Assembly (NCBI GenBank): GCA_021463195.1
Contig: JAJTXZ010000003.1
Location: forward strand, 62,001-126,000
Origin: Anaerolineae bacterium
GTDB lineage: Bacteria; Chloroflexota; Anaerolineae; UBA4142; SHND01
Direction: 5' to 3'
DNA: 64,000 bases
The position numbers were made by a program, and so were the translations under genes. Below the pieces are notes generated by a model. That model worked only from the letters and a program-made list of their open reading frames with translations, searched no databases and had not been told where the DNA came from. Below, piece by piece: positions 1 to 64,000 of the stretch (positions are counted from its first letter, which is position 1; each line of letters opens with the position of its first letter).

Positions 1-891
1 TTCGTGCCGCCGCGTCGCGGCGAGATTGCCTTCGAGATGCAAACGTTTCCTTCGCCGCGCAGTTTGGCGCTCGCGCGCGCGCTAGAGCTTGGAAAGATTA
101 TTTCACCTGCGCTGGATTGTCCCCAACCATTTGGCGCGAGCGGCTGCGTGATGGAATTGACGCCGCAAGCGCCTGCCGCGCCAGTTTTGGACAAAGCGTT
201 GTTTGCGCCATCAGAGGTCGCGGCAGGCGCGCCGTTTACGGCGTACCTTGTGTTGGTTAATCGCGGTCAAGCGCCCTATGCGGTGAAACCAACCGCGCGT
301 GTGGCGGCGCAAGCGTATTGGAGCGATGGCCGCGTTGAAGCGCTGCGATTTACGCTGCCGTTGGTTACATCGTCCGCGTCGGTTGTGCCGCTTGAATTAG
401 TCGCGCCCGCGCGCGCGGGGACATTTGACTTGCGTTTGCAAACGCGCGACGCGCTGTTGGGCGCGGCCCAAGTGGAGACGACGGTGCGCGTCGGAAAGGA
501 ATCGGCGAACGAGATTGTTATTCCCGCGACAGTGAAATTGCGCGAGCCGCTCATCGCCAGCGTGCCGCGCGCGGATATTATTCCCGTCGCGTTGACGTGG
601 CTGCCATTCAACAAAATCAACGCATATTATTCCGCGTCAGTGCGTTTGGTGGATGAAAACGGCAAAGTCGCGAATGTGGACCGTCAGCCCGCGCCGCCGA
701 CAATGTTATGGCGCCCCGATGTCGCGGTGAATGACGATTTCGCGCTGTTGGTGCCCGACGATATTGCGCCGGGCGAATATCGCGTCGAATTGTTAATGTA
801 TCAAGCCGAGACGGATACCGATGTGTTGTGGTTGGATGAAAAATTCGCGCCGACACGCGTGCTTGTGCTGGGAGCGGTTGAGGTGAAATAA
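1..891 (+). CDS. C-terminal part of an unknown, probably membrane-bound or exported protein (5' end outside window)
   Basis: The frame is open from the first base and ends at TAA 889-891, so this is the 3' part of a longer gene; the GTG at position 4 is unlikely to be the true start. The visible ~296 residues look like beta-sandwich material. The final ~80 residues (LVDENGKVANVD, then PGEYRVELLMYQ near the end) resemble the C-terminal beta domain that I associate with large GT-C/GT39-type membrane glycosyltransferases of Chloroflexota. No catalytic motif is visible in this part, so the enzyme identity is inference. The gene ends just before a bidirectional hairpin shared with the convergent fabH gene. 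Confidence 0.6.
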   Translation, partial: FVPPRRGEIAFEMQTFPSPRSLALARALELGKIISPALDCPQPFGASGCVMELTPQAPAAPVLDKALFAPSEVAAGAPFTAYLVLVNRGQAPYAVKPTARVAAQAYWSDGRVEALRFTLPLVTSSASVVPLELVAPARAGTFDLRLQTRDALLGAAQVETTVRVGKESANEIVIPATVKLREPLIASVPRADIIPVALTWLPFNKINAYYSASVRLVDENGKVANVDRQPAPPTMLWRPDVAVNDDFALLVPDDIAPGEYRVELLMYQAETDTDVLWLDEKFAPTRVLVLGAVEVK

Positions 892-926
892 AAAAAAGGC
901 GGAGCATTGGCTGCTCCGCCTTTTTT
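891..926. terminator. Bidirectional Rho-independent terminator between convergent genes
   Basis: A perfect 9-bp stem (898-906 pairs with 912-920) with a 5-nt loop is preceded by seven A (891-897) and followed by six T (921-926). It can therefore terminate transcription from both the upstream + strand gene and the - strand fabF-fabH unit. Confidence 0.85.
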
Positions 927-2097
927 ATCCCGAATGTCCGCTGTGATTATTGTTTTCGATGCGATCGAGGATGTGCGTGACGCTTGAATCCACGCGGCGC
1001 AGGATGCGATGACTGAATGATTTGAAATTCGACCAGCGATAGCGCAAACGGCTTTGCGCCGCGCGCTGCGGCGTAATTTGTCGTTCACGCGTCGGCGTTG
1101 TCCATTCTACCGCGCAGCTGCCCCATGACAAACCACCGCCGAAACCAACCATCACCAGATGGTCGCCGGGCTGAACGCGTTGGGCTTGAATCGCCTCGAC
1201 CAGCGCGATGGGAATAGAGGCGGCGGAGGTGTTGCCATAACGCTCGACATTTTGAAATACTTTATCGGGCGGCAGATTCAGCGCCTTGGCGGCGTAATCA
1301 ATGATGCGCGAATTCGCCTGATGCGGAATCAGCAAGTCCAATTCAGCCAACGACAAGTTGGCTTTATCCAGCGCTTGTTTGGTCGCGTCCACCATCACGC
1401 GCGTCGCAAAGCGATACACTTCGCGTCCGTTCATTTTCACCGTGTGCAAATTGTTCATGACGCTTTCCAGTGACGCGGGATTTCTTGAGCCGCCTCCCGG
1501 CACTTGCAACAATTCGCCGCCCGAACCGTCCGAACCCAAGACCGTGGAAAGCACGCCGCCGGGCTGTTCGCTCGCGCGCAGCAATAACGCGCCCGCGCCG
1601 TCGCCAAAGAGGATGCACGTCGCGCGATCTTTCCAATTTACGATTTTGGAAAAAGTCTCTGCGCCAATGACCAGCACGGTATGGTGTTGGCCCGAGCGAA
1701 TCATGCCCGCGCCGACGGACAGGGCATAGACGAAACCGGAACACGCCGCGCTCAAATCAAACGCGCCCGCGCGTTCTGCGCCCAACTGGTCTTGGATGAC
1801 GCTGGCGGTCGCGGGAAAAATATATTCGGGCGTGGAGGTGGCGACGATGATGAGGTCCAATTCAACGGGGTCAATATCCGCGACTTGGAGCGCGTCTTGC
1901 GCGGCGCGCAGCGCCAGCGTCGCGGTGGTTTCTTTGGTCGCGATGCGGCGTTCGCCAATGCCGGTGCGCTCGCGAATCCACGCGTCGGTCGTGTCCACGC
2001 GTTTCGCCAGTTCGTCATTGGTCAATACGTTGGGCGGCGCGTATTTGCCCCAGCCGATGATGTGGGCGTAGCGTTGCGGAAATTGATTCGCAGCCAT
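925..2097 (-). CDS. fabH: Beta-ketoacyl-ACP synthase III (FabH) with a basic C-terminal tail
   Basis: FabH starts type II fatty-acid synthesis by condensing acetyl-CoA (or another acyl-CoA) with malonyl-ACP in the cytosol. The catalytic triad is visible: Cys119 in DLSAACSGF, His259 in LLIPHQAN and Asn289 in ERYGNTSA. The start at MAANQFPQRY fits the family. At 390 residues it is about 55 longer than a usual FabH. The enzyme fold ends near residue 333 and is followed by an Arg/Ser/His-rich tail (residues ~334-390) ending in NNNHSGHSG. It lies 66 bp downstream of fabF on the same strand, so the two are probably co-transcribed and supply malonyl-ACP-dependent elongation. The FabH call is firm; the tail has no known role. 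Confidence 0.93.
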   Translation of the reverse strand: MAANQFPQRYAHIIGWGKYAPPNVLTNDELAKRVDTTDAWIRERTGIGERRIATKETTATLALRAAQDALQVADIDPVELDLIIVATSTPEYIFPATASVIQDQLGAERAGAFDLSAACSGFVYALSVGAGMIRSGQHHTVLVIGAETFSKIVNWKDRATCILFGDGAGALLLRASEQPGGVLSTVLGSDGSGGELLQVPGGGSRNPASLESVMNNLHTVKMNGREVYRFATRVMVDATKQALDKANLSLAELDLLIPHQANSRIIDYAAKALNLPPDKVFQNVERYGNTSAASIPIALVEAIQAQRVQPGDHLVMVGFGGGLSWGSCAVEWTTPTRERQITPQRAAQSRLRYRWSNFKSFSHRILRRVDSSVTHILDRIENNNHSGHSG

Positions 2098-2163
2098 GCG
2101 GTTGAAAAAAAAAAGTCAAGCGCGTTGAAACTCCAACTGGTTTCGGCGTTTCAACGCGCTGGT

Positions 2164-3411
2164 TCAATTATGATAGCGCGAGACGATGAGCGCGGCATTG
2201 TGTCCGCCGAGTCCAATCGAATTAGACATGGCGTGGTCAAAATGTTTTTGTCGCGCTGTGTTTGGCACATAATCCAAATCGCAATGCGGGTCGGGGGTGG
2301 AATAATTGATGGTGGGCGGGATGATTTCCTCGTTCATCGCCAAGAGGGTAAAAATCGCTTCGACCGCGCCCGAGGCGCCCATCATGTGACCCGTCATGGA
2401 TTTGGTGGAAGAAATTGGAATATTGTACGCGTCTTCGCCGAAAATCATTTTAATCGCGGTGGTTTCGGTCGCGTCGTTCAATTTGGTGCCGGTGCCGTGC
2501 GGATTGATATAGCCGATGTCTTTCGGTTCGATGCCCGCTTTGCGCAACGCCCATTTCATCGAGCGCGCGATGCCGCCGGCTTCGGTATCCATTGCGGCGA
2601 AATGCACGGCATCCGCGCTGGTGCCGTATCCGCTCAAGATGCCATAAATACGCGCGCCGCGTTTCAACGCGTGCTCTTCGCTTTCGAGGACGAGTACGCC
2701 CGCGCCTTCGCTCAAGACAAAGCCGTCGCGATGTAAATCAAACGGGCGCGCGGCGCGCGCGGGGTCTTGATTAAAACGCGAGAGGACGCCCATAATATTG
2801 AACCCTGCGATGGCGACGCCAAAGACGGGCGCGTCGGCGCCGCCCGCCAGCGCGATATCCGCATCGCCGCGCTTTATATATTCCGCCGCTTCGCCGATGG
2901 AATTGGTGCCGGTCGCGCAGGCGGATACAATCGCGAACGTCGGTCCGCGAATGCCGAGGTCAATGGCGACGAGCGCGCCGGCGGTGTCCACTAGCATCAT
3001 GGGCAAAAATAACGGACTGACGCGGCGCGCGCCTTTGCTTTCGTACAATTTAGTTTGTTCGCTCACCGAGGTCGCCGCGCCGCCCGCGCTGCCGATTAGC
3101 ACCGCGATTCGTTCGCTATTTTCGTCGTTGATGACGAGTTGCGCGTCTTGCACCGCTTCGCGCGCGGCGACGATGGCAAATTGGCTAAAGCGTTCGACGC
3201 GCCGCGCTTCTTTGGGCCCCAGATGTTCTTTGGCGTCAAAGTTTTTTACCTCGCCCCCAAATTTGGTTTCGAGATTCGTCGTATCAAACAGAGTAATCGG
3301 CGCAATGCCGGAGCGTCCATTTTTAATGTTATCCCACGCGGTTTGGACGTTGTTGCCGTTTGGACTGACGAGACCGAGTCCGGTAATGACAACGCGTGTT
3401 GGCTGGGTCAT
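2164..3411 (-). CDS. fabF: Beta-ketoacyl-ACP synthase II (FabF)
   Basis: FabF elongates acyl-ACP with malonyl-ACP in type II fatty-acid synthesis. Its 415 residues match the usual KAS II length. The catalytic residues are all present: Cys165 in SACATGTN, His305 in NPHGTGT, Lys337 in SSTKSMTGH and His342 in the same block. The start at MTQPTRVVITG is followed directly by the expected N-terminal strand. An SD-like GGAG lies a few bases upstream in the - strand leader. It is the first gene of the fabF-fabH pair and is divergent from plsX, so the 3412-3645 spacer holds promoters for both lipid-synthesis directions. Confidence 0.95.
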   Translation of the reverse strand: MTQPTRVVITGLGLVSPNGNNVQTAWDNIKNGRSGIAPITLFDTTNLETKFGGEVKNFDAKEHLGPKEARRVERFSQFAIVAAREAVQDAQLVINDENSERIAVLIGSAGGAATSVSEQTKLYESKGARRVSPLFLPMMLVDTAGALVAIDLGIRGPTFAIVSACATGTNSIGEAAEYIKRGDADIALAGGADAPVFGVAIAGFNIMGVLSRFNQDPARAARPFDLHRDGFVLSEGAGVLVLESEEHALKRGARIYGILSGYGTSADAVHFAAMDTEAGGIARSMKWALRKAGIEPKDIGYINPHGTGTKLNDATETTAIKMIFGEDAYNIPISSTKSMTGHMMGASGAVEAIFTLLAMNEEIIPPTINYSTPDPHCDLDYVPNTARQKHFDHAMSNSIGLGGHNAALIVSRYHN

Positions 3412-3475
3412 TCAAACTCTCCTGCAAATGAATCTTTGTGACTGAAATGGTATCCTTGCGCAAGGCGTTCCAATA

Positions 3476-3503
3476 ATTATATGTTGCTATGATATAACAC
3501 CAA
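3476..3503 (-). promoter_or_regulatory. Candidate sigma-70 promoter of fabF-fabH
   Basis: On the - strand a perfect -10 TATAAT (3481-3476) lies 16 bp from a weak -35 TTGGTG (3503-3498), about 65 bp upstream of the fabF start. A small palindrome, CCTTGCGCAAGG, lies between it and the gene. The -35 is poor, so this is only a candidate. Confidence 0.35.
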
Positions 3504-3645
3504 ACTCGCAGTCAAGTTGTAAAATGCCCGCCGCTTATTTCATTTCAGCCTAAATGTCCAAGCGCGGCGCGAGGGTCGCTCTAAAATTTTATTATTGCGC
3601 GGGGCGGATTATAATTGGCGCGCTGGTCTCAAGCGGAGGATGCCA

Positions 3646-4644
3646 TTGAAGATTGCATTGGATGTGATGGGCGGCGATTATGCGCCGCGCGAAATTTTGC
3701 TGGGCGCGGTGCAGGCGCGCCGCGCGCTAGAGGTAGAGCTCATTTTGGTCGGGCAGCGCGCGGCGATTGAGCATGAATTGTCCGATATTCAAGCGGCGGA
3801 TAGTCTGGGCTTGCCTGAATTTGAAATTGTGGACGCGCCCGATGTGATTCAATTCGACCAGAGTCCTTCGTCGGTCAAAGAGCGACGCGGCGCCTCGATT
3901 CGCGTGATTTGCGATTTGACGCGCGCGGGCCATGCGGACGCGTGTCTGACGATGGGCCACACGGGCGCTGCCATTATCGCGTCGCTCATTACGTTCGGCC
4001 GTTTGGGCGATGTGCTGCGTCCATGCGTCGGCATCAAATATTTTAATTTACAGCCGCAGACGCTGTTGGTGGACGCGGGCGCGATGGTGGATTGCAAACC
4101 TGAATATCTGGCGCAGTTCGCGCAGATGGGCAGCATCTATGCCGAAAAGATTTGGGGGCTCGCCGCGCCGACGGTGGGGATTATGGCGAATGGGCGCGAA
4201 GATAACAAGGGCAATGAATTGACGCGCGCGGCGTTTGCGTTATTGAAAAATAGCGGGCTGAATTTTATCGGCAATTTGGAAGGATACGATTTGCCGAATG
4301 GCGTCGCGAATGTTGTCGTCATGGACGGGATGTGGGGCAATGTCGCGCTCAAGTTGAGCGAGGGTTTGAGCGAACAACTGTTGGGTCGGCTCTCGAAACG
4401 TTTGCTGGAAGTGGAAATGCCCAACGCCGCGCGGGGTATTCTGGATGAGTTTCAAGTTATGATGGATTATTCGCGCATCGGCGCGATTCCGGTGTTTGGC
4501 GTGGATGGCTTGATGCTGGTGGGACATGGACGTTCACGCGCGGCGGCGGTGGTGGGTGGCATTAAAAGCACGATGCAAGCGGTGCAAGTGGATTTATTGG
4601 GCGCGCTGCGCGCGGGGTTGACCGCGCCGGATACGATGGGTTGA
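3646..4644 (+). CDS. plsX: Phosphate acyltransferase PlsX
   Basis: PlsX converts acyl-ACP to acyl-phosphate, the acyl donor used by PlsY for phosphatidic acid synthesis; it is a peripheral membrane enzyme. The N-terminus KIALDVMGGDYAP is the family signature, and GHTGAAI and the C-terminal GVDGLMLVGHG block also fit. I place the start at TTG 3646, which has GGAGG (3635-3639) six bases upstream. The ATG at 3640 directly abuts the SD, and the TTG at 3595 would add 17 non-conserved residues. This gives 332 residues, the usual length. It is divergent from fabF and convergent with the dynamin-like gene, with a shared terminator hairpin directly after the stop codon. Confidence 0.93.
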   Translation: MKIALDVMGGDYAPREILLGAVQARRALEVELILVGQRAAIEHELSDIQAADSLGLPEFEIVDAPDVIQFDQSPSSVKERRGASIRVICDLTRAGHADACLTMGHTGAAIIASLITFGRLGDVLRPCVGIKYFNLQPQTLLVDAGAMVDCKPEYLAQFAQMGSIYAEKIWGLAAPTVGIMANGREDNKGNELTRAAFALLKNSGLNFIGNLEGYDLPNGVANVVVMDGMWGNVALKLSEGLSEQLLGRLSKRLLEVEMPNAARGILDEFQVMMDYSRIGAIPVFGVDGLMLVGHGRSRAAAVVGGIKSTMQAVQVDLLGALRAGLTAPDTMG

Positions 4645-4677
4645 AAACAAGCGCGGCGCATTCGCCGCGCTTGTTTT
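4644..4677. terminator. Bidirectional terminator after plsX
   Basis: A perfect 15-bp stem (4644-4658 with 4663-4677) with a 4-nt loop has A-rich and T-rich ends, so it works in both directions between convergent plsX and the dynamin-like gene. Confidence 0.85.
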
Positions 4678-4733
4678 ATTCGTCCGCGTTACGCGGCATG
4701 GCAACCGCAAGCCGCGCCTTGCGCGTAATCGAG

Positions 4734-6446
4734 TTATTCAAAGGTTTGGTTGACCTGAAGCTGCAGCGTTTGCAGACCGCGGCGCGCCGCGTCCAATTTC
4801 GCGTCGGCGTCGGCGAGGCGTTGTTTTTCGCTGTGGATAAAGCGCACGTACGGCGCGACGCCCTCTTTCATTCGCGTAATGGTGCGGTCTGCTTCGGCGT
4901 TGAATTGCGCGCGCAAGACGGAGCCGAGCCGCGCGCGGAGATCGTGGATTTTTTCTTTGAATTTATCTTTGGCTTGTTTGCGTTTGTACGGAATGACAAA
5001 CAAGCCGAAAACCGCCAGCGTGCCAACCAACAAAATGCCGGTGACATCCAACGCCGCGACGGTGACAGTTGACGCGATGATGGCGCCGAGACCGATGGCG
5101 CCCGCTTCGACGAGACCGGTTTGCAGAACGGCAGTCTCGACGTGATTGCCGATTTCGCGCGATTCTTTTTCGGCGTCATAGGTGGAGACCACATTTTGCG
5201 CGGCTTCGGTGACGCTTTTGAGCAGCGCTTGTCGCCGCATATCAAACGTGGTCGTCAATTCGCCGACGAGCGCATCGGATGGCACGCGGCGGCGCTGTAA
5301 ATAGGTGACGATATTTTGCCATTCGCGTAAATCTTTTTCCACGAGCCAATCTACGACCGCGCGCGTGCGTTGGTCAATTTCTTGCGGGACGCCGGCGAGA
5401 ACTTGTTGCTCGAACATGGCGCGAAATTTATCGCCGCGCGCGAGGTCCATGATTTTGACGAGACGAATGTTTTGGTCAAAGAAATCGTTGCCGCGCGCTT
5501 CAAGTTTGTACATCAGATTGTCTACTTCGGCGATGCGCGGTTCCAATTCGCCGTGTATCTCTTTTTCGTACGCCGTCGTTTCGCGTTCGACATGTTCGGC
5601 GGTTTCGATATCTTGCGCTAGCTGCGCGCGTTCTTGCTGCGCGGCGCCTTCGGCGCGTTTCAACACTTGGTCGGCGACGCCAAGCGGGGTGTTGAATTTT
5701 ACGCGCAAGCGCGCGCGTTCATCGAGCCAAGTGCGGATGTACGCGCTCAATTCCGCCATGCCGCCGCTCAAATGTTGGTCGCGCGTTTCGCGTTTGGCAG
5801 AGACGAAAAAAAGTTCGGGCGTAACGCCGAGCAGTTGCGTCGCGTTTGCCGACACGAATTCATGCACGTCGCGAAAGGCTTTGTCATCTTCGAGCAAATC
5901 GCGTTTGTTGACGACCAGCACGATCTTTTTGTTCCATTCGCGAATGTGTTCCATGAACTGTCGTTCGCTTTCGGTGAACGGACGATCGGCGGAGGTGACA
6001 AAGAGAACGAGGTCGCTGCGCGGGATGAATTCGCGCGTCAATTCTTCGTGCTGTCGAATGACGGCGTTGGTGCCGGGCGTGTCCACGATATTGATTTCGC
6101 GCAAGAGGTCGAGGGGATACGCGATTTGCGCAAGATCATCGGGCGAAACAGTTTCGCGCAGCGCGTCGCCGTATTTGACGAGGGTGACGCGCGTGGTGGT
6201 GGGAATCGCGCCCTCTTGCAAAACGGGCGCGCCGAGCAAGCCATTGACGAGCGCGGATTTGCCCGCGTTGAATTCGCCGACGACGACGATGAGAAATAAT
6301 TCTTCCAAACGCACGATGGCGTCGCGGAGCGCGCTCAAATCTTCGGGCGCGCGATTCAATTCGCTCAATGTCGCATAAAGGTCGGTGAGATATTTTTTTT
6401 CAGCGCGCAGCAGCGCGGCTTGCGCGTCGGTGAGAATAAGAGGCAT
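4734..6446 (-). CDS. Bacterial dynamin-like large GTPase
   Basis: This 570-residue protein has a dynamin-type GTPase domain followed by a long helical region. G1 is GEFNAGKS (~residues 57-64), the G2 threonines lie in GAIPTTTRVT, G3 is VDTPGT and G4 is VNKRDLLED. After ~250 residues of helix-rich sequence, two closely spaced hydrophobic segments (near residues 440-490) form a hairpin-like membrane paddle, with a final basic/helical stretch to the end. This layout matches bacterial dynamin-like proteins, which bind and remodel the cytoplasmic membrane. It stands alone rather than in the usual tandem pair. Membrane maintenance or phage-stress protection is an inference from the family. Confidence 0.82.
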   Translation of the reverse strand: MPLILTDAQAALLRAEKKYLTDLYATLSELNRAPEDLSALRDAIVRLEELFLIVVVGEFNAGKSALVNGLLGAPVLQEGAIPTTTRVTLVKYGDALRETVSPDDLAQIAYPLDLLREINIVDTPGTNAVIRQHEELTREFIPRSDLVLFVTSADRPFTESERQFMEHIREWNKKIVLVVNKRDLLEDDKAFRDVHEFVSANATQLLGVTPELFFVSAKRETRDQHLSGGMAELSAYIRTWLDERARLRVKFNTPLGVADQVLKRAEGAAQQERAQLAQDIETAEHVERETTAYEKEIHGELEPRIAEVDNLMYKLEARGNDFFDQNIRLVKIMDLARGDKFRAMFEQQVLAGVPQEIDQRTRAVVDWLVEKDLREWQNIVTYLQRRRVPSDALVGELTTTFDMRRQALLKSVTEAAQNVVSTYDAEKESREIGNHVETAVLQTGLVEAGAIGLGAIIASTVTVAALDVTGILLVGTLAVFGLFVIPYKRKQAKDKFKEKIHDLRARLGSVLRAQFNAEADRTITRMKEGVAPYVRFIHSEKQRLADADAKLDAARRGLQTLQLQVNQTFE

Positions 6447-6479
6447 GGTGGATGTATGATTTCCGCTTGGGATTCGCGT

Positions 6480-7151
6480 TTAGCGCGCGCGAATTGAAAA
6501 AAATTCGCGCACCGCGTTCAGGTCGGGATAAATCGCGGTAGCGTTGGAAAAATCTTGCATTTTGGTATAGTCGTTCGGAATGGCGAAAACGGCGATGCCC
6601 GCCGCGCGCGCCGCGCGCACGCCGCTGTGACTGTCTTCGAGCGCGATGGCTTGGGCTGGCGCGACGCCGAGTTGCGATGCCGCGCGCAAATATACGTCAG
6701 GCGCGGGTTTCGGTTTCAGCGCGCCGTCGTTGCCGACGATAACGTCAAATTGACGCGGCAGCTTGAGTCCGCGCAAAATGACGTGAATTTGTTCGGGACG
6801 TGAACTGGAAGCGATCGCGACGCGCAAATTTTGCGCGCCAAGATACGCGAGCAATTCCATCAAGCCGGGCATGGTCTGTATATTTTCGGCGTCGGCGATG
6901 AGCAGGTTGTACAGCGCGCGATGTCCCTCCGCGATTTCGTTCGCGTTTTGCGCCAAGCCAAAACGTTCGCGCACATATTCGGCGTTTTCGTGAATGACGC
7001 GCCCGGTAAAAATGCGTCCGTATTCGTCCGCGCTGAATTCATACGCCGCGCCGCACGCGCGCAGAATCAGATTGAACGCGCGGCGGTGTAGCGGTTCCGT
7101 ATCCACAATCAAACCATCGAGGTCAAAAATAACGGCGGTGAATTTTGACAT
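6480..7151 (-). CDS. HAD-superfamily hydrolase, beta-phosphoglucomutase-like
   Basis: This cytosolic phosphatase or phosphomutase of the HAD superfamily has ~223 residues. Motif I is FDLDGLIVDTEP (nucleophile and acid Asp), motif II is ASSSR, motif III has the Lys in GALKPKPAPD, and motif IV is ALEDSHSG. A cap domain lies between motifs I and II, as in the beta-phosphoglucomutase/GPH subfamily. I start at the ATG at 7151 (MSKFTAVIFDLDG); the frame runs 39 residues further upstream, but that part crosses the terminator hairpin of the preceding gene. The substrate cannot be read from the sequence. Confidence 0.85.
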   Translation of the reverse strand: MSKFTAVIFDLDGLIVDTEPLHRRAFNLILRACGAAYEFSADEYGRIFTGRVIHENAEYVRERFGLAQNANEIAEGHRALYNLLIADAENIQTMPGLMELLAYLGAQNLRVAIASSSRPEQIHVILRGLKLPRQFDVIVGNDGALKPKPAPDVYLRAASQLGVAPAQAIALEDSHSGVRAARAAGIAVFAIPNDYTKMQDFSNATAIYPDLNAVREFFSIRAR

Positions 7152-7170
7152 GGGTAGAGCGTACATATAA

Positions 7171-7216
7171 AAATAGAAAACGTCAAACGGCGCGCGTCGT
7201 TTGACGTTTTCTATTT
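7171..7216 (-). terminator. Strong hairpin terminator after the metallopeptidase gene
   Basis: A perfect 19-bp inverted repeat (7171-7189 with 7198-7216) with an 8-nt loop lies 16 bp beyond the stop of the - strand peptidase gene and just upstream of the HAD gene. It should end the peptidase transcript. Confidence 0.8.
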
Positions 7217-7231
7217 GCGCGCTGGCGCGAA

Positions 7232-9286
7232 TCACTGAATTTGATATTGATAGTTCGCCTGCTCCCATGTAACCGGCGTGCTGCCCGAGATGGCGATGAC
7301 GACGCGCGAAATAGTGCCGCCAAAATCTTGCGGCGTGTAGGTGCCGCGATTTTGCGCGTCGAGTGGAATGGAAATGACGCGCGGCGTTTTGCCGAATTCA
7401 ATGGCTTGGACGATAAAACGCTGCGGCAAAAGATTGTCCATGCGCGTAAAACCCGCGCTCTGCCAAGCGGCGTCGGTTTTTTCCGCGTCATCATGGAAAC
7501 CGATTTCGGGAATCGCAATGTCGTCAATAGCAAAGCCGCCGCCGGTATAAACTTCGTCGGTCACTTGTTGGAAACGCAGCAAGATTTTTTTGCCCGCGTA
7601 TGGCGTCAAATCCATCCGCTCGGGGACCCATTGCGATTGCGCTTGCCAATCGCCGCAACCCGCGCCCGATTTGCAGGTGATGCCGTTGCCGTAATTGGTT
7701 GCGTTCAAATCGCGGTCGGTGGTGGTGTCGCCGCGCAGCGGTTCCCAAGTTTTGCCGCCGTCGGTGGAAATGGATACGTACGCGAAATCGAAATCGTCTT
7801 CCAAATCGAACCAGGTCCAAAATTCGAGCGTCGCGTTCTTGACGGCCGTCAAATCAATTTCGCGCGTAAGCGTCGTATCAGACAAATCGGCGCGTCCGCT
7901 CCACCAAAAAGATTGACCGCTGTGCGCGTCGGTGGGGATTACGCGCACGGTATCTGAACCGTCAAAGGTAAAGGTGATATTTTTTCCGTTCGGTTCGAGT
8001 TGTAAATAGTCTGTGCCGTATTGATGCACCGTGTCGCTGGCGTTCACGGGATAATTGGCATAATCGGCGGTCGGGCGGATGTCCAATTTTTCCGCGCCGT
8101 ATTCGAAACGCGCGCCGTCAAAGTCATTATGCAGAAAATTCGCCGCGACCCAATCGGCAAACAACTGGTCGAATGTCATGCCCGGTTGAAATTTATCCAA
8201 CGCTTGCTGCACGGATGGAATGCCGATAGTGTCGCTGCCAAAGACGCTGCGGATGTAATCAATGCCGAAACGATTCAACTGGTATGATAAAAAGAGATAC
8301 GCCGCGCCGTAATGCGGAATGGACGCGCCGGGCGGCATCACTTCCCAGGCGGTTAATTGCAGGTCCGGGTTTTGGGCAAAGGCTTCTTGATGGCCCGCTT
8401 CGAAACCGTTCAACTCCATGCCCAAATCGCCAAAACCCTCGGTGAGCCACGAACCTTCGCCGCGCGCATTGGCGTAGCGATGAATCATGTGCGCGAATTC
8501 GTGCGCCAATACGGAATTGTAATATTGGGTGCCGGGGCGCGTGCTTTGCGTGCTCATGTAAAACATTTCGCGGCGGTTCGAGTGGTCGTGAATGGCGGTG
8601 GGCAAGGTATCGGATTGGCCATAATAGCCCGCGATGCCGCCGCCGATGCGCGCGTTGAGAATATTGAGATGCGGATTATTGTCTACGCCGGGAATGGCTT
8701 CGCTGCCCAAATATTTATGATGCGTGGGATAAATATTTTGGGCAAAATAATCGGCGGATTTTTTCAAATCCGCGTCGCTCACGTCTTCGCCATCTTCGAC
8801 CCACATGTATACGACATCGTTGATGTAACGCAAGGTCGCGGTGATTTGAACGTTGTCGCCTCTGTTCGGGTCGCGCGAAACCCAAAAGGTTTCCTTGTCG
8901 CCCAGTTTGTAGGCGCGCGGCGCGGCGGGCGTCGCTAAATTTGGCGTGATGCCTTTGAATTCTTCCGCGAGCGTCACGCGATTGTTGACCGGAAATTCTT
9001 GTTTGAGCAAAGCATTGAGCGTGTCATCGGCGGGCGTCAAAATTTCTGGTGTAGGAGCGGTTGGGGTGACGGAGGAGGGTGTGACGACAAGCGCGGCGCG
9101 CGTCGCGGGCGTCGGCGATGTTGAGATGTCGAGCGCGTCTATGGTTGCGACAGGTTCGAGCGTCGGAATTGGATGGACGACCGCTTGGGGTTGCGCGATG
9201 CCCCACAATAAAAATGCGCCTGCGCCGAAAACGACGCAGCTGATAAGCAGCAAGAGCGCGATGAGCGCGTAAAGTATTTTTCGCAT
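7232..9286 (-). CDS. Membrane-anchored or secreted zinc metallopeptidase, immune-inhibitor-A-like
   Basis: A hydrophobic N-terminal segment (YALIALLLLISCVVFGAGAFLL) is an uncleaved anchor or signal peptide. It is followed by a Thr/Pro-rich linker to about residue 90, so the protein acts outside the membrane. The zinc site is HEFAHMIH, with a downstream Glu in WLTEGFGDL as the likely third ligand (gluzincin pattern). The C-terminal half contains beta-sandwich sequence with VSISTDGGKTWEPL and an IDDIAI strand, as found after the catalytic domain in M6/immune inhibitor A-type peptidases. The family is therefore a secreted metalloendopeptidase; the target is unknown. 684 residues. The gene is followed by its own strong terminator. 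Confidence 0.78.
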   Translation of the reverse strand: MRKILYALIALLLLISCVVFGAGAFLLWGIAQPQAVVHPIPTLEPVATIDALDISTSPTPATRAALVVTPSSVTPTAPTPEILTPADDTLNALLKQEFPVNNRVTLAEEFKGITPNLATPAAPRAYKLGDKETFWVSRDPNRGDNVQITATLRYINDVVYMWVEDGEDVSDADLKKSADYFAQNIYPTHHKYLGSEAIPGVDNNPHLNILNARIGGGIAGYYGQSDTLPTAIHDHSNRREMFYMSTQSTRPGTQYYNSVLAHEFAHMIHRYANARGEGSWLTEGFGDLGMELNGFEAGHQEAFAQNPDLQLTAWEVMPPGASIPHYGAAYLFLSYQLNRFGIDYIRSVFGSDTIGIPSVQQALDKFQPGMTFDQLFADWVAANFLHNDFDGARFEYGAEKLDIRPTADYANYPVNASDTVHQYGTDYLQLEPNGKNITFTFDGSDTVRVIPTDAHSGQSFWWSGRADLSDTTLTREIDLTAVKNATLEFWTWFDLEDDFDFAYVSISTDGGKTWEPLRGDTTTDRDLNATNYGNGITCKSGAGCGDWQAQSQWVPERMDLTPYAGKKILLRFQQVTDEVYTGGGFAIDDIAIPEIGFHDDAEKTDAAWQSAGFTRMDNLLPQRFIVQAIEFGKTPRVISIPLDAQNRGTYTPQDFGGTISRVVIAISGSTPVTWEQANYQYQIQ

Positions 9287-9417
9287 GGGACGCGATTATA
9301 GCATACGCGTATTTAGAGCTGGGTTAAGCGCGGGTGAGGAAAAGGATTTGATGCGCGCGGTCCAAGGTCTGCGCGTTCAAATTATTCGCTAAAAATCTTT
9401 CGCAGCGACGCGCCGCG

Positions 9418-9990
9418 TTAATGATGCACCATCAAAAAGACGGCGCGTCCGTAACCGCCCAAAATCAAAGTGATTGCCAACATGTCGCGCAAATAATTGC
9501 GCATCGCGGGCGGCTGCGCGAGGTCAAACGCCAGAAAGTAAAGAATCAAAATAAAGAACAGCAGCGCGAGACCGGCGAGCAGCGCAAAGAGTTGATTGGA
9601 ATTGTATTGATGGGTGCGCTGCAAATATAACACGTGATTGGTGAGCGCTTCGCCAATAATCTGGATCAAGAAAATGCCGATGAGCGTGTACACAAATAAT
9701 TCGCCCAAAAATCGGGGATCGTTCCAACCGCCGGTGAGTGCGAGGACCGCGAGCGGCAGGCTCAGCGTAAATACAACGCCAATCAAAACGCGCTGCATCA
9801 AATTTTGCAAGACAGTCGGCGCAATGTCTTGCAGGGTATAGGCGAAGAATTTGCGCGGCAGATAAATTGAAATAAACGTCATGAGCGCCGCTAACGCGGC
9901 GGCAAAGGGCGTCATTGCCGCGTTGACGCTTGAAACGCTGACTGCATACAAACTCGCGGTCAATAACGCGATCAATAAAGCATACAGCAT
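9418..9990 (-). CDS. Small polytopic membrane protein of unknown function
   Basis: I do not recognise this 190-residue protein. It has about five hydrophobic segments: the N-terminus, a second at ~25-45, then ~70-90, ~100-125 and ~140-165, with a last short one near 175-188. It has no Cys/His cluster and no known motif. A GAGGA ribosome-binding site lies about eight bases before the ATG at 9990. The nearest genes are the metallopeptidase (same strand, 131 bp downstream) and an insertion sequence behind it, so context offers no function. Confidence 0.6.
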   Translation of the reverse strand: MLYALLIALLTASLYAVSVSSVNAAMTPFAAALAALMTFISIYLPRKFFAYTLQDIAPTVLQNLMQRVLIGVVFTLSLPLAVLALTGGWNDPRFLGELFVYTLIGIFLIQIIGEALTNHVLYLQRTHQYNSNQLFALLAGLALLFFILILYFLAFDLAQPPAMRNYLRDMLAITLILGGYGRAVFLMVHH

Positions 9991-10101
9991 AATAATTTGT
10001 CCTCGGTGAAATAATCACATTGTAAGCGCGAACGGCGATTTCTCAGCTCTTGGGCAATGCGGTCTATATGATGCGAATAAACGTCAAAATTTTTTTTCTG
10101 G

Positions 10102-10190
10102 CCCAGACCCCAAGAGTTTTTGAAAACTCTTGGGGTCTGGGAATCCGCTGCGTTTTCGAGGTGTGAAAAATCATCGGGAATTTTTCTGGT
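10102..10190. repeat. Dispersed palindromic repeat, copy 1
   Basis: Two perfect 19-bp arms (10102-10120 and 10123-10141; outer sequence CCCAGACCCC) enclose a 2-nt loop. About 45 bp of conserved right flank follows (ATCCGCTGCGTTTTCGAG...), which is shared with the copies at 11346 and 37786. It is A/T-tailed and could act as a terminator. Copy 2 follows in tandem and is split by the IS element. Confidence 0.8.
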
Positions 10191-10215
10191 GACTATCCTG
10201 ATTTTCAGACCCTAA
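10191..10215. repeat. Dispersed palindromic repeat, copy 2, left fragment (interrupted by IS)
   Basis: The sequence CTGGTGACTATCCTG...CAGACCCTAA matches the left flank and first arm of the repeat at 37767-37800. It stops exactly at the IS boundary. The other half resumes at 11346 with TAAGGGTTTTCG. Joining the two halves over the shared TAA regenerates a palindromic arm, so the IS inserted here. Confidence 0.8.
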
Positions 10216-10223
10216 TAGACAAC

Positions 10224-11311
10224 TCAAATAAACATCGCACGAATGGTGTTATAGCCGTATGAATCCAGAAAGGAGGATGTAAAGCGTGTGCGGCTCAAAT
10301 AATTTTCAAATTGATCCGCAAGCGGATCTATCTGCGCCTGTGTATGGTTGTGACTCACCGCGCGTCGCGCGGCTTTCCAGACATGTTCTTGGGGATTCAG
10401 TTCCGGAGTCGCGACGGGATACCAAATGATTTCTAAACGCGGATTCTCTTGTAACACACGGTCAATCGCCGCGCCACGATGCCAGGGTGCGCGATCCCAA
10501 AAATAGAGAATGGGCACGTCGGGATAGGTCTCTAATACACAATTCAAATAAAATGCGGTGGTCGCACTGTTCAATCTCTCCGCGCGGAGAACGAGTTCTT
10601 CGCCGGTCTGCAAATTCAACGTGCCATAAAAGTTCGTCTTGGTGCGATTGGCATCCACGCGCACGGTCGGGGTTTGTCCTTGCCGCGCCCACACCTTTTG
10701 GGTAGTCGCTTGCAAATACATGGACGCTTCATCTTCCGTTAGGATGACCGTTTGCGGCGTTTCTTGCGCCGTGTCAATGAGTTTTTTTCGACCATTTCTT
10801 GAAACGCCGCAATGTCAGCGGGCCGTTGCGACTTGAAGACTTTTTCCGTGCGCTGATAACTGAACCCGCAGGCATACAACAAGTTGTAATACGAATTGCG
10901 GCTTTGATACTCCACGCCATACCAGCGCCGCAGCGCGACTTGCATGTCTTCGACCGTCCAGAACTGACCGTTGGCAGAATGGGTCGCTGTGCCAAGAATT
11001 TGTTGCGGTGTGAATTGCTGCAGCCGCGCTTCCACTTCTTGGCGTTGGTCCGGCGTGAGTTTGGCGGAGTTGCCGCCAGCGCGATGATCCAGCAAACCTG
11101 CGAGACCCGCCGTGCGATAGGCACGCACCCATTCGCGCAAACTGGAGATGCTACAGCCCGTTGCCTTGAGAATCGTTTGCAGCGGAGTCGCCGTACCATA
11201 GAGGCGCACGGCTTGATAGCGGATTTTGGTGTCGCCGTCGGAACAGGCATCATAGGCGCGCCCCAGTTCGCCAACTTGCTTTGCGGTTAACTTGAATTTA
11301 CGTTCAGCCAT
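10224..11311 (-). CDS. IS630-family transposase, expressed by -1 ribosomal frameshift
   Basis: The first frame (start 11311, MAERKFKLTAKQVGEL) encodes the helix-turn-helix/winged-helix DNA-binding part and ends after ~190 codons near 10739. The second frame carries the DDE nuclease: LTEDEAS (first Asp), FWDRAPWHRG (second Asp) and TPELNPQEHVWK (Glu). LTEDEAS lies upstream of any start codon in its own frame, so the domain is reached only by shifting frame. The overlap contains A AAA AAC in the correct zero-frame register at 10787-10781. Shifting there gives ...EMVEKKLIDTAQETPQTVILTEDEAS, a continuous IS630 protein of ~360 residues. Gene and element ends are intact, so this is programmed frameshifting rather than decay. 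Confidence 0.88.
10781..10787 (-). other. -1 ribosomal frameshift heptamer A AAA AAC
   Basis: On the - strand the zero-frame codons are GTC GAA AAA AAC, so the heptamer has the canonical X XXY YYZ register. It lies inside the overlap of the two transposase frames, upstream of the zero-frame stop. Confidence 0.8.
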
Positions 11312-11345
11312 ACCCTCATCATACGACTTTTAGTTGAGTTGTCTA

Positions 11346-11425
11346 TAAGGGTTTTCGAAAACCCTTAGGGTCTGGAAATCCGCTGCGTTTTCGAGATGTG
11401 AAAAATCATCGGAAATTTTTCCATT
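11346..11425. repeat. Dispersed palindromic repeat, copy 2, right fragment
   Basis: The fragment begins TAAGGGTTTTCGAAAACCC, continues with the GGGTCTGG arm and then the conserved flank ATCCGCTGCGTTTTCGAGATGTG. It is nearly identical to the right side of copies 1 and 3. It is the displaced half of the repeat that begins at 10191. Confidence 0.8.
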
Positions 11426-11453
11426 GACAAATGCCGTAACTCCATTTTATAAT
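11424..11453 (+). promoter_or_regulatory. Sigma-70 promoter upstream of the ABC importer
   Basis: TTGACA (11424-11429), an 18-bp spacer and TATAAT (11448-11453) form consensus-quality boxes, partly inside the end of the palindromic repeat. The start point would be near 11460, giving a ~280-nt leader before the binding-protein gene. The remaining 11454-11739 spacer holds only the repeat at 11604-11682 and a good SD (AGGAGGAG) before 11740. Confidence 0.6.
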
Positions 11454-11603
11454 GCGGACATCCTCAAACCGCATGATTTTTTTCGCTTGTCCTCATATCA
11501 TCCGCTTCGATATTGGCTCGTCACTGATAAGGAGGTGCCGCCGCCCCAATATTTTGTTGCCGACCTACGACTGGCTCTATTTCTTGCGCCTAGATGATTC
11601 ACT

Positions 11604-11682
11604 GATGTTACGCCATAGTAGGGCAAATTTGAAATTTGCCGTACGTTTGCGCTCTATTTTTTAGCGAATGCGCGTAACGTGA
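11604..11682. repeat. Short dispersed element with terminal inverted repeats (uninterrupted copy)
   Basis: The ends are GATGTTACGC (11604) and GCGTAACGTGA (to 11682), which are inverted relative to each other. Inside are the palindrome GGCAAATTTGAAATTTGCC and the block TTTTTTAGCGAATGCGCG. The same element occurs inverted at 24195-24365, where a second element is inserted in it. Confidence 0.75.
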
Positions 11683-11739
11683 ATGATTCACTCATCGCGC
11701 GAGAGACGGAAGAAATAAAAAAAACTCAGGAGGAGAAGA

Positions 11740-13530
11740 ATGAAGCGCGTTTTTTTTAAACGCAGTTTGATGTTACTCACTCTCGTCGCGGCGTTGGCGT
11801 TTGTGGCGGCGTGCGCGCCCGCCGTTTCGCCCACTACGTCGCCGCCGACCGCCGCGCCAGCGCAACCCACTGCCGCGCCGGCGCAACCCACCGCCGCGCC
11901 AGCTGCGCCCACTGAAGCGCCCAAGCCAACCGAAGCGCCTGCGGCGAGTGGCAACAAAGTTATTAGCATCGCGTATACGCAAGAAGCGAATAGTTTGAGT
12001 CCGCTCTATACCAATCAATGGTTCACCGCGAATTTGTTTGATTTGTTTCTTGACAACGCGTTGATTACGTTCAACGATAAAAACGAACCGCTGCCATGGA
12101 TTGCGCGCGAGATTCCGACTGTGGAAAATGGCGGCATCTCGTCCGATGGCACGGTGATTACGTTCAAACTGCGCGATGATGTCAAGTGGTCAGACGGCAC
12201 GCCGCTGACAGCGGATGATTATGTCTTTACGTACGATATGATTATGAGCGACAAGAATACCGTGACCAGTCGCGATCCGTTCGAATCAGTGGTTGAGAGC
12301 GTGAAAGCGGCGGACAAGAATACGCTGGTGGTCACGTTCAAAGAGCCGTACGCGCCATGGATGACGGGCATTTTTAGCCGCGTCAATAGCACGGTGGCGT
12401 TGCCCAAACATATTTTGGAACCGGTGTTCCAAAAAGATGGCACGCTGGATAATGCGGAATGGAATCGCGCCCCGACCGTTGGTGTCGGTCCATTCTTGTT
12501 CAAAGAATGGGAGACTGGCAGTCATCTCACGTTTGAAGCGAATCCCGATTTTTGGTTGGGCAAACCAAAAGTAAATCAGATTTTCTTTCGTATCGTGCCG
12601 GATGATGCCGCGCAGCTCGCCGCCATTAAAGCAGGCGATGTGGACATTGGCGTTTTCATCAGCCCCTCCGACGTACCCGACCTGGAGAAACTTGGCACGG
12701 TGGAAATCGCCAAAGTGCAATCAGGTTACAAAGAATCATGGTACTTTAATCTGAGCGCGGAAGGAACGACCAAAGGACATCCCGCGCTGCAAGATGCTAA
12801 TGTGCGCCGCGCGGTGGTGATGGCGGTGGACCGCGACAAGATTACGCAAGAATTGTTGTTTGGCTTGACCAAGCCCGCGCTCACATTTTGGGATGGCATG
12901 GCACAGGCGGACCCCAATATTCAACCGATCAAGTTTGACCCTGCAGGCGCCAAAGACTTGCTTGACGCCGCCGGCTGGAAAGTGGGCGCGGATGGCATTC
13001 GCGAAAAAGATGGCGTGAAATTAAAATTGCGTTATCGGACGACGACGCGCGAAATTCGCAAAAATACACAGGCGATTGTGCAGCAGCAATGGAAAGATGT
13101 GGGCATTGACGCCGAACTGTTAACCGATCCGTCGGATGTCTTTTTCAATAGTTATGGCGACAAGGGTCCCGTGGCGACGGGCCAATACGATGTTGCCCAA
13201 TGGTCGAATTCGCCGTTATTCCCGGACCCCGATACGTCCGCGTGGTTGTGCAGCGAGATTCCATCGGACAGTAATCCGCCCGGCAATAACTGGCAATTCT
13301 TTTGCGACAAAGATTTGGATGCGCTGTTCCAACAGCAAACCAGGACGGTGGACGCCAAAGCGCGCACTGAACTTTTCCACCAAATCCAACAGATTATCGC
13401 GGACAAAGTATATTGGGCGAGTATCTGGGATGACCCGGATTTGTGGACCATCTCCAAGAAACTCTCGGATGTCAAGTTCTCGGGCGCGACTCCATTCTGG
13501 AACGTGTTCGAATGGGACAAGACACAATAA
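11740..13530 (+). CDS. ABC importer substrate-binding lipoprotein, family 5 (peptide/nickel type)
   Basis: This 596-residue extracytoplasmic solute-binding protein delivers oligopeptides or similar ligands to the permeases encoded next. The signal peptide ends in a lipobox (FVAAC, Cys ~24), so the mature protein is lipid-anchored. A linker of repeated PTAAPAQ/PTEAP units follows to about residue 70. The SBP_bac_5 body then has WSDGTPLTADDYVFTYD and VGVGPFLFKEWETG, both typical family blocks. A strong SD (AGGAGGAG) precedes the ATG. A hairpin follows the gene, which would favour excess binding protein over permease. The exact ligand cannot be told from the sequence. Confidence 0.92.
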   Translation: MKRVFFKRSLMLLTLVAALAFVAACAPAVSPTTSPPTAAPAQPTAAPAQPTAAPAAPTEAPKPTEAPAASGNKVISIAYTQEANSLSPLYTNQWFTANLFDLFLDNALITFNDKNEPLPWIAREIPTVENGGISSDGTVITFKLRDDVKWSDGTPLTADDYVFTYDMIMSDKNTVTSRDPFESVVESVKAADKNTLVVTFKEPYAPWMTGIFSRVNSTVALPKHILEPVFQKDGTLDNAEWNRAPTVGVGPFLFKEWETGSHLTFEANPDFWLGKPKVNQIFFRIVPDDAAQLAAIKAGDVDIGVFISPSDVPDLEKLGTVEIAKVQSGYKESWYFNLSAEGTTKGHPALQDANVRRAVVMAVDRDKITQELLFGLTKPALTFWDGMAQADPNIQPIKFDPAGAKDLLDAAGWKVGADGIREKDGVKLKLRYRTTTREIRKNTQAIVQQQWKDVGIDAELLTDPSDVFFNSYGDKGPVATGQYDVAQWSNSPLFPDPDTSAWLCSEIPSDSNPPGNNWQFFCDKDLDALFQQQTRTVDAKARTELFHQIQQIIADKVYWASIWDDPDLWTISKKLSDVKFSGATPFWNVFEWDKTQ

Positions 13531-13540
13531 GCTGAATGTG

Positions 13541-13592
13541 ACCCTGACAGGTTTGGCGCGCGGTCAAGCTGCGCTAAACTTGTCAGGGTTTT
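13541..13592 (+). terminator. Intra-operon hairpin (attenuator or 3' stabiliser)
   Basis: Arms 13541-13554 and 13576-13589 pair over 14 bp with one G-U, followed by only four T. It lies in the short gap between the binding protein and the first permease, so partial termination or mRNA protection is more likely than full termination. Confidence 0.55.
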
Positions 13593-13598
13593 GAGCTC

Positions 13599-14633
13599 AT
13601 GGGCAGATACATTCTTCGCCGCGTGTTACAGGCGATTCCTCTGTTGTTTCTCATCAGCGTCATTGTCTTTGCGCTCATCATGAATATGGGCGACCCGCTC
13701 ATCGCGTTTGCAGGACGGAATGGACAGGTCAAAGGCAAAGACCGTGAGCGTTTGATTCGGCAGCTCGGGCTTGACCAACCGATTCATATGCAATATTTGG
13801 TGTGGCTGATTGGAAATGATTGGATGAAAATTGATGTGGATGGCGACGGCGTGCCGGACAAGTTCGGCGAACGACGCGGCATCTTGCGCGGCGATTTGGG
13901 GACTTCGGTGGTGACGCGTCAACCGGTGACCAAAATGATCGCCGACCGTTTGCCCAATACGCTTTTGCTCATGCTCACCGCTGAAGTGGTCATTATCGTT
14001 TTTGCGTTATTGTTGGGCGTTTCTTCCGCGCTAAAACAGTATTCGTGGTACGACAATATTTTTACGGGATTATCTTTTGTGGGCTATTCGATGCCCGTGC
14101 CGCTTTTGGCGCTCGGCTTGATTTATATTTTCGGCGTATATTTGAAACGCGCGGGTCTGCCTTACTTTCCGACGGTGGGCATGTTTGAACCTTCCGCCGG
14201 AAAAACGTTCATGCAGTTGATTTGGCACATGGCGCTGCCCGTTGCGACTTTATCCATTATTTCGATTGCGGCGTACAGCCGCTTTATTCGGTCCAATATG
14301 TTGGAGGTCGCCAGTCAAGATTATATGCGGACCGCGCGCGCGAAAGGTTTGCCAGAGCGGCTTGTGCTGATCAAGCACGCGCTCAAAAACGCGGCGCTGC
14401 CGATTGTGACGCTGATTGGTTTGGATTTGGGTTTTTTGCTCGCGGGCGCGCTGGTGACCGAAACAATTTTTTCGTGGCCCGGCATGGGACGTTTGTTTTA
14501 TGACCATGCGTTAAAATCCGATTTGCCGGTGCTGATGGGAATCTTGATGTTGATTTCGGTCTCGGTTGTCTTTTTTCAAATTGTCACCGACGTTACGTAC
14601 ACGTTTCTCGACCCGCGCATTCGATATCACTGA
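13599..14633 (+). CDS. ABC importer permease, DppB/OppB type
   Basis: This inner-membrane permease has 344 residues and about six transmembrane helices. The N-terminus MGRYILRRVLQAIPLLFLISV is typical of DppB-like subunits. The EAA loop, which contacts the ATPase, is recognisable as DYMRTARAKGLPERLVLIKHALKNA. Between helix 1 and helix 2 there is an inserted Asp-rich stretch (DVDGDGVPDKFGE), which looks like a calcium-binding dockerin/EF-type loop on the outer face; that reading is a guess. It forms the channel with the DppC-like protein that follows. No ATPase gene accompanies them here, so the ATP-binding subunits must be encoded elsewhere. Confidence 0.92.
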   Translation: MGRYILRRVLQAIPLLFLISVIVFALIMNMGDPLIAFAGRNGQVKGKDRERLIRQLGLDQPIHMQYLVWLIGNDWMKIDVDGDGVPDKFGERRGILRGDLGTSVVTRQPVTKMIADRLPNTLLLMLTAEVVIIVFALLLGVSSALKQYSWYDNIFTGLSFVGYSMPVPLLALGLIYIFGVYLKRAGLPYFPTVGMFEPSAGKTFMQLIWHMALPVATLSIISIAAYSRFIRSNMLEVASQDYMRTARAKGLPERLVLIKHALKNAALPIVTLIGLDLGFLLAGALVTETIFSWPGMGRLFYDHALKSDLPVLMGILMLISVSVVFFQIVTDVTYTFLDPRIRYH

Positions 14634-14724
14634 ATAGCTTTTAATTCGGCAAGGCAAAAGGACAAAGCATTCACCCGCGGCTCGCCCGGCGCGCGTCGCG
14701 AATGCTCGCTTCCTGCCAACACGC

Positions 14725-15669
14725 ATGACGACTCTTGCCAAAGCGGCGCTCGCCGCGCAATCCAAGACGCCGCCGCAAGTTTTATCGCCAAAACAACTCG
14801 CTTGGCGCAAATTGAAACGGAATCGCGCGGCGATGTTCGGCCTATTCTTGCTGGGCTTGCTGTTGGCGTACATCCTCATCGGCTCGTTTATTTTTTCCGA
14901 AGATTATGCCAATCACACTGACTTGAGCAATCGCTTGCAGGCGCCTTCGGCGGCGCATCCGTTCGGGACCGACCCGATTGGCCGCGATATTATGGCGCGG
15001 ACGATTTATGGCGGACAGATTTCGCTGCTCATTGGCGTCGCGGCGGTAGCGATTGCGATGGTGGTGGGCGTGTTGGTCGGCGCGTTCGCCGGCTATTACA
15101 GCGGCGCGGTGGACAGCGTGTTGATGCGCTTTACCGAAGCGGTGTTGAATATTCCCACGCTGTTCCTTTTGATTATCGCGGCAAAATACGCGGGCGATAA
15201 AATTCAAAACTTTGATTTGTTCGGACGCGAATTTAGCGGCAGTCTCATTGTCATTATTTTGATTATCGGTTTCACAAGTTGGATGTACTTGGCGCGCATT
15301 GTGCGGTCCGAATTTTTGTCGCTCAAAGAACGCGAATATGTCACAGCGGCGCGCGCGTTGGGCGTAAGAAATTCGCGCATTATCTTTCGGCATGTGCTGC
15401 CCAATACGACCGCGCCAATTATTGTGGCGGTCACGTTGGGCATTGCGACGGCGATTCTGTCCGAAGCGTACATCAGTTTTTTGGGCTTGGGCGTGCGCGC
15501 GCCGACGGCGACGTGGGGCAATATGCTCGAAGATGCGACGCGCTATATCGAGAGCGCGCCGCATATCTGGTTTTTTCCGGGTTTGCTGATTTTAATCACC
15601 GTGCTGGCGATTAATTTTTTGGGCGACGGCTTGCGCGATGCGCTCGACCCGAGAACGCTGGTGGAATAA
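14725..15669 (+). CDS. ABC importer permease, DppC/OppC type
   Basis: This is the second permease of the peptide-type importer, with 314 residues. A cytosolic N-terminal leader (~30 residues, including LSPKQLAWRKLKRNRAAMFG) precedes helix 1, as in DppC. The conserved HPFGTDPIGRDIMAR block follows, then the EAA loop REYVTAARALGVRNSRIIFRH. The C-terminus GDGLRDALDPRT is also family-typical. It lies 91 bp after the dppB-like gene and is closed by a clear terminator. No SD is obvious before the ATG at 14725. Function follows from the family; the ligand is unknown. Confidence 0.92.
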   Translation: MTTLAKAALAAQSKTPPQVLSPKQLAWRKLKRNRAAMFGLFLLGLLLAYILIGSFIFSEDYANHTDLSNRLQAPSAAHPFGTDPIGRDIMARTIYGGQISLLIGVAAVAIAMVVGVLVGAFAGYYSGAVDSVLMRFTEAVLNIPTLFLLIIAAKYAGDKIQNFDLFGREFSGSLIVIILIIGFTSWMYLARIVRSEFLSLKEREYVTAARALGVRNSRIIFRHVLPNTTAPIIVAVTLGIATAILSEAYISFLGLGVRAPTATWGNMLEDATRYIESAPHIWFFPGLLILITVLAINFLGDGLRDALDPRTLVE

Positions 15670-15703
15670 AAAAATCGCTCGCGCAAGCGGGCGATTTTTT
15701 TTT
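15668..15703 (+). terminator. Terminator of the ABC importer operon
   Basis: Arms 15668-15682 and 15687-15701 have one G-U pair and a 4-nt loop (GCAA). A-rich and T-rich ends give a standard Rho-independent form directly after the dppC-like stop codon. Confidence 0.85.
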
Positions 15704-15737
15704 GCGCGCGCATAAAAATTCAAGGAGCCAAAAAAGT

Positions 15738-16544
15738 ATGACCAAATATCGTTATGATGAATTGACCTGGCTGGAAGCGCGGGACGCGGCGGCGGCGCAA
15801 AAAGCCATTCTCATTCCCATCGGTTCGATTGAAGACCATGGGCCGCATTTGCCGTTGAATACGGATAATTTGATTGTCGAAGCGGTGTGCTTTGAAGTGG
15901 CGCGGCGCGCGCCGGCTGAAATTTTATCGCTGCCGGTTTTGCCCGTTGGTTTTGAAGAGCATCACATGGATTTCCCCGGTTCGCTCACGTCCTCTATGGA
16001 GACGCTGCTCGCGTTTTTCGCGGACGCGGCGATTAGCGTCGCGCGACACGGTTTTACGCACATCATGCTCGTCAATGGACACGGCTCGAATTCGTCATTA
16101 GTGGAATTGGCGGCGCGCAAAGCGGTTTTGCAAACGGGCGCGGTGGTGGGCGCAATGGCAGGGAACGCGGCGGTGGATGATGTGTTGATTCGCGATTTGA
16201 TCGCGCAGCAGCGGCGGTCCGAACATGGCGGCATCGGTCACGCCTGCGAATTTGAAACGTCGCTGCTGCTGCACTTGCGTCCCGATTTGGTGCGGATGGA
16301 TTTGGCGACGCGCGAGATGGGCGTGCCGAATTTGAAATATTTTAATTGGGACCATCCCAAGCCCGCCGCGTATGCGTGGATGGATTGGTGGTCGCGCTTT
16401 TCCAAAACCGGCGTTGCCGGCGATCCGACGGTGGCAACGCGCGAATTTGGCGAGCTGATGTTTAACGCCACAGTGGAGCGTCTGCTTGAACTGATGCGTG
16501 AATTCAAACAAATTCCAATCAAGCCGCGCCGCGATTGGCATTGA
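15738..16544 (+). CDS. Creatininase-family amidohydrolase
   Basis: This metal-dependent amidohydrolase of the creatininase family has ~268 residues. The family includes creatininase, MftE and formamide hydrolases of pyrimidine or riboflavin-type pathways. Metal ligands are visible in SIEDHGPHLP (Glu, His), the Asp of NTDN, and VNGHGSN (His), with a later Glu in HACEFETS. The start is ATG 15738, with AAGGAG (15722-15727) upstream; the same frame continues 12 codons upstream into the terminator region. It stands between the importer operon and a convergent gene and is probably its own transcript. It could process the imported substrate, but that is only a neighbour-based guess. Confidence 0.85.
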   Translation: MTKYRYDELTWLEARDAAAAQKAILIPIGSIEDHGPHLPLNTDNLIVEAVCFEVARRAPAEILSLPVLPVGFEEHHMDFPGSLTSSMETLLAFFADAAISVARHGFTHIMLVNGHGSNSSLVELAARKAVLQTGAVVGAMAGNAAVDDVLIRDLIAQQRRSEHGGIGHACEFETSLLLHLRPDLVRMDLATREMGVPNLKYFNWDHPKPAAYAWMDWWSRFSKTGVAGDPTVATREFGELMFNATVERLLELMREFKQIPIKPRRDWH

Positions 16545-16576
16545 AACAGAATGCGGTTGACGCGCCGCGGCTTGAA

Positions 16577-17308
16577 TCAAGCCGCCAGGTCATTTGTTTC
16601 GCGCAAGAGAGCATTGGCGGTTGAGCGCAAATCCACCGCCAACGCGTTCAGCGCGTGCGGTTTGTATTGAATGTGACGCAAGCCGGCGATATCGAACGGA
16701 ATATCTTGCGCGTCTTGCACGAGCAAAATCACTTTTTTGCCGAGCGCGTGCGCGTAACCGATTTCGTAAAACACATTCGGATTTTTGCCGGTGGTATCGG
16801 CGACAATGAATTGCGCGCGCGCGATTTGCGTAAAGATAGCGTCAACAATGCGTTCGACGGTGTGCGCGTCTTTGGCGTGTTCAACGCGGCAGCGGATATT
16901 CTCGAGCGTCGGCTTGATTGTCCGCTCATAGATGACAAAATTTTCTTCGCGGAACGGCATCAGCACAAATACAAACGGCTTGTCGTTCGTTTGGCGCGCG
17001 CGCTGCTGCTGTTTGCTGAGCAAAAAGCGCAAGCGGTCCAAATCGGGTCCGACATCTTGATAAAAACTGCGCGTGCCTTCGATGCGGCGCGTGAGGTCAA
17101 CGACAAAATCGAGGTTTTGGCGCGTTTCGTACGTGTCGAGCAGCGCGCGATAAAAAGCGAATTCATCGCCATTGCGTTTGCCCAAAACGATGGGCATCCC
17201 GCGCAAGACGGTGTCGCGTTGCTCGCTGGTTAGACCGCGCGCCAAAATCTGCGCGAGGACGGATAAAATACTTTGAACTTGGTCCAGTTCATGCACTGGG
17301 TTGAGCAT
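16577..17308 (-). CDS. TIR/nucleoside-deoxyribosyltransferase-like protein of unknown function
   Basis: This 243-residue protein has an N-terminal helical part (~1-105). From ~110 to the end a Rossmann-like domain carries FVFVLMPFREENF, then IFTQIARAQFIVADTTGKNPNVFYEIGYAHALGKKVILLVQ. That pattern (strand-MPF, alternating ADxTGxNPNVFYExGYAHALGK) is the signature of TIR-like/nucleoside 2-deoxyribosyltransferase-like domains. Several such domains bind or cleave NAD-type nucleotides in antiphage systems. I chose ATG 17308; its start overlaps the stop of the upstream gene by 20 bp, so the two are translationally coupled. The catalytic role is not proven; the conserved Glu in FYEIGYAHA is the likely active-site or ligand residue. 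Confidence 0.7.
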   Translation of the reverse strand: MLNPVHELDQVQSILSVLAQILARGLTSEQRDTVLRGMPIVLGKRNGDEFAFYRALLDTYETRQNLDFVVDLTRRIEGTRSFYQDVGPDLDRLRFLLSKQQQRARQTNDKPFVFVLMPFREENFVIYERTIKPTLENIRCRVEHAKDAHTVERIVDAIFTQIARAQFIVADTTGKNPNVFYEIGYAHALGKKVILLVQDAQDIPFDIAGLRHIQYKPHALNALAVDLRSTANALLRETNDLAA

Positions 17309-19340
17309 AGTGGATGCGTTCCTCTTCAATCTGCTTGAGCAGCGTTAATTTGTCGCGAATATTTTGCGCGCCGATAAGGTCGAGCAAATTGCGCCGTTTG
17401 GGACTTTCGAGTGTCTCGCGCAGCCATTCCTGATAAGCGCGCAGTTGACCATTCAAATCTTGCAAGATATGCAAATCCAATTTGGACAAGTTAGTGTCTG
17501 CGTGCGCGGACGCGCCGGTGGTGATGAGCTGCGAGAGCTGCGCGGCGGGCAGCGCCAACAGATTATTCAGCGCCGGTAATTCTTCGTCCAGCGCCAAGCC
17601 CAACAGGGACATGACCTGAACATAGACCGACGCTTCCGCCGCTGAATTTGTCCGCATCGCGCGCACATCCAAAAGTTCGGTCATGATATGTTCCACCAAA
17701 TCGCGACTGTCGAAATCGGCGGTAAAATGTTCGGTCTCGATAATTATCGTATTCAAAAAACCGCGCCGCAGCAGGTCAACCGTTACATCAAATCGTTTAA
17801 CCAGATAGCGCTCGCGCTGGGATGAAAAGTTTTCTGCGCGCGCGGGCCCAAGCAAATGCACCGGAATAGCTTGCTGCCAGGAATAGGTAATTTGATTGCC
17901 ATTCGCTTTTTGTTTCAAAAGTTTGTGGCGGCTCAACCAGTGCGCCAACAAATCTGGCGCAAAATTGGCGCGCACCGGAATTACCAGACGGAAATACGCT
18001 TTGCGGCGTTTGAGCGCAAATGTGGTGGCGATAGAGCCGCCAAAGATGGTTAGAATTCCGATGAGAATGACTCCGATAGGTCCAAACCCCAGCGTATTGG
18101 CAATCAGCATCCCCAATCCCGCAATCAATAACGCTGCCATTGTGCGGTTCGCATTCGCCAGATTTTTGGCGCTGCGTTCGATTTCCAGATTCGCTTGCAG
18201 CGCGTCCAACGCTTGATGGGCGACTTGGAGCTGTTCCGAAAGCAAACTGCTTTCGAGCATTTGCGACAATTCGTCCGAAATGATTTGGATTTCTCCAATC
18301 TCTTGGTCAAATTGCGTTTCAAGGCGCAGCGTCTCGTCGTCAATTTTGCCGATGAGATAGGGCGGCTGCCAAATTGTATTTTCGATGCTGCGAATGGTGG
18401 GATAGCCAAAGACCTTGATTGGCTCGTCAAAGGTAGCAAGCTTTGCCATAAAGGTCTGGGCGTGACGCGTCGCGCGCAAATGATGGCTGATTTTTTGGAT
18501 GACGGGGAGCTTGATGTTAACATACATCAAGTAGCGTTTTATCTGAATCAGCGTCTCGAATTGTTCGGCGACATTGCCTTGCAGCGTCAACGCTAGACGA
18601 CGGCGCAGCGGAATAATATGGTCGCGCGCTTGACGCAGAATTAATGTGACATAATCCAGTGTGCGCGCGTACAACACCAGCGCGCAGTATTTATAAATTA
18701 CGCTGTCGTGGATAGCCCATTCGTCCGGAGTGTATTCGGTCGCGAAAAATAAAATATTATTATCCAACTCGCTGGTGAACGCGCCGGCGCTGCCTTGAAA
18801 CGGTTTAATATCGAGATGCAAATTTGGAATGGAAAAACCGGCTCGCATGTAATCTGCCGAACGTTCGTCCAATAAAATCGCGGTTACTTGGTTGCGCATG
18901 AGCAAGTCGGGCGCAGCTTGTTCTGTCGGCGGGTCAAGCGTCGTGACCTGAAATTGCTGAAAGGGCGCCACGCCAGCGCGTAAAATCGCGAGTTTGCTGC
19001 GCGCGGAATCAGGCAGCACGGCGTACAACAATGCGCTTACGCTGCGAACTAATTCGGGAACGAGCTCATTGAGCAGCGCATTGAGCGTGAGGCCGTGAAT
19101 CGGCGCAATCGTAAGCACGTGTTGACAAAAACCGCGCTGATTTATTTTGCCGGGCAGTGGAAAGACCGCGACGGAGCGAAAATCTTTGCTGAATTTAAAA
19201 GTTGTATGAAATGTAACGGCGTCGCGTTCCATTTCAATATCGTTCACCTCATGCGGCGCTAACGCGCGCAGATGGTTTTCGATTTCAAACAACATATTCT
19301 CGGCTACAGGGAGCCAGTGGTAAACTGAGATGCGTATCAT
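17289..19340 (-). CDS. Unrecognised 683-residue coiled-coil membrane protein, partner of the TIR-like gene
   Basis: I do not recognise this family. The first ~320 residues are soluble and mixed, without a clear motif. A long helical region with coiled-coil character (about 300-396) follows. Two adjacent hydrophobic segments (about 397-443; TMAALLIAGLGMLIANTLGF then GVILIGILTIFGG) form a membrane hairpin, and ~240 more soluble residues end the protein. The helix-then-two-TM arrangement loosely recalls CorA-like stalks, but no GMN-type signature is present. It is the first gene of a tight two-gene unit with the TIR-like protein (20-bp overlap), with AT-rich DNA upstream. A sensor or pore paired with a nucleotide-acting effector is a hypothesis only. 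Confidence 0.65.
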   Translation of the reverse strand: MIRISVYHWLPVAENMLFEIENHLRALAPHEVNDIEMERDAVTFHTTFKFSKDFRSVAVFPLPGKINQRGFCQHVLTIAPIHGLTLNALLNELVPELVRSVSALLYAVLPDSARSKLAILRAGVAPFQQFQVTTLDPPTEQAAPDLLMRNQVTAILLDERSADYMRAGFSIPNLHLDIKPFQGSAGAFTSELDNNILFFATEYTPDEWAIHDSVIYKYCALVLYARTLDYVTLILRQARDHIIPLRRRLALTLQGNVAEQFETLIQIKRYLMYVNIKLPVIQKISHHLRATRHAQTFMAKLATFDEPIKVFGYPTIRSIENTIWQPPYLIGKIDDETLRLETQFDQEIGEIQIISDELSQMLESSLLSEQLQVAHQALDALQANLEIERSAKNLANANRTMAALLIAGLGMLIANTLGFGPIGVILIGILTIFGGSIATTFALKRRKAYFRLVIPVRANFAPDLLAHWLSRHKLLKQKANGNQITYSWQQAIPVHLLGPARAENFSSQRERYLVKRFDVTVDLLRRGFLNTIIIETEHFTADFDSRDLVEHIMTELLDVRAMRTNSAAEASVYVQVMSLLGLALDEELPALNNLLALPAAQLSQLITTGASAHADTNLSKLDLHILQDLNGQLRAYQEWLRETLESPKRRNLLDLIGAQNIRDKLTLLKQIEEERIHYAQPSA

Positions 19341-19582
19341 GTCCGCCCGAAAAAATAGAAAAATCTAACTTGAATTTCGACTTTTTTTTCCGTATTTCCA
19401 GTATAGGCATCAACTTATTTGGAATGCTATAGGACTAGAGTACTTTCTTTACTATCCGAAACCGATAAATTTGACATAATATTAAAATATGTAGGTCTCT
19501 TTGGATAAATGCCGCTATATCTAGTGGTTGAACCGATTTCGCTCTTTTGAACGTGAAAATAGCGTGTTTTTTTGCGTAAATT

Positions 19583-20524
19583 ATGTTTTTGTCCATCGTC
19601 ATTGTTTCATTTCAGGTGCAAGAATGCTTGACGCAATGTCTCGCTTCGCTTGCGCGCATTCGTGATACGCTTTCGCTCCAAGTGATTGTGGTGGACAATG
19701 CTTCGACGGATGCCTCGCGTAAAATTGTGCGCGAACAATTCGCGTGGGTCGAATTGATCGAAAATTCCGCCAATCTAGGTTTTGCCAAAGCGAATAATCA
19801 AGGTCTGGCGCGCGCGCGCGGTAAATATTGGCTGCTGCTCAATCCTGACACTGAAATTGGCGCGGACGCGCGCGCGGCGTTATCGTTACTAACCGCGTTT
19901 ATGCAAGAGCATCCGCGCGCCGGCGCGTGCGGCCCAAGTTTATTTTATCCCGATGGCGCGCGACAGCATTCCGCTTTTCGTTTTCCCAGTTTGGCGCAAC
20001 TTTATATTGATCTGTTTCCGGTGAATTGGCGTTTGCGCGCGTCGCGTCTAAATGGGCGCTATCCGTTTGCGTTGTACGATCGGGGCGCGCCATTTCAGAT
20101 TGACCATCCGCTTGGCGCGGCGCTGTTAGTGCGCGCCGAGACGGCTGCCCAAGTCGGCGTGTTGGATGAAGCGTATTTCATTTATGCCGAAGAAGTGGAT
20201 TGGTGTATGCGTATCAAGCGGGCAGGGTGGGAAATTTGGTGCGTGCCAGCCGCTCGAATCGTGCATCATGAAGCGCGCAGCACGCGGCAATTTAGAGCCA
20301 CGATGTTTGTGGAATTGTGGCGCGCGCGATTTATCTTGTTTCGTAAACACTATACGCGTGTTTGGAACGCGGCGGCGCGGACGCTAACGCGATTAGGGAT
20401 GCGGCGCGCCATACGACTTGTGCAAGCGCAAGCGGCGCGCGGAGAAATCAGCGCAGACGATTTTCAAAAACAGTTGACGGCGTATCAAACCGTGATTGCA
20501 TTGAGCCGTGAGCGGACCGAATGA
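19583..20524 (+). CDS. Family 2 glycosyltransferase (rhamnosyltransferase-like)
   Basis: This GT-A fold glycosyltransferase of 313 residues probably adds a sugar to a cell-surface polysaccharide or lipid-linked intermediate. The N-terminal nucleotide-sugar site reads VIVVDNASTDAS, and NLGFAKANNQGL with LLLNPDTEI (the Asp-x-Asp-like metal motif) follows. The C-terminal FIYAEEVDWCMRIKRAG block is typical of WbbL/rhamnosyltransferase relatives. The start ATG 19583 lacks a clear SD. The 19341-19582 spacer before it is AT-rich compared with its neighbours. The next glycosyltransferase begins 1 bp after its stop codon, so the two form an operon. Confidence 0.9.
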   Translation: MFLSIVIVSFQVQECLTQCLASLARIRDTLSLQVIVVDNASTDASRKIVREQFAWVELIENSANLGFAKANNQGLARARGKYWLLLNPDTEIGADARAALSLLTAFMQEHPRAGACGPSLFYPDGARQHSAFRFPSLAQLYIDLFPVNWRLRASRLNGRYPFALYDRGAPFQIDHPLGAALLVRAETAAQVGVLDEAYFIYAEEVDWCMRIKRAGWEIWCVPAARIVHHEARSTRQFRATMFVELWRARFILFRKHYTRVWNAAARTLTRLGMRRAIRLVQAQAARGEISADDFQKQLTAYQTVIALSRERTE

Positions 20525-20525
20525 T

Positions 20526-21308
20526 ATGACGCTAACGGGGATTGTATTGACTTTGAACGAAGCCAAACACATTCACGCGTGCCTCAAATCGCTCGACGGC
20601 ACTGTGGACGAAATGATTGTGTTTGATTCGGGCAGCGCGGACGATACGGTGGCACGCGCGCAAGCTGCGGGCGCGCGCGTAATCGAACGACCCTTTGACA
20701 ATTACGCCGCGCAGCGCAACGCCGCGCTCGGCGCGGCAAATGGCGAATGGATTTTTTTCATTGATGCGGACGAACGCGCGACGCCGGAATTGGGCGCCGA
20801 AATACGCACGCGAATTTCGCATAGCGAGGACGCTATGCCGCCGCAAGTTTTACTATGGATTCCACGCCAAAACTATATCTTTGGCAAATGGATTCGACAC
20901 ACTGGCTGGTCGCCAGATTATCAACCGCGCGTTTTAAAAAAAGGGCAGGCGCATTTCGATGAAACTCGTCCGGTGCATGAATTAGTTGTCGCAGCGGGCG
21001 CGGAAGGTTTTCTCGCGACGCCGTTGATTCATTACAACTATGAAACGCTGGCGCAATTTCGGCAAAAACAGCGACGCTATACGCGGTTTGAAGCCGAAAT
21101 GATGGCGGCGCAGGGCATCCGCCCGCGCAAAATAAGTTACCTAAGTATGCCAGCGCGCGAATTTTATCGGCGTTTTATTGTTTTGCAAGGATTCCGCGAC
21201 GGCGGCCACGGATTTTTGTTGAGTTTCTTGATGGCATATTACGCGTTTTGGCGACAGGTCTGGGCGGCGGAATTGGTTCGGAAAGCGGATCGCGCGACAG
21301 CGCAGTGA
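20526..21308 (+). CDS. Family 2 glycosyltransferase (WaaE/KdtX-like)
   Basis: This is the second GT-A fold transferase of the pair, with 260 residues. TGIVLTLNEAKHI, VFDSGSADDTV and FFIDADERATPEL are the nucleotide and metal-binding blocks. The WSPDYQPRVLKKG and PVHELVV sequences match the lipopolysaccharide-core-type GT2 subgroup (KdtX/WaaE-like). ATG 20526 follows the previous stop (20522-20524) by one base, so coupled translation is expected. Its stop abuts the stop of the cyclase gene on the other strand with no spacer. The acceptor sugar is unknown. Confidence 0.9.
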   Translation: MTLTGIVLTLNEAKHIHACLKSLDGTVDEMIVFDSGSADDTVARAQAAGARVIERPFDNYAAQRNAALGAANGEWIFFIDADERATPELGAEIRTRISHSEDAMPPQVLLWIPRQNYIFGKWIRHTGWSPDYQPRVLKKGQAHFDETRPVHELVVAAGAEGFLATPLIHYNYETLAQFRQKQRRYTRFEAEMMAAQGIRPRKISYLSMPAREFYRRFIVLQGFRDGGHGFLLSFLMAYYAFWRQVWAAELVRKADRATAQ

Positions 21309-23240
21309 TCAATCCGTCCCCTCGTCATCGGCGCTTTCCGCGTTCAACTGTGGTTCGTTATCGCGGGCTTCCCATACAGGCAGCGGTTCTTTGCGCCCAC
21401 GCACGCGCACGGGCGTCAACTGACGCAGTATAATACCCTCGTAAGCTGTCGTCGCGGTGGCGCTGTCCACAAGAATTTGATTGTTATTGGCAAAGGCGCT
21501 GATGCGCGCGGCAACGTTGACCGTATCGCCGATGAGCGTATATTCCACTTTGCCGCGCGCGCTGATATTGCCAAGCACCGCCCAGCCGGTCGCGATGCCC
21601 ATGCCAAAATTTAATTTTTCTTCGGTCGCGTGTATTTGTTGATGCCGCGCTAGATTGCGCTGAATCTGAATCGCGGTGCGGATGCCCCGCTCGCAATGAT
21701 CAGGTTGGTCAAGCGGCGCATTCCAAATCGCGATTAGCGCGTCGCCCATCGGTTTTGACACAGTTCCGCCTTCGGCTTGAATGGGTTCGAGCGCGATTTC
21801 CATATAACGATTGACCATTTTCAAAACGGTTTCGGGCGCGGTCTCTTCGGACAAGGTCGCAAAGCCGCGCCAATCGGTGTAAAGCACGGTCACAATTCGC
21901 CGCGCGCCGGTGAGCGGCAATTCGCCTCGGTCAATGGCATCCACCACGCGCCCTACGTTCTCTGCCGGCATATAGCGTCGGAACAGCATCGTCAAGGCGC
22001 GCCGTCTCCGTTCCTCAAACAGATAGCGAAAGACGGTAATGCTCAGCGCGGTCAAAAGCAGCGCCAACCCCGGATACAAAATTTGTATCACAACTCCGCG
22101 ATTGAATACTTCAAACGCGGCAAGTAACAAGCCGAGCAAATAGATTAACGTCAACGCAAATGCGTATAACGGCTTTAAATGCGGCAGCGTTAACCCCGCC
22201 AATAACGCCACCGCCAGCGTCAACGCCAGCTGGCCCAACGCGCTTTGCGGCGCCAATGTGTTGGGCGGCGCGTTGAGCAACATATTTGATAAATCCGCTT
22301 GCAGCTGCACATCATAGATTTGAGTGTTGTCGAGATTCAATGGAATCGTAAAAATGCGACTCTCGATATTGCCTGTTCCGCCGATAAAGACTAATTTATC
22401 TTGAAACGCGGCGGCAGGCACGTTGCCCCGAAAAACATCTACGTAAGAATAGATTGGTATCCCCGCGCGCGGACTGGTGAAATTCAATAACATATTGCCG
22501 TATTCGTCCACCGGAATCGTCAGCGAACCGACGCGCACGACGCGCGCGGGTAAATCATATTGAATCTCGTGTACGTCGAGCGCCTCGGCGGCGACGGCTA
22601 AACCGAGCGCGGGATAATTGATTTCATTTGCCCGAATCGCCGTCGCGACGCGGCGCACGATTCCATCCGCGTCCGGCGTAATGGTTCGATGTCCAAACGC
22701 GCGCGCGCTGTCGCCAAGAATCTGGTCCGGCGAAATCACCACATCAAAGGTCGGCAAACTTTCCACTTGCTTGGCATACGCGGCCGCGGTTACGCCGGCG
22801 ACGGCGAGCAGCACGTTGTCGCTCTTTTGCATTGTCAAAGCAAACGCTGCGTCATCGGGCGAAGGTTGCGGAAATAACAAGTTAAAGGCGACAAGGCGCG
22901 GCGGCGCGGCTTGTAGACGCTCCAATAATGCCGCGTGAACGGCGCGCGGCCACGGATATGTTCCGATTTCATCGAGACTCTTGCTGTCAATGGCGATAAT
23001 CGCGATATTCGGGTTGGGCGCGATCGGATGATACAAAAAATCGGTGGCGAGCTGATTGAGCGACGCGAGGAAATTGATAAAGAGAAGGAGATAAACGATA
23101 AAGCAGACGCCGAGCGCAATCGCGGCGCCGGCTTGCAGGCGAAAGCGCACGCGCGCGTCATCAAACGGCGGCGGCAGACGCGCGCCGAGCTGATTAAAAA
23201 AACGGTCAATGCGCTTGAAAAGCCAAGATAAACCGTTCAT
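21309..23240 (-). CDS. CHASE2-domain class III adenylate/guanylate cyclase
   Basis: This 643-residue membrane sensor makes a cyclic nucleotide. An N-terminal transmembrane helix (~residues 35-60) is followed by an extracytoplasmic CHASE2 domain (IAIIAIDSKSLDEIGTYPWPR near 80-100, through ~320). Three transmembrane helices (~330-405) lead to a cytosolic class III cyclase domain. Catalytic residues are complete: metal Asp in LYTDWRGF, Lys and second Asp in SKPMGDAL, base-contacting Asp in YTLIGDTVN, and the Asn and Arg of VNVAARI. The protein should therefore be active. Base choice (ATP or GTP) is more consistent with ATP because of the Lys/Asp pair. The ligand sensed is unknown. Confidence 0.92.
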   Translation of the reverse strand: MNGLSWLFKRIDRFFNQLGARLPPPFDDARVRFRLQAGAAIALGVCFIVYLLLFINFLASLNQLATDFLYHPIAPNPNIAIIAIDSKSLDEIGTYPWPRAVHAALLERLQAAPPRLVAFNLLFPQPSPDDAAFALTMQKSDNVLLAVAGVTAAAYAKQVESLPTFDVVISPDQILGDSARAFGHRTITPDADGIVRRVATAIRANEINYPALGLAVAAEALDVHEIQYDLPARVVRVGSLTIPVDEYGNMLLNFTSPRAGIPIYSYVDVFRGNVPAAAFQDKLVFIGGTGNIESRIFTIPLNLDNTQIYDVQLQADLSNMLLNAPPNTLAPQSALGQLALTLAVALLAGLTLPHLKPLYAFALTLIYLLGLLLAAFEVFNRGVVIQILYPGLALLLTALSITVFRYLFEERRRRALTMLFRRYMPAENVGRVVDAIDRGELPLTGARRIVTVLYTDWRGFATLSEETAPETVLKMVNRYMEIALEPIQAEGGTVSKPMGDALIAIWNAPLDQPDHCERGIRTAIQIQRNLARHQQIHATEEKLNFGMGIATGWAVLGNISARGKVEYTLIGDTVNVAARISAFANNNQILVDSATATTAYEGIILRQLTPVRVRGRKEPLPVWEARDNEPQLNAESADDEGTD

Positions 23241-23327
23241 GTGCCCTGAAAGAAAAGTGGATTGGGCGAACTTGTTGGCTATCGGAGGGTGGAGAATCCC
23301 GATGCGCCGGGTGTGTCGTGTTTTGCG

Positions 23328-23825
23328 TTACGTTCGGCTGTCGGACAGCTGCGCTATCGGAGCGAGCCATTGCGCGATGCGCGGATAGCCGTGCTCGATC
23401 AGCGCGTTCAAATCACTCGCGCACATTTCGTATGTTTGCAAGGAGCGGCCATACGGGTCTGAAATATCGTATTGCAGATTATCCAGCTCGCTCATCAAAT
23501 GCAGCTTGTAACGGATGCCCGGAAATTCGGCGGCGAGCGCGTCGCGATGACTGCGCGTCATGACCACAATCAAATCCGCCTCTTGGACCAAACTCGCGTT
23601 GACGGTGCGCGCGCGATGTTCCGTCAGCGATAATCCGCGCTGTTGCATGATGCGCTGCGCGTTTTCCGATGCGGGCGCGCCATCCACGCCCCAGGTGCCT
23701 GCGGATTCGATCCGATACGCGTCGCCGTCGCCCTGCGCGCGCGCATGCGCGCGAAATAGCGCTGCCGCCATCGGCGAGCGACAAATATTTCCGGTGCACA
23801 AGAAAAGAACAAGGGGCTTGATCAT
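23328..23825 (-). CDS. Low-molecular-weight protein-tyrosine phosphatase (Wzb-like)
   Basis: This cytosolic LMW-PTP has 165 residues. The P-loop CTGNICRSP (C-x5-R-S, starting at Cys 10) is at the N-terminus, and the general-acid Asp lies in DISDPYG near the C-terminus. In many bacteria such enzymes dephosphorylate BY-kinases that control exopolysaccharide export; adjacent glycosyltransferase genes fit that role, but no kinase is visible here. The ATG overlaps the stop of the small upstream gene in an ATGA junction, so translation is coupled. Confidence 0.9.
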   Translation of the reverse strand: MIKPLVLFLCTGNICRSPMAAALFRAHARAQGDGDAYRIESAGTWGVDGAPASENAQRIMQQRGLSLTEHRARTVNASLVQEADLIVVMTRSHRDALAAEFPGIRYKLHLMSELDNLQYDISDPYGRSLQTYEMCASDLNALIEHGYPRIAQWLAPIAQLSDSRT

Positions 23826-24058
23826 TCGGTATCAATCAACAAATATTCCAATTCCTGAATACGGACAATTTGTTCGTCGCTCATCAAATCATCGTCCAAC
23901 GCCAGTAATTCAAGGAGTTCGTCATCATATTGTTCAAATTCTTCCGGCGAAAGTTTAGGCCGTTCATTGCCCAACTCGATATAGCGTTTTTCGTATTCAC
24001 GATACTCGATGGAAACAGCCGGTTGGTTTTTGGATTTAGCGATTTTTTTGGTTGCCAT
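23822..24058 (-). CDS. Small acidic protein coupled to the tyrosine phosphatase
   Basis: This 78-residue protein has a basic N-terminus (MATKKIAKSKN) and then a very acidic helix-rich body with FEQYDDELLELLALDDDL. I do not recognise it. The ATG at 24058 is preferred; the frame runs 13 codons further upstream without a start context. It ends in an ATGA overlap with the phosphatase gene, so the two are made together. A regulator or chaperone of the phosphatase is possible but unsupported. The 24059-24370 spacer upstream contains no gene, only nested repeats. Confidence 0.6.
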   Translation of the reverse strand: MATKKIAKSKNQPAVSIEYREYEKRYIELGNERPKLSPEEFEQYDDELLELLALDDDLMSDEQIVRIQELEYLLIDTE

Positions 24059-24194
24059 GACGAAAAAAATTATACCATTGCTCTGGACGCGTCGCAATGG
24101 GACATGAATGCAAAAAAAAACATTCCGCGCCGAACAGCTTTTTGCTTGCCGCGCGCAGAATGCTTTTAGGGATGTCCTTTTTTTACTTTTTAAC

Positions 24195-24365
24195 TCACGT
24201 TACGCGCATTCGCTAAAAAATAGCGCGCATTAGAGCGAATTCCTGATTCGTTTGTGGGGCAAGACCTTTCGGGTTTCCGAAAACCCGAAAGGTCTACCCA
24301 CAAATTAAAGTGGAATCGGCTCTAGCACGGCAAATTTCAAATTTGCCGTACTAGTGCGTAACATC
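24195..24365. repeat. Dispersed TIR element (inverted copy of 11604-11682) interrupted by a MITE
   Basis: Reading the - strand, GATGTTACGC, the AAATTTGAAATTTGCCG palindrome, TTTTTTAGCGAATGCGCG and the GCGTAACGTGA end appear in the same order as at 11604-11682. A 94-bp TIR-bounded element (24231-24324) sits between the palindrome and the second block. Removing it with one TA restores the same spacing as the uninterrupted copy. Confidence 0.75.
24231..24324. mobile_element. MITE-like element, TA-flanked, non-coding
   Basis: The ends are TAGAGCGAATTCC and, inverted, TAGAGCCGATTCC: 11-bp near-identical terminal repeats bounded by TA. Inside is a long hairpin (24262-24276 with 24281-24295, extended by TTTGTGGG/CCCACAAA). 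It encodes nothing. TA ends suggest mobilisation by a Tc1/IS630-type transposase. Related copies are at 49594 and 54800. Confidence 0.75.
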
Positions 24366-24370
24366 CGTTT

Positions 24371-26851
24371 TTAATTCACATGCTCCAGCGTATGCGATAC
24401 GCTTAATTCGCGTTCACGTCTATTCATATCGCGCAACGCGGCTTTGGGTTCGAGCGCCGCGTCCCATACCTCTTCGACCCGTTCGGCGAGAATAAAGGTC
24501 ATATCCTTGCGGATTTCGTCCGGCAATTCTTCCAAATCGCGCTCATTGCGGCATGGCAAAATGACCGTATCCAAACCTGCGCGATGCGCTGCCAGCGCTT
24601 TTTCTTTGATGCCGCCGACCGGCAACACGCGCCCGCGCAATGTAATCTCGCCTGTCATGGCGATATTGTCTTTGACACGGCGGTTCGTAAACAGCGACAC
24701 CAGCGCCGTCGCCATCGTCACGCCCGCGCTTGGACCATCTTTGCGCGTCGCGCCTTCGGGAATGTGCAGATGCACATCGCTCTTTTCAATAACTTCCGGG
24801 TCAATCCCCAATTCTTGCGATTTGGAGCGGACGTACGAAAATGCCGCTTGCGCTGATTCACGCATTACGTCGCCCAATTGGCCCGTCACGAGAAAACCTT
24901 TGCTGCCGGGCATGCGCGTCGCTTCGATGAACAGAATATCGCCGCCCACCGGCGTCCACGCCAAGCCAGTCGCCACCCCGGGCGTTTCGGTGCGTTCGCG
25001 CGCTTCGTTGTAAAAGCGCGCCTTGCCCAAAAGTTGACGCGTCAGCTTGGCAGTGACATCGAACGGCGCCGCTGTGCCCTCGGCGAGTTTGGTCGCCAAT
25101 TTGCGTATCACGCGCCCAATTTCACGTTCCAGACTGCGCACTCCCGCTTCGCGTGTGTAATCGCGGATGATGGCGCGAATCGCGTCATCGTCCCAAGTCG
25201 CTTCTTCGATTTTCAAGCCGTTCTCTTGTAGTTGGCGTGGAATCAAATAGCCCTTGGCGATTTGCGTCTTTTCGTAATCGGTGTAACCCGATAACGTCAG
25301 GATTTCCATGCGGTCGCGTAACGGCGGCGAAATCGTTTCGAGCGTATTCGCGGTGCAGATAAATATCACTTGCGACAAATCAAAATCCACATCGAGATAA
25401 TGGTCGCGGAAAGTTTTATTTTGCGCCGGGTCCAGCACTTCGAGCAATGCCGAAGACGGGTCGCCGCGATAATCCGCGCCCACTTTATCCACTTCGTCCA
25501 AGATGATGACGGGATTTTTCGTTCCCGCGCGTTTGATAGATTGAATCAAACGCCCCGGCATCGCGCCGATATAGGTGCGACGATGACCGCGAATCTCCGC
25601 TTCGTCGTGCATGCCGCCGAGCGACATGCGAATAAATTTGCGCCCCAACGCGCGCGCGATGGATTGCCCCAGCGAAGTTTTGCCGACGCCGGGCGGTCCG
25701 ACGAGCGTCAGAATCGAGCCGCGATAGGCGCGCGCTTCTTCCGTGTCGCCGCCGCGTTCCGCGCGTAATTTACGCACCGCGAGATATTCCAAAATGCGCT
25801 CTTTGATTTCTTTGAGGTCATAATGGTCCTCGTCCAAAATCTTGCGCGCGTTCGGAATATCAAGATTGTCTTGGGTGATATTATTCCACGGCAAATCCAC
25901 GAGCCAATCAAGATACGTTTTAATGACGTGATATTCGGCGGCGGCGGGCGGCATGGTCTTCATCCGTTCCAATTCGCGTCGCGCCTCTTTTTCCGCTTCG
26001 ACGCTCATGCCCGCTTCGGCAATCTTTTTATCATACGCTTTGCCTTCGGCTTCTTGCTCGTTGCTTTCGCCCAGCTCTTTTTGAATCTGTTTCATCTGCT
26101 CGCGCAGAATGTATTCGCGTTGATTCTTTTCAATTTCGGCTTGGGCTTGGCCCGAAATCTTTTTGCCGAGTTCCAGCACGTCCACTTCTTTGATTAGCAG
26201 CGCGTCCAATTTGACGAGCTTTGCCTCAACGTCGTCAAGCTCGAGCAATTCTTGCGCGTCCTTGAGCTCAATGCGTAGACTCGCCGCAATCATATAGACC
26301 AACTGGCGCGGGTCTTCGACATTCAACGCCGCCATCAACAATTCTTCGGGCAGCGTTTGCGACAAATTGACGAGCTTGCGGAACAACTCGACGGTATTGC
26401 GCATCAACGCTTCGACTTGGACATCCTTGTTGATGGTCTCTGGCGCCAGTTCGATTTTTGCTTTGAGATACGGTTCAAGCGCGGAAAATTCTTGAATGCG
26501 AATGCGCTCGATGCCTTGCACAATCAAACGCACCGTGCCATCGGGCGCGCGCAGCATCCGATGAATAATCGCGGCGGTGCCGACTGGGTGCAAGTCATCG
26601 GGACCCGCGTCCTCAAATTTGTCGCTCTTGATTGTGACCAAACCAATCAGGCGATTCGGCTCTTTGACCACATCATCCACCAGACGCAAAGAGCGCGCTT
26701 GTCCCACATTCAACGGCAAAACGGTCAAAGGATATACCACCACGCCCTTGAGTGGTAAAATCGGCAGCTCTTCAGGAATAATGGGCGTGGTTTCCGCTTC
26801 AGGGTCGTTCATTTCTTTTTCTTCCGGTTGATTCTTTTTAAAAATAGGCAT
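24371..26851 (-). CDS. lon: ATP-dependent protease Lon
   Basis: Lon degrades misfolded and regulatory proteins in the cytosol as a hexamer. The ~826 residues contain the N-terminal substrate domain ([22 protein letters not shown], ~15-215), a coiled-coil linker, the AAA+ module with Walker [10 protein letters not shown] and Walker [11 protein letters not shown], and the C-terminal protease. The protease has catalytic Ser in KDGPSAGVT and Lys in [15 protein letters not shown] prefer ATG 26851, which has GAGGT seven bases upstream; an in-frame ATG at 26878 directly follows the hsp20 stop and would add nine residues. It is the second gene of a proteostasis operon with hsp20. Confidence 0.96.
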
Positions 26852-26878
26852 CTTGTCTACCTCAAAGGTTCTCGCCAT

Positions 26879-27328
26879 TTAATGCGCCGCTGGCGCAGTT
26901 ACCTTTTTAATTTGCGCCGCAATCCGTCGCGGCTCGATTTTGAGTTTTGGCAGCGTAATGGTCAAAAATCCGTCTTGATATTTGGCGTCGAGCGCGTCCA
27001 AATCGTATTGCCCCGCCAAATACACTTCGCTGGCAAAATCGCCATATTGCACTTCGAGACAATGCGCGGTCGCGCGCCGCTGCAAATTCATCCTAGTCCC
27101 GCTAATCCGCAGAACCTTGGCGTCAAATTCCACCTGAATTTGGTCCGGGTCCATCCCCGCGATCTCGACCAAAATTATCACCGCGTCGTCCGTTTCAGAT
27201 ACATCAGTCGGCGGACGCCACATTGACACCGCTTGTCCGTTATCTTGCAGCCGCAGCGAATTTACGATCCGTTCCATTCTAAGAGAAATACCGATAAACT
27301 CATCAAGCGAATCTTGATACCGTGCCAT
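26879..27328 (-). CDS. Small heat-shock protein (Hsp20/alpha-crystallin)
   Basis: This ATP-independent holdase chaperone has 149 residues. After ~35 N-terminal residues comes the alpha-crystallin domain (DVSETDDAVIILVEIAGMDPDQIQV, then LRISGTR, and YQDGFLTITLPK near the end). This is the A-x-x-x-n-G-v-L type close of the domain. ATG 27328 is chosen because GGAG lies at proper spacing; 60 further codons upstream in frame show no family similarity. Lon follows directly, so holdase and protease are co-expressed. A large inverted repeat upstream (27421-27479) may be its operator. Confidence 0.92.
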   Translation of the reverse strand: MARYQDSLDEFIGISLRMERIVNSLRLQDNGQAVSMWRPPTDVSETDDAVIILVEIAGMDPDQIQVEFDAKVLRISGTRMNLQRRATAHCLEVQYGDFASEVYLAGQYDLDALDAKYQDGFLTITLPKLKIEPRRIAAQIKKVTAPAAH

Positions 27329-27420
27329 AGGCCACTCCAACCTTGACAATGAAATAATAACTTTATTGCAGTCCTGCTTTATAGACCTAAGTAAGATATC
27401 TCTGGTGATTCTTACGTATT

Positions 27421-27479
27421 TTGGCGATTTTCGTGACAGCGAACGTTTGGGTTTTTGGGCCGAGTCCAAAAATCGCCAA
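27421..27479. promoter_or_regulatory. Inverted repeat between hsp20 and rpoD, candidate operator
   Basis: TTGGCGATTTT (27421-27431) and its exact complement (27469-27479) are separated by 37 bp. They lie in the divergent spacer ~95 bp upstream of hsp20 and ~37 bp upstream of the rpoD -35. It is not a CIRCE sequence. An operator or looped regulator site is inferred. Confidence 0.35.
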
Positions 27480-27515
27480 TTTGGTAGGTTTTTTGAGAAA
27501 AATTGCACAAAAGTA

Positions 27516-27544
27516 TTGACGCCAGCGTACTAACATCGTATAAT
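27516..27544 (+). promoter_or_regulatory. Sigma-70 promoter of the primary sigma factor gene
   Basis: TTGACG (27516-27521), a 17-bp spacer and TATAAT (27539-27544) are close to consensus. Transcription would start near 27551, giving a ~225-nt leader before rpoD. Confidence 0.75.
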
Positions 27545-27555
27545 ATTCACGAGAT

Positions 27556-27602
27556 GGCTCGCCCTGTCTCGATTTTGTTGCCAAGTGGCATCGGGGCGAG
27601 CC
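27556..27602 (+). other. Hairpin in the rpoD leader
   Basis: A 9-bp stem, GGCTCGCCC (27556-27564) with its complement at 27594-27602, encloses a 29-nt loop at the very 5' end of the predicted transcript. There is no T-run, so it is not a terminator. It may stabilise or regulate the mRNA. The rest of the 27603-27776 leader shows no other clear structure. Confidence 0.45.
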
Positions 27603-27776
27603 GTAATTATGTCAAGCGACTGTGAATTTGGATGTTACGTCAAGCTGGACATACTGAAAATTCGTTAGATAATTTGCAGCCGAAAAGGATTGACTGGCGA
27701 ATCTGACAATTTCGCTATATGGACGCGTCAAGCGGGCAGCTTGGCTTTTCGGATGCAGCTTAGGTAGGTGATGTGA

Positions 27777-29081
27777 ATGGCGAAACAAGCGACGCGAGGA
27801 ACACAGAGCGGACTTGCAAAATCAAGCCGCGCGCGTAAAAGCAACGGCAATGGATATCGCATCAAGCCGAACGCTAGCGTGCGCAAGGAAGCGGTGGTGG
27901 TAACGACCCAGACGACCAAACCGCAGCCCGCGCAAGCAGCTGCGCGCGCCATTGTGCAGCAGCTGTTGGAAAAAGGCAAGGCGCAGGGCTGGCTTTCGCA
28001 AGACCAAATCATGCAGGCGCTGCCCGAAGCCGAAGCGAATATGGAACAACTCGAAGAGGTATATATCATCCTCTTTGAAGAAGGAATTCCGCTGGTTGAT
28101 TCGAATCAAGAGTTGGATTCCGCCAAACAAGAACAGATTGAAGAACCCGCGCAAGTTGACTTGAATGAAATCGGCATTGACGATACGGTCTCGTTGTATC
28201 TCAAAGAAATCTCGCGCATTCCGTTGCTGCGCGCCGAACAAGAAGTCGAATACGCCAAAGGCATGGAGACCGGCAAACGCGCGCGCCAGCAACTGAATCG
28301 TTCGTCGGGCGTCACCGCGTCCGAACGCGCCAAGCTCGAAGCCAAAGTGCGCGAAGGCGAGCTCTCGCGCCAAAAACTCATCAAAGCCAATTTTCGTCTC
28401 GTCGTGTCCATCGCCAAAAAGTATATCGGGCGCGGCGTCTCGTTTCTCGATTTAATTCAAGAAGGCAATATCGGACTGATTCGCGCGGTTGAAAAATTCG
28501 ATTACAAACGCGGCTTTAAATTTTCAACCTACGCCACGTGGTGGATTCGTCAAGCCATCACGCGCGCTATCGCCGACCAGGGGCGCACGATTCGCGTGCC
28601 CGTTCACATGTGCGAACGCATCAACAAGTTGACGCGCGTCTCGCGGCAGCTTGTGCAAGAACTGGGGCGCGAGCCGACGCCGGACGAAATCGCCAAAGAA
28701 CTCGGCACAACGCCGAAAAAAGTGGAACGCATCATCAAAATTTCGCAGCGTCCGCTATCCCTCGAAATGCCGGTGGGCGAAGAACAGGATTCACATCTCG
28801 GCGATTTTATTCCCGACGAATCCACGCTCGGTCCCACCGACGCCGCGTCGCATCAACTTTTGCGCGAACAGATGGAAGAAATTCTCACCTCGCTCTCGCC
28901 GCGCGAAGGGCGCGTGCTGCAGCTGCGTTTCGGTTTGAAAGACGGCAAGAGCCACACGCTCGAAGAGGTCGGCAAAAAATTTGGCGTCACGCGCGAGCGC
29001 ATTCGCCAAATCGAAGCCAAAGCGCTGCGTAAACTGCGCCATCCCTCCCGTTCGCGTAAATTGCGCGATTATTTGGAATAA
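27777..29081 (+). CDS. rpoD: Primary RNA polymerase sigma factor (SigA/RpoD)
   Basis: This is the vegetative sigma-70 factor, with 434 residues. A basic N-terminal ~45 residues precedes a short region 1.1-like part ([22 protein letters not shown]). Region 1.2 is [17 protein letters not shown]. Region 2 includes [35 protein letters not shown] and [17 protein letters not shown], covering core binding and -10 recognition. Region 3 follows ([15 protein letters not shown]-type). Region 4 has [18 protein letters not shown] and [22 protein letters not shown], the -35 helix-turn-helix. Full regions 1.2-4 mark it as group 1. It is transcribed divergently from hsp20-lon and has its own promoter. Confidence 0.95.
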
Positions 29082-29095
29082 AATCACTATAACGT

Positions 29096-29125
29096 CAAGA
29101 GGCGAGCCATACGGCTCGCCTCTTG
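29096..29125. terminator. Hairpin after rpoD
   Basis: A perfect 13-bp stem (29096-29108 with 29113-29125) with loop ATAC lies 14 bp after the stop codon. There is no T-run, so termination may be weak; a 3' end-stabilising role is also possible. The 29126-29390 spacer holds the hppA promoter and leader, with no gene. Confidence 0.5.
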
Positions 29126-29168
29126 GCATATTGGCTGGCAAAACGCCTGTCGCACGCCAATAATTTCT

Positions 29169-29197
29169 TTGCATCGCATAAAAACCTATGGTAGAAT
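29169..29197 (+). promoter_or_regulatory. Candidate promoter of hppA
   Basis: TTGCAT (29169-29174), a 17-bp spacer and TAGAAT (29192-29197). It would give a leader of about 190 nt. Confidence 0.45.
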
Positions 29198-29390
29198 CCC
29201 GTCTCGTTGCGCGCCATCACATTCGATTATTGTTGTTTTGGCGCATTTTACGCAAACGCACTGTCGCGCCGCGTCCGTTTTGTGGCGCGGCGTGACTTTT
29301 TTTTTGCAATACGCGCGTATTCCTTGGCAATATATTTTTTACCGGCGCAAATCGCTGACGGATTTGCATGTCTGGAAAGGAGTTTGTGGA

Positions 29391-31580
29391 ATGGATTCAA
29401 CCTGGCTGTGGATTGTTCCCATATCCGGAATTTTAGGGGTAGTGTTTGTGGCATATTTGGCGTGGGACGTTTTACGCCGCGACGAAGGCACCGCTGAAAT
29501 GAAAGCCGTTGCCGCGACGATTTACGAAGGCGCCATCGCCTTTATTCGGCGGCAATACGTTACGATTGCGGGCCTCGCCATTGTCGTCGCCATCATTATT
29601 GCGGTGTTGGTTTCGACAGAACAAGTCACTGAAACAGATATCAAAGGCATCAATTTGGGCTGGATGACCGGCGTTGCGTTTCTGGTCGGCGCGGCGGCGA
29701 GCGCATTGAGCGGCATCATTGGCATGTATGTCGCGGTGCGTTCCAATGTGCGCGTCGCGAGCGCCGCGCGTTCGGGCGTGGCGCAGGCATTGAATGTGGC
29801 GTTGCGCGGCGGCGCGGTCAGCGGTTTTCTCGTCGTAGGTTTATCGTTGATTGGCGTGGCAGCCATGTTTGTGCTGTATGGCGGTTTGGAGCGACCTGCC
29901 ATCGCGCCGTACTTGATTGTCGGCATGGGCTTTGGCGCGAGTTTTGTCGCGCTGTTCGCGCAACTCGGCGGCGGAATTTACACCAAAGCGGCGGATGTTG
30001 GCGCCGACCTTGTGGGCAAAGTCGAGGCGGGGATTCCCGAAGATGATCCGCGCAATGCCGCCGTCGTCGCGGATTTGGTGGGCGACAATGTGGGCGATTG
30101 CGCGGGGCGCGGCGCGGATTTGTTTGAATCTACCGTCGCCGAGAATATCGGCGCGATGATTTTGGGCGTGGCGCTCTATGCCGTGACCAAAAATCCGGTC
30201 TGGATTTTCTTTCCGCTCATCATTCGCGCGTTCGGATTGATTATTTCGATTGTTGGCGTGATCGCGACGACCAATGTGCCGGGCATCAAATACAAAGAGG
30301 GCGAAGAACCGACGAACGCGTTGTATCGCGGCTTTGCTGTCGCCGTGATTTTGTCAGCGCTCGTGTTAGCTGTGGTGACGTATCAGTTATTAGGCAACTG
30401 GTGGTTCGTCTTTGCGGGTTTAATTGGCTTGCTCAACAGCGTCGCATTTGTCATTATTACGATGTATTACACCGAAGGACGTTTTCGTCCGGTCAAGGAC
30501 ATCGTGCAGGCAAGTTTGCGCGGCACCGGTCCAAACATTATCACCGGGTTCGCGGTCGGTTTGGAAAATACCGCGTTGCCAGTGATTTCGGTCGGCATCG
30601 CTCTGATTGGTTCGTACTGGTGCGGCACGCAAGCCGCGGCGGCATTGCAGATTGAGCCGTATGTGGCAGGAGTGTATGCGACAGCGGTAGCGACGATGGG
30701 CATGTTGATGACCGCCGCGTTTATCTTGGCGATGGATACATTCGGTCCGATTGTGGACAATGCGGGCGGCATCGTTGAAATGTCGGGCGCGCCGGAAGAT
30801 GTGCGGCGCGGCACCGATGCGCTTGACGCGGCGGGCAATACGACCAAAGCGTTGACCAAAGGATACGCGATTGGTTCGGCGGCGCTCGCCGCGTTCTTGT
30901 TGTTTAGCGCGTATCTCGACAAGGTCGCGTTAGTCAAACAAGTGACGCAGGGCGTGTCCCCGGAATCGGAAGCGGGCAAAGCAATCTTTGCGGCTTCGCA
31001 TGTGGTGAATTTAGGCAAAGTCGAAGTTTTTGTCGGCGCGATGTTGGGCGCGATGTTGATTTTCCTTTTTAGCGCGTTGGCGATTCGCGCGGTCGGCTCG
31101 ACGGCGGAAAAAATTATCGAAGAGACGCGGCGTCAATTCCGCGAAGACCCGGGCATCATGGCAGGCACATCGAAACCGGATTACGCGCGCGCAGTGGATA
31201 TTACCGCGCGCGGCGCGCTGCGCTCGATGATTCTGCCCGGCGTATTGGCGGTCGGCGCTCCCATTCTCATCGGCATTCTTTTGCGCTGGGAAGCGGAAGC
31301 GGGTTTGCTAATGGTCGGCACGATTGCGGGCATTCTGCTCGCGACGGTGTTGAACAACAGCGGTGGCGCGTGGGATAACGCGAAAAAATGGATTGAATCC
31401 GAAGGCGTCTTGAATCCCGTCACGGGACAGCTTGAAAAGAAAAAGAGCGAGGCGCACAAAGCCGCTGTTGTCGGCGACACGGTGGGCGACCCGTTCAAAG
31501 ATACGGCGGGGCCTTCGCTCCACGTATTGATTAAATTGTTGGCGACGATTACGTTGGTGTTGGCGCCACTATTTATTTGA
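29391..31580 (+). CDS. hppA: Membrane-bound proton-pumping pyrophosphatase, K+-independent type
   Basis: HppA couples hydrolysis of pyrophosphate to proton (or Na+) export across the cytoplasmic membrane. ~729 residues with about 16 hydrophobic segments. The catalytic loop is DVGADLVGKVEAGIPEDDPRN followed by GDNVGDCAGRGADLFES. The GNTTKALTKG motif has Lys (residue 486) where K+-dependent enzymes have Ala, which assigns it to the K+-independent class. The C-terminal DTVGDPFKDTAGPS block is also present. ATG 29391 is chosen for its AAAGGAG site and for the typical N-terminus; the open frame extends 74 codons upstream without similarity. A terminator follows. Confidence 0.95.
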   Translation: MDSTWLWIVPISGILGVVFVAYLAWDVLRRDEGTAEMKAVAATIYEGAIAFIRRQYVTIAGLAIVVAIIIAVLVSTEQVTETDIKGINLGWMTGVAFLVGAAASALSGIIGMYVAVRSNVRVASAARSGVAQALNVALRGGAVSGFLVVGLSLIGVAAMFVLYGGLERPAIAPYLIVGMGFGASFVALFAQLGGGIYTKAADVGADLVGKVEAGIPEDDPRNAAVVADLVGDNVGDCAGRGADLFESTVAENIGAMILGVALYAVTKNPVWIFFPLIIRAFGLIISIVGVIATTNVPGIKYKEGEEPTNALYRGFAVAVILSALVLAVVTYQLLGNWWFVFAGLIGLLNSVAFVIITMYYTEGRFRPVKDIVQASLRGTGPNIITGFAVGLENTALPVISVGIALIGSYWCGTQAAAALQIEPYVAGVYATAVATMGMLMTAAFILAMDTFGPIVDNAGGIVEMSGAPEDVRRGTDALDAAGNTTKALTKGYAIGSAALAAFLLFSAYLDKVALVKQVTQGVSPESEAGKAIFAASHVVNLGKVEVFVGAMLGAMLIFLFSALAIRAVGSTAEKIIEETRRQFREDPGIMAGTSKPDYARAVDITARGALRSMILPGVLAVGAPILIGILLRWEAEAGLLMVGTIAGILLATVLNNSGGAWDNAKKWIESEGVLNPVTGQLEKKKSEAHKAAVVGDTVGDPFKDTAGPSLHVLIKLLATITLVLAPLFI

Positions 31581-31587
31581 ATCTTGG

Positions 31588-31619
31588 CGAGGCGGCGAAT
31601 ATGCCGCCTCGTTTTTTTT
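31588..31619 (+). terminator. Terminator of hppA
   Basis: CGAGGCGGC (31588-31596) pairs with 31603-31611 around a 6-nt loop, followed by eight T (31612-31619). Confidence 0.88.
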
Positions 31620-31655
31620 CAAACCGCTGCCGCGCGCTATTTTTGAAAATACCCG

Positions 31656-31685
31656 TTGACAATAGACGATTTCGCATGGTATAGT
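31656..31685 (+). promoter_or_regulatory. Promoter of the RRM protein gene
   Basis: TTGACA (31656-31661), an 18-bp spacer and TATAGT (31680-31685). The transcript would start near 31692 with a ~285-nt leader. Confidence 0.6.
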
Positions 31686-31691
31686 TTGAGT

Positions 31692-31975
31692 GCCATGCTG
31701 TTCGGCGCATGGCGCTTGCGAATTTGCAAGTTTGGCTTGTGATGGTTTCCCTTGTCAACTCTAGCTGAATTTGTTTAGAGGGGATGCCCTTGAGCGTGAG
31801 TTGTTGCGGCATCGCGCGCTGTCGGTTGATGCCGCCGTCGGGAGAAAGGAGCGCCGTCGCGCTTCAGCGCCGCATTGCACGAGATTGCCAAATTACCATT
31901 TGCATCGTATTGGCTCACCGATTCACCCCGGTTCGATTTCTACCGATTGAACCGCGCTCAAAGGAGACTCTGCTT
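31692..31975 (+). other. Long structured 5' leader of the RRM gene
   Basis: This stretch has no protein-coding signal of its own. It opens with two hairpins: GCCATGC/GCATGGC (31692-31713) and CTTGC-GAATTT-GCAAG (31715-31730). It ends in AAAGGAG before the ATG at 31976. Long leaders of this kind are common on cold-regulated RNA-binding protein genes; that role is inferred here. Confidence 0.4.
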
Positions 31976-32287
31976 ATGTCCGGCAATCGCCCCCGCTTGT
32001 ATGTGGGCAACCTTCCGTATCAACTCACGTCCGAAGAACTCAAGGACTTTTTTTCTGGCGCCGGTCAAGTGACCGATGCCGCGGTCATCACTGACCGCGA
32101 AACAGGACGCTCGAAAGGTTTTGGCTTTGTGGAATTTGCCACCGAAGAAGACGCCACGCGCGCGCAATCCATGTTCAACGGCGCGCAACTTCGCAACCGC
32201 ACTTTGAAAGTGGACCTCGCTAAACCGCGCGATGATAAACCGCGCGGCGGACGCGGCGGCGGCGGCGGTGGAAGCAGTTTTGGCTAA
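31976..32287 (+). CDS. Small RRM RNA-binding protein with Gly/Arg-rich tail
   Basis: This 103-residue protein is a single RRM domain. RNP2 is LYVGNL (residues ~8-13) and RNP1 is KGFGFVEF (~45-52), with the usual beta-alpha-beta spacing. The C-terminus PRGGRGGGGGGSSFG is a glycine-rich RNA-binding tail. It resembles the Rbp/cold-inducible family known from cyanobacteria and Chloroflexota and would bind single-stranded RNA in the cytosol. ATG 31976 has AAAGGAG upstream. A further 64 in-frame codons upstream lie in the leader and are not conserved. It has its own promoter and terminator. Confidence 0.92.
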   Translation: MSGNRPRLYVGNLPYQLTSEELKDFFSGAGQVTDAAVITDRETGRSKGFGFVEFATEEDATRAQSMFNGAQLRNRTLKVDLAKPRDDKPRGGRGGGGGGSSFG

Positions 32288-32292
32288 ATTAT

Positions 32293-32327
32293 AAAATGCC
32301 GCGCGGAATTGAACCGCGCGGCATTTT
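32293..32327 (+). terminator. Terminator of the RRM gene
   Basis: A 14-bp stem (32293-32306 with 32314-32327) and 7-nt loop, with terminal A and T runs, lies directly after the stop. Confidence 0.85.
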
Positions 32328-32344
32328 TATTGCATAATAACCGT

Positions 32345-32821
32345 ATGACGAACGAAAAAACGCAAACGCAAAACGAACGCGCGCGACTCAATCCATTCAA
32401 TTTCGAGAGCGCCATAGATTCCCAAATCCGCGAAGCAATGGAACGCGGCGATTTTGACAATCTGCGCGGCGCGGGGAAACCCCAAAATCTCGCGCGCGAT
32501 CCGAACGTGTCTGAAGATTGGGAACTCGCGTTCAATCTGTTAAAGAACGCGGGCTATGCGCCCGATTGGATTGAAACGCGCAAAGAGGTGGATGTCGCGC
32601 GCGCGAAATTATTTGCGCCGTTGCAGCGCTTTCGGGCCAAGCCGCCAAAGGACCCGCCTGAATATGCGCGCGTCCAAAACAAACTGGTCGAACAATTTCG
32701 CGTCCAAGCCGCCGAACTCAACAAGCGGATTGACACGTATAATTTAAAAGCGCCGAGTATGCAAGTGCATTTGCATCGCATACGGATTGAAGCGGAAATC
32801 GAAAAATTCCAAATCCCTTGA
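32345..32821 (+). CDS. DUF1992/DnaJC28-type conserved protein
   Basis: This 158-residue protein matches the DUF1992 family: after a short charged start, ESAIDSQIREAMERGDFDNLRGAGKP is the family block (about residues 20-45), followed by a helical body. Bacterial members are uncharacterised; animal relatives occur in DnaJ homologue DNAJC28, although no J domain is present here. ATG 32345 is used; 12 upstream codons lie in the terminator of the RRM gene. It is convergent with the large membrane protein gene, with only ~30 bp between stops. Confidence 0.85.
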   Translation: MTNEKTQTQNERARLNPFNFESAIDSQIREAMERGDFDNLRGAGKPQNLARDPNVSEDWELAFNLLKNAGYAPDWIETRKEVDVARAKLFAPLQRFRAKPPKDPPEYARVQNKLVEQFRVQAAELNKRIDTYNLKAPSMQVHLHRIRIEAEIEKFQIP

Positions 32822-32850
32822 CCGACACATAGAATTTGGCGCGCCTCGCG

Positions 32851-35800
32851 CTAGTTCATTTTGCCCCGCGTGATTTTCATCGCCAAACTCGTCAAACGTT
32901 TTGGCAGCATCTTGTCTACAATCAACCACTCATCGGGCCCCAACGCGCCAGAGAACAACAGCGTCGCGCCATATACCAACGACGCGGCGATGAGCGCGCC
33001 GATAATGTTTTGCGGCACGAGAAAATAGAGCGCGAGGCCCATCGCGAATGCCGCGACGGCCGGACGCCACAGAATGTCCAGAATCGGCAGCGGCGGCATG
33101 TGTTTGCGTAACGCGTAATAAAACGGCGCGAGCAAGGCGAGTTCCGACAGCACAGTGACGAGCGCGGCGCCGCGATACGACAATGCTGGAATCGCGATCA
33201 AGTTGGCGATAATGTTAAAGACCAGCCCAATCAAAAACGCGCGCGTGAGAAAACGTTGTTCGTTCAGCGCAATCAACACGTAATGCACCACGCTGTTGAT
33301 GAAACTGAACGGCAGGAACCAAATCAACCATCGCAGCGCAATCGCCGAATCGGGAATGTACGCGATGCCCGCAAAAATCAAAATCAATGGTTCGGCAATA
33401 AACATCGTCGCCACCGTAATCGGCAGCGCAATCCAGAGGAGCAATTTCACCGATACCACTAACGCGCGCTGCATCGTCTCGGTCGAACCGGTCGAAAGGC
33501 GCGATAGCATCGGGAACATCGCGAGCGTGAATTTGGATGGAATGAAATTCAACGCGTTCACGAATTTGTACGCCGCGTTGTAATACCCGAGAATAGTTGC
33601 GCCCGTCAACGGCAAGAGCAAGAACACGTCAATTTTGAAAAATAAATTTGAAAGCAAATTGTTCATCATCAACGGATACGCTTCAAAAAACATCCAACGC
33701 GCCAATTTGCGGTCAAGGCGAAAATGCGGCTTGAACAATAAACGCCGCACGAGATACCACATGACGCCGAGCGTAAAAAGATTCGTTAGAATTGAAACGC
33801 CCGCCAAGCCAACAATACCCCAGCCCGCCAACAGGACCGCGCTTTGCAACGCTACGCTCACGAGCGCGGTCGAAATCTCCACCGCGGTTGGATATTCAAA
33901 TTTCTCGAACGCGTAAAACATGCCCGAGAGCGCGCCCGCGACGTGACTGGGAAAGAGCGAAACCCACAGCAGCAGCAGCGTCATAATCGTCGCCGCGTCC
34001 AAATCGCCCATGTAGGCATAGAACCCGATGATGCCTGCGAGCAAAATAATAGACGCGAGCGTCAGCGCCATACGCAGCGCAATCGAATTGGTCAGATACA
34101 CATTCGCTTTAGAACGGTCGCGCGCGACTTCACGCGTCGCCAAAATGCCCAAGCCAAATTCTGTAATCGCGCTGAGAAAAAACCAGACGGTCACCGCGAA
34201 CGCATAGCGCCCGTTATTTTCCGGTCCCAACACGCGCAGCACGACCAACGCGACCGCGAAATTAATAAGCTGAATCACGAACGACGCGCCCATTGGCACC
34301 AGCGAATTTTTCGCGACGGTGCGCGCTTGCGATTCGTCCGCGTTTGCGCTCAACACAAAGCGCTGCCACACCAACGCGACGAACGCGAGCGCCACGGCAA
34401 TCACCGCCAGCAGCGACAACACGGAACCGACGCGGAACGAGACGGGCGAATATTTGAAACGCACCGTATGCTCGCCCGCTGGAACGACGACGGCGCGGAA
34501 ATTTCCATTCGCGCGATAGAGCGGCGTATCTTGGCCGTCAATTTGCGCGAGCCAGCCGGGAAAAAAAGTGTCCGTCAAGACAAGATACGCGGGCGCGGCG
34601 AGCCGCGTATTGAGAATGACTTCGCTGCCCGTATATTTTTCAAACGATGGCGGCGCGTTTTCACCCCCTCCCCCCCCGGAGGGGACAGCGGCAGAAGGCG
34701 GAGATTCTTCCAGCCATACCTCGCGCGTCGGGTCGAGCTGTGGCAGTTCCCGCAGCAACGTGTCGCGCTCTGCGAATACGCGCGCCTGATTCACGAAAAA
34801 CGCGCGCGGCAATACATTTTTATTTTCGTAAATTTTTATTTCATTGTCATACACTAACGCATAGCCGGGATTTGGAACGGGGCGCGTCGTCACAATATAT
34901 TTCACGCCCAATAAATCCAACAGCGGCGAACTCAACGGCGCGTAATTATAAAACGCCGCGATACGGTTGTACAACAATTCGTCTTGCGGCGCGAGCGCGC
35001 GCATGTATTCGACGTACTGTTTTGCGATAATCGAGTCATAGCCGCGAATGTCTTGCAGGTCGAACGGCATCGCGCTGTTGGCGTTCAAAACTTTTTGTCC
35101 GGGTTCGTCGTACGAAGCGATACGGAACAACGTTTGATCTTGTTGCAAGAATTGAAGCGAGGGGGGGGTGAACGCGGCGAGGCGAATGTCCGCGCGCGGA
35201 TAAAAACCCATGCCCGCGATAAACAAATCGGCGCCGAGAATAGCGAGCGCAAGCGGTTTCCACACCGCGACGCCGCGCAGTTTGAAATTCGCGCGCGCAA
35301 GCAGCAAGACGATGCCGCTTAACAATCCAAACGCGCCGAGCAGCGCCAGATTGCGCGCTTGATATGACCAGAACGCTTGCCCTGTTTCAAAAACAGGTTT
35401 CGCCAAATCGGACGCGCTGACGAATGCGTCGGCGAATCGCAGAAATGGTTCGCGCCATGCGAGCGATGACGCGACGAACAATAGAACGAGCGCGCCCGCC
35501 GCGCCGAGCGCGCCGCCGAGCAAACCGAGCGCGCGGCGCGAAATTCCATCCGCGAGCGTTTGCGCGCCCAACCCCGCCAGAAATGCCATGCTCAGCGTCC
35601 ACGGAAAAATCCAGCGAAACGCGGTGTGCAGTTGACTCCAACCCGGCAAGCCGTAAAAAAGAAGCGCGTACAATGGCGTGCCGAACATGAACAATAACGC
35701 CAAAAGCGCGAGGACCGCGAAAAAGAATTTTGCGCGCCGCTTTGCGGCGACGGTATTGCCCAAGCCCACTCCCGCCAGCGCGAGCGCGAGAATGCCGATA

Positions 35801-36891
35801 TACGCGCCCGCTTCGACGTAATTTTTGATGCCCCAAAAAATTGCGCCTTGCGGCGCGGCTTTCCAAACCCAATCATAAATATCAAAATACGCGTGATGCG
35901 TTGGATTGCCAAAAAAATCGGGCATGAAAAAAGTAAAGATTTGGCGCGACGGCAGCGCCCAGCCCGCCACGTCCGCGTACGAGGCGGATCCTTCGCGGAA
36001 ATTCAAACGCACCAGTTCATACAAGGGCAAAATTTGAATCGCCGCCAGCGCGAAACTCAACGCCACAATGCCGCACATCAGCGCGCCCGCGCGCGCGATG
36101 CCGCGCCAATTCACCTGCCGCGCGCGCGGCGAAACGTTCAGTCCCACAATACGCCACGCGGCATAGAACGCGGTGACCAGCAAAATATAATACGAGATTT
36201 CTACATGGCCCGCGAGAAATTGCAGCCCAATCAGAATGCTCGCGCTCAACGCAAAGAATAATTCGCGCGCAAAACTCCAGTCTCCAAGCCGCAGTCTCTT
36301 TTCTTCCTCGCGCAGCGCCAGTTCCACAAAAGCCAAAATCGCGGGCAGCCATGCCGCCGCGCTCACCACCATTGGAAAGACGACGCTGACGACCATGAAT
36401 CCGCTGAACGCGAAAATAATTCCGCTGATCGTCGCGGCGAATGGGCGCAAGCCCAACACGCGCGCGAGCAGATACATGGCGCACGCGGCAAGCCAATAAT
36501 GCAGCGCGGCGAACACCGCGTACGCTTGGGTTAACGGCAAAAGCAAAAAGACGATGCCCAAGGGATAGAGCGCCGCGTTTTGACCCGCCGCGAGAAAGGG
36601 CTGCCCCGCGAAAATGTACGGATTCCAGAGCGGCAGCTCGCCCGCGCGCAGCGATTCGTTAATGAAATTTTTCCACGCGTAATTTTCGAGAATGAGGTCG
36701 TCGAGCAGTGGATTGTGGATTTGGGTCACGCCGTTTTGCGCGGCGAACGCGCTCCAAGGGGGAAAACGATATAAATTGTCGAACGGGATCAAGGTCTGCG
36801 CGCCAAACAGCGCGGGCGCGAAAAATAAAAGCGTCAGCGCCAGAAAAAAAAGAATCGCCGCCGCGTCGGAATGTTTTGAATGCGCTTTCAT
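32851..36891 (-). CDS. Giant membrane protein: YfhO-like glycosyltransferase fused to a Wzx-like flippase
   Basis: This is a 1346-residue polytopic protein. Residues ~1-850 match YfhO-type GT-C proteins: an N-terminal TM, a conserved loop (LIPFDNLYRFPPWS and LWNPYIFAGQPF), many hydrophobic helices, then a large extracytoplasmic beta domain ending in TDTFFPGWLAQIDG and a last TM. From ~855 a second module of ~490 residues with about 12 helices begins (NSLVPMGASFVIQLINFAVAL), as in polysaccharide flippases of the MATE/MVF superfamily. The reading frame is continuous. The ATG overlaps the upstream glycosyltransferase stop (ATGA). Glycosylation coupled to lipid-linked sugar export is the inference. 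Two 8-base G/C homopolymers lie in the coding sequence. Confidence 0.85.
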   Translation of the reverse strand: MKAHSKHSDAAAILFFLALTLLFFAPALFGAQTLIPFDNLYRFPPWSAFAAQNGVTQIHNPLLDDLILENYAWKNFINESLRAGELPLWNPYIFAGQPFLAAGQNAALYPLGIVFLLLPLTQAYAVFAALHYWLAACAMYLLARVLGLRPFAATISGIIFAFSGFMVVSVVFPMVVSAAAWLPAILAFVELALREEEKRLRLGDWSFARELFFALSASILIGLQFLAGHVEISYYILLVTAFYAAWRIVGLNVSPRARQVNWRGIARAGALMCGIVALSFALAAIQILPLYELVRLNFREGSASYADVAGWALPSRQIFTFFMPDFFGNPTHHAYFDIYDWVWKAAPQGAIFWGIKNYVEAGAYIGILALALAGVGLGNTVAAKRRAKFFFAVLALLALLFMFGTPLYALLFYGLPGWSQLHTAFRWIFPWTLSMAFLAGLGAQTLADGISRRALGLLGGALGAAGALVLLFVASSLAWREPFLRFADAFVSASDLAKPVFETGQAFWSYQARNLALLGAFGLLSGIVLLLARANFKLRGVAVWKPLALAILGADLFIAGMGFYPRADIRLAAFTPPSLQFLQQDQTLFRIASYDEPGQKVLNANSAMPFDLQDIRGYDSIIAKQYVEYMRALAPQDELLYNRIAAFYNYAPLSSPLLDLLGVKYIVTTRPVPNPGYALVYDNEIKIYENKNVLPRAFFVNQARVFAERDTLLRELPQLDPTREVWLEESPPSAAVPSGGGGGENAPPSFEKYTGSEVILNTRLAAPAYLVLTDTFFPGWLAQIDGQDTPLYRANGNFRAVVVPAGEHTVRFKYSPVSFRVGSVLSLLAVIAVALAFVALVWQRFVLSANADESQARTVAKNSLVPMGASFVIQLINFAVALVVLRVLGPENNGRYAFAVTVWFFLSAITEFGLGILATREVARDRSKANVYLTNSIALRMALTLASIILLAGIIGFYAYMGDLDAATIMTLLLLWVSLFPSHVAGALSGMFYAFEKFEYPTAVEISTALVSVALQSAVLLAGWGIVGLAGVSILTNLFTLGVMWYLVRRLLFKPHFRLDRKLARWMFFEAYPLMMNNLLSNLFFKIDVFLLLPLTGATILGYYNAAYKFVNALNFIPSKFTLAMFPMLSRLSTGSTETMQRALVVSVKLLLWIALPITVATMFIAEPLILIFAGIAYIPDSAIALRWLIWFLPFSFINSVVHYVLIALNEQRFLTRAFLIGLVFNIIANLIAIPALSYRGAALVTVLSELALLAPFYYALRKHMPPLPILDILWRPAVAAFAMGLALYFLVPQNIIGALIAASLVYGATLLFSGALGPDEWLIVDKMLPKRLTSLAMKITRGKMN

Positions 36892-37652
36892 TTGGTGGCG
36901 GGGAATTGTTGTGTGACGTACGCGGAGCGATTTCGCATTCGTCCATAGCGCGAACGAATTTCCCATACGCGCGATGCGGCTTCCCATTTGACGCGCATGG
37001 ACATTTTGGATTGACCGATGCGGCGGTCTTCAAAATAAATCGGATATTCTAAAATTCGCAAGCCGTGTTGTTCGGACAAATACGCCATCTCGACTTGGAA
37101 AATATAGCCGTTGGAACGCACTTGCGCGAGATTGATTTTTTCCAATGCCGCGCGCCGCCACAATTTAAAACCGGCGGTGGCATCATGCACTTGCAAACCT
37201 AAAATCAAACGCACGTAAACGCTGTTTGCCCACCAACTCAACAGATAGCGTCCAAAACTCCAGCGTTCATCCAATTTGCCGCCGCGCACATAACGCGAGC
37301 CGACGATCACATCATATTGTTCGCTCTGCGCGAGAAATGGCGCGAGATAATTTGGCGAATGCGAAAAATCGGCGTCCATTTGCGCGACGTATTCGGCGCC
37401 GTTTTGCAACGCCAGCAAAAAACCTTGAATGTACGCGGTGCCTAAACCCGATTTAGCGGGCCGATGCAGCACGCGAAAGCGCGGCGCCAAGGCGCGGCTC
37501 ATTTCATCCGCCAGCGCGCCGGTCCCGTCAGGCGAATCGTCATCTACAATCAAAATATCCAAATCTGGAATTGGCAGCGCGAGCAGCGCTGCGGTGATGG
37601 CGCGTAAATTGGCGGCTTCATTATAAGTGGGTATCACCACCGTCAGTTTCAT
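36888..37652 (-). CDS. Polyprenyl-phosphate mannosyl/glucosyltransferase (DPM1-type GT2)
   Basis: This 254-residue GT-A enzyme probably transfers a hexose from a nucleotide sugar to polyprenyl phosphate on the cytosolic face. Motifs are VVIPTYNEAANL at the start, VDDDSPDGT, MDADFSHSP (metal site) and VGSRYVRGG, with GFKLWRR and SNGYIFQVEMAY further on, all diagnostic of DPM1/Ppm1-type transferases. It has no membrane-anchoring C-terminal helices. ATG 37652 gives the usual MKLTVVIPTYNE start. Its stop overlaps the start of the YfhO-flippase gene by ATGA, so it would make the lipid-linked donor that its partner flips or uses. Confidence 0.92.
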   Translation of the reverse strand: MKLTVVIPTYNEAANLRAITAALLALPIPDLDILIVDDDSPDGTGALADEMSRALAPRFRVLHRPAKSGLGTAYIQGFLLALQNGAEYVAQMDADFSHSPNYLAPFLAQSEQYDVIVGSRYVRGGKLDERWSFGRYLLSWWANSVYVRLILGLQVHDATAGFKLWRRAALEKINLAQVRSNGYIFQVEMAYLSEQHGLRILEYPIYFEDRRIGQSKMSMRVKWEAASRVWEIRSRYGRMRNRSAYVTQQFPATK

Positions 37653-37766
37653 CGGCAAGGATTATAATCGTAGAGACTTTTTCAAACAAGCCGCGCGCGT
37701 GGCGCGAGCGCGTGTTTGATTTTTTGATTCGCCCAAAAACGTGACGCGCACTCATCAAACGAAATC

Positions 37767-37860
37767 CTGGTAATTGCTCGGGTTTCCAGACCCTAAAGGT
37801 TTTCGAAAACCTTTAGGGTCTGGAAATCCGCTGCGTTTTCGAGATGTAGGTAATCACCAG
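37767..37860. repeat. Dispersed palindromic repeat, copy 3 (complete unit)
   Basis: A perfect 38-bp palindrome (37786-37823, centre TTCGAA) lies within a 94-bp unit whose ends CTGGTAATT (37767) and AATCACCAG (37860) are themselves inverted. The right flank ATCCGCTGCGTTTTCGAGATGT is shared with copies 1 and 2. It lies in the spacer before hsdR. Confidence 0.8.
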
Positions 37861-37940
37861 AACGAAATCGCGTTGACGCGCCTTATCGCGCATGTTAAAA
37901 TCGGCGCAACGAGATTTTTTTGTTGAGAGACTCTTTTGCC

Positions 37941-40286
37941 ATGTCCGAAGCCGACACCTGTCGCGATTATGTCATTCCAAAACTATACGCGGCGGGTTGG
38001 AAAGATAAAATCCGCGAACAAGTGACCTTTACCGACGGGCGCATTATCCTCACGCCTGACGGTGGACACACGCGCAAACAAGGCAAGCGCGCCGATTACA
38101 TTTTGCGCTATCGCCGCGATTTTCCGATTGCGATTGTTGAAGCCAAAGCCGAATACAAATTGCCCAGTGACGGATTGCAGCAAGCGATGGATTATGCCGA
38201 GACGTTGGGTTTGCAATTCGCGTATGCGACCAATGGCAAAGCAATCGTCGAACACGATTACCTCACGGGCAAGCAGACCCAGTTAGAGGGCTTTCCATCG
38301 CCTGTCGAATTGTGGGAACGCTTGAACGCGCAGCAAAAAATCGCGGACGCGGATGTTGACGCCGCGCTGTTTCCGTTTCATCGGCAAATCGGCGGCAAGG
38401 AACCGCGCTACTATCAAGAGATTGCGATCAACCGCGCGGTGCAAGCGGTGATTCAAAACAAGAAACGCATTTTGCTTACGATGGCGACAGGCACAGGCAA
38501 AACGTTTGTCGCGTTTCAAATCGTTTGGCGTTTGTGGCAAGCGCGCCGCAAGACAAAAATTCTGTATCTCGCCGACCGCAATGTGTTGGTGGATCAGGCA
38601 AAAGACCGCGACTTTGCGCCCATCGGCGACGCGGCGATTAAATTGCAGGGCAAAGCATACAAAAGCCGTGAAGTGTATTTCGCGATTTATCAAGCGATTG
38701 CTGACCGCGAAAATTTTGCAGGTTTGTATCAACAGTACCCGCGCGATTTCTTTGATTTGATTATCGTTGACGAATGTCATCGCGGCAGCGCAGACGCCGA
38801 AAGCAGTTGGCGCAAGATTCTGGATTATTTCGAAACCGCGACCCAAATCGGCATGACCGCGACCCCCAAGCGCGACGCGAACGCTGACACCTACAATTAT
38901 TTCGGCGACCCGCTTTACACTTACGCGCTCAAGACCGGCATTGACGATGGTTTTCTCGCGCCGTATCGCGTGCAGCGCGTCGTGCCAAACGTGGACGCGA
39001 TAGGTTGGCGACCCTCGCCCCAAGAACGCGACCGCTATGGAAAATTGATTCCCGATGGCGTGTATGGCTCGAAAGAATTTGAACGCATCGTTTCCATGTT
39101 CGCGCGCACGCAAGCCGTTGCCAATCATCTGACCCAATTTCTCCGCAACACGAATCGGATGGACAAGACGATTGTGTTTTGCGTTGACCAAGAACATGCT
39201 GAAGATATGCGCCTCGCGCTCGCGCAGGCGAATGTTGACCTTGTACAGAAATATCCGCACTATGTCGCGCGCGTCGTTTCGGATGAAGGCGACATTGGAC
39301 GCGGGCATCTGGATAATTTCCAAGACCCCGAACGCGCGGCGCCGGTCATTCTCACAACGTCAATGATGTTGACGACGGGTGTTGACGCGCCGACGTGCAA
39401 AAATATCGTCTTGTTCAAACCGATTGCTTCAATGGTGGAATTCAAGCAAATCATTGGACGGGGGACGCGCGTACTCGAAGAACGCGGCAAGGCGTGGTTC
39501 AACATCATTGATTATACCGGCGCTACCGCGCTCTTTGCCGACAAGGAGTTTGATGGCGAACCCGCGCTGCCCACGCGCAAGGAAACGATTGACACAAATG
39601 GAAACATTCTTGAGCAAGAGGACGAAACATCAACAAACGCGCAAGGCGAAAACGCGCAAGGCGAAATTTACGAGCCGCCTATTTTGTCGCCCGATGAAGG
39701 CGCACACGAACCGCGCAAATACTATGTGGACGGCGTGAACGTTTGGATTTCGGTCGAGCAAGTGATGGAACTCGACCCTGATGGTCACATTCTCAAAACG
39801 GTTTCCTACGAACAATATGTGCGCGACCAAATTCGCCGCTTGATGCCAACCGCCGACCACTTGCGAATCGTGTGGAGTGAGGAAAAGCAGCGCGATGAAA
39901 TTACGCGCGAACTCGCCCAGCGCGGGATTGACCTCGACAAGTTGGCGAAAATTTTGAACCGCGCCGACGCCGACGCGTTGGATTTGCTTTTGAACGTCGC
40001 GTACAACGCGCCCATCCTCTCGCGCCGCGAACGCGCGCAGAAATTGAAATCGTCGCGCCCGAACTTTTGGAACGAGTATCAACCGCAAGCGCGCCAAGTG
40101 CTTGAAATTTTGTTGGACAAGTACGCCGACTATGGCATTAGCCAACTCGCGCAATTTGGCCAAGTGCTGCAAGTGCCGCCGTTATCGGAAGAAGGAACGG
40201 TGCTCGAAATTGCCGCGCGGTTTGGCGATGCTGCAAAAATGAAACAAGCAGTCGAAAAAATGGAAACGTTGCTTTATGCAGATTAG
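37941..40286 (+). CDS. hsdR: Type I restriction endonuclease subunit R (HsdR)
   Basis: HsdR is the translocase/nuclease subunit that cuts unmodified DNA far from the recognition site. It has 781 residues. The N-terminal nuclease domain has ADYILRYRRDFPIAIVEAKAEY (Asp and Glu-x-Lys, ~residues 52-75). The SF2 helicase follows: Walker A MATGTGKT, DEAH-type VDECHRGSA, GMTATPKRD, VFCVDQEHAEDM and the motif VI region IIGRGTRV. The C-terminal helical domain contacts HsdM. ATG 37941 is used; a TTG 21 bases upstream is in frame but adds no family sequence. The DUF262 gene begins nine bases after its stop. Confidence 0.93.
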   Translation: MSEADTCRDYVIPKLYAAGWKDKIREQVTFTDGRIILTPDGGHTRKQGKRADYILRYRRDFPIAIVEAKAEYKLPSDGLQQAMDYAETLGLQFAYATNGKAIVEHDYLTGKQTQLEGFPSPVELWERLNAQQKIADADVDAALFPFHRQIGGKEPRYYQEIAINRAVQAVIQNKKRILLTMATGTGKTFVAFQIVWRLWQARRKTKILYLADRNVLVDQAKDRDFAPIGDAAIKLQGKAYKSREVYFAIYQAIADRENFAGLYQQYPRDFFDLIIVDECHRGSADAESSWRKILDYFETATQIGMTATPKRDANADTYNYFGDPLYTYALKTGIDDGFLAPYRVQRVVPNVDAIGWRPSPQERDRYGKLIPDGVYGSKEFERIVSMFARTQAVANHLTQFLRNTNRMDKTIVFCVDQEHAEDMRLALAQANVDLVQKYPHYVARVVSDEGDIGRGHLDNFQDPERAAPVILTTSMMLTTGVDAPTCKNIVLFKPIASMVEFKQIIGRGTRVLEERGKAWFNIIDYTGATALFADKEFDGEPALPTRKETIDTNGNILEQEDETSTNAQGENAQGEIYEPPILSPDEGAHEPRKYYVDGVNVWISVEQVMELDPDGHILKTVSYEQYVRDQIRRLMPTADHLRIVWSEEKQRDEITRELAQRGIDLDKLAKILNRADADALDLLLNVAYNAPILSRRERAQKLKSSRPNFWNEYQPQARQVLEILLDKYADYGISQLAQFGQVLQVPPLSEEGTVLEIAARFGDAAKMKQAVEKMETLLYAD

Positions 40287-40295
40287 GAGAATCAA

Positions 40296-41990
40296 ATGAA
40301 ACATTCCTATCCAACTTCTGAACCTCTCAAATTCATGCTCCAAATGATTCACAACCGCGAAATGGCGCTGCCCGACTTTCAACGAAGTTTTGTCTGGGAC
40401 CCATTTGCGACGGATGAACTTGTCGAATCTATTATCAGTAATTTTCCCGCTGGTTCTTTGCTGCGAATCAAGAATGGCTATCAGTTGTTATTTCAGCCGC
40501 GCGCGATTGAAGGCGCGCCTGAGCTTGATAAACACACAAAACCATCGTATTTAATTCTGGATGGGCAGCAGCGCCTCACTTCACTATACCAAGCGTTTTA
40601 CGGGCGCGGCGAACATCGCTATTACCTGAACTTGGGTGGCTTGGAACGCAACGAAGATTTGGAGGACTGCGCTTTCTACTTGCGCGCGCGCGAGGGCGAA
40701 ACAAAATACGGAACACTTGAACAGCAAGCGAAAGATTTGGTCTTTCCGCTTGGGAGCGTTTTTGGCGATGGTGGCTTTAGTAAATGGACAACCCAAGTTT
40801 TGAAAGAACGCGCTCAAGACATGAACGAGATGATTGATTTGCAGGCGCGTCTCGCAAAACTGCACGAGCAGTGGATTCGCCCGATTGAGGAATACGAGTT
40901 TCCGATGGTTACGCTTAGCGAGGATACCACCGCGCCTGCCGTGTGTACGATTTTTGAGACGTTGAACCGCACGGGCGTTAAATTGAGCGTCTTTGAATTG
41001 TTGACTGCACGATTTTGGGCGCAAGATTTGAATTTACGCAAGGAATGGGATGATGCGCGAAGCGAATTTGACATTATCGAGGATTTTGAGATTGACCCAT
41101 ATTATGTTTTGCAAATTATTGGATTGCTCGAACCCGGCACGGACAAAAAAGGCGACAAGCGCGCGCCATCCATCAAGCGCAGTGATATTCTCGATATGGA
41201 TGTTGCACAAGCGCGTGCAGGGTGGAACGCGGCGATTGAGGGATTGGTAGATGTTTTGCACATTTTGCGCGATGAATGTGGCGTTCTAATTCCTACATTG
41301 ATTCCGTACAATACGATGATTATTCCAATGGCAGCCGTTTGGTTTTATCAGCGTGATGTCAAAGGCGCGCAAGCGGGGGCAAATCGAATCAAACTATTGC
41401 GTTGGTTTTGGTGTACCACATTTGGACAACAGTACGAGAACGCGGCAAACAGCCAAGCCGCCAAAGATTTCGCGGAATTGAATCGCTGGATGGAAGGCGG
41501 GGCGCCGCCCGATTCTGTTGCGGAATTCAAGATAGATAATTTGCAACTCCGCAGCGTTCGCCCACAACAACGCGCGATTTATCGCGGCACGATGGCATTG
41601 ATTCTGCAAAATGGCGCGCTCGACTTTCAGAATCGCGGCAAAATCACCGCACAGTTAATCAATGGCAAGAATCCCACTGACGACCATCACATTTTTCCGC
41701 GCGCCTATTTGAATGAACAAGGCGTACAGCCAATGCTACGCGATTGTATTCTGAATCGAACCTACATTGACCGCTTGACCAATCGCCGCTTGAAGCGACG
41801 CGCGCCATCCGATTATTTTGGCGAGTTGCGCGAAAAACACGGAAAAAAAGAAACGGATGAATTGTTCAAATCGCATTTGATTCCAGCGGGAGAAAATTCG
41901 CCCGTCCTGCATGACGACTTTGAAAAGTTTTTACATCTCCGCGAAAAGGCGCTACTGGATGTGATTGCGAACAAAACGGGAGCGAACTAA
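40296..41990 (+). CDS. DUF262/DUF1524 GmrSD-like nuclease between hsdR and hsdM
   Basis: This 564-residue protein has the layout of GmrSD-type modification-dependent restriction enzymes. An N-terminal DUF262 domain (ALPDFQRSFVWDP, then LILDGQQRLTSLYQAFYG) is the ParB/Srx-like nucleotide-binding fold. A long helical middle leads to a C-terminal DUF1524 HNH-type nuclease with DDHHIFPRAYL and NRTYIDRLTNRRL. It starts nine bases after hsdR and ends four bases before hsdM, so it is an integral operon member. Family members cut glucosylated or otherwise modified phage DNA, or block phage by nicking; a role as accessory defence enzyme inside a type I locus is the inference. Confidence 0.85.
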   Translation: MKHSYPTSEPLKFMLQMIHNREMALPDFQRSFVWDPFATDELVESIISNFPAGSLLRIKNGYQLLFQPRAIEGAPELDKHTKPSYLILDGQQRLTSLYQAFYGRGEHRYYLNLGGLERNEDLEDCAFYLRAREGETKYGTLEQQAKDLVFPLGSVFGDGGFSKWTTQVLKERAQDMNEMIDLQARLAKLHEQWIRPIEEYEFPMVTLSEDTTAPAVCTIFETLNRTGVKLSVFELLTARFWAQDLNLRKEWDDARSEFDIIEDFEIDPYYVLQIIGLLEPGTDKKGDKRAPSIKRSDILDMDVAQARAGWNAAIEGLVDVLHILRDECGVLIPTLIPYNTMIIPMAAVWFYQRDVKGAQAGANRIKLLRWFWCTTFGQQYENAANSQAAKDFAELNRWMEGGAPPDSVAEFKIDNLQLRSVRPQQRAIYRGTMALILQNGALDFQNRGKITAQLINGKNPTDDHHIFPRAYLNEQGVQPMLRDCILNRTYIDRLTNRRLKRRAPSDYFGELREKHGKKETDELFKSHLIPAGENSPVLHDDFEKFLHLREKALLDVIANKTGAN

Positions 41991-41994
41991 CGAG

Positions 41995-43776
41995 ATGCCC
42001 CGAACCAAAACTGTACGCACCGCCAAGAAAAATCTACAACCCAAACTCGCCGCGCCGAACGGTACGCCAACCAACGGCGCGACGAGCAAGCAGCAGCTCT
42101 CCTCCGTCATCAAATCCGCGCGCGACATTATGCGTAAAGACGCGGGCTTGAACGGCGACCTCGACCGCCTGCCGCAACTCTCTTGGATTTTGTTTCTCAA
42201 ATCGTATGACGACCTCGAACTGCGCCGCGAGACCGAAGCGATTTTGAACGGCGCGATATACAAATCTGTAATTCCCGTTGGCTATCGCTGGCGCGATTGG
42301 GCAGCCGATGAAAACAAAGGACGCACGGGCGACGAGCTCTTGAATTTCGCAAATAACGACATCTTGCCGAAATTGCGCTCGCTCGACGCTTCGCCCGAGC
42401 AGCTCGTCATCAAACAACTCTTTGCCGAAACGCACAATCGGATGCTTTCGGGTTTTCTCTTGCGCGATATTGTGAACCTTGTCGCCAAAATCAATTTCAA
42501 TTCCAGCGACGACATTCACACCTTGAGCCACTTGTACGAATCCATGCTCAAAGAAATGCGCGACGCGGCGGGCGATTCGGGCGAATTTTATACGCCGCGT
42601 CCCGTCGTGCGTTTCATGGTCGAACGCGTCGCGCCGCAGTTGGGCGAACGCGTCCTCGACCCCGCGTGCGGCACGGGCGGCTTTCTCGTCGAGACGTACA
42701 ACTATTTGGCGGCACAGCAAAAAACCGCAGAGGACCGCGAGACATTGCAAGCGCGTTCGATTTTTGGCGTCGAGAAAAAACCGATGCCGTTTCTGTTGGG
42801 CATGATGAATCTGTTGCTGCACGGCATCGAACGCCCGAATGTGCGCCGCGACAATGCGTTGAAAAATCCCTTGCGCGAAATTGGCGACGCGGAACGTTAC
42901 GCGGTCATTGTCACCAATCCCCCGTTCGGCGGCGAAGAAGAAAAAGGCATCCAAGAAAATTTTCCGAGCAGCACGCGCACCGCCGAAACCGCGATGCTCT
43001 TTATGCAATTCATCATGCGCTCGCTCAAGCAAGGCGGACGCGGCGCAGTCGTTGTGCCGAACGGCACACTTTTTGGCGACGGCGTGACCGCGCGCGTCAA
43101 AGAACAACTGCTCACCGAATTTAATTTGCACACCATCGTTCGCTTGCCCAACGGCGTCTTTGCGCCGTACACCTCCATTCCGACAAATCTGCTTTTTTTC
43201 GACAAAACCGAACCGACGCGCGAAATTTGGTATTACGAATTGCCCTTGCCCGCAGGCAAAAAGAATTACACCAAGACGCAGCCGCTTCAATTCGAGGAAT
43301 TTGCCGCGTGCGCGGAATGGTGGAACGCGCGCGCAGAAAACGAACGCGCGTGGAAAATAGATTTTCGCGCGGCATACGACAAGGCGCGCGCCGACGCCAA
43401 ACCGTTTTGGGACGCGGCGCAGCGAGCGGAAACCAACGCGCGCGCGTTGGCGCGACGCGCCAAAGAGCTTGACGACGCGCTGCAGGAATTGAAAAAAGGG
43501 AACGGCGCGGAACAAACCAAACGCGTCAAGTTGAACGCGCAGCGCGATGCTTTGCGCGCGCAAGAAAACGCGCAGTGGACAAGCGCCAAAGAGGAACAGC
43601 AAAAAGGCGACGCCATCTATTGGGCGATATTCAATCTCGATTTGAAAAATCCGAACCGCGCCGACGATTACGAACACATGCCGCCCGAACAACTCGCGGC
43701 GGATATTTTGGTCAAGGAAAAACGGATTGTGGAGCTGATGGGGGAGATTCAGAAGGTGTTGGAATCGGCTAGCTAG
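41995..43776 (+). CDS. hsdM: Type I restriction-modification methyltransferase subunit (HsdM)
   Basis: HsdM is the N6-adenine methyltransferase subunit, with 593 residues. An N-terminal helical domain (~40-160) is followed by DSGEFYTPRPVVRFMVERVAP, SAM-binding motif I LDPACGTGGF and catalytic motif IV NPPF (in VTNPPFGGEEE). A ~95-residue coiled, Ala/Arg-rich insertion lies near the C-terminus (about 465-555). The end ADDYEHMPPEQLAADIL is repeated in the truncated copy downstream. The start ATG 41995 follows the previous stop by four bases. It works with HsdS for target recognition, but hsdS is displaced ~1.6 kb downstream by toxin-antitoxin genes. Confidence 0.94.
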   Translation: MPRTKTVRTAKKNLQPKLAAPNGTPTNGATSKQQLSSVIKSARDIMRKDAGLNGDLDRLPQLSWILFLKSYDDLELRRETEAILNGAIYKSVIPVGYRWRDWAADENKGRTGDELLNFANNDILPKLRSLDASPEQLVIKQLFAETHNRMLSGFLLRDIVNLVAKINFNSSDDIHTLSHLYESMLKEMRDAAGDSGEFYTPRPVVRFMVERVAPQLGERVLDPACGTGGFLVETYNYLAAQQKTAEDRETLQARSIFGVEKKPMPFLLGMMNLLLHGIERPNVRRDNALKNPLREIGDAERYAVIVTNPPFGGEEEKGIQENFPSSTRTAETAMLFMQFIMRSLKQGGRGAVVVPNGTLFGDGVTARVKEQLLTEFNLHTIVRLPNGVFAPYTSIPTNLLFFDKTEPTREIWYYELPLPAGKKNYTKTQPLQFEEFAACAEWWNARAENERAWKIDFRAAYDKARADAKPFWDAAQRAETNARALARRAKELDDALQELKKGNGAEQTKRVKLNAQRDALRAQENAQWTSAKEEQQKGDAIYWAIFNLDLKNPNRADDYEHMPPEQLAADILVKEKRIVELMGEIQKVLESAS

Positions 43777-43866
43777 TCCACTTGCAAGAGGGATTCAATT
43801 TCTTGGAGGATAGAGGACAATTCTGGAGCTGCGGAAGAAATCACGGCCGAAATATTCTTCAATCAA
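43773..43866 (-). pseudogene. Broken start of a gene downstream of the small antitoxin-like gene
   Basis: A TTG at 43866-43864 overlaps the stop of the preceding - strand gene by a few bases and reads MIEEYF before the frame fails. If one G of the GG pair in TTCGGCC is removed, the frame continues as AVISSAAPELSSILQEIESL and reaches a stop at 43773, which lies in the last codons of hsdM. So a ~30-residue N-terminus of the expected partner gene seems to be frameshifted and cut off by the hsdM junction. This is a reconstruction, not a certain gene. Confidence 0.35.
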
Positions 43867-44149
43867 GCTGCGCCTCCTTCAAGGCGCGATATTCTTCTTC
43901 CAGTTCGTGCAACGCTTGGGCTTCCATCCACCAATCCAGAAATTCGAGCGATTCTTGAAGGTCTTGGCCATCAAAGCGGCGTTCAAATTCTGCGGTGGTC
44001 ATGGCGTGTATAGTTTCAAATACAGCAAGCTGCTCATGCGTCCGCTTGATTCCCAATTCGAGCAGTTTCAATTTGCCGCGAATGGCGGATTCAACTAACG
44101 GCTTGAGCGAAATCGGCGCGTTCGATTTGATTACGATTTCTTGAATCAT
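43859..44149 (-). CDS. Small antitoxin-like protein (TA-associated family)
   Basis: This 96-residue, mostly helical protein has MTTAEFERRFDGQDLQESLEFLDWWMEA in the second half, a pattern I associate with antitoxins or regulators paired with small toxins (DUF6516/TumE-like loci). The assignment is tentative. ATG 44149 is chosen (MIQEIVIKSNAPISL); the frame continues upstream only because it runs antisense to the hsdM remnant. Its partner gene downstream is truncated and frameshifted at the hsdM end, so the module appears inactive. It sits between hsdM and its remnant. Confidence 0.55.
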   Translation of the reverse strand: MIQEIVIKSNAPISLKPLVESAIRGKLKLLELGIKRTHEQLAVFETIHAMTTAEFERRFDGQDLQESLEFLDWWMEAQALHELEEEYRALKEAQLD

Positions 44150-44173
44150 CTTTTTTGCTCCCTCCTGTTCAAC

Positions 44174-44407
44174 CGCAAGAATTATAACATAACGCCAACA
44201 ACAAAGTTTAAAGAATTTGCCGCGTGCCCGGAATGGTGGAACACGCGCGCAGAAAATGAACGCGCGTGGAGATTTGATTTTCGCGCCGACGATTACGAAC
44301 ACATGCCGCCCGAACAACTCGCGGCAGATATTTTGGATAAAGAGAAACGGATTGCGGAGATTATGGCAGAGATTCGAGAGGTGTTGACGCGGAGCGAATC
44401 ACGTTGA
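44174..44407 (+). pseudogene. Remnant of an hsdM 3' end (second, degraded copy)
   Basis: The + strand encodes RKNYNITPTTKFKEFAACPEWWNTR and continues to EHMPPEQLAADILDKEKRI. This matches the C-terminus of the intact HsdM (KKNYTKTQPLQFEEFAACAEWW, then EHMPPEQLAADILVKEKRI) at roughly 80% identity where alignable. A central ~95-codon block present in HsdM is missing: the remnant goes directly from FDFRA to DDYEHMPP. The upstream end lacks a start and the catalytic domain. The remnant overlaps the PIN gene stop by nine bases. It is a relic of another hsdM allele. Confidence 0.8.
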
Positions 44408-44821
44408 TTGACCAAGCCGCGCGAGGATTTCATTCGCCGTTAGAATCGGAATGCCGCGATATTCTTTCAAGCGCAGCAGATGACGATCTCCAGAGCCAAT
44501 CGCGTCTGCAAGCGCGGCTTCACCACAGGCAAGAACGAGGTCATCGTCAGCGTCGTCCTTAATTACAGACGGAATGCTCGCAGGTTCCACACGCCGCGTA
44601 AGGGCAGCATAATCCGAGAGCAATTTGTGTGGAGTAACATTTGCCAAAGCGAGGCGGTCGGCAAACTTGGGGCGTCCTAGAACATCCTCCAGCTCTGCCA
44701 ACAAAATCGCGCTCGTGAACAAGTACAGTTTATGCTCGCGTGCGGCATCCAGCACTTGACGCGGCGCGCCGCGCCAAAGCGAACCCGAAACGACGAGATT
44801 GGTATCAAGAACGATTCGCAT
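44399..44821 (-). CDS. PIN-domain toxin (COG1569-type, VapC-like)
   Basis: This 140-residue PIN-domain ribonuclease is probably a toxin that cleaves RNA. The acidic residues are in place: Asp6 (RIVLDTNLVVSG), Glu in LLAELEDVL, Asp in KDDADDDLVLACG, and Asp in GSGDRHLL. The 17-bp overlap with the upstream small gene shows a coupled toxin-antitoxin pair. It ends inside the end of the hsdM remnant. It belongs to the 'putative toxin component, PIN family' group rather than classical VapC. Confidence 0.85.
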   Translation of the reverse strand: MRIVLDTNLVVSGSLWRGAPRQVLDAAREHKLYLFTSAILLAELEDVLGRPKFADRLALANVTPHKLLSDYAALTRRVEPASIPSVIKDDADDDLVLACGEAALADAIGSGDRHLLRLKEYRGIPILTANEILARLGQST

Positions 44822-45059
44822 TTGAGGCGCGACGCTCGGCGCGGGCGGCAGCGATTTCGGCTTCCACTTCCTCGTCCGTTAACGGCGGCAGGTCGAGCGC
44901 CGCGAGCCGATCCGCTGCGGCAAAGAAATCATCCACGCGGCGACGGCGGACTTGTTCGCGCAGCATCTCTTCCAACGCGCGCGGCGTCAACAATCCCGCG
45001 CGTTCCGCCTCTTGCGCCAAAGCGTCGGGCAGAGAAAGTTTGAGTTCAAGTTGAATCAT
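44805..45059 (-). CDS. Antitoxin of the PIN toxin pair
   Basis: This 84-residue protein starts MIQLELKLSLPDALAQEAERAGL. That is a short beta strand plus helix pattern as in DNA-binding antitoxins, followed by a helical RRRRVDDFFAAADRL part that should wrap the toxin. The tail is acidic then Arg-rich. It overlaps the PIN toxin gene by 17 bp. Its upstream region (45060-45245) has no other gene. Call by position, size and partner; the DNA-binding fold is inferred. Confidence 0.75.
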   Translation of the reverse strand: MIQLELKLSLPDALAQEAERAGLLTPRALEEMLREQVRRRRVDDFFAAADRLAALDLPPLTDEEVEAEIAAARAERRASNANRS

Positions 45060-45245
45060 CCTAATCTCACCTTACCTGCGGATATAGGAGGGTTCTGCAA
45101 TTACGTCAGAGCTCACACGGCGTGCAGCCGAGTTTCGTCCACAAGCGTCGTAATTATAGCATAACGCGCAAACGGGTTTTGAAATGGCAATAGGGCAGCG
45201 GCATTTGCATTCGCGCGCCTTTCGCAAAATAGAATTTTACGGCTC

Positions 45246-45317
45246 AAAAAAGGTAAAATGCTCCGCATTCCGAATCGCAGAGAATTCGATGAATCGCCGC
45301 GCGATTTTACCTTTTTT
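45246..45317. promoter_or_regulatory. Long inverted repeat in the hsdS leader
   Basis: AAAAAAGGTAAAAT (45246-45259) and its exact complement (45304-45317) flank 44 bp containing smaller repeats (CGAATCGC, GAATCGCCG). It lies 43 bp upstream of hsdS and downstream of the divergent antitoxin promoter region. Read on the + strand the second arm ends in six T, so it could act as a terminator or attenuator before hsdS. The rest of 45060-45359 shows nothing else. Confidence 0.45.
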
Positions 45318-45359
45318 CAGACGGCGATTTCCAATCGCTGAACTGAAAATTGAGGACAA

Positions 45360-46562
45360 ATGAAAAACGATTGGCAGACTGTCTTGCTCGGCGAGATTCT
45401 TGCGGCACGCCAAGAAACGCCCTCACCCATTGATTTGGAGTCTGGGCGTGTGCGGGTCATTGCTAAAATCGGTTTCAATGACGGAGTCATTCAGCTGCGA
45501 AACGGTGGCGAGACCAAGACGGGAATGATTCTGATTCGTCCGAATGACCTCGTCATTTCGGGTATCAACGCTGCCAAAGGCGCAATTGCAATTTACGATC
45601 CAAACGCAACCGAACCCATTGCAGCGACGATTCATTATTCTTCTTACAGCCACAATAAAGACCGCGTTGACCTACATTTCCTTTGGTACTTGTTACGGAG
45701 TGAGGCATTCCGAACATCACTCAATCAAAATTTGGCTGGTGGAATCAAAAGCGAACTCAAACCCAAGCTTTTTCTGTCTGTCCCAGTTGCAATTCCGTCT
45801 TTGACCGAACAACAACGCATCGTCGCGCGCATCGAGGAATTGGCGCGGCGCGTGGAAGAGGCGCGGGGGTTGCGGCGCGCGGCGGCGGAGGAAACAGAAA
45901 CCCTTGTTGCGCGAGTCACATCACAAAAACTTGATAATGCTGGATGGGAAATTCGTTCCCTTGAATCAGTACTAGCAGAACCACCGCGAAACGGATTATC
46001 ACCTCAATCTAAAATTGATGGCGAAGGAAGAAAAATGCTACGGATCAATGCGGTATCAAGTTCACCTTCACGCTTTCTTGATTTGTCTGCGTTCAAGTTT
46101 GTAGATGTAGCAGATAAAGTTGCTCGACCTTTTGAAATTCAAAATGATGATATTTTTATGGTTCGTTATAACGGGGATCTCAACCGCGTCGCCAAAGCTG
46201 CAATCTTCAAATCAGACTTCAAGTCGGATGTAATTTATCCTGACAAACTCATTCGTTTGCGCGCGGACAAATCAAAAATTACTCCCGACTATTTGGCAAT
46301 TTCTCTTGGGGCGCGGAGTGTACGAAATCAAATTGAGGAAATGGGAAAGACTACAGCAGGACAGATTGGTGTTAGTGGCAGCGACGCAAAATCATTTCAA
46401 ATTCCGTTACCGCCCCTCGCCGAACAACACCGCATCGTCGCGCACCTCGACCACTTGCAGCAAAAGGTGGATGAACTGCGCCGTTTGCAAGCCGCGACGC
46501 AAACGGAACTCGACGCGCTGTTGCCGAGCATCTTGGCAAAAGCGTTCGCGGGCGAGTTGTAA
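45360..46562 (+). CDS. hsdS: Type I restriction-modification specificity subunit (HsdS)
   Basis: HsdS determines the DNA target of the type I complex. Its 400 residues contain two target-recognition domains (~1-150 and ~190-355), each followed by a conserved helix. The first helix has LTEQQRIVARIEELARRVEEARG, the second LAEQHRIVAHLDHLQQKVDELRRLQ, which set the spacing of the two half-sites. ATG 45360 is preceded by GAGGACAA. The gene is separated from hsdM by toxin-antitoxin genes on the other strand, so it needs its own promoter. Target sequence cannot be predicted from here. Confidence 0.92.
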   Translation: MKNDWQTVLLGEILAARQETPSPIDLESGRVRVIAKIGFNDGVIQLRNGGETKTGMILIRPNDLVISGINAAKGAIAIYDPNATEPIAATIHYSSYSHNKDRVDLHFLWYLLRSEAFRTSLNQNLAGGIKSELKPKLFLSVPVAIPSLTEQQRIVARIEELARRVEEARGLRRAAAEETETLVARVTSQKLDNAGWEIRSLESVLAEPPRNGLSPQSKIDGEGRKMLRINAVSSSPSRFLDLSAFKFVDVADKVARPFEIQNDDIFMVRYNGDLNRVAKAAIFKSDFKSDVIYPDKLIRLRADKSKITPDYLAISLGARSVRNQIEEMGKTTAGQIGVSGSDAKSFQIPLPPLAEQHRIVAHLDHLQQKVDELRRLQAATQTELDALLPSILAKAFAGEL

Positions 46563-46627
46563 AAAAAACGCGCTGCGCCGCGTCCGAAAGCTTGCGAAAA
46601 ACGACGCAACGCGCGCTGCCCGCGAGT

Positions 46628-46655
46628 TTGCGCATTTCTTAAGGTTCGCTATAAT
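46628..46655 (+). promoter_or_regulatory. Candidate promoter of the response regulator
   Basis: A weak -35 TTGCGC (46628-46633) lies 16 bp from a perfect TATAAT (46650-46655). A run of eight C (46656-46663) directly follows the -10, where transcription would start. Confidence 0.45.
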
Positions 46656-46723
46656 CCCCCCCTTGAAGTAAAATTTGGGCGCGTATGAGCAATGAGGCGC
46701 ATGGGCGTTAGTTGGGAGCTTGA

Positions 46724-47386
46724 ATGCCCGCGACAATTTTGTTGATTGCGAATGATAACGCCGCGACCGCCGCGTATGCGGAAGCGTTTAATAAAAAAGA
46801 ATATGTCGTATGGATGGCGCACAGCGGCAGACAGGCGTTGAGCCAAGTCAAAGCGCGCACGCCGGATGTGATTGTGCTAGACACCGCTTCGCCGCGCTTG
46901 AACGCCAAACGTTTGCAGCGTTCGCTGCGGCGCAATGCGTACGCGATTTTGGTTCTACTCGCGCAAAATCCCAATCGTGTGGACGGGATGCAGCACGCGC
47001 AGTTGGTTTTGCCTAAAACGACGACGCCGAAAAAATTGGCGCAGCGCGTGCGCGGCATGTTGGACAATCGTCCGCCGCGCGAGCTGCGCGCGGGCAGTTT
47101 GACGTTGAACATGGAACGCCGCCGCGTCACGCGCGGCAACCGTTCGCACAAACTTACGCCCAAAGAATTCGCCTTGTTGAAATTGTTTATGCAACGCTCG
47201 GGCCAAATTGTGTCGCGCGGCGTTTTGATGAAAGAAATTTGGAATACCGATTATTTGGGCGATACGCGCACGTTGGATGTGCATATGCGCTGGCTGCGCG
47301 AAAAAATCGAACCGGACCCCAACGCGCCGACTTTGCTCGTCACCGTGCGCGGCGAAGGATATCGTCTCGAAGGCAAGGAAAAATAA
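46724..47386 (+). CDS. Orphan OmpR-family response regulator with a degenerate receiver
   Basis: This 220-residue protein has an N-terminal receiver-like domain (~1-115) and a C-terminal winged helix (~120-220; LTPKEFALLKLFMQRSGQIVSRGVL and TLDVHMRWLREKIEPDP). The receiver keeps the phospho-acceptor Asp53 (VIVLDTASP) and Lys98. The acidic pair is N10-D11 instead of Asp-Asp or Glu-Asp, and the Thr/Ser switch is Leu79 (VLLAQ). Phosphorylation control may therefore be lost or altered. No histidine kinase lies nearby. GGGAG precedes the ATG. It acts as a DNA-binding transcription factor; targets unknown. Confidence 0.85.
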   Translation: MPATILLIANDNAATAAYAEAFNKKEYVVWMAHSGRQALSQVKARTPDVIVLDTASPRLNAKRLQRSLRRNAYAILVLLAQNPNRVDGMQHAQLVLPKTTTPKKLAQRVRGMLDNRPPRELRAGSLTLNMERRRVTRGNRSHKLTPKEFALLKLFMQRSGQIVSRGVLMKEIWNTDYLGDTRTLDVHMRWLREKIEPDPNAPTLLVTVRGEGYRLEGKEK

Positions 47387-47389
47387 AAA

Positions 47390-47420
47390 AAGCGTCGGGT
47401 GATGTTTCAACCCGGCGCTT
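47390..47420. terminator. Possible shared terminator between convergent genes
   Basis: AAGCGTCGGGT (47390-47400) pairs with 47410-47420 with one G-U. The loop is 9 nt, with A-rich DNA on one side and T-rich on the other, overlapping the end of the - strand glycosyltransferase gene. Confidence 0.4.
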
Positions 47421-48153
47421 GATGTTTTGATTGTTTTTGTCGCAGCGCTTGATAGACAAAGCCCGCCAACGCCATTTGACGCTTGAAACGCCACGGCTGC
47501 ATGAACAAGCGAAAACCCCATTCCAAACCGAGACGCTGCATCCACGTCGGCGCGCGCTTGACGCGTTTGGCGATGTAATCGAACGCGCCGCCGACGCCGA
47601 CCGCCACGCGAATATCTCCCAACGCGTCGCGATTGCGCTGAATCCATAAATCTTGCGCCGGCGCGCCGTACGCCACAAACAAGATTTGCGCCGCGCTCTC
47701 TTGCACGCGCTGCGTAATAGCGGCTTGTTCCTCTAACGCGGGCGACCCCTCGTACGCGCCCGCGATTTTTAATTTTGGATAACGCGTTTGCAAACGCGCC
47801 GCGGCGGCATAGCCCGCGCCATCTCTGCCGCCCAGCAAGAAAATCTTCCATCCGCACACCGCCGCCACCGCGCACAGATACCATACATAATCGGTGCCTG
47901 CCACGCGTTCGCGCAAAGGCGTGCCTTGATGTTTTGCCGCGCGGACGAGATTGGCGCCGTCGGGCAAATTCAAATCGCTGGCGGCGAGCGCCGCGGCAAA
48001 CGCGGGGTTCGCTTGCGCCGCCATGATAAATTCGGGATTCACCGTGACGATGTGATGTAGGCGCGGCTCTTGCATCCATTCGTCGGTTTGCGCCAGCGCT
48101 TGGTCTATCGTCACATCATCCACGCGGACGCCCAAGACTTGAATCGAATTCAT
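47407..48153 (-). CDS. WecG/TagA/CpsF-family glycosyltransferase
   Basis: This 248-residue GT26 glycosyltransferase makes lipid-linked precursors of surface polymers. Motifs are VLGVRVDDVT at the start, VTVNPEFIMAA, LPDGANLVRAAK (catalytic Asp region) and the conserved PKLKIAG / GAPAQDLWIQRN / VGVGGAFDYIAKRVKRAP series. The C-terminal GLEWGFRLFMQPWRFKRQ is the membrane-associating segment. A 11-bp hairpin precedes its ATG within 15 bases, which could affect initiation. It is probably involved in the same surface-polysaccharide metabolism as the glycosyltransferases elsewhere in the window. Confidence 0.92.
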   Translation of the reverse strand: MNSIQVLGVRVDDVTIDQALAQTDEWMQEPRLHHIVTVNPEFIMAAQANPAFAAALAASDLNLPDGANLVRAAKHQGTPLRERVAGTDYVWYLCAVAAVCGWKIFLLGGRDGAGYAAAARLQTRYPKLKIAGAYEGSPALEEQAAITQRVQESAAQILFVAYGAPAQDLWIQRNRDALGDIRVAVGVGGAFDYIAKRVKRAPTWMQRLGLEWGFRLFMQPWRFKRQMALAGFVYQALRQKQSKHQAPG

Positions 48154-48203
48154 GGAATGGGCGACGGGTGACGCGGAAAACCGCGTCGCCCGCCCCTTGC
48201 CTC

Positions 48204-49568
48204 TTATAACATTTTGTGTTTCTTTTCCGCCGTCGTCACCGCGTCTTCAAAGATTTCGAGCGCTTCTTCGACTAGCGGTTTTTGAATCATGAGCGGCGGC
48301 GCGATGCGTAACGTGCTGCGACCGCAGCCGAGCATGATGAGTCCGTGCTGAAACGCGTATTGCACCACCTCTTCGCGCAGCGCGCGCGCGGGCTGCTTGG
48401 TGGCTTTGTCTTGAACAAATTCGACGCCCAACATTAAACCTTTGCCGCGCACTTGGCCCATCGAAGGATGTCGCACCTGCATTTCGGCGAGCGCGTCCAT
48501 GATGAATTCGCCCATCGCGGCGGCATTGTCCATCATGCCATCCTCGATTAAATCAAGCGTTGTCAACGCGGCTTGGCACGCGAGCGGATTGCCGCCGTAC
48601 GTATTGCCGTGCGCGCCCGCGACCCATTTTTTCATAATGGATTGACGCGCCGCCATCAAGCCGAGCGGCACGCCCGACGCGATGCCTTTGGCGATGCACA
48701 CAATATCCGGTTCGACGCCCCAATGTTGAATCGCCCACCATTTGCCGGTGCGTCCGACCCCCGATTGAATTTCGTCCGCAATCAAGAGGATGCCGTGCTT
48801 GTCGCACATTTCGCGCAGACGCGGGAAAAAATTCGGCGGCGGCACGATATAGCCGCCTTCGCCTTGAATCGGCTCCACCAATACGGCGGCGACTTCATCG
48901 GGCGGCAGAATGCTTTGGAAAATCACGCGTTCGATGTAATCAATCACCGCGTCGCCGTAATCGCCTTGACGCGGCATTTCCAGCACGGGGCGATACGTAT
49001 CGGGAAACGGCACATGCACCACGCCGGGCATCGTCGGAAAAAAACGTTCCTGCTGCACGTATTTCGACGCGGTGAACGAAAGCGAACCCATTGAGCGGCC
49101 GTGAAACGCGCCGAGAAAACCGATAAAACGTTGTCGTTTCGTCGCGTACCGCGCGAGTTTGATCGCGGCTTCCACCGCTTCGGTGCCCGAATTGGCGAAA
49201 AAGACGCCGACCTTTTCTTTCATCGGCGCGATTTCATTGATGCGTTCGCCGAGGCGAATCATGGACTCGTGATAATAGTCCGATGAAATATGCAGAAATT
49301 GTTCGGCTTGTTTTTGAATCGCCGCGACGAGTTTGGGATGGCTGTGGCCGGTCGCGGCGACCGCGATGCCTGCCGCCCAATCAATATAACGATTGCGGTC
49401 AACGTCCCACACTTCGGCGCCGCGCCCGTGATCCATCACAAAGGGATAATCGCGCGGATAAGAGGGCGAAACCACTTTTTTATCGCGCGCGAGTAATTTA
49501 CGCGCGTTGGGGCCCGGGGGGGGGGTGACGATGCGCGCGCGCGAACTTGAGTTGCGTTGTTTATTCAT
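48204..49568 (-). CDS. Class III aminotransferase (acetylornithine/4-aminobutyrate type)
   Basis: This PLP-dependent aminotransferase has 454 residues. The cofactor region includes NSGTEAVEAAIKLAR, ADEIQSGVGRTGKWW (PLP-ring Asp) and the Schiff-base Lys in CIAKGIASGVPLG. The N-terminal SYPRDYPFVMDHGRGAEVWDVDRNRYIDWAAG places it with the broad 'acetylornithine/GABA aminotransferase' group found in archaea and Chloroflexota, so substrate identity is open. A run of ten C on the coding strand (49525-49516) encodes part of IVTPPPGP at residues ~13-20; slippage there would shift the frame. The gene is single, followed by a short hairpin spacer. Confidence 0.9.
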   Translation of the reverse strand: MNKQRNSSSRARIVTPPPGPNARKLLARDKKVVSPSYPRDYPFVMDHGRGAEVWDVDRNRYIDWAAGIAVAATGHSHPKLVAAIQKQAEQFLHISSDYYHESMIRLGERINEIAPMKEKVGVFFANSGTEAVEAAIKLARYATKRQRFIGFLGAFHGRSMGSLSFTASKYVQQERFFPTMPGVVHVPFPDTYRPVLEMPRQGDYGDAVIDYIERVIFQSILPPDEVAAVLVEPIQGEGGYIVPPPNFFPRLREMCDKHGILLIADEIQSGVGRTGKWWAIQHWGVEPDIVCIAKGIASGVPLGLMAARQSIMKKWVAGAHGNTYGGNPLACQAALTTLDLIEDGMMDNAAAMGEFIMDALAEMQVRHPSMGQVRGKGLMLGVEFVQDKATKQPARALREEVVQYAFQHGLIMLGCGRSTLRIAPPLMIQKPLVEEALEIFEDAVTTAEKKHKML

Positions 49569-49593
49569 ATTTTTTTTCTGACTCCTTTGTCAT

Positions 49594-49705
49594 TAGAGCG
49601 AATTTCTGATTCGTATATGGGCGCGAAATTTTCGAGTTTCTCGCGAACAACGTTCGCGCAAAATCGCCAAAGGTCTTTGCCCCAACGAAAACGGAAATTG
49701 CTCGA
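49594..49705. repeat. MITE-like element, second copy
   Basis: TAGAGCGAATTTCTGATTCGT at the left and its degenerate complement (ACGAAAACGGAAATTGCTCGA) at the right form terminal repeats. In between is a hairpin-rich core with CGCGAACAACGTTCGCG and the GGTCTTTGCCCC block shared with the 24231 element. It fills the spacer between the aminotransferase and fhs genes. Confidence 0.6.
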
Positions 49706-49720
49706 GCCAAGCTATTCTCT

Positions 49721-51421
49721 TTAACCTTCCACGCCAATAATGCGTCCATCCGCGTCAATGTCGAAATCTTCCAGCGCGGGATGCGCGGGCATGCCCGACA
49801 TGGTGCGGATTTCATTGCACAGCGCAATCACATAGCCCGCGCCGGCGGCAAGTCGAATATCGCGCACGGGGAGGCGAAAATTTTTTGGACGTCCTTTGAT
49901 CTTGTCTTCGCCCGTCAACGAGAGATGCGTTTTGGCGATGCACACGGGCAAAGCGCCCAAGCCCTGTTCCGTCAATAGCGCGAGTTTATCTTGGGCGACG
50001 CCGGAAAAATCCACCGCGCTCGCGCCATACATTTGCGTCGCCACGCGTTCGATTTTATCCGGCAGCGGCAGCGCATCGGCGTACAATAATTTTGGCTGCG
50101 TTTTTTTATTTGCCGCGTGCGCGGTCGCTTCGCCCAAACTAATCGCGCCTGCGCCGCCGCGCGCGAACGCGTCAGAGGTGTAGGTGCCTTCCGCGCCCGC
50201 GTCGCGCGCGATTTGTTCCACGCGCGCGATTTCGCGGTCCGTGTCGCGCGCGAACCGATTGATGGCGACGAGAACCGGCGCGCCAAAAAAACGCGCGTTC
50301 TCGATATGTTTGACCAAATTGGCGGCGCCGCGTTCTAATGCGTGTAAATTTTCTTTATACAATTCATCGGGCAGCGGTTTGCCCGCCTGCACTTTGCCGA
50401 TGCCACCGTGCATTTTCAAAGCGCGCAGCGTGGCGACTAGCACAATCGCGTTTGGAAAAATACCTGACACGCGGCATTTGATATTCATGAATTTTTCCAG
50501 CCCGAGGTCGCTGCCGAACGCGGCTTCAGTGACGACATAATCGTTCGTTTTCAGCGCGATGCGGTCCGCCAAAATCGAACTCGCCCCATGCGCCAAATGG
50601 CCGAGCGTGCCGGTATGCACGAACGCAGGCGTGCCTTCGTTCGTCTGCGCCAAATTCGGTTTCAACACATCTTGCAAGAGCGCGGTCATCGCGCCCGCCG
50701 CTTTTAAATCTTCCGCCGTAATCAGTTTGCCGCGCCGTGAACGGCCGACGGTGATACGCGCGACGCGCGCGCGCAAATCTTGAAGCGCGCCGCGCTCGTC
50801 CGCGCCATTGACCAAGCCGAGCAGCGCCATCACTTCGGACGCGGTTACGGCGTCAAAACGCGCTTCGCGCGGCGTCCCATTTTCGCGTCCGCCTAGACCA
50901 GTCAATACTTGGCGCAGCGCGCGGTCGCTGATTTGAATCACGCGCGACCAGCTGAGCGAAAAAGGATCGAGCTCTAACGCGTTGCCGCGCAGCAGTTGGT
51001 TGTCCACGCACGATGCCAATAAATTGTTGGCAAGCTCAATGATGTGATGGTCGCCGCTAGCATGTAGATTGAGCGCCGCGTACGGCATGAGGCGCGCGCT
51101 GCCGCCGCCCGCCGCGCCGCCGCGATAATTCAAGACCGCGCCGAGCGCGCTTTGGCGCAGCGATACGGCGGTCTGGTAGCCGATGCGATTCATCGCCATC
51201 GCCAGCCCAATCGCCGTGGTTGTCTTGCCTTCGCCGGGCGGCGTGGGCGTCAGCGAGGTGACGACAATGTATTTGCCATCCGGTTTGGCGACGAAACGCG
51301 TCAGCAAATCGGGCGAGAGCTTGGCGCGATAGTTGCCGTGCGGTTCAATGTCCGCGAGCGCGAGCCCCATTTTTTCGGCGACGCGCGCAATGTTGAGCGG
51401 AGCTTGGGTTATGGCATTCAC
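49721..51421 (-). CDS. fhs: Formate-tetrahydrofolate ligase
   Basis: Fhs makes 10-formyl-THF from formate, THF and ATP, feeding purine synthesis, fMet-tRNA and one-carbon assimilation. It has 566 residues, the normal length. The P-loop is TPTPPGEGKTTTAIG (~residues 58-72); FVHTGTLGHLAHG and ALKMHGG are other family blocks. The MNAITQAPLNIARVAEKMGL start is usual. It begins in an ATGA overlap with the upstream fchA gene, so translation is coupled. Together the two enzymes carry formate to methenyl-THF. Confidence 0.95.
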   Translation of the reverse strand: MNAITQAPLNIARVAEKMGLALADIEPHGNYRAKLSPDLLTRFVAKPDGKYIVVTSLTPTPPGEGKTTTAIGLAMAMNRIGYQTAVSLRQSALGAVLNYRGGAAGGGSARLMPYAALNLHASGDHHIIELANNLLASCVDNQLLRGNALELDPFSLSWSRVIQISDRALRQVLTGLGGRENGTPREARFDAVTASEVMALLGLVNGADERGALQDLRARVARITVGRSRRGKLITAEDLKAAGAMTALLQDVLKPNLAQTNEGTPAFVHTGTLGHLAHGASSILADRIALKTNDYVVTEAAFGSDLGLEKFMNIKCRVSGIFPNAIVLVATLRALKMHGGIGKVQAGKPLPDELYKENLHALERGAANLVKHIENARFFGAPVLVAINRFARDTDREIARVEQIARDAGAEGTYTSDAFARGGAGAISLGEATAHAANKKTQPKLLYADALPLPDKIERVATQMYGASAVDFSGVAQDKLALLTEQGLGALPVCIAKTHLSLTGEDKIKGRPKNFRLPVRDIRLAAGAGYVIALCNEIRTMSGMPAHPALEDFDIDADGRIIGVEG

Positions 51422-52041
51422 AGGCGAGTTTGCACCGTGTCGAGAATGGCTTGGCGTGTGGCGGCGATTTGTTTGAGCGGTTCCATTGCCGCGCGCAAAG
51501 CGGCGACAAACGTTTGGTCCTGAATGAGTCCGAGATTGATTTCGACATTGAGCAGCGCCATCTGCAAGCCGGCTTCAGCCATCACCGCGCCTGCGCCCGC
51601 GTCGCTCGCCGCGTTTTTGTTGCCTTTGGCGGCGGCGATGGCGCTCATTTCTAAAACTTGGGCGCACGCGCGCGCGACGCGCAGCGGCACGTTCGCCGCT
51701 TCTTGCAGCGCGTCCTGAATCGCCGCTGCGCGCGCGGTTTTTTCCGCGTCATCCGTTTTGGGTAATTGGTACGCCGCCATCACGCGGCTGTACGCGTCGG
51801 CATCCAACTGTATGAATTGAATTAATTCCGCGCGTCGCGCCTCGGCGCGCGGCAGAATGTTTTCAAATTCGGCGTTTACGTCTTGATAATTTTTGCGCCC
51901 GATGGTCAATCGCGCGACCATTGCGACCAATGCCGCGCCGGTGGCGCCGGCCATGGCGGCGGCGGAACCGCCGCCGGGCGCGGGCGCGGCAGACGCCAAT
52001 TCATCCAGAAATTGTTCGAGGGTCATTGTATGCTCCGTCAA
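51418..52041 (-). CDS. fchA: Methenyltetrahydrofolate cyclohydrolase (FchA, cyclodeaminase family)
   Basis: This 207-residue protein belongs to the FTCD C-terminal/FchA family. The N-terminal block FLDELASAAPAPGGGSAAAMAGA is diagnostic, and the rest is all-helical. FchA interconverts 10-formyl-THF and 5,10-methenyl-THF in organisms that use fhs-fchA instead of a bifunctional FolD. The start is MTEHTMTLEQ (52041); an internal ATG at 52026 is also possible. The stop overlaps the fhs start (ATGA), which makes the pairing functionally strong. A terminator for the preceding - strand gene lies upstream. Confidence 0.88.
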   Translation of the reverse strand: MTEHTMTLEQFLDELASAAPAPGGGSAAAMAGATGAALVAMVARLTIGRKNYQDVNAEFENILPRAEARRAELIQFIQLDADAYSRVMAAYQLPKTDDAEKTARAAAIQDALQEAANVPLRVARACAQVLEMSAIAAAKGNKNAASDAGAGAVMAEAGLQMALLNVEINLGLIQDQTFVAALRAAMEPLKQIAATRQAILDTVQTRL

Positions 52042-52092
52042 GATTATACATCACCTTGCATGTCGGCACGCAAAAAAACTGCGAACAAGAGT

Positions 52093-52126
52093 GTCCGCAG
52101 TTTTTTATTTGCGCGAAAAAAATGTT
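52093..52126 (-). terminator. Terminator overlapping the stop of the secreted-protein gene
   Basis: AAAAAACTGCG (52093-52103) pairs perfectly with 52116-52126. On the - strand it has a 12-nt loop and ends in a T-run. It overlaps the TAA of the 52125 gene. Confidence 0.75.
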
Positions 52127-53033
52127 ATTGCTGTTGAAAGGGCAAAGAGTAACATTTGCCCGCTTCAAACGGACCGAAAATATCCGCGAGGCGTTGACTC
52201 GCTTTGCCGACGCCGGGGATGGAAGCCGAATAGGTATACTTGGCGCTCGGCGGCAAATCCACATAATGGAATTGACCATCGGCGGGAATGTCAAAATCTT
52301 TTTGGAATCCGACATCGGGCGCGCCGACGCTAAAGCGCATGACGCCGCTGTAACCGTTTTTGACGTACAGACGCGCTTGGCCCGGCGGCGGATTGCAGCT
52401 CGGGGCGGCGGTAGGTTTGCGCGTGGGCGCGCGTGTGGCTGTCGCGGCGCCGCTCGCGCGCGTGACTGTCGCATTCGCGGCTGCGCCGGTGGTCGCGCCG
52501 CTTGCCAGATTCGTGGTATGCATTTGCGCGAGCAAATCTTGGATAAAGTTTTCGGGCGTGAGCAGCTGCGAATTCAACAGCTGCAGTGTTTTGGATGTGG
52601 TAAAGGCGTCATATACATATGGTCCGTTCAACAGCAGCACATGGTACGTCGCCGCGTTCGGATATTGATTGAGCAATGCCGCGAGGCCGGTTGTGATTTG
52701 CTTGATCGAATCGTTGCTCTTGGAGTCGGGCGAGACTGCGCGCATCAGCACATACACAGAATCCGTGACGGGTTTACCTTGCGCGTCGTACCACGCGCCC
52801 GCGTCAATAACGGTGTAATTGTTTTTGGCGAGCGTTTGTATGACCGGATTCGGCGTCGGCGATGACGCCGCGTTCGCGCTGAGACTAGCGGTTGTCGGTG
52901 TGGCGGTCCCGAGCGCGTCAAAAAGGTTTCCGAAACTGCCCGTTGTGGGCGTGGGGCCTTGCGCGGACACGATGCCAATAGGCAGCGCGACCAAAAGCGC
53001 AATACCAAGAACGATGACGAGTTTTTTGAACAT
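52125..53033 (-). CDS. Secreted protein of unknown function
   Basis: The 302-residue product starts with a clear signal peptide (KKLVIVLGIALLVALPIGIVSAQ, cleavage after SAQ) and a Thr/Pro linker. Residues ~60-165 form an alpha/beta domain that I do not recognise. A Thr/Ala/Arg linker (~190-215, ATRAPTRKPT) leads to a C-terminal beta domain (CNPPPGQARLYVKNGYSGVMRF to the end) with two Cys that could form a disulfide. It is the second gene after the HD-domain gene (12 bp between). An exported, surface-associated role is all that can be said. Confidence 0.65.
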   Translation of the reverse strand: MFKKLVIVLGIALLVALPIGIVSAQGPTPTTGSFGNLFDALGTATPTTASLSANAASSPTPNPVIQTLAKNNYTVIDAGAWYDAQGKPVTDSVYVLMRAVSPDSKSNDSIKQITTGLAALLNQYPNAATYHVLLLNGPYVYDAFTTSKTLQLLNSQLLTPENFIQDLLAQMHTTNLASGATTGAAANATVTRASGAATATRAPTRKPTAAPSCNPPPGQARLYVKNGYSGVMRFSVGAPDVGFQKDFDIPADGQFHYVDLPPSAKYTYSASIPGVGKASQRLADIFGPFEAGKCYSLPFQQQ

Positions 53034-53045
53034 GACTGCTCCTCT

Positions 53046-53894
53046 TTAGATTTTTACCAACGTCACCAACTTCTTTTCCGTTTCGCCGGTGACGGTGGCT
53101 TCGACTTCGACGTAATGTTCGATGCCGGACCCTTTTAATTTATCTTTCATCAATTCATCCACTTGGAAAATGCCGGCTGAATTGTTCATTTCGATTCGGA
53201 TCCGAATCGGGCGTTCTTCGCCGTGACCAAGGTCAATTTTATCCACTGCCGCGGCGGAGACGGAATGGATGTTGACGTTGCCCGCTTGAAAGGGAATGCG
53301 CGAGCGCCCTTGTGACATGTCCAAAGCGTCGCCGACGCGCACGATGCCGGCTTCAATCGTTAACGGCCGACCATCCGCGCGATGTGAAATAATCGCGTGC
53401 AAGATTTCGGAACGTAAAATTGTCGCCGCGCCGATGGAATATAAATCTTGCAGCAAGCGCGCGAGAATGGGCTGCGCGACAAAGAGACTGTATTGTTCGT
53501 GGTCTATGCGATGGATGGACATGCCCAAATCGTGCATCAATGCCGCCAGCACAACAACCACTTCGGAATCATTATACGTTAGCCCGTGCGTCACGCTGTA
53601 ATTTTTGACAAGCGTAAATTCAATCTCGCGTTCGTGCAAGAGACGCGCGAGCCGCAGCGCAATGTTGGCGACGATGTTCATATGCACGGGGCCATGGTCG
53701 CTCATGCCGAGGCGTTCAACCGCATTGACATTTTGCGCGAGCCATAACGCGTGCAATTCTGAATCCGCATTGACGCGGTCAATGATGGTATGCAGGTTGG
53801 CATTGTGCCGCGCGGGCAGACGGATGCGCGGCGGTCCGCTGCTCGCCACCGCGTCTTTGACAATTTCGTTTAGTGGTTCAGTCATAGTTTGCAA
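53046..53894 (-). CDS. HD-domain phosphohydrolase-like protein
   Basis: This cytosolic 282-residue protein carries an HD metal site: His in MSDHGPVHMNIV, the His-Asp pair in ALMHDLGMSIHR (~residues 117-127) and a later Asp in VGDALDMSQG. The latter two regions are spaced as in phosphohydrolases acting on nucleotides or cyclic dinucleotides. The C-terminal ~80 residues form a beta-rich part. The substrate is unknown. ATG 53894 is used, although an internal ATG at residue 4 is equally possible. It is followed at 12 bp by the secreted protein gene. Confidence 0.8.
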   Translation of the reverse strand: MQTMTEPLNEIVKDAVASSGPPRIRLPARHNANLHTIIDRVNADSELHALWLAQNVNAVERLGMSDHGPVHMNIVANIALRLARLLHEREIEFTLVKNYSVTHGLTYNDSEVVVVLAALMHDLGMSIHRIDHEQYSLFVAQPILARLLQDLYSIGAATILRSEILHAIISHRADGRPLTIEAGIVRVGDALDMSQGRSRIPFQAGNVNIHSVSAAAVDKIDLGHGEERPIRIRIEMNNSAGIFQVDELMKDKLKGSGIEHYVEVEATVTGETEKKLVTLVKI

Positions 53895-53924
53895 GATAAA
53901 TTCGACAGAGGTTGCTGGCGCGAT

Positions 53925-54560
53925 TCAGCGCAAATGGTCTGTCGCATTCATCAGTGTGACGACATACGCGTCGTGGCGCGATTCAAATTCATTGATGCAG
54001 CCGACATCCTGCCGTAAATGCCAAATGGCGTCGTTGGGTAAATTAAACGCCACGCACAGGATAATGTGACACGTTACGCGATGCGATACGAGAGCGATTG
54101 TTTTGCCCAAATAATCTTGGCGCAAGTTGTTTAATAATTTTTCGACGCGCAGCCGCACTTGGCGCGCGGATTCGCCGCCGGGGAATTTTGCTTTGCCGGG
54201 CGCGCTGGTCCATTGCGCGTAGAGCTCGGGAAATTTCGCGTGAATATCCTCGCGCGCCATGCCTTCCCATGCGCCGTAATCAATATCCAACAAATCCGCC
54301 GTCAGTTTGATTTCGAGACGCTGACTGACGGCGAGCGGCGTCGCGGTTTGAATCGCGCGGGGCAAGGGACTCGTAAATACCGCATGGATTTTCGCATTCG
54401 CAAAACGCGCGGCGATTTTTTCCGCCTGCGCGATTCCGTTCGCGTTGAGCGACACATCCGAACGGCCGCGAAAACGGTCCTGCCGATTCCATTCTGTTTC
54501 GCCGTGACGGATGAGGATAAAGCGAGTACTAATAACGACTCCTTGAGTTGGGCTTTGCAC
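53925..54560 (-). CDS. Histidine phosphatase (GpmB/CobC-like)
   Basis: This 211-residue phosphatase of the histidine phosphatase superfamily has the catalytic RHGETEWN block (~residues 18-25), a second His in LVSHRVTCHI, and the conserved Glu in YGAWEGMA. It lacks phosphoglycerate mutase insertions, so it is more likely a broad phosphatase or a CobC-like enzyme than a glycolytic mutase. The first 10 residues (MQSPTQGVVI) are not conserved, and a start at VISTRFILIRHGE (GTG) is possible. The 54561-54897 spacer upstream holds only repeats. Confidence 0.85.
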   Translation of the reverse strand: MQSPTQGVVISTRFILIRHGETEWNRQDRFRGRSDVSLNANGIAQAEKIAARFANAKIHAVFTSPLPRAIQTATPLAVSQRLEIKLTADLLDIDYGAWEGMAREDIHAKFPELYAQWTSAPGKAKFPGGESARQVRLRVEKLLNNLRQDYLGKTIALVSHRVTCHIILCVAFNLPNDAIWHLRQDVGCINEFESRHDAYVVTLMNATDHLR

Positions 54561-54623
54561 TTGGCTTTATGCTGCGAGTTGTTTGGTTTTGAAACGAACG
54601 TGAATTATTTTTTTTAGGTTGCC

Positions 54624-54672
54624 AACCTTTATGCTTTCGCGCGCGCAGCGTTCGCGCGAAAGCATAAAGGTT
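54624..54672. repeat. Perfect 20-bp inverted repeat (stand-alone hairpin)
   Basis: Two perfect 20-bp arms (54624-54643 and 54653-54672; left arm AACCTTTATGCTTTCGCGCG) enclose a 9-nt loop. They lie between the histidine phosphatase and malQ. It has no T-run on either side. It is similar in theme to the MITE cores. Confidence 0.7.
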
Positions 54673-54799
54673 TTGAGCGAACTTGCCAAAAGCAAACCTT
54701 GCTCGCTAACCGTGGATGTCCATTATACCAAATCTGGCATTTGGAGGGTCACGCGCTTGCATGACTTTTTTTTTTATTGCGCCGCAAAAGCTGATACAC

Positions 54800-54880
54800 T
54801 AGAGCGAATTCCTGTTTGGTCTAGGGTACAGGACCCTTTGGGTTTTCGGAAACCCAAAGGGTCTGTCTCCTAGATCAAAC
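54800..54880. repeat. MITE-like element, third copy, right end lost at malQ
   Basis: TAGAGCGAATTCC (54800-54812) is identical to the left end of the 24231 element. A core hairpin of 14-bp arms (54832-54845 with 54850-54863) follows. The expected right end is degenerate and runs into GGAG, the likely ribosome-binding site of malQ. The rest of the 54561-54799 spacer has only the 54624 palindrome. Confidence 0.65.
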
Positions 54881-54897
54881 ATTCTGGAGACCACCGT

Positions 54898-56445
54898 ATG
54901 AAATTTCCGCGTCGCAGTGGAATTTTGATGCATCCCACCTCATTTCCGGGACCGTATGGCATTGGCGATTTGGGCGATGCCGCGTTCGCGTTTGTGGATT
55001 GGCTTGCCGCGGCAGGGCAAAGTTATTGGCAAGTTTTGCCGCTCAGTCCGACGGGCTATGGCGATTCGCCGTATCAGGGGCTTGCCGCGTTGGCGGGCAA
55101 TCCGATGCTTGTCAGTCTGGATAAATTGGCGCGGCTGCGCCATCTCGACGCGGCGGATTTGGCTAATCCGCCGGCGTTCCCGTCTGAACAGGTAGATTAC
55201 GGCAGCGTGATTACGTGGAAGTTGAATTTATTAAACCGCGCGTACGAAAATTTTAACGCGCGCGCGGAATCGAGTCAGCGCGCGGCGTTTGAAAAATTCG
55301 CGCGCGCGAATGCGGCGTGGCTCGATGATGCGGCGCTGTTTTTGGCGCTGAAAGAGGCGCATCAGCGCAGCGCGTGGTATGACTGGGAGCCGGATCTGCG
55401 CGCGCGCAGACCAGAGACGTTGGCGCAAATTCGGCGCACGCGGGCGGATGAAATCACGCGCCAAAAATATTTACAGTGGATCTTTTACGAACAGTGGTTG
55501 GCGCTCAAAGCGTATGCCAACGCGCGGGGCATTGAAATTATCGGCGATATTCCGATTTATGTCGCGCGCGATTGCTGCGATGTGTGGGCGAATCCGGAAT
55601 TGTTCGCGCTCGATGCGGACTTGAATCCGACGTTGGTTTCGGGCGTGCCGCCGGATTATTTCAGTCAAGACGGTCAATTTTGGGGCCATCCGTTGTATCG
55701 GTGGGAGGTGATGGCGGCGCAGAATTATCGCTGGTGGATCGAGCGTTTTCGCGGCGCCTTTGCGCTGAGCGACATTGCGCGCATTGACCATTTCCGCGCA
55801 TTCTATAATTATTGGGAGATTCCCGCCGCGGCGAAAACCGCGCGCGAGGGAAAATGGAAATATGGTCCCGGCGGAAAATTGTTCGAGGTCACGCGGCAAG
55901 CATTGGGCGATACGCGTATCATCGCCGAAGATTTGGGCGATTTTGACGCGGCGGCGCGCGCGGGCTTGGACGCGTTGCTGCGCCAGTTTGAATTTCCCGG
56001 CATGAAGATTATTCAATTCGCGTTTGGCGGCACCGCCGAAGCCGCGTTCTTGCCGCACAATTACACGCGCGCGTGGGTCGTCTATACCGGCACGCATGAC
56101 AACGATACGGCGGTTGGTTGGTGGAATTCCGCGAGTGAAACGGAAAAGCATTTCACGCGCCAATATCTCAATACCGACGGCAGCGATATCGCATGGGATT
56201 TGATTCGCGCGGCGTGGGCTTCGGTGGCGAATACGGCAATGACGACGACGCAAGATGTGTTGGCGTTGGGCAATGCGGCGCGCATGAATTTGCCCGGCGT
56301 TGCGGGGCCGCCGAATTGGCGCTGGCGAATGCGCGCGGACGCGTTGACGGACGCGTTGGCGGCGCGCTTGCTGGACCTGACAAAAATTTATGGGCGCGTC
56401 GCGCCGCAAACGCCACCCGCGTCCACGTCATCCGCGCAAAAATAG
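54898..56445 (+). CDS. malQ: 4-alpha-glucanotransferase (MalQ, amylomaltase)
   Basis: MalQ transfers alpha-1,4-glucan segments between maltodextrins in glycogen and maltose metabolism in the cytosol. It has 515 residues (GH77). The family blocks are RRSGILMHPTSFPGPYGIGDLG and YWQVLPLSPTGYGDSPYQ at the start. The catalytic residues are the Asp of ARIDHFRAF (nucleophile), the Glu of RIIAEDLGD (acid/base) and the Asp of GTHDNDT. GGAG precedes the ATG by seven bases and lies at the end of a MITE-like element. The C-terminus is a short Pro/Ser tail. No other maltose genes are nearby. Confidence 0.95.
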   Translation: MKFPRRSGILMHPTSFPGPYGIGDLGDAAFAFVDWLAAAGQSYWQVLPLSPTGYGDSPYQGLAALAGNPMLVSLDKLARLRHLDAADLANPPAFPSEQVDYGSVITWKLNLLNRAYENFNARAESSQRAAFEKFARANAAWLDDAALFLALKEAHQRSAWYDWEPDLRARRPETLAQIRRTRADEITRQKYLQWIFYEQWLALKAYANARGIEIIGDIPIYVARDCCDVWANPELFALDADLNPTLVSGVPPDYFSQDGQFWGHPLYRWEVMAAQNYRWWIERFRGAFALSDIARIDHFRAFYNYWEIPAAAKTAREGKWKYGPGGKLFEVTRQALGDTRIIAEDLGDFDAAARAGLDALLRQFEFPGMKIIQFAFGGTAEAAFLPHNYTRAWVVYTGTHDNDTAVGWWNSASETEKHFTRQYLNTDGSDIAWDLIRAAWASVANTAMTTTQDVLALGNAARMNLPGVAGPPNWRWRMRADALTDALAARLLDLTKIYGRVAPQTPPASTSSAQK

Positions 56446-56888
56446 TCGCGGAATTCGCGCATAAGGCATAGATGTAGGCGTTTTGGCTCGCGCTAATACT
56501 ATATCTGTCAATTTGCGAGTTTATATCCCTTGTGTTAGTATCGTTCACGCTCCGCGCGACACAACGGAAATAGCGAGTTCAAATTTTCGCGTTGCCGCGC
56601 TTTACCCGAAAGAACAATTTGAATCGAGACGTGGCAGTTTCCGCTCGCCCTTTCATTTCTGTTTCGTGCGCTGTAATGGCGAATGACGCCAGCGCTCACG
56701 ACTATTTCCGGCATTTCATTAAACGTTCGAATGATTGCTCTGCCGCGCGTCCGCGCGCGCAGCTTGCGGCGCATTGGATAATGCGTCATTGATTCTAGTT
56801 GTAGAGCAGTCTTTTTCAAAGGCGGTCGCAAGCGGTCACACTTGGTTTTCACAACACATTGGGCGTGACTGTTTGCGCAAGGATACTC
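56446..56888 (+). other. Intergenic spacer before the exported glycosidase gene
   Basis: I see no gene, RNA or clear promoter here. The DNA has no strong coding bias in any frame. A few short inverted repeats are present (for example near 56775-56790) but none resembles the families described. It ends in AAGGA (56879-56883), the likely SD of the next gene. Confidence 0.5.
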
Positions 56889-59816
56889 TTGAACGCAGGA
56901 CCTTCCAATCCCCTTGAACAATTTACGCATTGGCTGGGCAAGCATCCCGGCTCGGCGTTGGTTTATTTTGCGCTGCTGCCGACGCTCGCGTGTTTGGCGC
57001 TGATTTTGCCGCCGCTCGCGCTGCCTTCGCGCATTGGCAATTTGGGCTATACCTCTTTTAGCAGCAAAGGGGTGACGCTGAATAATTCAGACGGCGCGGA
57101 AATTACGATTCCCGAAGATGCGGTAAAAAATGGCGCCGCCGCGCGCTTGGCGACAACTACGCTCGAAGCGCTGAACGCGGACCAAGTGACGCAACCTTTG
57201 CCTTCTACTTTGGACGTGGTGAGTCCGGTGTATCAAATTGAGACTCAGGGCGAACAACCCAATGCATCGCATTTGAGTCTGCCGCTGCCGCCGGACGTTG
57301 AACCGTACGATACGCTGGATGTTTTCGCGATGTTCAATCGGCGTTGGTTCAAAATTCCCTTTACGCTCAATCTGGACGATGAGCGCGTGGAATCGAATTT
57401 GAATTTTGTGCCGCAGGCGGTGGTGATTGCGCAAACGAATATGCGCGCGCCGCTCATCTCGGCTGATATTCAAGCGCGCAATGTGCTGTCGGACGCGGCG
57501 GATAATGTCATCGCGCAAGTGAATCCGATTGGCTTGCAGTTGGCGGACATGGGCGGCATCGCCGGCGAACCGTTGGTGTCGCCCGAAACAAACGCGTCCT
57601 CCAATTTCGCGGTTGTGCCGACGATTACGAATGTGGACGCCAATGGCGCGCGCACCGATTTGACCGGCAATATGATGATGGATCCCGACGCGCGCGCGGC
57701 GCACATTCACGCGTTGGTGGATCTCGCGGTGCAAAAGGTGTATCGCGGCTATAACATTTCGTATCAAGATATAGGCACGGCTGACCGCGAATTGTTCACC
57801 GCGTTCATCAAACAGTTGGCGAGCGCGCTGCACGCGCAGCAAAAAACTTTGACTGTCACGCTGCCCGCGCCTATTCCCATTTCGGAAGAAGAATTTGATA
57901 CCGCCGGTTATGATTGGGCGCTGCTGGGACGCTATGCCGACCAGATAAAAATTCCCTTGCTCAGCGACCCGCGCGCGTTTGAAGGCGCGCCTTCGCTGCA
58001 AGATCAATATCTCGCGTGGGCGGTGACGCAAATTGACCGCAGCAAATTATTGTTGGTTGCGCCGATGGAAGGGCGCGATAGCACGGCGGATACGTATTCG
58101 CCTGTCACGTTTAACGACGCGTTGAAACTCATTGGCGCGGTGAGCGTGCCGCCGAACGCGCAGCCGGGTTCCGATGTGACGCTGGAAATGCAAGGGCTGA
58201 AACAAGCGGGCGGCATTCAGACGCATGAGCCGAGCGGACTGCTTTATTTCAATTACACGGATAGCAATAACAAGGCGCATACGGTGTGGTTGGAAAACGC
58301 GGATTCGTTGTCGCGCAAAGTCGCGTTGGCAATGAAATACAATCTCGGCGGCGTCGCGGTCGCGGATTATGATGTCAAGAATGGCGTGGATGAGCGCATC
58401 TGGACGGTGTTGGAAAATTACAAATCCATGCAGTCGACGACTGTCGAAAATAAACTCCAGCTGATTTGGAAAGTGGACGGTAAAGAAATCGGCAAAACAT
58501 CGCTGCAAGATCCGCGCGTGGTTTGGCAAGCGCCCAAGGATAGCGGTCAACACAATATCCAAGTCGCGCTTTCGGTGGATGGTGAAATCTCGGCGGGCTT
58601 GCCTCTGAGCGGCGTCATAAAACTCGCCGAAGCGAAACCTACGCCCAAGCCGACTGAACCGCCCAAGTCAACCGAAGCGCCCAAAGCGACGAATAAGCCC
58701 AAACCGACGACTGCCGTGTCCACGGGCGATAACAATCCCGCGCCGCCGCCGACCAAAACCGCGCCGCCGCCGCCAACGGGCGGAAATTTCGCGGGCAAGG
58801 ATATGTTTGCGTATGGAATTCAATTGGATTGGACCAACAAAGACCGCGATGCCGAATTGAATCAAGTTCAGGGAATGGGTTTTAATTGGGCAAAGATTCA
58901 AGTGCGTTGGTGCGACATGGAAGGTTCCAAAGGCAACGCGGATTTGGGTTCGACGGATGATTTTGTTGGCAAAGCCGCCGCGCGCGGCATCAAAGTGATT
59001 TTCAGTGTCGTCTGCGCGCCCGCGTGGTCGCGTTCGGATGGTGGCGCAGGTGGTTCCGGTCCGCCCGACAATATGAATGATGCGGCGGATTTCATGGCGG
59101 GGCTTGCGTCGCGCTATTGCGGCAAAGGGCTGGGCGCGATTGAAGTGTGGAACGAACATAATCTCTTGACCGAGTGGCACGGCAAACCATTGTCCGCGCC
59201 GTTGTATATGGACATGCTCAAAGCGGCGTATCCGCGTATCAAAGCGGCATGCCCCGATATTGTCGTCGTTTCGGGCGCGCCGACGCCGACCGGTTGGAAT
59301 GACGGAGTAGTCGCGATTGACGATGGCGTTTTCCTTGAGCAAATGTATCAGAATGGATTAAAAGAAAATTCGGATGCCATCGGCGCGCATCCGAGCGGTT
59401 TTAACGTTCCCGCGTTATGCAACATCATGGACCCCGGGTGCAATCGTCCCGAAGCTTCATTCCGCGCGCCGTTTGATAGTCGGCATCACAGCTGGGGCTT
59501 TTTGGGCACCATGCTCACTTATCGCAACATCATGGTAAAGTACGGCGATGGCAACAAACAGATTTGGCCCACTGAATTCGGCTGGCCCATTCATACGGGC
59601 GGCTCGTGCGGTGGTGGCCCCTGTCACGCGGCGGGCGCGGATAATTCGCCTGAACAAGCGGCGCAGTGGTACGTCGAAGCGTATCAATGGGCAAAGAAGC
59701 AGGGGTGGGTTGGCGTGATGACGGCGTGGCAGTTGGACTTTGACCGTGGTGAATTGGACGCGTTCCGCATCGCGGGTCATCCGGCGTATGATGCGCTGGC
59801 GGCGATGCCGAAATAA
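56889..59816 (+). CDS. Exported two-domain glycosidase-like protein (GH18-like + clan GH-A)
   Basis: The ~975-residue protein starts at TTG 56889 with AAGGA five bases before it. A longer frame from 56859 is possible. An N-terminal TM (SALVYFALLPTLACLALIL) anchors or exports it. Residues ~60-580 look like a GH18/YaaH-like barrel, but the DxxDxDxE catalytic signature is absent, so that domain is probably non-catalytic. A Pro/Lys/Thr-rich linker (~580-640) follows, then a clan GH-A domain with acid/base Glu756 (EVWNEHNL) and nucleophile Glu896 (WPTEFGWP). It should act on a surface or extracellular polysaccharide. Substrate unknown. Confidence 0.75.
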   Translation: MNAGPSNPLEQFTHWLGKHPGSALVYFALLPTLACLALILPPLALPSRIGNLGYTSFSSKGVTLNNSDGAEITIPEDAVKNGAAARLATTTLEALNADQVTQPLPSTLDVVSPVYQIETQGEQPNASHLSLPLPPDVEPYDTLDVFAMFNRRWFKIPFTLNLDDERVESNLNFVPQAVVIAQTNMRAPLISADIQARNVLSDAADNVIAQVNPIGLQLADMGGIAGEPLVSPETNASSNFAVVPTITNVDANGARTDLTGNMMMDPDARAAHIHALVDLAVQKVYRGYNISYQDIGTADRELFTAFIKQLASALHAQQKTLTVTLPAPIPISEEEFDTAGYDWALLGRYADQIKIPLLSDPRAFEGAPSLQDQYLAWAVTQIDRSKLLLVAPMEGRDSTADTYSPVTFNDALKLIGAVSVPPNAQPGSDVTLEMQGLKQAGGIQTHEPSGLLYFNYTDSNNKAHTVWLENADSLSRKVALAMKYNLGGVAVADYDVKNGVDERIWTVLENYKSMQSTTVENKLQLIWKVDGKEIGKTSLQDPRVVWQAPKDSGQHNIQVALSVDGEISAGLPLSGVIKLAEAKPTPKPTEPPKSTEAPKATNKPKPTTAVSTGDNNPAPPPTKTAPPPPTGGNFAGKDMFAYGIQLDWTNKDRDAELNQVQGMGFNWAKIQVRWCDMEGSKGNADLGSTDDFVGKAAARGIKVIFSVVCAPAWSRSDGGAGGSGPPDNMNDAADFMAGLASRYCGKGLGAIEVWNEHNLLTEWHGKPLSAPLYMDMLKAAYPRIKAACPDIVVVSGAPTPTGWNDGVVAIDDGVFLEQMYQNGLKENSDAIGAHPSGFNVPALCNIMDPGCNRPEASFRAPFDSRHHSWGFLGTMLTYRNIMVKYGDGNKQIWPTEFGWPIHTGGSCGGGPCHAAGADNSPEQAAQWYVEAYQWAKKQGWVGVMTAWQLDFDRGELDAFRIAGHPAYDALAAMPK

Positions 59817-59828
59817 ATACTTGTCAAA

Positions 59829-59862
59829 AGAGGCGTTCATTTGAACGCCTCTACTTTTTGTT
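59829..59862 (+). terminator. Terminator of the glycosidase-like gene
   Basis: AGAGGCGTTCA (59829-59839) pairs perfectly with 59842-59852 around a 2-nt loop, followed by ACTTTTTGTTTTTT. Confidence 0.85.
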
Positions 59863-59892
59863 TTTTGTAAACGCAGATATACTCAACTTATC

Positions 59893-61401
59893 ATGCGATA
59901 CGCTGACTTTTTTGGCAAAACCAAACGCGACGCGCCGTCAGAAATAAGCGACGCGACTTTGCGTCTTGCGTTTCGCGCCGGGTTAATTCGTCCGATGCCA
60001 AACGGGCAATGGTTGTATCTGCCGCTCGCGTCCAATGTCCTTTCGCAAATGTTTTGGATGCTGCGCGGCGAATTAAAAGAACTCGGCGCGCAGGAAATAC
60101 GGACTGGAGCGGAGGTCGCGCTTGACGCGTTGGGCGCAACGGAAATTCAATCGTACAAACAGCTGCCCGCGCGCGTGTATTGGCGCAGCGACGGCGTGAC
60201 GCGTTTGACGTTCGCGTCGCTAGAAGCGAGTCTCGACGCGGCGCAGCAAATACAGCGCGTCTTTGATAAAGTGGCGTCCGATTTTTTTAGTTATGCCGGC
60301 ATCGCCGCGCGCAGCGCGCGGGACACGCATGACACGCGCGTCTGGTACGCCGACGCGCCCGCGCGCGATTTGGAAGTTTTTCGCAGCGACGCGGGCGCGT
60401 ACGCGGCAACGCGCGCGGCGGCAGCGCCCTTTAAAGCGCCCGCGCCGCCGGAAACGCCGCAGCCATTGCAAGAAATCGAAACGCCGCATTGCGAGACGAT
60501 TGATGCGCTCGCGCGATTTTTGAATGTGCCGACGAGTCGCACCGCCAAAGCGGTATTTTATTCGGCGGAGGGACGCGTTATTTTCGCGGTCATTCGCGGC
60601 GATTTGCAAATTGACGAAGACAAAGTAAAACGCGCGTTGGGCGTCCACGCGCTGCGGTGGGCGACGGATGACGAAATCGCGCGCGTGGGCGCGACGCCCG
60701 GTTTTGCGTCGCCGATTGGCGCGCGCGGCGCGACCATTATCGTGGATGATTCCATCGTGAATTCGCCGAATTTGGTCGCGGGCGCGAACAGAGCCGATTA
60801 TCATTTGTTGAATACGAATGCGCCGCGCGATTACAAGCCCGATGTCGTCACGGATATCGCGTTGGCGCGCGCGGGCGACCCAAGTCCCGATGGCAGCGGC
60901 GCGCTCGAACTCGCGCGCGGCATCGCGTTGGGGCAGCTTGCCGCGCCGCGCGAATTGGACGCGAGTTTCCTGGACGTAAACGGCAAGGCGCGCAAATTGT
61001 TTGCGGTGGAAATGGTTTTTGATTTGGGCGCGGTCTTGCTGGCGCATGTCGGCGCGCATCACGACGACCGGGGAATTGTGTGGACGCGCGCGCTGGCGCC
61101 GTTCGACGCGCATATCGTCGCGCTGAACGCGGACAAACCCGAAGTCGCGCCCGTGTTGGCGCGCGTGATTGACGCGTTGGAATTGCAAGGGTTGGATGTG
61201 TTGGTGGACGACCGCAATGAAAGCGCGGGCGTAAAATTCAATGACGCCGATTTGCTCGGGATGCCGCTGCGCGTGACCATCGGGCCGAAAACCGTCGCGC
61301 AGAATATAGTTGAATTCAAAGCGCGGCAAGAGGATGGCGCGCGCGCGGTGGCGTTGGACGCGCTGGCGCAAGCGATTGAACAATGGCAGGACCGCGTCTG
61401 A
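59893..61401 (+). CDS. Prolyl-tRNA synthetase-like protein lacking catalytic motifs, with intact editing and anticodon domains
   Basis: The 502 residues follow bacterial-type ProRS order but are ~70 shorter than usual. The start (FRAGLIRPMPNGQWLYLPL) and ETQSYKQLP-like segment (EIQSYKQLPARVYW) are recognisable. The stretch that should hold the TxE loop (GPTHEEV), motif 2 (FRDE...) and motif 3 (GxGxxR) is deleted or changed: the motif 3 region reads MVFDLGAVLLAHVGAHHDDRGIVW, with no Arg. The inserted YbaK-like editing domain (~193-315) is well kept, with Lys219 in SRTAKAVFY. The C-terminal anticodon-binding domain (APFDAHIVALNAD to VDDRNESAGVKF) is also kept. It probably cannot charge tRNA but may hydrolyse mischarged tRNA or bind tRNA-Pro. 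Confidence 0.8.
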   Translation: MRYADFFGKTKRDAPSEISDATLRLAFRAGLIRPMPNGQWLYLPLASNVLSQMFWMLRGELKELGAQEIRTGAEVALDALGATEIQSYKQLPARVYWRSDGVTRLTFASLEASLDAAQQIQRVFDKVASDFFSYAGIAARSARDTHDTRVWYADAPARDLEVFRSDAGAYAATRAAAAPFKAPAPPETPQPLQEIETPHCETIDALARFLNVPTSRTAKAVFYSAEGRVIFAVIRGDLQIDEDKVKRALGVHALRWATDDEIARVGATPGFASPIGARGATIIVDDSIVNSPNLVAGANRADYHLLNTNAPRDYKPDVVTDIALARAGDPSPDGSGALELARGIALGQLAAPRELDASFLDVNGKARKLFAVEMVFDLGAVLLAHVGAHHDDRGIVWTRALAPFDAHIVALNADKPEVAPVLARVIDALELQGLDVLVDDRNESAGVKFNDADLLGMPLRVTIGPKTVAQNIVEFKARQEDGARAVALDALAQAIEQWQDRV

Positions 61402-61976
61402 TGCGGATTGCGCTTGTGTTGGCGGCGAGCGCGGTCGGCTGGATTGCGCTGCATTCGGCGCTCATCGTTTGGCTTGGAACGCACACGCAGCCACAGCGTT
61501 CGGACGTGGCGGTTATTTTGGGAACGCGTGTTTTACCCAGTGGAGTGCCTTCGTTTTGGCTGCGCGAGCGGCTCGAACGCGGAGTGGAATTGTATCAAAC
61601 GGGCGTCGTAAGAAATATCATTGTCAGCGGCGGATTGGGGCGCGAAGGATATGAAGAAGCGGACGTGATGCGCGAATATCTGATGGCGCGCGGCGTTCCC
61701 GCTGAACGAATTATCGCCGATCGCAGCGGCTATGATACGTTTGCCACCGCGCGGCGCGCCAAAGAAATTATGCGCGCGCGCGCTTTTGAATCGGTTGTCA
61801 TTGTTTCGCATTATTATCATATTCCGCGCGCGGAACTCGCGTTCAAGCGTTTCGGCATTTCCAATATCTCGGCGTCGGGTGTGGTGACGAATCCACGTTG
61901 GCGGGATGGCGGAAATTTGCTGCGCGAGTTTGCCGCGTTTTATTTTTATGCGCTGAGGAATTATGCCACGACGTAA
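61401..61976 (+). CDS. YdcF/SanA-family (DUF218) membrane protein
   Basis: This 191-residue protein has one N-terminal TM (RIALVLAASAVGWIALHSALIVWLG) and an extracytoplasmic DUF218 domain. Motifs are VILGTRVLPSGVPS, IIVSGGLGREGYEEADVM and SVVIVSHYYHIPRAEL with RSGYDTFATARRAKEI, as in SanA/YdcF proteins linked to envelope integrity. ATG 61401 shares one base with the previous stop (TGATG), so translation is coupled. Function in cell-envelope or sugar-phosphate turnover is inferred from the family. Confidence 0.88.
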   Translation: MRIALVLAASAVGWIALHSALIVWLGTHTQPQRSDVAVILGTRVLPSGVPSFWLRERLERGVELYQTGVVRNIIVSGGLGREGYEEADVMREYLMARGVPAERIIADRSGYDTFATARRAKEIMRARAFESVVIVSHYYHIPRAELAFKRFGISNISASGVVTNPRWRDGGNLLREFAAFYFYALRNYATT

Positions 61977-62910
61977 AAAAGAATCTACTAATGACCCAAT
62001 CATCGAAACGCCTGTGTCGCTGCATCGCGCGGGCTTTTGTGTCATCGTCGGACGCCCGAATGTGGGCAAATCAACGCTGCTGAATTTGTTCGTCGGCGCC
62101 AAAGTAACGATTGTTTCCGACAAGCCGCAAACGACGCGCCGTGTGGTGCGCGGCATTTTAACGCGTCCTGACGCGCAAATTGTTTTTGTGGACACGCCGG
62201 GCATTCATCGCCCGATTCATCCACTCGGCAAATTTATGGTGCGTTCGGCGGTGGACACGCTCGACGATGTGGATGTTGTGGTGTTTGTCGTGGATGGTTC
62301 TAAAATGCCGACGCGTGAAGATGAAGACATCGCGGAAATGTTGAACACGCGTACAAAAGCGCCTGTGCTGCTCGCGCTGAATAAAATGGATTTGCTGAAA
62401 CGCGACGCGATTGGCGAAATTACGCAAGCGTTTTTTGATTTGGTGAAACATGATGATTGGATGCGCTTGTCCGCGACGAAAAATGAAAATACGGACAAGT
62501 TGCTCGAGATGATTGTGGCGCGGTTGCCCGAAGGTCCGGCGCTGTATCCTGAAGATGAAATCACCGATACGCCGATGCGATTTCTCGCGGGCGAACTCGT
62601 GCGCGAACAGTTGCTTTTGAATACGCGCCAAGAAGTGCCACATTCGATTGCGGTGCAGGTGGACGAATGGGAAGAGCGTTCGCCGCAGTTGACCTACATT
62701 TCCGCGACGATTTGGGTGGAAAAGGATTCGCAAAAAGCGATCGTGATCGGCGAGCGCGGGAGTATGTTGAAAAAAGCGGGGCAAGCGGCGCGCAAAGAAA
62801 TCGAGGCGTGGCTCGGACATCAAGTGTATTTGGAATTGATCGTCAAGGTGCGTCCGCAGTGGCGGCGCGATGATCGGTTGCTGCGCGAGTTGGGTTTTTC
62901 GCTCGATTGA
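61963..62910 (+). CDS. era: GTPase Era
   Basis: Era is an essential GTPase that binds 16S rRNA and assists 30S maturation. It has 315 residues. G1 is GRPNVGKST, G2 lies in DKPQTTRR, G3 is VDTPG and G4 is NKMDL. The C-terminal KH domain includes VIGERGSMLKKAGQAARKEIE and the ELIVKV-type end. The frame overlaps the ydcF-like gene by 14 bp, so it is part of the same transcript. The ~18-residue basic N-terminal extension (MPRRKKESTN) before the GTPase is not unusual. Confidence 0.96.
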   Translation: MPRRKKESTNDPIIETPVSLHRAGFCVIVGRPNVGKSTLLNLFVGAKVTIVSDKPQTTRRVVRGILTRPDAQIVFVDTPGIHRPIHPLGKFMVRSAVDTLDDVDVVVFVVDGSKMPTREDEDIAEMLNTRTKAPVLLALNKMDLLKRDAIGEITQAFFDLVKHDDWMRLSATKNENTDKLLEMIVARLPEGPALYPEDEITDTPMRFLAGELVREQLLLNTRQEVPHSIAVQVDEWEERSPQLTYISATIWVEKDSQKAIVIGERGSMLKKAGQAARKEIEAWLGHQVYLELIVKVRPQWRRDDRLLRELGFSLD

Positions 62911-62911
62911 A

Positions 62912-63433
62912 ATGGACGCCCCGCTTATTGTCGCAGCGTATGACCCGCAGTGGGCGAATCAATTCGCGCAAGACCGCGTCCAGTTGTTGGATGCCCTGCG
63001 CGCTGTGAATGCGCAAATTGAACATATCGGCAGCACGTCCGTTGTCGGTCTCGACGCGAAACCAATCATTGACATTATGATCATTGTCGAAAATGAAACT
63101 GACGCATTGCGTTCGATCACGCCCATCATTCGATTGGGTTACATCTGTTTGGGCGAGAATGAGGTTCAAGGGCGCGTTTATTTTCGAGATGAGAAACCCA
63201 GTACGCGCCATCTTCATTTGTACGCGCAGAACAATCCCGAAATCGAGCGGCATTTGAATTTTCGCGATTATTTGCGCGCGCATCCCGACACCGCGCAACA
63301 GTACGCGGAATTGAAATACGCGCTCGCGGAAAAATTTCGCAATGACCGCCCGGGCTACACGGAAGCGAAAACAGAATTTATTCGCGACATCGAGGCGCGC
63401 GCGCAAGCGGAACGCGCGGCGGGGAGGTTGTGA
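62912..63433 (+). CDS. GrpB/UPF0157 family protein
   Basis: This 173-residue protein belongs to the GrpB (UPF0157) family, with a nucleotidyltransferase-like fold. Blocks are VAAYDPQWANQF, IEHIGSTSVVGLDAKPIIDIM (the GS and the Asp ... Asp residues), and FRDYLRAHPDTAQQYAELK near the C-terminus. Some members are fused to CoaE, but the stand-alone function is not established. ATG 62912 follows era by one base; the frame runs further upstream inside era. It overlaps the next gene by TGATG. Confidence 0.88.
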   Translation: MDAPLIVAAYDPQWANQFAQDRVQLLDALRAVNAQIEHIGSTSVVGLDAKPIIDIMIIVENETDALRSITPIIRLGYICLGENEVQGRVYFRDEKPSTRHLHLYAQNNPEIERHLNFRDYLRAHPDTAQQYAELKYALAEKFRNDRPGYTEAKTEFIRDIEARAQAERAAGRL

Positions 63434-64000
63434 TGGCGTCACCGTTTCCCGGCATGGACCCGTATCTTGAAGGCGAGATGTGGATGGAGTTTCATGACCG
63501 ACTTGCAAATCAAATCAGCGAACAGTTGTTACAGAAACTGCCCGAACGCTACACAGCGCTATTGAACAAACATTATTGGCTGGACGACAGCGCGCTCGAA
63601 ATTATTTCGCAAGCGCGCAGCATCTATCCCGATGTGCATGTGGTGGAAGCGTCGCGCGCGCAAGAAGCGCTCGTGGAATACGTGGTGGCGGGAATACAAG
63701 AAGAGATAGTGGAACTTGTGAGTCCGATTCCGCAAGAAATCCCTGCGTTGAGCGTGGAGATTCGCGATGTGGCGGAACGGCGGCTCGTGACGGTGATTGA
63801 AATTTTGTCGCCCGGCAATAAACGCGGCAAGGGTTGGGAAGATTACAATGATAAACGCGTCGAACTTTTGGGCACGCGCACGCATTTGGTGGAAATTGAT
63901 TTGCTGCGCGCGGGCAGACGCATTTATCTCATCGGCGAATTACCGAGCGTGCCCTATTTTGTTTTCTTGAGCCGCGTGCAGCGCCGCCCGCGCACCACAG
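63433..64000 (+). CDS. DUF4058 family protein (3' end outside window)
   Basis: The N-terminus MASPFPGMDPYLEGEMWMEFH is the signature of DUF4058, a family common in cyanobacteria and Chloroflexota. ~189 residues are visible and the frame stays open to the window end. DUF4058 proteins resemble PD-(D/E)xK nuclease-like folds in some predictions, and the visible VIEILSPGNKRGKGW is consistent with a nuclease-like Glu-x-Lys site. The function is unknown. Its ATG shares one base with the GrpB stop. Confidence 0.85.
   Translation, partial: MASPFPGMDPYLEGEMWMEFHDRLANQISEQLLQKLPERYTALLNKHYWLDDSALEIISQARSIYPDVHVVEASRAQEALVEYVVAGIQEEIVELVSPIPQEIPALSVEIRDVAERRLVTVIEILSPGNKRGKGWEDYNDKRVELLGTRTHLVEIDLLRAGRRIYLIGELPSVPYFVFLSRVQRRPRTT

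Follow-up and report, generated by a model that had tools for sequence, protein, structure and literature searches.

The ProRS-ed gene and its locus

The window analysed here, a 64,000-nucleotide stretch of one contig from an Anaerolineae bacterium, carries on its forward strand a gene for a 502-amino-acid derivative of prolyl-tRNA synthetase (ProRS), for which we propose the name ProRS-ed (editing-only ProRS derivative). The gene, its parts and the two genes that follow it are given below, with the evidence for each in brackets.

59893..61401, + strand: ProRS-ed gene, 502 aa, ATG start (ORF, Pfam/NCBIfam, orthologs in congeners, AlphaFold)
59893..60105, + strand: residues 1-71, helical N-terminal portion of the class II fold and motif 1 region, cut short ahead of the Pro of motif 1 (alignment by phmmer with 5znj, 2j3l and 5ucm; homologue alignment)
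60106..60387, + strand: residues 72-165, catalytic-core remnant and deletion site of the TxE loop, motif 2 and the pre-SHEF loop (alignments, motif tables)
60481..60822, + strand: residues 197-310, YbaK-like editing domain (INS), in which K219 and H304 are invariant (Pfam PF04073 tRNA_edit, E 1e-25)
60547..60549, + strand: codon of K219, the editing Lys, equivalent to E. coli K279 (alignment to 5ucm residue 287; invariant in 66/66)
60823..61092, + strand: residues 311-400, remaining second part of the core, in which motif 3 reads FDLGAVLL, with Ala in place of its Arg at about residue 375 (alignment)
61108..61383, + strand: residues 406-497, anticodon-binding domain (ABD), HGTP_anticodon, with the DDRNESAGVKFNDADLLGMP signature intact (Pfam PF03129, E 3e-15)
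61383..61976, + strand: DUF218 protein gene, overlapping the ProRS-ed gene; a neighbour kept across the genus (Pfam; synteny)
61963..62910, + strand: era GTPase gene, overlapping the DUF218 gene; a neighbour kept across the genus (ORF; synteny, 85-90% identity in the genus)

The initial annotation of this DNA placed the gene at the head of a run that includes era, and the ORFs bear this out: those of ProRS-ed, DUF218 and era overlap head to tail, in an order kept in the genus. Where the flanks are visible, the gene order across the genus is a large glycosidase-like ORF, ProRS-ed, DUF218, era, GrpB and DUF4058. The upstream ORF (985 aa, window positions 56859-59816) is syntenic in the genus with about 67-94% identity over the parts seen, and by eye its C-terminal half is glycoside hydrolase-like, joined to a long Pro/Thr-rich linker.

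Loss of the catalytic site

The closest solved proteins to ProRS-ed by phmmer are the bacterial ProRS structures 5znj, 2j3l and 5ucm, and the protein is a bacterial (P-type) ProRS that lacks the TxE loop, motif 2 and the Arg of motif 3 and keeps its INS and ABD domains. In an alignment with 86 ProRS homologues it has about 65-80 residues fewer than its intact relatives; the homologue alignments show the TxE segment, motif 2 (FRDE...REF) and the loop before SHEF to be deleted, while every one of the six genus members has Ala at the position of the motif 3 Arg. Alignments and motif tables agree here with the initial annotation, which had described the loss of the TxE loop, the motif 2 Arg segment and the motif 3 Arg, with about 70 residues missing. 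Its caveat that motifs 2 and 3 might turn up in a shifted alignment did not hold, as alignment and pattern scanning restore neither and the scan found no motif 3 in ProRS-ed. WRSD at residues 96-99, the one string resembling motif 2 close to its expected place, was considered as a shifted motif 2 and ruled out, its Arg being His or Ser in some congeners.

Profile searches gave the same picture. The class II core family tRNA-synt_2b (PF00587) had no Pfam match in ProRS-ed even at E = 10, and the NCBIfam scores lie below cut-off for both NF006625 (282 bits, cut-off 558) and TIGR00409 (204 bits, cut-off 306.7). With the class II motifs absent from its congeners as well, ProRS-ed falls outside the canonical bacterial ProRS. 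Across 66 aligned P-type proteins, tRNA_edit and HGTP_anticodon were matched in every one and tRNA-synt_2b in 39.

The editing Lys of ProRS-ed aligns with native K279 of the P. aeruginosa ProRS, which is residue 287 of the tagged 5ucm chain (8 tag residues); the K279A mutant of E. coli ProRS is editing-defective (PMC3973320). In the ABD, residues D439, R441, G446, F449, A452, D453, L454, G456 and P458 are invariant over the 66 aligned sequences. That an editing domain with Lys219 and an anticodon domain had both been kept was likewise part of the initial annotation, and is upheld by the two Pfam matches and the invariance of K219.

Conservation, selection and predicted fold

A full-length ProRS-ed ortholog is present in all five congeners searched, at 66-74% identity, with a mean dN of 0.20 and a dS of about 1 within the genus, values that show purifying selection, which is focused on INS. 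The INS domain is 82% identical within the genus (dN 0.11) and 51% identical to the INS of intact relatives; residues 72-165 are the least conserved region in the genus, at 58%. An AlphaFold model made with 66 window and locus sequences as input has a pLDDT of 95.9 and a pTM of 0.90, and its best Foldseek match is the E. faecalis ProRS (2j3l/2j3m; TM-score 0.78, 28% identity). The earlier reading that the protein is not a product of random decay is supported by the full-length frames in the five congeners, a dN well below dS and the compact, high-confidence predicted fold. An assembly artefact or frameshift was ruled out by same-shaped orthologs in five other assemblies and in public MAG records.

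The distribution of constraint was compared across lineages with and without an intact loading site. In each of the eight defective lineages no region is better conserved than INS, although the N-terminus equals it in one of them, and the first core segment generally ranks last; in each of the six intact lineages conservation of the core is close to that of INS or exceeds it. The INS Lys and the INS His (residue 304 in ProRS-ed) are present in 87 of 87 class sequences and in 20 of 20 added ones, in every catalytic state. Among the sequence evidence, this move of constraint away from the core and onto INS speaks most strongly for editing as the retained function.

A second ProRS, other INS proteins and tRNA-Pro genes

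The window's genome (G000, 98% complete) encodes one complete archaeal/eukaryotic-type (E-type) ProRS of 478 aa on contig C73, which scores 529 bits to TIGR00408 (cut-off 437); a ProRS encoded elsewhere in the genome is what the initial annotation had supposed. Its domains are tRNA-synt_2b, HGTP_anticodon (ABD) and ProRS-C_1, and the editing domain (tRNA_edit) had no match in it. Three standalone single-domain proteins of the INS superfamily are also encoded, one YbaK-like, one like TTHA1699 of T. thermophilus (2cx5) and one distant, at the following positions.

L002 1450-2022, - strand: standalone INS-superfamily protein
L003 344-832, - strand: standalone INS-superfamily protein
L004 1459-1944, - strand: standalone INS-superfamily protein

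The YbaK-like protein reaches 132 bits to TIGR00011, below the cut-off of 153, and could handle Cys. No standalone protein of this genome matched a ProXp-ala structure by sequence.

The genome has three tRNA-Pro genes, with GGG, TGG and CGG anticodons. An altered tRNA-Pro as the reason for two ProRS was ruled out, as all three genes have the normal bacterial C1:G72/A73. The TGG gene (L104 1500-1574) is without an encoded CCA, which the GGG and CGG genes have.

Distribution and repeated origin in Chloroflexota

We scored a P-type homologue as defective when at least one of five residues was lost (the T and E of TxE, the two motif 2 Arg and the motif 3 Arg). The first, unselected set consisted of 60 nearest and family-representative genomes and gave 47 usable P-type sequences, which divide as follows: intact without E-type ProRS, 16; intact with E-type, 11; defective without E-type, 0; defective with E-type, 20. 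The co-occurrence of a defective P-type protein with an E-type ProRS has p = 9e-6 in this set (Fisher, with kinship not corrected in the table); a kinship-corrected pair test had just four contrasts on well-supported branches, too few for significance. The same pattern holds over 87 class genomes, where all 48 with a defective protein have an E-type ProRS and all 21 without E-type are intact, in a set deliberately enriched for short forms, so that only the unselected table is an unbiased test. The 11 unselected genomes with both ProRS intact indicate that gain of the E-type enzyme permits, and does not enforce, loss of the P-type active site.

In the class sample an E-type ProRS was found in 164 of 248 genomes, 131 of which also keep a P-type homologue (joint count by hand); none was detected in the other 33, in a sample made up mostly of MAGs, so that absence calls can be wrong. 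Given these 33 genomes, ProRS-ed is dispensable in some lineages.

A tree built from the columns of INS and ABD, motif 3 being excluded, requires 15 changes between intact and defective states on the best topology, and its well-supported branches force at least four. We give 15 as the best-tree figure and four as the supported minimum because the two longest branches (L054, L060) are not reliably placed. Loss of the loading site has thus arisen several times independently in Chloroflexota.

The P-type forms grade from those with point losses down to proteins of 400 aa in which the entire TxE-motif 2 segment is missing. In genus g194 (family f65, of another class) forms of 530-540 aa lack TxE, the motif 2 Arg and the motif 3 Arg, and an E-type ProRS is present. 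The minimal forms, of about 400-430 aa, occur in family f29: the segment from the N-terminal helices to the zinc-finger-like CxxC before INS is gone, and just INS, ABD and a small scaffold are retained. The AlphaFold model of one 400-aa form has a pLDDT of 94.7.

Several further observations were made among these genomes. In family f26, G043 (L016) and G060 (L063) have the pre-TxE segment and the pre-SHEF loop deleted and most catalytic residues remaining, which by sequence makes them a possible early stage of erosion; in G043, 79% complete, this partly eroded protein was found and an E-type gene was not detected. In G031 (L043), G008 (L032), G161, G072, G098, G178, G187 and G247, one contig carries both the P-type homologue and the gene of the E-type ProRS, no more than a few kb apart and in some cases adjacent, an arrangement that may record the arrival of the E-type gene or help coupled expression. 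The defective ProRS of L023 (G051, family f34) and L070 (G147, family f18) are practically identical, with branch lengths under 0.01, by recent transfer or, more likely, through a misbinned contig. Neither a P-type nor an E-type ProRS was found above thresholds in G010, G012 and G041 (about 93% complete), with a weak match of 3.8e-4 in G012, and the gap may be one of assembly or may reflect a third, more divergent solution.

Proposed function and alternative explanations

The E. coli ProRS INS domain does not read the acceptor stem, its tRNA-Pro specificity coming from contact of the ABD with G35/G36 (PMC3973320, PMC11295145), and the known substrate of ProRS INS is Ala-tRNA(Pro) (PMC3973320). 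Whole ProRS is able to edit in trans (PMC4787780, citing Ling and co-workers). From these two properties it follows that a ProRS-derived editor would need INS, ABD and a scaffold, and would not need the synthetic site, a prediction that matches the parts kept in ProRS-ed.

We consider it quite probable that ProRS-ed is an anticodon-guided trans-editing factor that clears Ala-tRNA(Pro) made by the E-type ProRS; its activity, its substrate, the guidance by anticodon and the order of events are what we infer. In the proposed mechanism, Pro-tRNA(Pro) would be supplied by the E-type ProRS, which is without an editing domain and from which some release of Ala-tRNA(Pro) would be expected. The older bacterial enzyme would thereby become redundant for aminoacylation and could lose its catalytic motifs. 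It would be retained for the hydrolysis of Ala-tRNA(Pro) in trans by its INS, and recognition of the anticodon bases G35/G36 by the ABD would spare Ala-tRNA(Ala).

The same protein might instead have been kept for its ABD-tRNA contact or its dimer interface, acting as a regulator that binds tRNA-Pro or joining the E-type ProRS as a partner subunit. HisZ is a catalytically dead synthetase paralogue with another role. More such paralogues are known (PMC4787780), and ProRS-ed does keep the signature of its ABD and a good part of the scaffold; yet such a role would not call for INS to be the most conserved region in every defective lineage compared, with its catalytic Lys and His invariant, or for minimal forms pared down to little more than INS and ABD, and we regard it as unlikely. 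An editing factor whose main target is a different tRNA or amino acid, such as Cys-tRNA(Pro) or some non-protein amino acid, is a further reading, the specificity of the superfamily being broad and variable (PMC11295145) and conserved residues alone not revealing a substrate. This we judge rather improbable, since the INS is of the ProRS type, as its identity to that of intact relatives indicates, with Ala-tRNA(Pro) as its known substrate (PMC3973320), and a separate YbaK-like protein is encoded in the genome.

The stepwise loss of motifs across relatives, from one residue to a whole segment, is also what a functionless duplicate on its way to a pseudogene would leave behind. We reject this reading, to which very little probability attaches, because the frame is open at full length in all six genomes of the genus, with dN at 0.2 against a dS of about 1 and at 0.11 in INS; several lineages have moreover reached the same outcome, and pLDDT is above 94 for both ProRS-ed and the 400-aa form. 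That ProRS-ed is still an active ProRS with a merely divergent synthetic site is suggested by the class II scaffold retained in the AlphaFold model, but the elements that bind Pro and ATP (TxE loop, motif 2, Arg of motif 3) are absent, tRNA-synt_2b finds no match and the same genome has a complete E-type ProRS, and this reading is almost certainly wrong.

Extending the trans-editing interpretation to the phylum, it is likely that in Chloroflexota the acquisition of an E-type ProRS without editing has repeatedly turned the resident ProRS into a multi-domain, anticodon-guided ProRS-ed, all stages of which survive: both enzymes intact, then point losses and deletions, then 400-aa INS-ABD forms. 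A synthetase body minus its active site would then have been kept, several times, as an anticodon reader for an editing site, with the intermediates extant. How anticodon recognition by the ABD reaches an INS site about 70 Angstrom away is an open question (PMC3973320), for which the surviving ProRS-ed stages are natural experiments, the 400-aa minimal forms suggesting which scaffold suffices. Many ProRS-ed proteins are probably mis-annotated as proline--tRNA ligase, which, if true, would mislead predictions of essential genes and drug targets.

Comparison with known systems

ProRS-ed has the fold and domain order of the bacterial P-type ProRS, and differs from it in lacking TxE, motif 2, the motif 3 Arg and a core-domain match. 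By its tRNA_edit domain with an invariant catalytic Lys it belongs in sequence to the INS superfamily, in which the members other than the INS of ProRS are single-domain proteins (PMC11295145, a 2024 review). It shares with YbaK the superfamily fold and the catalytic Lys; unlike ProRS-ed, YbaK is a single domain without tRNA specificity of its own and depends on a complex with ProRS (PMC3973320). ProXp-ala clears Ala-tRNA(Pro) in trans, as we propose for ProRS-ed, but is a single domain that reads C1:G72/A73 of the acceptor stem (PMC3973320), whereas in ProRS-ed INS is joined to an ABD. The HGTP_anticodon domain and core scaffold attached to its INS place ProRS-ed outside the single-domain trans-editors YbaK, ProXp-ala and ProXp-ST.

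The literature searched reports trans-editing for proline only by single-domain proteins and by complete ProRS working in trans; full-text searching, with subscription journals and preprints outside its coverage, turned up no account of an editing-only protein derived from ProRS. ProRS-ed therefore seems to be undescribed, and its multi-domain type seems not to be represented among the described members of the INS superfamily.

Two further systems are based on ThrRS. The apo form of the Anabaena T1 ThrRS likewise is a synthetase that edits in trans on behalf of a paralogue; its change is reversible (zinc-dependent), whereas that of ProRS-ed came by genetic loss of the catalytic motifs (PMC4787780). 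ThrRS-ed, found in some archaea, is the direct analogue in function, without being a homologous family, and is, like ProRS-ed, a truncated class II synthetase that has lost its catalytic site, keeps its editing domain and ABD and stands beside a separate synthetase (PMC9976931); it is a Ser-tRNA(Thr) deacylase (Korencic 2004, cited in PMC4787780; PMC9976931). ProRS-ed has two features of a protein of this type, a lost catalytic site with editing domain and ABD kept, and a separate, complete, editing-less synthetase in the genome. Identity with ThrRS-ed proper was ruled out (NF011500, 15 bits against a cut-off of 362, with the match through the ABD only). ThrRS-ed derives from a Thr synthetase, has an unrelated editing domain and is archaeal, whereas ProRS-ed combines ProRS and INS, occurs in Chloroflexota and has several origins and a graded loss of the core. 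Synthetase-derived trans-editing factors are thus already known from ThrRS-ed, and to these ProRS-ed adds unusual evolutionary depth.
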